Shown here: piece by piece, positions 1 through 17,981 of the stretch | Layout: each line of letters opens with the position of its first letter | How positions within the stretch are numbered: the stretch's first letter is position 1 | Source of the DNA: Betaproteobacteria bacterium | GTDB lineage: Bacteria > Pseudomonadota > Gammaproteobacteria > Burkholderiales > Burkholderiaceae | Assembly: GCA_018969885.1 (NCBI GenBank) | Contig: JAGWXN010000033.1 | Location: 1-17,981 of the forward strand | Direction: 5' to 3' | Length of the DNA stretch: 17,981 nt | Position numbers and translations under genes: made by a program | The notes under the pieces: model-generated | The model's input: only the letters and a program-made list of their open reading frames with translations | The model's database searches: none | What the model was told of the DNA's origin: nothing

Positions 1-1
1 C

Positions 2-250
2 ATCACCGTCGCCCTGCCTTCGATGCGGCACAGCCTGGTGGCGGGGCTGGTGATGGTGGCGGCGCTTTCAATCGGTGAGTTTCAGGTGTCCAACCTGATT
101 GCAAGCTTCAAGCACCGAACCTATCCGGTGGTGCTGCTGCAGGCGTTCTACGGTGCAACCGGCTATGCGTGTGCAGCCACCGTAGTGCTCCTGGGGCTGG
201 CCTTGTGCGCGGCCGGCCTCTCGGCGCGGCGAACCGGTGCAGTGCAATGA
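2..250 (+). CDS. ABC transporter permease, C-terminal fragment (gene starts before the window)
   Basis: Only the last 82 residues are visible and no start lies in the window. The reading frame opens at base 2 and ends at the TGA at 248-250. The fragment has two hydrophobic stretches, one around MVAALSIGEFQVSNL and a final one around AATVVLLGLALCAAGLSA. These fit the last two membrane helices of a binding-protein-dependent transport permease of the PotB/ThiP/FbpB type. Its stop codon overlaps the ATG of the ATPase gene in an ATGA arrangement, which implies translational coupling and a common complex. It would pair with the second permease at 2508-3350 to form the membrane channel. The family call rests mostly on context, because the diagnostic EAA loop lies outside the window. 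Confidence 0.85.
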   Translation: MTVALPSMRHSLVAGLVMVAALSIGEFQVSNLIASFKHRTYPVVLLQAFYGATGYACAATVVLLGLALCAAGLSARRTGAVQ

Positions 251-1335
251 GCATTAAGCTGGAACAACTCGAGCACCGCTACCCGGGAACCGGACAGGGA
301 TTGCTGGGCGTCTCACTTGAGGTGGCGCGCGGCGAACTGCTCGCCGTGATTGGCGCAAGTGGCTGCGGCAAGTCCACCCTGCTCAGGCTGGTGGCGGGGC
401 TGCTGCCGGTGCAATCGGGCCGACTGTTGATCGACGATCGCGATGTCGCCACGGTACCGCCCTGGGAACGAAGCGTCGGTATGGTGTTCCAGAGCTACGC
501 GCTATTCCCGCATCTGTCGGTGCTGGAGAACGTGGCCTACGGGCTTCGCATGCGCGGCGTAGCCGCCGTCGAGCGCCGTCGAACGGCCCAGGCGATGGTT
601 GAATCGGTGGGGCTGACTGGGCTGGAAGCGCGTCGTCCGTCGCAGCTGTCCGGCGGTCAGCAGCAGCGGGTGGCGCTCGCTCGTGCGCTCGCTTTTCGCC
701 CATCGGTTCTGCTGCTTGATGAACCGCTGGCTGCGCTCGATGCCCACATTCGAGCGCAACTGTGCGATGAGATTCGCGATATTCAACGCGCAAGCGGGGC
801 AGCCACACTCTTCGTCACGCACGATCAGCAGGAAGCGCTGATGATGGCCGACCGCGTGGCCGTGCTCCATCAGGGCAGGCTGCAGCAAGTTGATACGCCG
901 CGCGGGCTCTATTCGCGCCCCGCCAACCTGATGGTGGCCCGCTTTGTCGGGCATGCCAATCTGCTTACTGGCACTGTGCTTGAGCCGGGCCGGGTGCAGA
1001 CGGTACTGGGCGTGTTGCACGCGGATACCGGGCCTCGTCTGGCGGGTGCGGCGATCAGCGTGCTGGTTCGTCCGGAATCCATTCACCCGGATCCCGCACC
1101 CGACGCCCCGAACCGGATCCCGGGCGCGGCTGGACGGGTGCGGTTTTTAGGCTCCACCTGCCGTTGGGATTTTCTTCCCGCGTCGGGTGCGCAGTCGGCG
1201 GTCGCGGCGCAATCGGGCCTGGCCGCCGCGCCTCTGCCCACGCTCTTCTGCGAAGGCGCTACGGTGGCGTCCTCGGCGGTTTCGCTTTCTCCGGAAGCGC
1301 TGGTCATCCTCGATGACGATGCGCAGACACTTTGA
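247..1335 (+). CDS. ABC transporter ATP-binding protein (PotA/FbpC/CysA-like, with C-terminal TOBE region)
   Basis: This 362-residue protein is the cytoplasmic ATPase that powers the importer. Visible motifs are Walker A GASGCGKST at about residues 36-44, the Q-loop glutamine at 82 (FQSYALFPH), the signature LSGGQ at 134-138, Walker B VLLLDEP at 154-160 and the switch histidine at about 192 (FVTHDQQEA). The last 130 or so residues have no ATPase motifs and fit the TOBE regulatory domain of the spermidine/iron/thiamine/sulfate class. I place the start at the ATG at 247, which overlaps the permease stop. An upstream in-frame extension to 169 would lie inside the permease gene and adds no domain. 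The substrate cannot be read from the ATPase. The neighbouring uracil-degradation genes make a pyrimidine or related base a reasonable guess. Confidence 0.95.
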   Translation: MSIKLEQLEHRYPGTGQGLLGVSLEVARGELLAVIGASGCGKSTLLRLVAGLLPVQSGRLLIDDRDVATVPPWERSVGMVFQSYALFPHLSVLENVAYGLRMRGVAAVERRRTAQAMVESVGLTGLEARRPSQLSGGQQQRVALARALAFRPSVLLLDEPLAALDAHIRAQLCDEIRDIQRASGAATLFVTHDQQEALMMADRVAVLHQGRLQQVDTPRGLYSRPANLMVARFVGHANLLTGTVLEPGRVQTVLGVLHADTGPRLAGAAISVLVRPESIHPDPAPDAPNRIPGAAGRVRFLGSTCRWDFLPASGAQSAVAAQSGLAAAPLPTLFCEGATVASSAVSLSPEALVILDDDAQTL

Positions 1336-1376
1336 TCCATCACCCAACCCGTCCATTGATTCCTAAGGAGCTCGCC

Positions 1377-2465
1377 ATGAATGCTGATCATCCAATCAAC
1401 GCTCAACGTCGTGTGCTGCTGGGCGCCATGGCCGCGCTGTCGGCTAGCGGCGTCCAGGCATTTGAAGGCCCGGAGCTGTACCCAGGCGAAAAAGCGCTCT
1501 ACGCCGAGGCCGCGAAAGAAGGTCTGGTCGTGTCTTTCGATACCGGTCCTGAATGGGCCAACTGGAAGGTGCTGTTTCGCGAATTCAAGAAGCGCTACCC
1601 CGAAGTGGAGATGACCTATAACGATCTGGGCTCGGCTGCAACCGTGGTGGCGCTGGAGAAGGCGCGCCGGCGACCGCAGGCCGATACGGCGTACTACTTC
1701 GCTGCATCAGCTGTGGACGCGGCCAGGAAAGATGTAGTGGCCCCCTTCAAGCCGATCAACTTCGACAAGCTCCCTGAGGTATTTCGCGAACCCGAGGGCC
1801 GCTGGTTCACCATCCACACGTTGAATATCGCCTTTCTGGTGAACACCAAGCTGGTGAAAAATATTCCGCAGGGCTGGGCCGACCTGCTCAAGCCCGAATA
1901 CAAGAACAGCGTGACCTATCTCGATCCGCGTTCAACCGGTGTCGGTCAGGTGGGCGTGATCGCGGCGGCCTACGGCAATGGTGGCAGCATCGACAACACC
2001 AAACCGGGCACTGATTTTTTCGGCAAGCTCCATGCTGCGGGCAATGTGCAACGGGTGGAGGGCACCACGCCCTATGCCAAATTCCTGAAAGGCGAAATCC
2101 CGGTCTGGATCAGCTACGAAAACGATGGCCTCAAGGCCAAGTTCGTTGATGGCATGGGCGACGCCTGTGCGGTGATCATTCCGAAGGAGGCGAGCGCATC
2201 CGCCCCCTATGCGATCAGCCTGGTGAAGGGTGCGCCCAATCCCAACTCGGCTCGGCTGTGGCTCAACTTCACCATGAGTGAGATGGGGCAGACGCTGTTT
2301 GCCCAGGGCTTTGTCCGTCCGTCGGTGCCGGGCGTTCAGTTGCCTGCTGACGTTCGAAGCAAGATGCCTGATGCGCCCCAGCTGCGTCCGCTCGATGTCA
2401 TCAAGGCGTCGGCGCGCAAGGCAGAGATCGACCGCGACTGGGCGGCGGCCGCGCTCGCGAAATAG
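1377..2465 (+). CDS. ABC transporter periplasmic substrate-binding protein (iron/thiamine/putrescine SBP class)
   Basis: This 362-residue extracytoplasmic solute receptor lies 41 bp after the ATPase. The start is the ATG at 1377, preceded by AAGGAG at about 1365-1370 with a 6-nt spacer. The N-terminus carries a twin arginine (AQRRVLLG, residues 9-16), a hydrophobic stretch and a likely cleavage site after VQA (residue 28), so Sec or possibly Tat export is expected. The body has the pattern of the AfuA/FbpA/PotD cluster: KEGLVVSFDTG near the start, a central GWADLLKPEYK segment, and LVKGAPNPNSARLWLNF near the end. Iron-binding FbpA proteins use a tyrosine pair plus a histidine, and I could not confirm such a site. 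Iron is therefore not assumed, and a small organic substrate fits the context better. Confidence 0.92.
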   Translation: MNADHPINAQRRVLLGAMAALSASGVQAFEGPELYPGEKALYAEAAKEGLVVSFDTGPEWANWKVLFREFKKRYPEVEMTYNDLGSAATVVALEKARRRPQADTAYYFAASAVDAARKDVVAPFKPINFDKLPEVFREPEGRWFTIHTLNIAFLVNTKLVKNIPQGWADLLKPEYKNSVTYLDPRSTGVGQVGVIAAAYGNGGSIDNTKPGTDFFGKLHAAGNVQRVEGTTPYAKFLKGEIPVWISYENDGLKAKFVDGMGDACAVIIPKEASASAPYAISLVKGAPNPNSARLWLNFTMSEMGQTLFAQGFVRPSVPGVQLPADVRSKMPDAPQLRPLDVIKASARKAEIDRDWAAAALAK

Positions 2466-2507
2466 TCGCGCGCAGGCAAATCAGCAGATCAGCGGCAGGC
2501 AGCCATC

Positions 2508-3350
2508 ATGGCGTCGGCATTCGGAAGGAGCGCGGTCAGACGACTGGGCGCGCTACCTGCCTATGCATGGCTGCTGCTGTTTCTGCTGCTGCCGCTGGGA
2601 TCGCTACTGATTGAAGTGGCGATCGAATCCGAGGCGCTATCGGTAAGCCTGCGTGACGATGCCTTACTCGGGTCAGCAGCGTGGAACACCCTCCTTCTCG
2701 GAGCCGGCACTGCCACGCTGTCGCTCCTCGCGGGTGCGCCGCTTGCTCGCGCGGTGGCGCGCTTATCCGAAAGAAAGCGGCAGCTCATGCTGGTGCTGCT
2801 GGGGGTGCCGCTCACCTTCTCCGGGCTGGTGATTGCCTACGGGTTCATTCTCGCCTTCGGCCGTGCCGGGTTCATCACGCAACTGCTCGCCATGCTGGGC
2901 GCTGATCCGGCGGTGGCCGGCCAATGGATTTACTCAACCGGCGGGCTTGCGTTTGCCTACGGCTACTACCTGATTCCCCGGGTGGCGCTGATCATGGTGC
3001 CCCTGTTCGCGAATCTCGATCGTCGACCCTACGACGCAGCGCTCACCCTGGGAGCGCCCCCCTGGCGCGCATGGCTGGATACCGATTTTCGGGAACTCGC
3101 GCCTTCTTTTGCGGCGATCTGGTGCCTGATCGCCGCGGTGGCAATGGGCACATACGGCACGGCACTCGCACTGGCAGGCACGCAGATCAATATTCTGCCC
3201 TTGCTCATCTATCTGAAGATTTCCGATGGCAGCGGTGATTTCCCGATGGCAGCGGCGCTCTCGCTCCTGCTGCTCGGCATGTGTGTGCTGGTACTCGCAG
3301 CGGGTGAACTCGCTACGCGTGGCCGGGACCGTCTGCAGGTCACTCACTGA
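2508..3350 (+). CDS. ABC transporter permease (second membrane subunit)
   Basis: This 280-residue inner-membrane protein has about six hydrophobic segments, at roughly residues 17-38, 60-83, 92-118, 141-166, 200-224 and 247-267. The EAA loop that docks onto the ATPase is visible at about residues 176-195 (YDAALTLGAPPWRAWL). It lies 42 bp after the binding-protein gene and has only a weak ribosome site (AGGCAG). The gene order permease-ATPase-binding protein-permease puts the two single-domain permeases at opposite ends of the operon. Both are about half the length of fused FbpB-type permeases, so they should form a heterodimeric channel. Confidence 0.93.
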   Translation: MASAFGRSAVRRLGALPAYAWLLLFLLLPLGSLLIEVAIESEALSVSLRDDALLGSAAWNTLLLGAGTATLSLLAGAPLARAVARLSERKRQLMLVLLGVPLTFSGLVIAYGFILAFGRAGFITQLLAMLGADPAVAGQWIYSTGGLAFAYGYYLIPRVALIMVPLFANLDRRPYDAALTLGAPPWRAWLDTDFRELAPSFAAIWCLIAAVAMGTYGTALALAGTQINILPLLIYLKISDGSGDFPMAAALSLLLLGMCVLVLAAGELATRGRDRLQVTH

Positions 3351-3361
3351 AAGATCTCAAT

Positions 3362-3934
3362 ATGACTTCGAACGCTGTTTTGCTGCCGGAAACGCTCCTG
3401 TCGCTGTTGCCTGACGCGATGCTGCGCGAGCGAGCAATGCATCTGCTTGCCCGGCAGTCTGGACCTCACGCGGTGCGTCAGCCAGTCTCGGTGGTGGGGC
3501 CCCGCGAAGCCACCGACGTCCAGCTCTCCTGCGCGCGCCGGGTGGGCGAGGTGCTGGGTTCGCTACGCGTGCCCGTATTGTGCGGCGGGAAGAATGGCGT
3601 AATGTCGGCAGTGTCTGAAGGCGTATCGACATGCGGTGGCATTGTGGTGGGTCTTCTTCCTGAGGAAGACACCAGCCTCGCCAATCCGTATCTCACCGTT
3701 GCGGTACCCACCGGACTGGGCATCATCCGCAACGCGTTGATTGCCCGCGCAGCCCGGGCCATGGTTGCCATCGGCGGGGGATTGGGCACAACTTCCGAAA
3801 TGGCGCTCGCGCTGCAATGGGGTAAGCCGGTCTTGGCGATCCACGGCGCGCCTGAAGTGCCAGGCTATCGCAGGTTTGACGAAGAGGAGCGCTTGCTCGA
3901 CGCGTTGCTCGAAGAGTTGTGCCAGGACCGCTGA
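3362..3934 (+). CDS. LOG/TIGR00725-like nucleotide-binding protein (Rossmann fold, SLOG superfamily)
   Basis: This 190-residue protein starts 11 bp after the permease and is probably cotranscribed with the importer. It shows the SLOG/LOG pattern: VVGPRE at about 44-49, LCGGKNGVMSAVSEG at 73-87, and GGGLGTTSE at 138-146, the equivalent of the LOG PGGxGTxxE motif. An upstream arginine (R123) and E146 correspond to the catalytic pair of cytokinin-nucleotide phosphoribohydrolases. In that family the reaction is hydrolysis of the N-glycosidic bond of a nucleoside 5'-monophosphate, releasing ribose 5-phosphate and a base. The activity of TIGR00725 members is not established. Sitting next to upp and the URC genes, a role on UMP or a ring-opened UMP derivative is an attractive but unproven idea. 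The gene converges with upp, with 10 bp between the stop codons. Confidence 0.85.
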   Translation: MTSNAVLLPETLLSLLPDAMLRERAMHLLARQSGPHAVRQPVSVVGPREATDVQLSCARRVGEVLGSLRVPVLCGGKNGVMSAVSEGVSTCGGIVVGLLPEEDTSLANPYLTVAVPTGLGIIRNALIARAARAMVAIGGGLGTTSEMALALQWGKPVLAIHGAPEVPGYRRFDEEERLLDALLEELCQDR

Positions 3935-3944
3935 CGCGCGCTGT

Positions 3945-4580
3945 TTATTTCGTTCCGTAGAGCCGGTCACCTGCATCGCCGAGTCCGGGGAGAATATAAC
4001 CGTGTTCATTGAGTTCGCGATCAATGGCCGCGGTGTATACCGTCACCGCGGGGTGTCGAGCATGAAAATTCGCCAGGCCTTCCGGGGCGGCGAGCAGGCA
4101 CGCGAAGCGAATCGATCGTGCGCCGGCCTCGCGGATGCGATCGACAGCTGCGACCGCTGAGTGCCCGGTGGCGAGCATGGGGTCGAGCACGATCACGTCG
4201 CGATTGGCAATATCGTCGGGAAGCTTGCAGTAATACTCCACAGCATCGAGCGTGTGGGGATCGCGATACAGCCCAACATGTCCCACTCGTGCTCCGGGAA
4301 CCACTTCCAGCATGCCGTCCAGCAGGCCGTTCCCGGCCCGAAGGATTGGCACGAACACGATTTTCTTGCCGTCGATAAGGGGAGCACGCATCCGTTCGAG
4401 GGGTGTCTCGATCTCCACATCGATGGTTGGGATGTCGCGTGTGAGTTCATAGGCAAGAAGCATGGCGATTTCATGCATCAATCGCCGGAAGCTGCTCGTG
4501 CTGCGGTCTTTTTCGCGCATCAGCGTGAGCTTGTGCTGCACCAGAGGGTGCTGAATAAGACGGGCGTTGGACGGGCTCAT
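3945..4580 (-). CDS. upp: Uracil phosphoribosyltransferase
   Basis: This 211-residue cytoplasmic enzyme converts uracil and PRPP into UMP and pyrophosphate. The PRPP loop is clear at about residues 130-142 ([13 protein letters not shown]), and the uracil-binding C-terminal segment [16 protein letters not shown] is at 194-209. [13 protein letters not shown] at 78-90 is also typical. Length matches the bacterial family of about 208-212 residues. The start is the ATG at 4580, with GGAG about 9 nt upstream; longer in-frame starts would run into the preceding gene. It is the last gene of the URC1-URC4-upp operon, 43 bp after URC4. In the yeast URC pathway, UPRT (URC6) is the entry step, so this copy may serve degradation as well as salvage. 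Confidence 0.97.
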
Positions 4581-4623
4581 CGGGCAGGACTCCGTTTCAT
4601 GGTGGTTGGCCCAGCGGGGGCCT

Positions 4624-5937
4624 TCAGAATAACGATCCCGCCGTATCGACGGTGAGTGGGGGACGGCCAGCTCGAAGCCGTTCGGCGTACCTGCGCCCGG
4701 CGGCCCAGGTGCCCCCCTCAAGGATGCAGGCGAGCGGGAGCGATCGGGCGTGATGCCCGTTTTGCTCGAGCAGACGGCGTACTTCATGCGCGAGGGCGTC
4801 GATCAGCGTGACGGTCAGTGCACGCCATTCGATGATCAGCGTATCGGCAGGGGTCCAGGTGCGCTCCGCGAGGCTAGGATCGCGAAGCACCAGCACGCCT
4901 GTATCCACCAGCAGCCCGCCGTTCCGATACTCAGGAAGCCCGCTGAGCGCATCCAGATTGCTGATGGTGAACCCCGCCTCGGTGAGCGGTTCGATCAGCG
5001 AATAACAGAGCCACTGACTCAGTTTGTGAAACGGCACCCAGCCCTGACTGCTGCCGCTCGAGGGCTCGGGGTCGGTGGCTGCTGGGTGTGACCAGAGATC
5101 ACCGCGTGCACCATCCGGCGCCTCGGAGGCCTTGAGCCAGACAGACGAAAGCGCACTCACGGTCTGATGGAGAAGCGCTGCAGCCGAAATCGTGGGGCGT
5201 TGGCTTTCACTTCCACCGGAGGCGGTTTCAAGGAGTGGCGCGTACAGGTCGGCCACTCGGCGGTCACCCCGCTCGCGCAGCGCCGCCCCGAGCCGATTCA
5301 TGAGAGCCAGTCGCCCGTCCAGGCCTTCCAGGGGATTGTCTGGACGGTTCTGCAACCAATCGGATAACTGGGCCCGAGTAAGGCTTTCCAGTCCGGTGGC
5401 ATCAGCCTGTAGCGGCTGGCGGGCGTCAGACGAAAAAGCGCCTTGACTGAAGGCTTCAATGCTCGCCACCGCCAGGCCTTCGGAGCGCTGGTGGGGGTGC
5501 CCGGCCGAATCGACAAACCGCCAACCCGGTCCGGAGCCCGCATCGAGCAGGACGCTCACCACACAGAGGTCGAGCTTGGTGAGTAAAACCGCTCGCGAGT
5601 CCGGGGCAGGGTGTGTACGCGCCAGCAGTCCGAGGAGGCCCGCAGCGCGGTCCTGGCCTTGTGTTTCAAAGTGACGCCAGCGGCTGTGAAAAGGCACCTT
5701 CAGATCGGGAAAGCGCTCGAGCGTGAGCGCGGCGACGTCGCGGGCGGTATGGGTGATCCGGTCACGCTGCACGGTCCACCACGCCGAATGTCCGGCCTCG
5801 ATCCACTGGGTAATGGCTGCCGATCGCGAACGGATGGTGGCGGCCTGCATCAAGGGCGAGCGCATACCGGCGCGCGTGCCAGTGGCGTGGCTGCCCGGTT
5901 TGGCCAAAGCGTCGAGCGAGGCTGCACGATCAGTCAT
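4624..5937 (-). CDS. DUF1688 / URC4 (urg3) family protein of uracil catabolism
   Basis: This 437-residue protein has a recognisable DUF1688 pattern: [16 protein letters not shown] in the first half, then [40 protein letters not shown] and finally [10 protein letters not shown]. Members of the family are the fungal URC4 and urg3 proteins, needed for growth on uracil as nitrogen source in Lachancea kluyveri. No biochemical reaction is firmly assigned. The start is the ATG at 5937, with GGGAG 6 nt upstream; a GTG at 5940 is possible. The gene overlaps the end of the URC1 gene by 8 bp, so the two are translationally coupled. No signal peptide or membrane segment is seen, so it should be cytoplasmic. 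Confidence 0.9.
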
Positions 5938-7222
5938 CACCGGCTCCCAGATCGCGTCCCCGCACGCTTTCGGGGGGCTCGACCTTCAGTCGTGATGGAT
6001 CGCTAAAGTAGCCGGCTGCCATCTTGGCCTGGATTTCAACCTGCGCGTCGGCCGGTACCAGGTCGTCAGGAATCGGAATTCTCTCGACGACCTCGATCCC
6101 CGAACCGGTGATGGCATCGTATTTGTCGCTGCTCATGCTGACCAGCCGGTGGATTTTTCGGATGCCCAACCAATGCAGCACATCGGGCATGAGTTCCTGG
6201 AAGCGCATGTCCTGAACCCCCGCTACACATTCGGTGCGTTCGAAATAAGTGTCGGCCCGATCGCCGCCTACCTGGCGCTTACGAGCGTTGTAGACCAGGA
6301 ATTTGGTGACTTCGCCCAGCGCGCGGCCTTCCTTGCGACTGTAGGCGATCAGACCGACGCCACCACGCTGTGCGCCCGCAATGCACTCCTCGATGGCATG
6401 CGTCAAATAAGGGCGGCAGGTACAGATGTCGGAGCCGAAGACGTCCGAGCCATTGCATTCGTCATGAACGCGCGCGGTGAGCTCAACGGCCGGGTTAGCC
6501 AGGTCGCTCACGCGACCAAACAGATAGACAGTTTGGCCACCGATGGGCGGCAGGAATACCTCAAGGTCATTGCGGGTGATCAGCTCGGGGTACATGCCGC
6601 CGGTCTGTTCAAACAGGGTGCGGCGCAGCGTGTTGCGATCAACGCCGAAACGTTTGGCGACCCCCGGCAGCCACCAGACCGGCTCAATCGCGATCTTGGT
6701 GACCGCAGCAGAGCCGTCATCAAAGAGGATCTGACCGTCTGCTTTCAGCCGACCGAATGCACAGGCCTGCCTGATCTCGGGAAGATGCACACGGGCTTCG
6801 GTGATGGCAATCGTCGGGCGGATATCGAGGCCGCTTGCAATTTGCGCAGCAAAGTCGATCTGGACCGATGCGCCCCACGGATCGATCGAAACGATCCGCT
6901 CGGCGTCAGCCCATTGCGAATACGGACCGATGCTGCGGGTGGGGCGGGTATCAGTGAGGTCGGGGCGGTGCCGGCGGTCCAGTCTTCCTGCGGCCACCGC
7001 CAGCGCTCGATAGACGCCGTAGGAACCGCTGTGTGCGCCGATCGCATTCCTTTGCTGCGGCGCTGACGTGGATCCAATGACGGGACCGCGCTCTGCCGGG
7101 TCGGGGTGTGCCCAGCGGATGGGAGGTGCACTCCCCGAGCCCTGACCGGGATGAGACGTCAGTCGGATGTGCGTGCTGGCGCGGTCATTGTTCGCCTCGC
7201 CGCCGCGGGGATCGGCATTCAT
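5930..7222 (-). CDS. GTP cyclohydrolase II-like protein, URC1 type (uracil catabolism)
   Basis: This 430-residue protein has a GTP cyclohydrolase II-like domain in its second half. The zinc motif C256-x10-C267-x-C269 (HDECNGSDVFGSDICTC) keeps the RibA spacing, and YSRKEGRALGEVTK at about 294-307 aligns with the RibA catalytic stretch YLRQEGRGIGL. About 250 residues precede the zinc site, far longer than in RibA (about 200 residues in total). That architecture, plus the adjacent DUF1688 gene, identifies the URC1 class rather than a riboflavin enzyme. In Lachancea kluyveri URC1 is required for uracil degradation and is thought to open the pyrimidine ring of a UMP-level substrate. The start is the ATG at 7222, with GGAG 7 nt upstream. 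It is the first gene of the operon and is divergent from a LysR regulator. Confidence 0.92.
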   Translation of the reverse strand: MNADPRGGEANNDRASTHIRLTSHPGQGSGSAPPIRWAHPDPAERGPVIGSTSAPQQRNAIGAHSGSYGVYRALAVAAGRLDRRHRPDLTDTRPTRSIGPYSQWADAERIVSIDPWGASVQIDFAAQIASGLDIRPTIAITEARVHLPEIRQACAFGRLKADGQILFDDGSAAVTKIAIEPVWWLPGVAKRFGVDRNTLRRTLFEQTGGMYPELITRNDLEVFLPPIGGQTVYLFGRVSDLANPAVELTARVHDECNGSDVFGSDICTCRPYLTHAIEECIAGAQRGGVGLIAYSRKEGRALGEVTKFLVYNARKRQVGGDRADTYFERTECVAGVQDMRFQELMPDVLHWLGIRKIHRLVSMSSDKYDAITGSGIEVVERIPIPDDLVPADAQVEIQAKMAAGYFSDPSRLKVEPPESVRGRDLGAGDD

Positions 7223-7348
7223 GAAATCGCTCCGTCGGTCAATAAGCAGCTAAGCATCCGCCGGGTGTGGTCCCTCGCACCAGCGAAAGCTTTTCCGTAA
7301 GCCATGAAAAAAATCGAAGGCTTATGCACTTTACGATAGCATTACCAG
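7223..7348. promoter_or_regulatory. Divergent control region between the URC operon and the LysR regulator
   Basis: This 126-bp AT-richer gap separates two divergent start codons, the usual place for LysR-type operators. It holds an inverted repeat TAAGCC (7298-7303) / GGCTTA (7319-7324) with a 15-nt spacer containing an A7 tract. The element TAAGC, in either orientation, occurs at 7243, 7251, 7298 and 7320, and once more just inside the regulator gene at 7354. I could not place convincing -35/-10 boxes. The regulatory role is inferred from layout and symmetry. Confidence 0.55.
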
Positions 7349-8287
7349 ATGGCTAAGCCTGTATCACTCTCCGCCTTCATTCGCAGGTTAGACGTGTCGA
7401 CGCTCGACCTGTTCGTGAGCATATGCGCAAGCGGAAGTATCGCAGCGGCGGCGTTGCGCGGGCAGCTTGCCGTGTCGTCGCTCAGTAAGCGGATCACGCT
7501 GCTCGAAGAGGCGGCGGGCTGCACGCTTCTGGAACGTCACGCGCGTGGCGTCCGTCCGACCGCGGCGGGTGAGACGCTGCTTCGCCATGCGCGCAGTCTG
7601 ATCGCAGATGTAGGTGACCTTTACGAGGATATGCGGGCGTTCGCGCAGGGTCGTCTGGGAAGCGTGCACATTGCCGCTAGTGCCTCGGCGGTTGAACTCT
7701 ATCTGCCGGAAGAAATTGCCCGCTTTGCTGCCTCCCACCCAGATATTTCGATTGACCTGATCCAGCGGACGAGCACCGAAGTGCTGCTGGCGGTTCGCGA
7801 CGGGCGTGCCGATTTCGGTTTGTGCGGATCAAGCGATGGGGGGGAGGGGCTGGAACGCCGTCCCTACCGAATGGACCATCTGGTGCTGCTCACCCCGCCA
7901 GCGCACCCGCTGGCCCGCGAGGGGTCGGCCGGTTTTTCGCAGGCGCTTGATCATGAGCAGATTGGTTTGCTCGGAAGCAGCCAGGTTCAGGCGATGCTCG
8001 AGACTGCCGCCGCTGAGGCTGGCCGGAGCCTGCGCCAGCGCATTCGCGTGGCAAGCATCAGCTCGATGTGTCGAATGGTTGAATCGGGCCTTGGGATTGC
8101 GGTGTTACCGCGCGGTATGGTGGCGCTTGCCGCGCGGCGAAATCGCAGCCGAATCGTTGCGCTCACGGATTCCTGGGCTAAGTTGCAGTTGTTTGTATAT
8201 GCGCGGCGATTCGAGCAACTCTCAGGCCCCGCCGCCATGATGCTTTCGCACCTGGGCCGTACGCGGGAGCGGCGCGTCGCGCGCTGA
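7349..8287 (+). CDS. LysR family transcriptional regulator
   Basis: This 312-residue protein has an N-terminal winged helix-turn-helix at about residues 17-75, visible as LDLFVSICASGSIAAAA, then SSLSKRITLLEEAAGCTLLER, then RGVRPTAAGETLLRHA. The effector-binding domain follows, with GSVHIAASASAVELYLPEEI and, late, RMVESGLGIAVLPRGM. The ATG at 7349 gives 15 or so residues before the usual family start and has a poor ribosome site. A GTG at 7394 with AGG upstream would give a more typical N-terminus. It is divergent from the URC1-URC4-upp operon and convergent with guaD. It is therefore the likely regulator of the URC genes, with a pyrimidine-pathway metabolite as plausible inducer. Neither point is shown by sequence alone. 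Confidence 0.93.
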   Translation: MAKPVSLSAFIRRLDVSTLDLFVSICASGSIAAAALRGQLAVSSLSKRITLLEEAAGCTLLERHARGVRPTAAGETLLRHARSLIADVGDLYEDMRAFAQGRLGSVHIAASASAVELYLPEEIARFAASHPDISIDLIQRTSTEVLLAVRDGRADFGLCGSSDGGEGLERRPYRMDHLVLLTPPAHPLAREGSAGFSQALDHEQIGLLGSSQVQAMLETAAAEAGRSLRQRIRVASISSMCRMVESGLGIAVLPRGMVALAARRNRSRIVALTDSWAKLQLFVYARRFEQLSGPAAMMLSHLGRTRERRVAR

Positions 8288-8355
8288 ATGAAGAGTTTGA
8301 GCTGGCGACGCTTTGCAAGCGGACCGCTGTGCCGCGGCGCTCCAGTGAGATTGGG

Positions 8356-9633
8356 TCAAGGCCAAACCGGCTGAACTACCTGGCCCCTCACCACCGTCGC
8401 GGCGATATTGCGATCGTCGCCCAACACGATCAAAGCGAACAGTCGCGCGTCGTCAGATTCGGCCTGATTCCAGCGGCGAGCCAGAAGCGGCTTAGCCCGA
8501 GGGTCGATCACAATCCAGTCAGCGTCGAATCCGGGTTGGATGCGACCCAGTTGATCGCCCAGGCCCAACGCATCGGCGCTGCCTGTACTGGCATGCCACC
8601 AGAGCGTGGACGGCGAGAGGTACTGGCCACCCAGTCGGGCCACCTCGAACGCGGCCATCATGGTCCTGAAGGGCGAAAGCGAGGAGCCTCCTCCGATGTC
8701 GCTCGCAAGCGTCCAGGGATGATTGGCCGCTGCAAAATTGAACAGTCCGCTGCCAAGGAACAGATTGGACGTGGGGCACACGGCGGCCACTGCCTGGCGG
8801 TCGCGCAGCAGGGCCCGATCATCGGGGTCGAGATGAATGCAGTGCCCCCAGAGCGAGTGCGGTCGGATCAGGCCAAAGCGTTCATAGACCGAGAGATAAC
8901 TGCGATCGTTGGGAAAGAGTCGTCCTACCCAGGCGATTTCGTCTAGATTCTCGGCAACATGCGATTGCACGGTGACTTCGGGAAAGGCCCTCGCGAGTTC
9001 GCCGGCGCCGGCGAGCTGCCGTTCGGTGGAGGTGGGCGCGAAACGCGGTGTGATCGCGTAGCGAAGCCTCCCACGGCCGTGCCAGCGGCGAATCAATGCT
9101 GCTGAGTCGAGGAGCGAACGCTCGGTATCGTCACGCAAGGTCTGCGGCGAGTGTCGATCCTGCAGGACTTTGCCAGCAACCATGGCGAGGCCCAGCTCAT
9201 CGCTTGCCTGCATGAACGCATCGACCGATTCGGGATGCGCGGTGCAGTACACGGCCGCCGTGGTGACACCGTGCCTCAGCAGTTCGCCGAGAAACACCCG
9301 CGCCACCTCGCCAGCATGATGGCGGTCTGCGAAACGAGCCTCCTCCGGGAACGTATGGTTTTCCAGCCAGGGCAGCAGCCCCTCGGCGGGCGAGCCGATG
9401 ACATCGAGCTGGGGGAAGTGAACATGGCTGTCGATAAAGCCTGGTGCGATCAGCATGTCCCGGTGGTCATGCTCCACCTGTTCGCCAGGGACCGGGGCGC
9501 GAACGCCGCGCACGATGCCCTGAGCATCGACCTCAATCACCTGGTCGGAAAGAATGCGCGCCTGCTGAGGCGTGTCGAATCGCAGGAGGTTACCGCGCCA
9601 GCGCGTGCGTGAGATGAGTGAGGGTTCGGTCAT
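8356..9633 (-). CDS. guaD: Guanine deaminase (amidohydrolase superfamily)
   Basis: This 425-residue cytoplasmic metalloenzyme should convert guanine to xanthine and ammonia. Metal ligands are visible: H70 and H72 in PGFIDSHVHFPQ, H225 with the proton-shuttle E228 in SHVAEN, H264 in WGHCIHLD and D312 in SDIGGG. The stretch CPTSNLFLGSGLF at 286-298 is characteristic of guanine deaminases as opposed to other amidohydrolases, and the length fits. The start is the ATG at 9633; no good Shine-Dalgarno is seen there. It is convergent with the LysR gene (68-bp gap) and divergent from the cupredoxin gene. Together with the pyrimidine genes it suggests a nucleobase nitrogen-scavenging region. A related pterin or triazine deaminase is a less likely alternative. 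Confidence 0.92.
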   Translation of the reverse strand: MTEPSLISRTRWRGNLLRFDTPQQARILSDQVIEVDAQGIVRGVRAPVPGEQVEHDHRDMLIAPGFIDSHVHFPQLDVIGSPAEGLLPWLENHTFPEEARFADRHHAGEVARVFLGELLRHGVTTAAVYCTAHPESVDAFMQASDELGLAMVAGKVLQDRHSPQTLRDDTERSLLDSAALIRRWHGRGRLRYAITPRFAPTSTERQLAGAGELARAFPEVTVQSHVAENLDEIAWVGRLFPNDRSYLSVYERFGLIRPHSLWGHCIHLDPDDRALLRDRQAVAAVCPTSNLFLGSGLFNFAAANHPWTLASDIGGGSSLSPFRTMMAAFEVARLGGQYLSPSTLWWHASTGSADALGLGDQLGRIQPGFDADWIVIDPRAKPLLARRWNQAESDDARLFALIVLGDDRNIAATVVRGQVVQPVWP

Positions 9634-9752
9634 CGTGGCAATTATCGGGCCGACTGCCTTGGAGGATGCGATTCATGGGTTCCCATCACGGCTAATTGGT
9701 TGGCATGATGGCGTCTCGGTAGACTGTGCCAAACCCGATTGTGGAGAAAACC
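9634..9752. promoter_or_regulatory. Divergent intergenic region between guaD and the cupredoxin gene
   Basis: This 119-bp gap must carry promoters for both divergent genes. It contains a short perfect inverted repeat ATGGG (9675-9679) / CCCAT (9682-9686) with a 2-nt centre. A weak sigma70-like pair TTGGTT (9696-9701) and TAGACT (9720-9725), 18 nt apart, points toward the cupredoxin gene. GGAG at 9743-9746 is its ribosome site. The promoter assignment is tentative. Confidence 0.35.
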
Positions 9753-10271
9753 ATGCGCCGGTCCTGTTCACCACTGAAATGCGTTTTCCGTCTTTGGGTT
9801 GGTGTCATATCGCTAGCGTCGGTGGGCTGGGTCAGTGCCCACGGTCCGGGACATCACGGTCGAAGCGAGTCCGCCCGGCCCGCAGCCGCTGCCGAACAGA
9901 AACCATGGGGTGTCGCAGGTGCTGCGTCAAGCGTCCGGCGAACGATTGAAATCAGCATGGGCGATGACATGCGCTTTCAACCCTCGCACTTCGATGCACG
10001 GCTCGGGGAGACGGTGCGCCTCGTTATTCGAAATCGCGGCGCGCTCATGCATGAATTGGTGATTGGCACCCGCGATGAGCTCGATTCGCATGCCGCGCTG
10101 ATGCTCAAGCACCCGAATATGGAGCATGACGAACCCTGGATGGCGCATGTGGAGCCTGGCCGGTCGGGTGATCTGATCTGGACCTTCAACCGCGCGGGCG
10201 AATTCGAGTTTGCCTGTCTCTTGCCAGGGCACTTTCAGGCCGGTATGCGCGGCACCATCCGAGTACGCTAG
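9753..10271 (+). CDS. Secreted cupredoxin-domain (type-1 copper) protein
   Basis: This 172-residue periplasmic protein has a signal peptide ending in VSA at about residue 29 and a short histidine-rich mature N-terminus (HGPGHHG). A plastocyanin-like fold follows, with MRFQPSHFDARLGETVRL at about 73-90. The type-1 copper ligands are all visible: H100 in MHELVIG, then C155-x4-H160-x4-M165 in CLLPGHFQAGM. The start is the ATG at 9753, with GGAG 6 nt upstream; an in-frame ATG at 9726 lacks such a site. Members of this group act in electron transfer or periplasmic copper handling and are often found beside copper-resistance genes. None is visible here, so the partner is unknown. Confidence 0.9.
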   Translation: MRRSCSPLKCVFRLWVGVISLASVGWVSAHGPGHHGRSESARPAAAAEQKPWGVAGAASSVRRTIEISMGDDMRFQPSHFDARLGETVRLVIRNRGALMHELVIGTRDELDSHAALMLKHPNMEHDEPWMAHVEPGRSGDLIWTFNRAGEFEFACLLPGHFQAGMRGTIRVR

Positions 10272-10377
10272 CGCGCAGCCATGGCTTATGTGAGCCGAAC
10301 GCCGTTCGAAATGCAGTCGCGCAGCGTGAACGCGACGCGATTACCATCTCCCCCAGTCCCGTCATGAGGAGACATTG
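10272..10377. promoter_or_regulatory. Intergenic region with two perfect inverted repeats upstream of the Bug-FAH-cupin genes
   Basis: This 106-bp gap holds CGAACG (10296-10301) / CGTTCG (10303-10308), 6-bp arms around one base, which looks like a protein-binding half-site pair. It also holds GTCGCG (10316-10321) / CGCGAC (10331-10336), 6-bp arms with a 9-nt loop, which could form a hairpin. No run of T follows the hairpin, so an intrinsic terminator is not supported. GAGGAG at 10366-10371 is the ribosome site of the next gene. Confidence 0.4.
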
Positions 10378-11352
10378 ATGAAACCATCGCGTCGCGCGCT
10401 AAGCGTCGGACTGTTCGGGTTGGCAACTGGGGCTGGCGGGTTGCCTCGGTCGGTCAGCGCGCAGGCCTGGCCGCAGCGAACGGTCAGATTTGTCGTACCG
10501 TTTCCTGCTGGCAGTTCGCCCGACGTGACCGCCCGCATCATTGCCGGCAAGCTGACCGACAGTCTGGGGCAAACGGTCATCATCGAGAACCGCACCGGCG
10601 CTGCCGGCATCATTGGGGCCGATCTGGTCGCCAAGGCCCAGCCCGATGGCTACACCCTGTTATACCCGGTCAACTCGGTGATCTGCGCCAACCCGCATCT
10701 GTACTCCAAGCTGCCGTATGACGGCCTCAAAAGCTTTATACCCGTCACCATGACCGTTCGATTTGGCTACGTGCTGATCGCGCGGCCTGACTTCCCCGCC
10801 AATGACATCTCCAGTCTGATTGCAGCTGCCAAAGCGCAGCCCGGCAAATTCAACTTCGGGTCCGCAGGGGTGGGCGCGGGTAACCATATCGTGATGGAGA
10901 TGCTGCTCGATGCCACTGGCACGCGTATGGTTCATGTACCGCATCGCGATAGCGCGCTATCGGTGGTCACCGGCGAATCGGACCTGTCCATGGTGCCGGC
11001 CACCACCGCCGTGCCGCTGGTGGCAAGCGGCAAAGGTAAGCCCCTGGGCGTCACGCTCCCGGAGCGGCTGGCCGCGCTGCCCAATGTTCCCGCGATCGCA
11101 GAGACCGTGCCTGGCTACTCGGGCGATGCGTGGCACGGATTGCTCGCGCCGGCGGGCACGCCCCCAGAGGTGGTTGCTCGGCTGGCGGCCGAAACCGCCA
11201 AGGTGCTGGAGATGCCTGATGTTCGCAAGCGGCTCACCGATATTGGTCTCACGCCGGTGGGCGACACTCCCGCGCAATTTGCCGCAACGGTGAAGTCTGA
11301 TTTCGACCGCTGGGGCGCGGCCATTCGCAAAGCCAACATCAAACTCGACTGA
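10378..11352 (+). CDS. Bug/TctC-family tripartite tricarboxylate transporter substrate-binding protein
   Basis: This 324-residue periplasmic receptor of the Bordetella-uptake-gene type has a signal peptide with a double arginine (PSRRALSVG) and probable cleavage after SAQA. Family marks are WPQRTVRFVVPFPAGSSPDVTAR, the GQTVIIENRTGAAGIIGA loop, AKAQPDGYTLL, and near the end GLLAPAGTPPEVVARL. The start is the ATG at 10378, with GAGGAG 6 nt upstream. Bug proteins bind small carboxylates or aromatic acids; substrate cannot be deduced here. It is followed after 2 bp by an FAH-family hydrolase gene, so it probably captures the substrate, or a signal, for the catabolic enzymes next to it. No TctA or TctB membrane genes are present. 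Confidence 0.95.
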   Translation: MKPSRRALSVGLFGLATGAGGLPRSVSAQAWPQRTVRFVVPFPAGSSPDVTARIIAGKLTDSLGQTVIIENRTGAAGIIGADLVAKAQPDGYTLLYPVNSVICANPHLYSKLPYDGLKSFIPVTMTVRFGYVLIARPDFPANDISSLIAAAKAQPGKFNFGSAGVGAGNHIVMEMLLDATGTRMVHVPHRDSALSVVTGESDLSMVPATTAVPLVASGKGKPLGVTLPERLAALPNVPAIAETVPGYSGDAWHGLLAPAGTPPEVVARLAAETAKVLEMPDVRKRLTDIGLTPVGDTPAQFAATVKSDFDRWGAAIRKANIKLD

Positions 11353-11354
11353 TC

Positions 11355-12341
11355 ATGAAACTGGTGACCTTTGAAACATCGGGCGGCTCGCGCAGGGTGG
11401 GTGCGGTGGTGGGCGAGCTCAATGAGCGGGTGGTTGACCTGACCGCTGCGGCCGCTGGGACCGCGCAGGCATCAAGTTTTGGCGACATGCTGAGCCTGAT
11501 TGATGGCGGTGAAGCCGCACTTGATCAGGCCAGAAACCTGAGCCGCTTGGCGCGCCAGACGCTTGCCTTGCAGGACGTGAAATTGCTCGCCCCCATTCCA
11601 GTGCCCAGGCGGCTTCGCGACTTTCTAAGTTTCGAGTTGCATGTACGGCAGTCGCGCGCCAATCGACACCTTTTCGGCATCGAAACCGAGCCGCGCGACC
11701 CGGCAAAAATCCAGATCCCCAAGGTCTGGTACGAACGCCCCATTTACTACAAGAGCAACTGCTTCAGCGTGGTGGGGCCAGAGGCTGAGATTCACTGGCC
11801 GTCCTATTCGGTCACGGTTGACTATGAGCTCGAGGTGGCGCTGGTGGTGGGACGGCAAGGCAAAAACCTGACCGCAGACACCGCGCCGCAGCATGTCTTT
11901 GGCTACTGCATCTTCAACGATTTCTCGGCGCGTGATGTTCAGTACGCAGAGATGCCTGGCTCGCTCGGCCCCTCCAAGGGGAAAGACTTTGATACCGGTA
12001 ATGCGCTCGGGCCCTGGATCGCAACGGCCGACGAGATCGACCCCCAGAATCTCACCATGATTGCGCGTATCAATGGCGAGGAGTGGTCGCGCGGTCACTC
12101 AGGCACCATGCATCATCCGTTTGCCAAGCTGCTCGCTTATGCCTCGCTTGAGGAAACCGTGTATCCCGGTGAGGTGCTCGGGTCGGGGACGGTGGGTGGC
12201 GGTTGCGGGAACGAGCTCGGCCGGTTCATGAAAGATGGTGACGTGATCGAACTGGAAGTAAGCGGTCTGGGAGTGCTGCGTAATCGCATCGTGGCGCCGC
12301 ATGTGCCGAGACCCCCCGCATTTCCAATCCGCACCCCATAA
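11355..12341 (+). CDS. Fumarylacetoacetate hydrolase (FAH) family protein
   Basis: This 328-residue cytoplasmic metal-dependent hydrolase is of the FAH fold. Metal ligands are visible at E158 and E160 (DYELEVALVVG) and D189 (FNDFSARDVQ). The active-site stretch SKGKDFDTGNALGPW at about 207-221 and the late GSGTVGGGCG...DGDVIELEV pattern are typical. Relatives cleave acylpyruvates (fumarylpyruvate, fumarylacetoacetate) or hydrate and decarboxylate ring-fission products. It begins 2 bp after the Bug receptor gene, so the two are almost certainly one transcript. With a Rieske oxygenase nearby, hydrolysis of an aromatic ring-cleavage product is the likely role; the exact substrate is unknown. Confidence 0.93.
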   Translation: MKLVTFETSGGSRRVGAVVGELNERVVDLTAAAAGTAQASSFGDMLSLIDGGEAALDQARNLSRLARQTLALQDVKLLAPIPVPRRLRDFLSFELHVRQSRANRHLFGIETEPRDPAKIQIPKVWYERPIYYKSNCFSVVGPEAEIHWPSYSVTVDYELEVALVVGRQGKNLTADTAPQHVFGYCIFNDFSARDVQYAEMPGSLGPSKGKDFDTGNALGPWIATADEIDPQNLTMIARINGEEWSRGHSGTMHHPFAKLLAYASLEETVYPGEVLGSGTVGGGCGNELGRFMKDGDVIELEVSGLGVLRNRIVAPHVPRPPAFPIRTP

Positions 12342-12400
12342 CTGACGCGCTGCCTTAGCGAACATTTTCTTCACCGCGTTGTCCCTCAAAGGACTGAGCC

Positions 12401-12943
12401 ATGCCCACCCCTTTGCCGCTCCCGCGACTGCTCGTCACCGGCCACACCGCCGAAGGTCGGTCCACCTTCGTTTCCGATGGCGAGCCTCACCGCGTGAGAA
12501 CCGTGGAAGAGCGGCCTGGCTATCGGGTCAGTAACCTCTGGGCGCTGTTTGATTCGCCAGCCGCCATCAATGACCCCGACCGGGTGGCCGAAGTGGTGGG
12601 GCTTGCGCCGCCGCCCCGGGGTAGTCTGATCCGCATCATCGATTACCCGCCCGAGCCGGCCGATCCGGTTGAACGCCAGCGCATGTTCGAGGCAATGTTT
12701 TCGAAGCTGTTCCCCGATGGTCGGCATCTGCCGCCCGATGCGGTTCACCCTGGGATGCACACCACCGAGTCAGTCGATTACGCCATCGTGCTGAAGGGCG
12801 AAATTTATGCCGTGATGGAAGAAGGCGAAAAGCTGATGCGGGCGGGTGACGTCCTGATCCAGCGCGGGACCGCGCATGCGTGGAGCAATCGCTCCAATGA
12901 TTTCGCCAGGATCTGCTTCGTGCTGATTGATGGCAAGCGTTAG
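12401..12943 (+). CDS. Single-domain cupin protein
   Basis: This 180-residue protein has its cupin barrel in the C-terminal half. Motif 1 is HPGMHTTESVDYAIVLKG at about 116-133, with H116, H120 and E123 as probable metal ligands. Motif 2 is GDVLIQRGTAHAWSNRS at 149-165, with H159 as the remaining ligand. The first 70 residues show no recognised domain. It lies 59 bp after the FAH gene, with AAAGGA upstream of its ATG. It is too short to be a gentisate 1,2-dioxygenase, which has two cupin domains and about 350 residues. A metal-dependent isomerase, decarboxylase or sensor-like role is possible. It converges with the second Bug gene, leaving 3 bp between the stop codons. Confidence 0.88.
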   Translation: MPTPLPLPRLLVTGHTAEGRSTFVSDGEPHRVRTVEERPGYRVSNLWALFDSPAAINDPDRVAEVVGLAPPPRGSLIRIIDYPPEPADPVERQRMFEAMFSKLFPDGRHLPPDAVHPGMHTTESVDYAIVLKGEIYAVMEEGEKLMRAGDVLIQRGTAHAWSNRSNDFARICFVLIDGKR

Positions 12944-12946
12944 GCC

Positions 12947-13975
12947 TCAGTCAATCCTGATCTTCGCTTCGCGGATCACCTGCGCCCAGCGTTCAGCATC
13001 ATCCTTCATCCATGCCCGCATCGCGGCAGGCGTGTTGCCGACCGGGTTCGCGCCCGCGTCGGCAAAGCGCTTGGCCATGTCGGGCGTCTTGAGGATGTCG
13101 GCAATGGTTTGAGAGAGCTTTTCGGTAATGGCGACCGGTGTGTTGGGGGGCGCCACGATGCCAAACCAGGTCACGGCGATCACACCGGGTACCTGCTCGG
13201 TGAGCGCGGGGATGTCAGCCAGACCCGGTAGACGCGATTCGCTGGTGACTGCGAGCATGCGGAGTTTGCCCTGGCGTACATGGTTCTGGCCAGCGAGGAC
13301 GTTGCCAAACATCACCTGAACATGACCCGCGAGCAGATCGGTGACTGCTGGCGCGTCGCCCTTGTAGGGAACATGGGTGATCTTGAGTCCAGTCTTGAGT
13401 TTGAAGAGTTCGGCTGTGAGATGCGCGGTGGATCCGTTGCCCTGCGACGCGTAGCTGAGCTTGTCGGGGTTGGCTTTTACGTATTCGAGAAACTCACGCA
13501 GCGTCTGCGCGGGCACGGAGGGGTGAACCAGGAGTGCGTTGGATGAGGTGGCCATGACGGTGACCGGCTCAAAGCGCGTCGGGTCATGGTTCAGTTTCGG
13601 ATAGAGGCTGGGATTGACCGTGAGCGAGGGTGGGGGCGCTGCGAGGAACACGCTGCCATCGGGCTCGGCCTTGAATACCTGCTCGGCTCCGATATTGCCT
13701 GCCGCACCGGGACGGTTTTCAACCACCACCGGCTGCCCCAGCCTTGACACCAGCGCTTCGGCGAGCATACGAGGCAGTGCATCGGCTGCGCCGCCCGCGG
13801 GATTGGGGACGATGAAGCGGATGGGTCGGGAGGGCCAGTTTTGCGCGGCGGCGGTGACTGGCCAGAGCCCCGTCAGCGCGCACAGGGTGCCAAGCACCGC
13901 GCCCGCCAGGGCTGCGCGACGACCCGGTTTAAGGGGGCGGGGCAGTAGCAGGCGATAGGCAAACGAGCGGGGCAT
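12947..13975 (-). CDS. Second Bug/TctC-family substrate-binding protein
   Basis: This 342-residue periplasmic receptor has a long signal peptide of about 45 residues, with GRRAALAG and cleavage near AAAQ. Family marks are WPSRPIRFIVPNPAGGAAD, GQPVVVENRPGAAGNIGAEQV, KAEPDGSVFLAA and, late, VAPPNTPVAITEKLSQ. The start is the ATG at 13975, with GGAG 6 nt upstream. It sits 23 bp downstream of the Rieske beta gene on the same strand and probably forms an operon with the oxygenase. It differs clearly from the Bug protein at 10378-11352 (VPNPAGGAAD versus VPFPAGSSPD), so the pair are not a recent duplication. It probably binds the aromatic acid substrate of the oxygenase; this is inferred from position. 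Confidence 0.95.
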   Translation of the reverse strand: MPRSFAYRLLLPRPLKPGRRAALAGAVLGTLCALTGLWPVTAAAQNWPSRPIRFIVPNPAGGAADALPRMLAEALVSRLGQPVVVENRPGAAGNIGAEQVFKAEPDGSVFLAAPPPSLTVNPSLYPKLNHDPTRFEPVTVMATSSNALLVHPSVPAQTLREFLEYVKANPDKLSYASQGNGSTAHLTAELFKLKTGLKITHVPYKGDAPAVTDLLAGHVQVMFGNVLAGQNHVRQGKLRMLAVTSESRLPGLADIPALTEQVPGVIAVTWFGIVAPPNTPVAITEKLSQTIADILKTPDMAKRFADAGANPVGNTPAAMRAWMKDDAERWAQVIREAKIRID

Positions 13976-13998
13976 GTTGGTCTCCGAAAGGGGGGCGG

Positions 13999-14487
13999 TC
14001 AGATCGGAATGATCATCAGCGTTTCAACTGCGCGTGAATCGAAGGTCATGAGGCGACGAGCAAAGCGCGGCTCGGTACCGCTGGCGTCCACCAGATCTTC
14101 GCAGCGTCCGCCCGCAAAGAAAATGGTGTCACCGGTGGTGACCAGCGTACGGAATACGGCGAACGCGGAGCGCACCTGAAGGAGCCCGGCCTCGGTTTGT
14201 CCGGTGACCTGGATTGCCGAGACCACATGTCGGTAGTGCTGAGGCTGATAAATGTTCGCCACGCGCATGGACCGGATGCGATCGCGCAGCTGCGCTGCGT
14301 TATGGGTATCGATGATGGCTAGTGGCAGGCCGAGGTCGGCATTAAAGCGTGAGCAAACGGTGTAGCGACCGTCCTCGCGCATGAGCTCGGCAATGCGTTC
14401 AACCCGGTCATCATCGATGGCGTGCGCCCACTCGGCGATCAGCCAGGACACGGTAGTGATGTGGGTATGGTGCAGGGCGAGATCCAT
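13999..14487 (-). CDS. Rieske aromatic-ring-hydroxylating oxygenase, small (beta) subunit
   Basis: This 162-residue protein of the NTF2-like fold fits ring-hydroxylating dioxygenase beta subunits. Typical features are the early acidic stretch HAIDDDRVERIAELM, the YQPQHYRHVVSAIQV segment and the final LMTFDSRAVETLMIIPI strand. It starts 2 bp after the alpha-subunit stop, as is usual for this pair, and helps hold the alpha3beta3 hexamer together. It most resembles the anthranilate (AndAd) and salicylate 5-hydroxylase small subunits as I recall them, without a search to confirm. Confidence 0.9.
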   Translation of the reverse strand: MDLALHHTHITTVSWLIAEWAHAIDDDRVERIAELMREDGRYTVCSRFNADLGLPLAIIDTHNAAQLRDRIRSMRVANIYQPQHYRHVVSAIQVTGQTEAGLLQVRSAFAVFRTLVTTGDTIFFAGGRCEDLVDASGTEPRFARRLMTFDSRAVETLMIIPI

Positions 14488-14489
14488 GA

Positions 14490-15779
14490 TCAGAGTCCCA
14501 TGTCCTGGCGATATACGTTCCAGAAGTTGCGGATCGCGCGTTCGGATAGTTTGCTTGAGCCACCACTTTCCAGCGTCTTGCCGCCCATCTCGATGAATGA
14601 CGCACCGTCTTCGCCGTCGGCAAACGCCCGCTGCATCATCTCGCAGACCGCTGCATCTTCCACCGAGACCAGGCCCGCGGAGCCTGCGAGGTTGGTCTGA
14701 TTGAGTCGGGTGCGCGTGGTGGCCTCGTCGTCATCGGCAAAGCCAAGGTAGGTCCAGACCAGATCGCACTGCCGAACGCCGCGCGGGATCAGTTGCCGGG
14801 TGGCGAGGCTGTTGGCAATCTGATGGAGTACGAATGAGGGATAGGTGTTGAGGATCTGAACGCTGATGCCATCGCCGAACTCATCGCGCCAGCGAAGGAT
14901 GGAGGGATCCTCGAGCTTCATCTGATCATTGTGCGAGCGAAGCTGGTTCGCGGTGCTGTCGTAGTCGGTTGATTTTTTCTCGGTACCCGCCTTGGTGTAG
15001 AAATAGACATGACGACCCGAGCCATCGATCGTCATAGCCGATTCCTGCGATTGCCGCGAGAGGCCGAAGGTGCCGTAAAACGTATGGAGAATGTTCGCGT
15101 GGTACGAGTCGCGCGGATTCTCGTGATAGGTCTTCCAGTTCGCGTGAATACGCTGCGTGTCGTAGCCCAGCACCTTGAGCGGGCGGTTGAGCACGCGGCG
15201 AATGCCCGGCGCCACCTCTCCCAACCAGTCAGCCAGTGGCTCAATGTTATCGCTGAAGCTCGCAAACACCAGCCCGCAGAGGGTGTCGACTTTGAGCTTT
15301 CGAAGACCGTGCTGCGTCTTGTCGAAATCGGCAGGCAGGCCGCCCTCTCCGCGCAGCCCCTGGCTGAAGGCGGCATGGCTCAGGTCGCCCGAAAGCGTGT
15401 AGCTCCAGGCGTGATAAACACAGTAAAGCTTGGCAGCGGTTCCGAAGGGCTCGCGGCAGATCAGATTGCCGCGATGCGCGCACCGATTCACCATCGCATG
15501 CAAGCTGCCGTTTTCCGCGCGCGCAAGGATGACGGGCGTGTCGCCGATGAAGGTGGTTTTGTAGTTTCCCGGCCCGGGCACCTCCACTTCCAGGCCAACG
15601 TAGTGCCAGGCGCGCCCGCGAAAGATGCGCTGCTGTTCGAGCGCGTACACGCTGGGGTCGGTGTAGACCCAATACGGCGCACGCCGATAACCCTCCGCGG
15701 GCCAGTGGCGAGCGGGGGCGGCGGGTACGGCGAGGGCTGACGGGATGGCCTGCGAGGACGGCGGGACGGAGGTCTGCAT
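14490..15779 (-). CDS. Rieske aromatic-ring-hydroxylating oxygenase, large (alpha) subunit
   Basis: This 429-residue catalytic subunit carries the [2Fe-2S] Rieske motif C100-x-H102-x17-C120-x2-H123 (CAHRGN...CVYHAW). The mononuclear iron site is D224-x2-H227-x4-H232 in ENPRDSYHANILH, with a late acidic residue in VSVEDAAVCE as probable third ligand. It adds oxygen to an aromatic ring, probably a benzoate-type acid. The ENPRDSYHANILHTF stretch reminds me of AndAc-type anthranilate dioxygenase and salicylate 5-hydroxylase alpha subunits. I place the start at the ATG at 15779, though its ribosome site is poor. An in-frame TTG at 15824 would add 15 residues. Ferredoxin and reductase genes, required for activity, are absent from the window. 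Confidence 0.93.
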   Translation of the reverse strand: MQTSVPPSSQAIPSALAVPAAPARHWPAEGYRRAPYWVYTDPSVYALEQQRIFRGRAWHYVGLEVEVPGPGNYKTTFIGDTPVILARAENGSLHAMVNRCAHRGNLICREPFGTAAKLYCVYHAWSYTLSGDLSHAAFSQGLRGEGGLPADFDKTQHGLRKLKVDTLCGLVFASFSDNIEPLADWLGEVAPGIRRVLNRPLKVLGYDTQRIHANWKTYHENPRDSYHANILHTFYGTFGLSRQSQESAMTIDGSGRHVYFYTKAGTEKKSTDYDSTANQLRSHNDQMKLEDPSILRWRDEFGDGISVQILNTYPSFVLHQIANSLATRQLIPRGVRQCDLVWTYLGFADDDEATTRTRLNQTNLAGSAGLVSVEDAAVCEMMQRAFADGEDGASFIEMGGKTLESGGSSKLSERAIRNFWNVYRQDMGL

Positions 15780-15902
15780 AGGTCTGGCCGGTTGGCGATG
15801 GTTTGACTGGGGCGCGGCGGTCAATCATTACATACCCCAGCGGCGTCAATCCGAGAGCCCGCGAATGCTGCCGGGCGACGGGCCGCATCGGTCGAGGCTA
15901 AC
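15780..15902. promoter_or_regulatory. Gap upstream of the Rieske operon, downstream of arfA
   Basis: This 123-bp gap lies between two minus-strand genes and should hold the promoter of the Rieske-Bug operon. On the minus strand it contains TTGACG followed by TATGTAATGA, but the spacing is too short for a standard sigma70 promoter. I found no intrinsic terminator for the upstream gene. Confidence 0.3.
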
Positions 15903-16124
15903 TCAGCTTTCGTCCGGCTCAACCGGGCCGCGTGGCCGGACGGGTGGGTCGCGGAGCTTCCGCCGCTTGTCCTCTTCGGCGCGTGGTCGGTAAAGCGGTG
16001 TGCGCACCGCACGGGCGACCGGATTACGAGGACGACGGGCAGTACCAGGGCGCTTCATGTTCAGGATGAGTGACAGACCGAACCCGATTATCCCCCTGGC
16101 CGGGAGCCTGGGGGCAGTCGCCAT
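15903..16124 (-). CDS. arfA: Probable alternative ribosome-rescue factor A (ArfA)
   Basis: This small basic protein is 73 residues from the ATG at 16124, or 51 from an in-frame ATG at 16058. The core NPVARAVRTPLYRPR followed by EEDKRRKLRD matches the ArfA pattern PLFRxRV...KK that binds the ribosome and recruits RF2 to stalled complexes lacking tmRNA rescue. The ATG at 16124 has a perfect AAGGAGG six bases upstream, so I prefer it. The shorter start gives a more usual ArfA length but has no ribosome site. A strong stem-loop covers the last coding codons, just before the stop. In known proteobacterial arfA genes such a structure makes the mRNA non-stop, so active, truncated ArfA is made when tmRNA fails. 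It follows selB by 82 bp on the same strand. Confidence 0.68.
   Translation of the reverse strand: MATAPRLPARGIIGFGLSLILNMKRPGTARRPRNPVARAVRTPLYRPRAEEDKRRKLRDPPVRPRGPVEPDES
15911..15942 (-). other. Stem-loop within the 3' end of arfA (candidate RNase III or termination site creating non-stop mRNA)
   Basis: On the minus strand CGTCCGGC (15942-15935) pairs perfectly with GCCGGACG (15918-15911), leaving a 16-nt loop that contains GGCC-ACGC-GGCC and could fold further. The structure spans the last dozen or so codons and ends just before the TGA at 15905-15903. No T-rich run follows, so cleavage by RNase III, as in E. coli arfA, fits better than intrinsic termination. The conserved ArfA core lies entirely upstream of the stem. 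Confidence 0.65.
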
Positions 16125-16130
16125 CTGGAG

Positions 16131-16137
16131 CCTCCTT
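16131..16137 (-). promoter_or_regulatory. Perfect Shine-Dalgarno (AAGGAGG) of the arfA gene
   Basis: The minus strand reads AAGGAGG, fully complementary to the 16S rRNA tail, with a 6-nt spacer to the ATG at 16124. It decides the start in favour of the longer reading. It is the strongest ribosome site I noticed in the window. Confidence 0.75.
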
Positions 16138-16141
16138 GCCC

Positions 16142-16153
16142 GCGGTCGACCGC
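16142..16153. repeat. Perfect 12-bp palindrome upstream of the arfA ribosome site
   Basis: GCGGTCGACCGC is its own reverse complement and lies 4 nt upstream of AAGGAGG. It could be an operator or a small RNA fold. It sits in the 82-bp gap between selB and arfA. No function can be assigned, and chance is possible at this GC content. Confidence 0.45.
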
Positions 16154-16206
16154 ATGCAGCGGCCCGTCCGTCAGAGGTCGCCCGCGGGGGCGCGAGTGGT
16201 GACCGA

Positions 16207-17981
16207 TCAGGCGGCTTCAGTCACCGACGTCGCATCGGGCCTGAGCGCGCGTCGCAAGGCCTGATCGTCGATCACGATCCGTCGGTCGCCCAGGCGCCGC
16301 GTGAGTCGGATCCGATCGAAAAACTCCAGTACGTCAATGCCGAGGTTACGCCCGATGCCTGTGGCTCGACTGAAATCGCCTGCCCGCAGCGGGCCCGATT
16401 GGGCGATTGCGAGGGCCGTGGCGGCCAGCGCTTCGATCTGGGCAACCGCGAGGTAACGTTGCGGTGTGATCGCAATTGCGAACCCCTGCAAGGCGAGGCG
16501 ATCAAGCGCCCGACGTACCTCCCCGAGTGGCATTGCCAGCAGCTCCGACAGTTCGTGCACGGATCGTGAACGCCGCTCGGCGAGGAGGGGCAGGACGCGC
16601 TGTCGGAAGGCATCGTCCTCTGCGCTGGGGTTGGGGACATGGCTTGGTCTGAAGATCCGCTCGCCGTGCCGCATCAGTTCACCTTGCGCCTGCAGGGCCG
16701 ATAGCGCGACTCCCGCATAGCGCCGAATATCGCGCCGGTTGAGCGCGCTCAGTAATGTGGTCCACTCCGCGCCTGGGCTCTGCGGATTTTGTTGATGCCA
16801 GGTATCGACTGCGCCGATTAGCGCGGAGCGAACCTCGGTCAGCCGCGTCTTGTCGAGCAGTACGTCCTCTCCAGAATGCCGTACCAGGACTACGCCCGCG
16901 CCCGGCCAGCAGGCGCTTGCTGATTCGGCTGACAGTGCCCAGGCTGCGGCAAACCGCGCCGGTGCCATGCCGCCAGGCAATTCGGCGAGCGCCGAGGCGA
17001 GCCATGACTGAGGACTGTCCCGGTTCAGACCCTGAAGCAAGGCCGCATGCGCGGTGCCGCGCAGTCCGTCGGCAGCGACAACCGGCCAGACGACCTCCGC
17101 CATCCCCAAGGTACGTAAGCCGTCGCTGGCCCGAATAATCCATCGGTCGCCCACGACAGCACTGACGGGCTGAGCTAACCGCAGCCGCGCCCACCTGCCG
17201 TGATTCCTTGCCCCGATTTCGGGTACGGAGAGCGCCGCGATCCGCCCGTTCAGCCTGGCGGTTCCAGCGTGGACCTGGACCTCCACGGGCAGTCGTATCG
17301 GGTGGTCAGCCCCGCCCGATTGAAGCGGCGCTCGTTGGTCTGGCGCTTTCGGGCGCGCGTCATCCAGGCCGCTCGACCAATGCATCTGGACATCGACGAT
17401 GCTGATCGGTTGATGCAACTCGCTCGAGACGATCCAGTCGCCTCGACCTGCGGACTGTCGGTCGATCCCCGTGCCGGCCAGATTGACTGCACAGCGCGAG
17501 CCCGGTCGCGCTTCACGAACCGCCTGGCCGGCAACCTGGAGGCCGCGTACACGGGCGCGATGACCGGCTGGGCTCACCACGACCGTCTCACCAATCCTCA
17601 GCACGCCTGCCGTCAGGATGCCGGTGACCACCAGCCCAGCGCCTGGCGCGATGAAGCTCTTGTCAACGCATAGCCGGATCGCGGTGTCAGGCGTCCCGTG
17701 AGCGCCTGACTCGACCCGCTCCGCCCTCGGATGAGCGCGCGCAGCGAGCGCCTCAAGTCGAGCGGCGAGCTCGGGAAGGCCCAATCCAGTGTGTGCGCTC
17801 ACCGTCATCACCTCGGCATCAATGGTCTCGCTCGCGAGCCATGTCCGGACCGAAGCGATACGGTCGGCGAGTTGAACCGGATCGAGACGGTCCGATTTGG
17901 TGAGGGCAATCACCCAATCGTTGACGCCCAGCAGGCGCAGAATCTCAGCATGTTCGCGGGTCTGTGGCATGACGCCATCGT
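16207..17981 (-). CDS. selB: Selenocysteine-specific translation elongation factor SelB (N-terminus beyond the window)
   Basis: About 590 residues are visible; the gene runs off the right edge, so the Walker A and switch regions of the GTPase domain are missing. The visible part begins at DGVMPQTREH, followed by the guanine-recognition motif ALTKSD (the TKxD form normal for SelB). Translation-factor beta-barrels follow, with SFIAPGAGLVVTGILTAG and NLAGTGIDRQSAGRGDWIV. The end holds winged-helix repeats, the last being GIGRNLGIDVLEFFDRIRLTRR, which closely matches the wing that binds the SECIS hairpin. SelB delivers Sec-tRNA to UGA codons. Partners selA and selC (tRNA-Sec) are not in the window and may lie upstream. 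Confidence 0.96.
   Translation of the reverse strand, partial: DGVMPQTREHAEILRLLGVNDWVIALTKSDRLDPVQLADRIASVRTWLASETIDAEVMTVSAHTGLGLPELAARLEALAARAHPRAERVESGAHGTPDTAIRLCVDKSFIAPGAGLVVTGILTAGVLRIGETVVVSPAGHRARVRGLQVAGQAVREARPGSRCAVNLAGTGIDRQSAGRGDWIVSSELHQPISIVDVQMHWSSGLDDARPKAPDQRAPLQSGGADHPIRLPVEVQVHAGTARLNGRIAALSVPEIGARNHGRWARLRLAQPVSAVVGDRWIIRASDGLRTLGMAEVVWPVVAADGLRGTAHAALLQGLNRDSPQSWLASALAELPGGMAPARFAAAWALSAESASACWPGAGVVLVRHSGEDVLLDKTRLTEVRSALIGAVDTWHQQNPQSPGAEWTTLLSALNRRDIRRYAGVALSALQAQGELMRHGERIFRPSHVPNPSAEDDAFRQRVLPLLAERRSRSVHELSELLAMPLGEVRRALDRLALQGFAIAITPQRYLAVAQIEALAATALAIAQSGPLRAGDFSRATGIGRNLGIDVLEFFDRIRLTRRLGDRRIVIDDQALRRALRPDATSVTEAA

What the first reader, a model, noticed from the sequence alone, without database searches (positions are those of the whole stretch)
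3362..7222. Bacterial URC-type uracil degradation cluster beside an ABC importer
A GTP cyclohydrolase II-like URC1, a DUF1688/URC4 protein and UPRT form one operon with overlapping or close genes, and converge with an ABC importer plus LOG-like operon. The URC route is a poorly resolved pyrimidine degradation pathway, distinct from the reductive (dihydropyrimidine) and Rut routes. No Rut or dihydropyrimidine genes are visible here, so this may be the strain's way to use uracil as nitrogen source. Known: the yeast URC1/URC4 genetics. Inferred: that all these genes form one pathway.
Basis: partly seen in the sequence, partly recalled or inferred. Interest (0 to 1): 0.72.

Follow-up and report, generated by a model that had tools for sequence, protein, structure and literature searches.

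The report
Uracil-degradation operon; URC4 probable ribosidase
This is a known type of bacterial gene cluster for breaking down uracil, and its unexplained protein URC4 has the fold and catalytic positions of an enzyme that cuts modified bases off ribose phosphate, which suggests it is the step that frees urea.

The parts
5930..7222 (-). URC1, GTP cyclohydrolase II-like; close relative of solved structures 7eev/7ej3 (recalled as UTP cyclohydrolase)
   Evidence: PF12471, PF00925, PRK07198 above cut-off; 659 bits to 7eev, with HDECNGSDVFGSDICTC shared with it
4624..5940 (-). URC4 (DUF1688), proposed ribosylurea-phosphate N-ribosidase with a Qng1-like fold; Lys306 and Glu337 at the catalytic positions
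   Evidence: PF07958; AlphaFold pLDDT 88 and Qng1 top hits; second model; profile match
3945..4580 (-). Uracil phosphoribosyltransferase (URC6-type, upp)
   Evidence: PF14681, NF001097, TIGR01091 above cut-off; start at 4580 read from sequence
7349..8287 (+). LysR regulator, divergent from URC1; probable regulator of the operon (inference)
   Evidence: PF03466/PF00126; same divergent place in L001 (98% identity) and L002 (77%), not found in the other 78 loci
3362..3934 (+). SLOG/LDcluster4 (TIGR00725) protein, convergent neighbour; not part of the conserved operon
   Evidence: found in 1 of 80 loci
2..3350 (+). ABC importer (probable permease end, ATPase, SBP_bac_6 binding protein, permease), substrate unknown; not part of the conserved operon
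   Evidence: binding protein has no relative in the 80 loci, permease only in L001
8356..9633 (-). Guanine deaminase, possible purine partner
   Evidence: TIGR02967 above cut-off; 77% identity to a truncated copy at the end of L002, not seen in the other 79 loci; L001's contig ends before it could show

Best explanation
The operon is a URC uracil-degradation operon. UPRT makes UMP from uracil. URC1, a cyclohydrolase, opens the pyrimidine ring of the uridine nucleotide and splits off a three-carbon piece, leaving urea attached to ribose-phosphate. URC4 is a ribosidase of the Qng1 (queuosine-5'-phosphate N-ribosidase) fold. It binds ribosylurea-phosphate and hydrolyses the bond between ribose and urea, with Lys306 and Glu337 at the catalytic positions and the aromatic C-terminus closing the pocket. 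The free urea then goes to urease or urea carboxylase as nitrogen source. Shown here: operon, families, predicted fold, residue conservation, urease co-occurrence. From literature: URC4 turns ribosylurea into urea in yeast. Inferred: the bond cut, the phosphorylated substrate, the roles of the two residues and of the C-terminus.
Against: URC4 misses the Pfam Q_salvage cut-off (12.1 against 25 bits); 29 of 40 URC4 proteins gave no Q_salvage match at all. Sequence and profile searches of the PDB found nothing. The hhalign probability of the profile match is only 70-81%. Identity to Qng1 is 14-21%. The catalytic Asp is Glu in URC4. The 80 loci were found by the peptides HSRWRHFE or PFHKLSQW, the second of which contains Lys306 and Gln309, so their conservation there is partly built in; Glu337, E371 and R373 are free of this. 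A shared fold does not prove a shared reaction. The urease association ignores kinship and genome size. If URC1 acts on UTP (recalled), the substrate would carry a triphosphate, which Qng1 is not known to take (recalled).
Confidence: 0.7

Rival explanations
1. URC4 has the Qng1 fold but acts on another bond or earlier intermediate, for example as a hydrolase or lyase on the ring-opened ureidoacrylate nucleotide, with urea released by another enzyme.
For: The Asp-to-Glu change at the catalytic place and the extra near-invariant segment HSRWRHFE point to changed chemistry.
Against: The literature passage places ribosylurea before URC4 and urea after it (PMC7530994). Qng1 and the DNA glycosylases, the clear fold relatives, are N-glycosidases (titles; function recalled).
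Confidence: 0.2
2. The LOG-like SLOG protein next door is the enzyme that cleaves ribosylurea-phosphate, as LOG enzymes cleave nucleoside 5'-monophosphates, and URC4 is accessory.
For: It converges with UPRT 10 bases away, and LOG proteins are named phosphoribohydrolases.
Against: It is present in 1 of 80 loci and far below the cytokinin-LOG cut-off (24 against 300 bits), while URC4 is there in each by the way the loci were found.
Confidence: 0.04
3. The whole region from ABC importer to guanine deaminase is one nucleobase-use island in which this importer brings in uracil or a nucleoside.
For: Guanine deaminase and LysR are kept near URC in L002. In other loci a Bmp-type importer follows UPRT in 12 of 71.
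Against: The window's own importer is of another type (SBP_bac_6; weak hits to aminoethylphosphonate and thiamine models) and its binding protein has no relative in the 80 loci.
Confidence: 0.12

Closest known systems
URC pathway operon (URC1-URC4-URC6 of Lachancea kluyveri; urg1-urg3-urg2 of Schizosaccharomyces pombe)
   Same: Same three gene families, clustered; conserved organisation in fungi and bacteria is in print (PMC3869809 and PMC2174524 passages)
   Different: Bacterial operon with a divergent LysR gene; no urea amidolyase among the 18 ORFs of the window that were scanned
Qng1/DUF2419 queuosine-5'-monophosphate N-ribosidase (7u91, 7ulc, 7u5a, 7ugk)
   Same: Fold over about 308-327 residues, the catalytic Lys, conserved Gln, Glu and Arg, a C-terminal aromatic residue
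   Different: Glu in place of the catalytic Asp, about 100 extra residues, HSRWRHFE motif, 14-21% identity, below the Pfam cut-off
GCH II-like UTP cyclohydrolase (PDB 7eev, 7ej3; Zhang 2021 ACS Catal, title seen in a reference list only)
   Same: URC1 is closely alike over 416 residues
   Different: No clear difference; the link of 7eev to that paper is recalled, not tested
LOG cytokinin riboside 5'-monophosphate phosphoribohydrolases
   Same: The neighbour 3362-3934 is in the wider SLOG group and keeps GGLGTTSE (motif recalled)
   Different: Far below the LOG cut-off, not conserved with URC

Membership tests
URC uracil-degradation operon | URC1 gene (GTP_CH_N plus GTP_cyclohydro2) | tested here: met
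   PF12471 269 bits, PF00925 60 bits, PRK07198 748 bits over cut-off 403
URC uracil-degradation operon | URC4 gene (DUF1688) | tested here: met
   PF07958 393 bits over cut-off 25
URC uracil-degradation operon | Linked uracil phosphoribosyltransferase | tested here: met
   NF001097 284 bits over cut-off 114, 43 bases after URC4; 77 of 80 related loci
URC uracil-degradation operon | Growth on uracil through ribosylurea, urea and 3-hydroxypropionate | not testable with these tools
   Needs culture and mass spectrometry
Qng1/DUF2419 (Q_salvage) | Pfam PF10343 score above gathering cut-off | tested here: not met
   Window URC4 12.1 bits against 25; 11 of 40 URC4 proteins match at E up to 10, best 1.9e-4
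Qng1/DUF2419 (Q_salvage) | Qng1 fold over the whole length | tested here: met
Qng1/DUF2419 (Q_salvage) | Active-site Lys (St Lys199) | tested here: met
   Lys306 in 201 of 201 sequences, 80 of which were found partly by a peptide holding it
Qng1/DUF2419 (Q_salvage) | Active-site Asp (St Asp231) | tested here: not met
   Glu337 in 201 of 201 URC4 sequences; a conservative change
Qng1/DUF2419 (Q_salvage) | Releases queuine from queuosine-5'-phosphate | not tested
   No assay; not expected for URC4
HhH DNA glycosylases | Fold similarity at the level of AGOG and endonuclease III | tested here: inconclusive
LOG phosphoribohydrolase (gene 3362-3934) | NF058542 equivalog cut-off | tested here: not met
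   24 against 300 bits; above cut-off only for TIGR00725 (107.9 against 106.9)

The most novel reading that the evidence does not exclude
DUF1688/URC4 is a second branch of the Qng1 fold that evolved from, or beside, a tRNA-base salvage ribosidase into the urea-releasing step of pyrimidine degradation. It would be a nucleotide N-ribosidase that uses Lys and Glu, accepts an acyclic urea aglycone and perhaps a 5'-triphosphate held by the near-invariant HSRWRHFE segment. It would give the URC4 step of the URC pathway an enzyme with a nameable mechanism in bacteria and fungi alike.
Probability: 0.6. Interest if true: 0.7.

Novelty: new variant of a known kind. Interest (0 to 1): 0.58.

Why it matters
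URC is one of four pyrimidine degradation routes, and a 2020 description of the yeast pathway still calls the steps before ribosylurea uncharacterised (PMC7530994). Pfam lists URC4 as a protein of unknown function, and 14 of the 15 NCBI names shown are 'URC4/urg3 family protein', which states no function. A fold and two candidate catalytic residues turn the URC4 step into a one-enzyme assay. It would also tie micronutrient (queuine) salvage and nucleobase degradation to one enzyme fold, and would fit the urease found in URC genomes.

Tried and rejected
LOG-like gene as pathway member: rejected, found in 1 of 80 loci. Window ABC importer as the URC importer: not supported; binding protein in 0 of 80 loci, permease only in L001. 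Urease next to URC as a general rule: rejected. No urease alpha relative lies in the ORFs of the 80 loci; one genome, G227, has urease alpha 3.5 kb from UPRT. Urea carboxylase as the general urea route: above cut-off in only 10 of 36 URC genomes, the lower matches probably being other biotin enzymes. Sequence search of the PDB with URC4 or its profile found nothing, so the fold link rests on predicted models and profile comparison. PF10343 in 28 URC genomes gave 0 matches; the 14 control genomes also gave none, so this does not show absence. In the phylum draw 6 of 198 matched, 5 above cut-off; the sixth (L086) lies in a frame whose start reads like a tRNA-ligase-type protein, a by-eye guess, and was dropped. 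Of the listed hits, 36 of 120 Qng1 proteins were put in A2 and 39 of 120 URC4 proteins in A1; all 120 URC4 hits were used. Connected-family clustering gave many antisense ORFs of this GC-rich DNA, and only selected families were identified (10 proteins). The 57 hhalign controls come from that clustering; in 24 of the 57 at least half of the ORFs are likely genes by my overlap filter, so many are antisense frames and a softer control. In one search the script counted 10 of 71 loci with the Bmp gene within 3 kb; L044 and L045 were missed for offsets of -28 and -10 from over-long ORF starts, giving 12. In the urease draws I dropped 6 plus 6 weak matches with E above 1e-10 before counting. Leaving out the two centre genomes, which were chosen for having URC4, the contrast is 8 of 8 against 131 of 290.
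Full report
What is there. The window holds a minus-strand operon of three genes: URC1 (7222-5930), URC4 (5940-4624) and UPRT (4580-3945). URC1 and URC4 overlap by 11 bases and URC4 and UPRT are 43 bases apart. Families are clear: PF12471/PF00925 and PRK07198 for URC1, PF07958 (DUF1688) for URC4, PF14681 and NF001097 for UPRT, all above their curated cut-offs. A LysR gene (7349-8287) diverges from URC1. A plus-strand ABC importer (2-3350) and a SLOG/TIGR00725 gene (3362-3934) converge on UPRT, with 10 bases between the stop codons. The importer's first piece (2-250) is a permease end by eye only. Guanine deaminase follows at 8356-9633. The rest of the window holds a copper-binding protein, two TctC receptors, an FAA hydrolase, a cupin, a Rieske oxygenase pair and part of SelB.

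Is the linkage real? URC1 lies beside URC4 in 80 of 80 and UPRT in 77 of 80; in the three others (L029, L050, L072) the contig or held stretch ends within 300 bases after the URC4 match. By record titles the loci span Mycobacterium, Rhodococcus and Gordonia kin, Burkholderiales genera, Nevskia, Lysobacteraceae and others. The SLOG gene recurs only in L001, whose URC proteins are 92-100% identical to the window's. The window's binding protein has no relative among them, and its permease only in L001; ATPase relatives of 29-44% identity are in 19 of 80. Instead, a Bmp-type (PF02608) importer gene follows UPRT on the same strand within 3 kb in 12 of 71 loci with enough downstream DNA, 10 by the script and 2 added by hand; 11 of the 12 bear Burkholderiales genus names, L044 is titled only Proteobacteria.

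What was known. Passages read: fission yeast urg1, urg2 and urg3 (GTP cyclohydrolase II-like, UPRT-like, DUF1688) are clustered and induced by uracil (PMC2174524). [quoted passage not shown] In Lachancea kluyveri the URC4 product degrades ribosylurea to urea and the steps before are uncharacterised (PMC7530994, 2020). K. phaffii URC4 is called a putative ribosyl-urea degrading enzyme (PMC8709784). [quoted passage not shown] I saw only that title. That it concerns URC1 and PDB 7eev/7ej3 is my recollection. The window's URC1 is very like 7eev.

Sequence support. The Pfam Q_salvage profile matches 11 of 40 URC4 proteins at E up to 10, best 1.9e-4, and the window's own at 12.1 bits, below the cut-off of 25. 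Profile comparison of URC4 with Qng1 gave P 4.1e-5 over 275 columns, probability 70%, and with 201 URC4 sequences P 1.3e-5 over 267 columns, probability 81%. As controls, 57 families of neighbouring ORFs, many of them antisense frames, gave best P 0.042 against URC4 and 0.036 against Qng1, and best scores of 23.1 and 22.8 against 47.8 for the pair.

Active site. The PDB mutants K199C and D231N of the bacterial Qng1 (titles, sequences) mark its studied active-site residues. In the profile alignment Lys199 falls on URC4 Lys306 and Asp231 on Glu337. Lys306 and Glu337 are each in 201 of 201 URC4 sequences. A caution: 80 of these were found by the peptides HSRWRHFE or PFHKLSQW, and the second holds Lys306 and Gln309; the 120 others came from a word search and are the best-scoring ones. 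Of 36 columns conserved in both families 16 carry the same residue, among them Lys306, Gln309, Glu371 and Arg373. All 120 listed URC4 proteins end in Phe and all 120 listed Qng1 proteins in Tyr. So URC4 looks like an active enzyme of this fold with Asp changed to Glu, and with an added basic segment HSRWRHFE (residues 85-92; His85, Arg87, Trp88, Arg89 and His90 in 201 of 201) that might hold the phosphate(s). That last point is a guess.

Mechanism. Uracil becomes UMP by UPRT (established enzyme). URC1 opens the ring at nucleotide level (family knowledge and recalled paper). URC4 then cuts the C1'-N bond of ribosylurea-phosphate, giving urea and ribose-phosphate (inferred from fold, residues and the yeast role told in PMC7530994). 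Urea is used by urease or urea carboxylase.

A prediction tested. If urea is released, URC genomes should be able to use urea. Urease alpha was found at E below 1e-49 in 36 of 36 URC4 genomes: 28 chosen from the loci, 8 found in two order-wide draws. In the draws, URC4 is in 5 of 150 and 5 of 150 genomes, each including the chosen centre. Urease (E below 1e-10) is in 10 of 10 URC4 genomes and in 56 of 145 plus 75 of 145 others, one-sided Fisher p 4.4e-4. This ignores kinship, genome size and completeness. Urea carboxylase passes its cut-off in 10 of 36. One genome, G227, has urease alpha 3.5 kb from the URC operon, but none of the 80 loci shows urease alpha within the fetched stretch. RutA is above cut-off in 4 of 36, so URC and Rut can coexist.

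Novelty. The operon is a known kind. The link of URC4 to Qng1 was not found in print: 'urc4' with 'queuosine' gave 0 papers, 'DUF1688' 4, 'ribosylurea' 4, 'Qng1' 19, the three URC4 names 13, 'ribosyl-urea' and variants 2. These cover open-licence papers only. I read passages of six papers, PMC11130926 among them, and only the listings of the others. Subscription papers could hold it.

Noticed in passing
   Followed up: partly
window 4624-5940, residues 85-92 of URC4: Near-invariant basic-aromatic segment HSRWRHFE, little conserved counterpart in Qng1; candidate phosphate-binding site.
   Followed up: partly
window 3362-3934: SLOG/TIGR00725 gene keeps a LOG-like GGLGTTSE motif (motif recalled) but is shared only with the sibling L001 among 80 loci; substrate unknown.
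   Followed up: partly
L001 and L002 around LysR: The genes beyond the divergent LysR differ: guanine deaminase in the window, a TctC receptor in L001 (contig ends there), TctC-like receptors and a more distant guanine deaminase in L002, so this flank is being reshuffled.
   Followed up: partly
L015 and L069 against L034: URC4 of two Burkholderiales (Pseudorhodoferax 79%, Pseudacidovorax 68%) is closer to Rhodococcus URC4 than that of others of the order (L022, L073: 56%), which hints at lateral transfer of the operon.
   Followed up: no
P0150, P0186, P0233: Some Qng1 proteins carry an added acetyltransferase domain (PF13673/PF00583).
   Followed up: no
12 loci, e.g. L025:5525-6520, L062, L069: A Bmp-type (nucleoside-like) importer follows UPRT, a likely dedicated importer for URC in that group.
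   Followed up: partly
window 13999-15824: Rieske oxygenase alpha and beta subunits beside two TctC receptors and an FAA hydrolase, an aromatic-degradation-like island.
   Followed up: no
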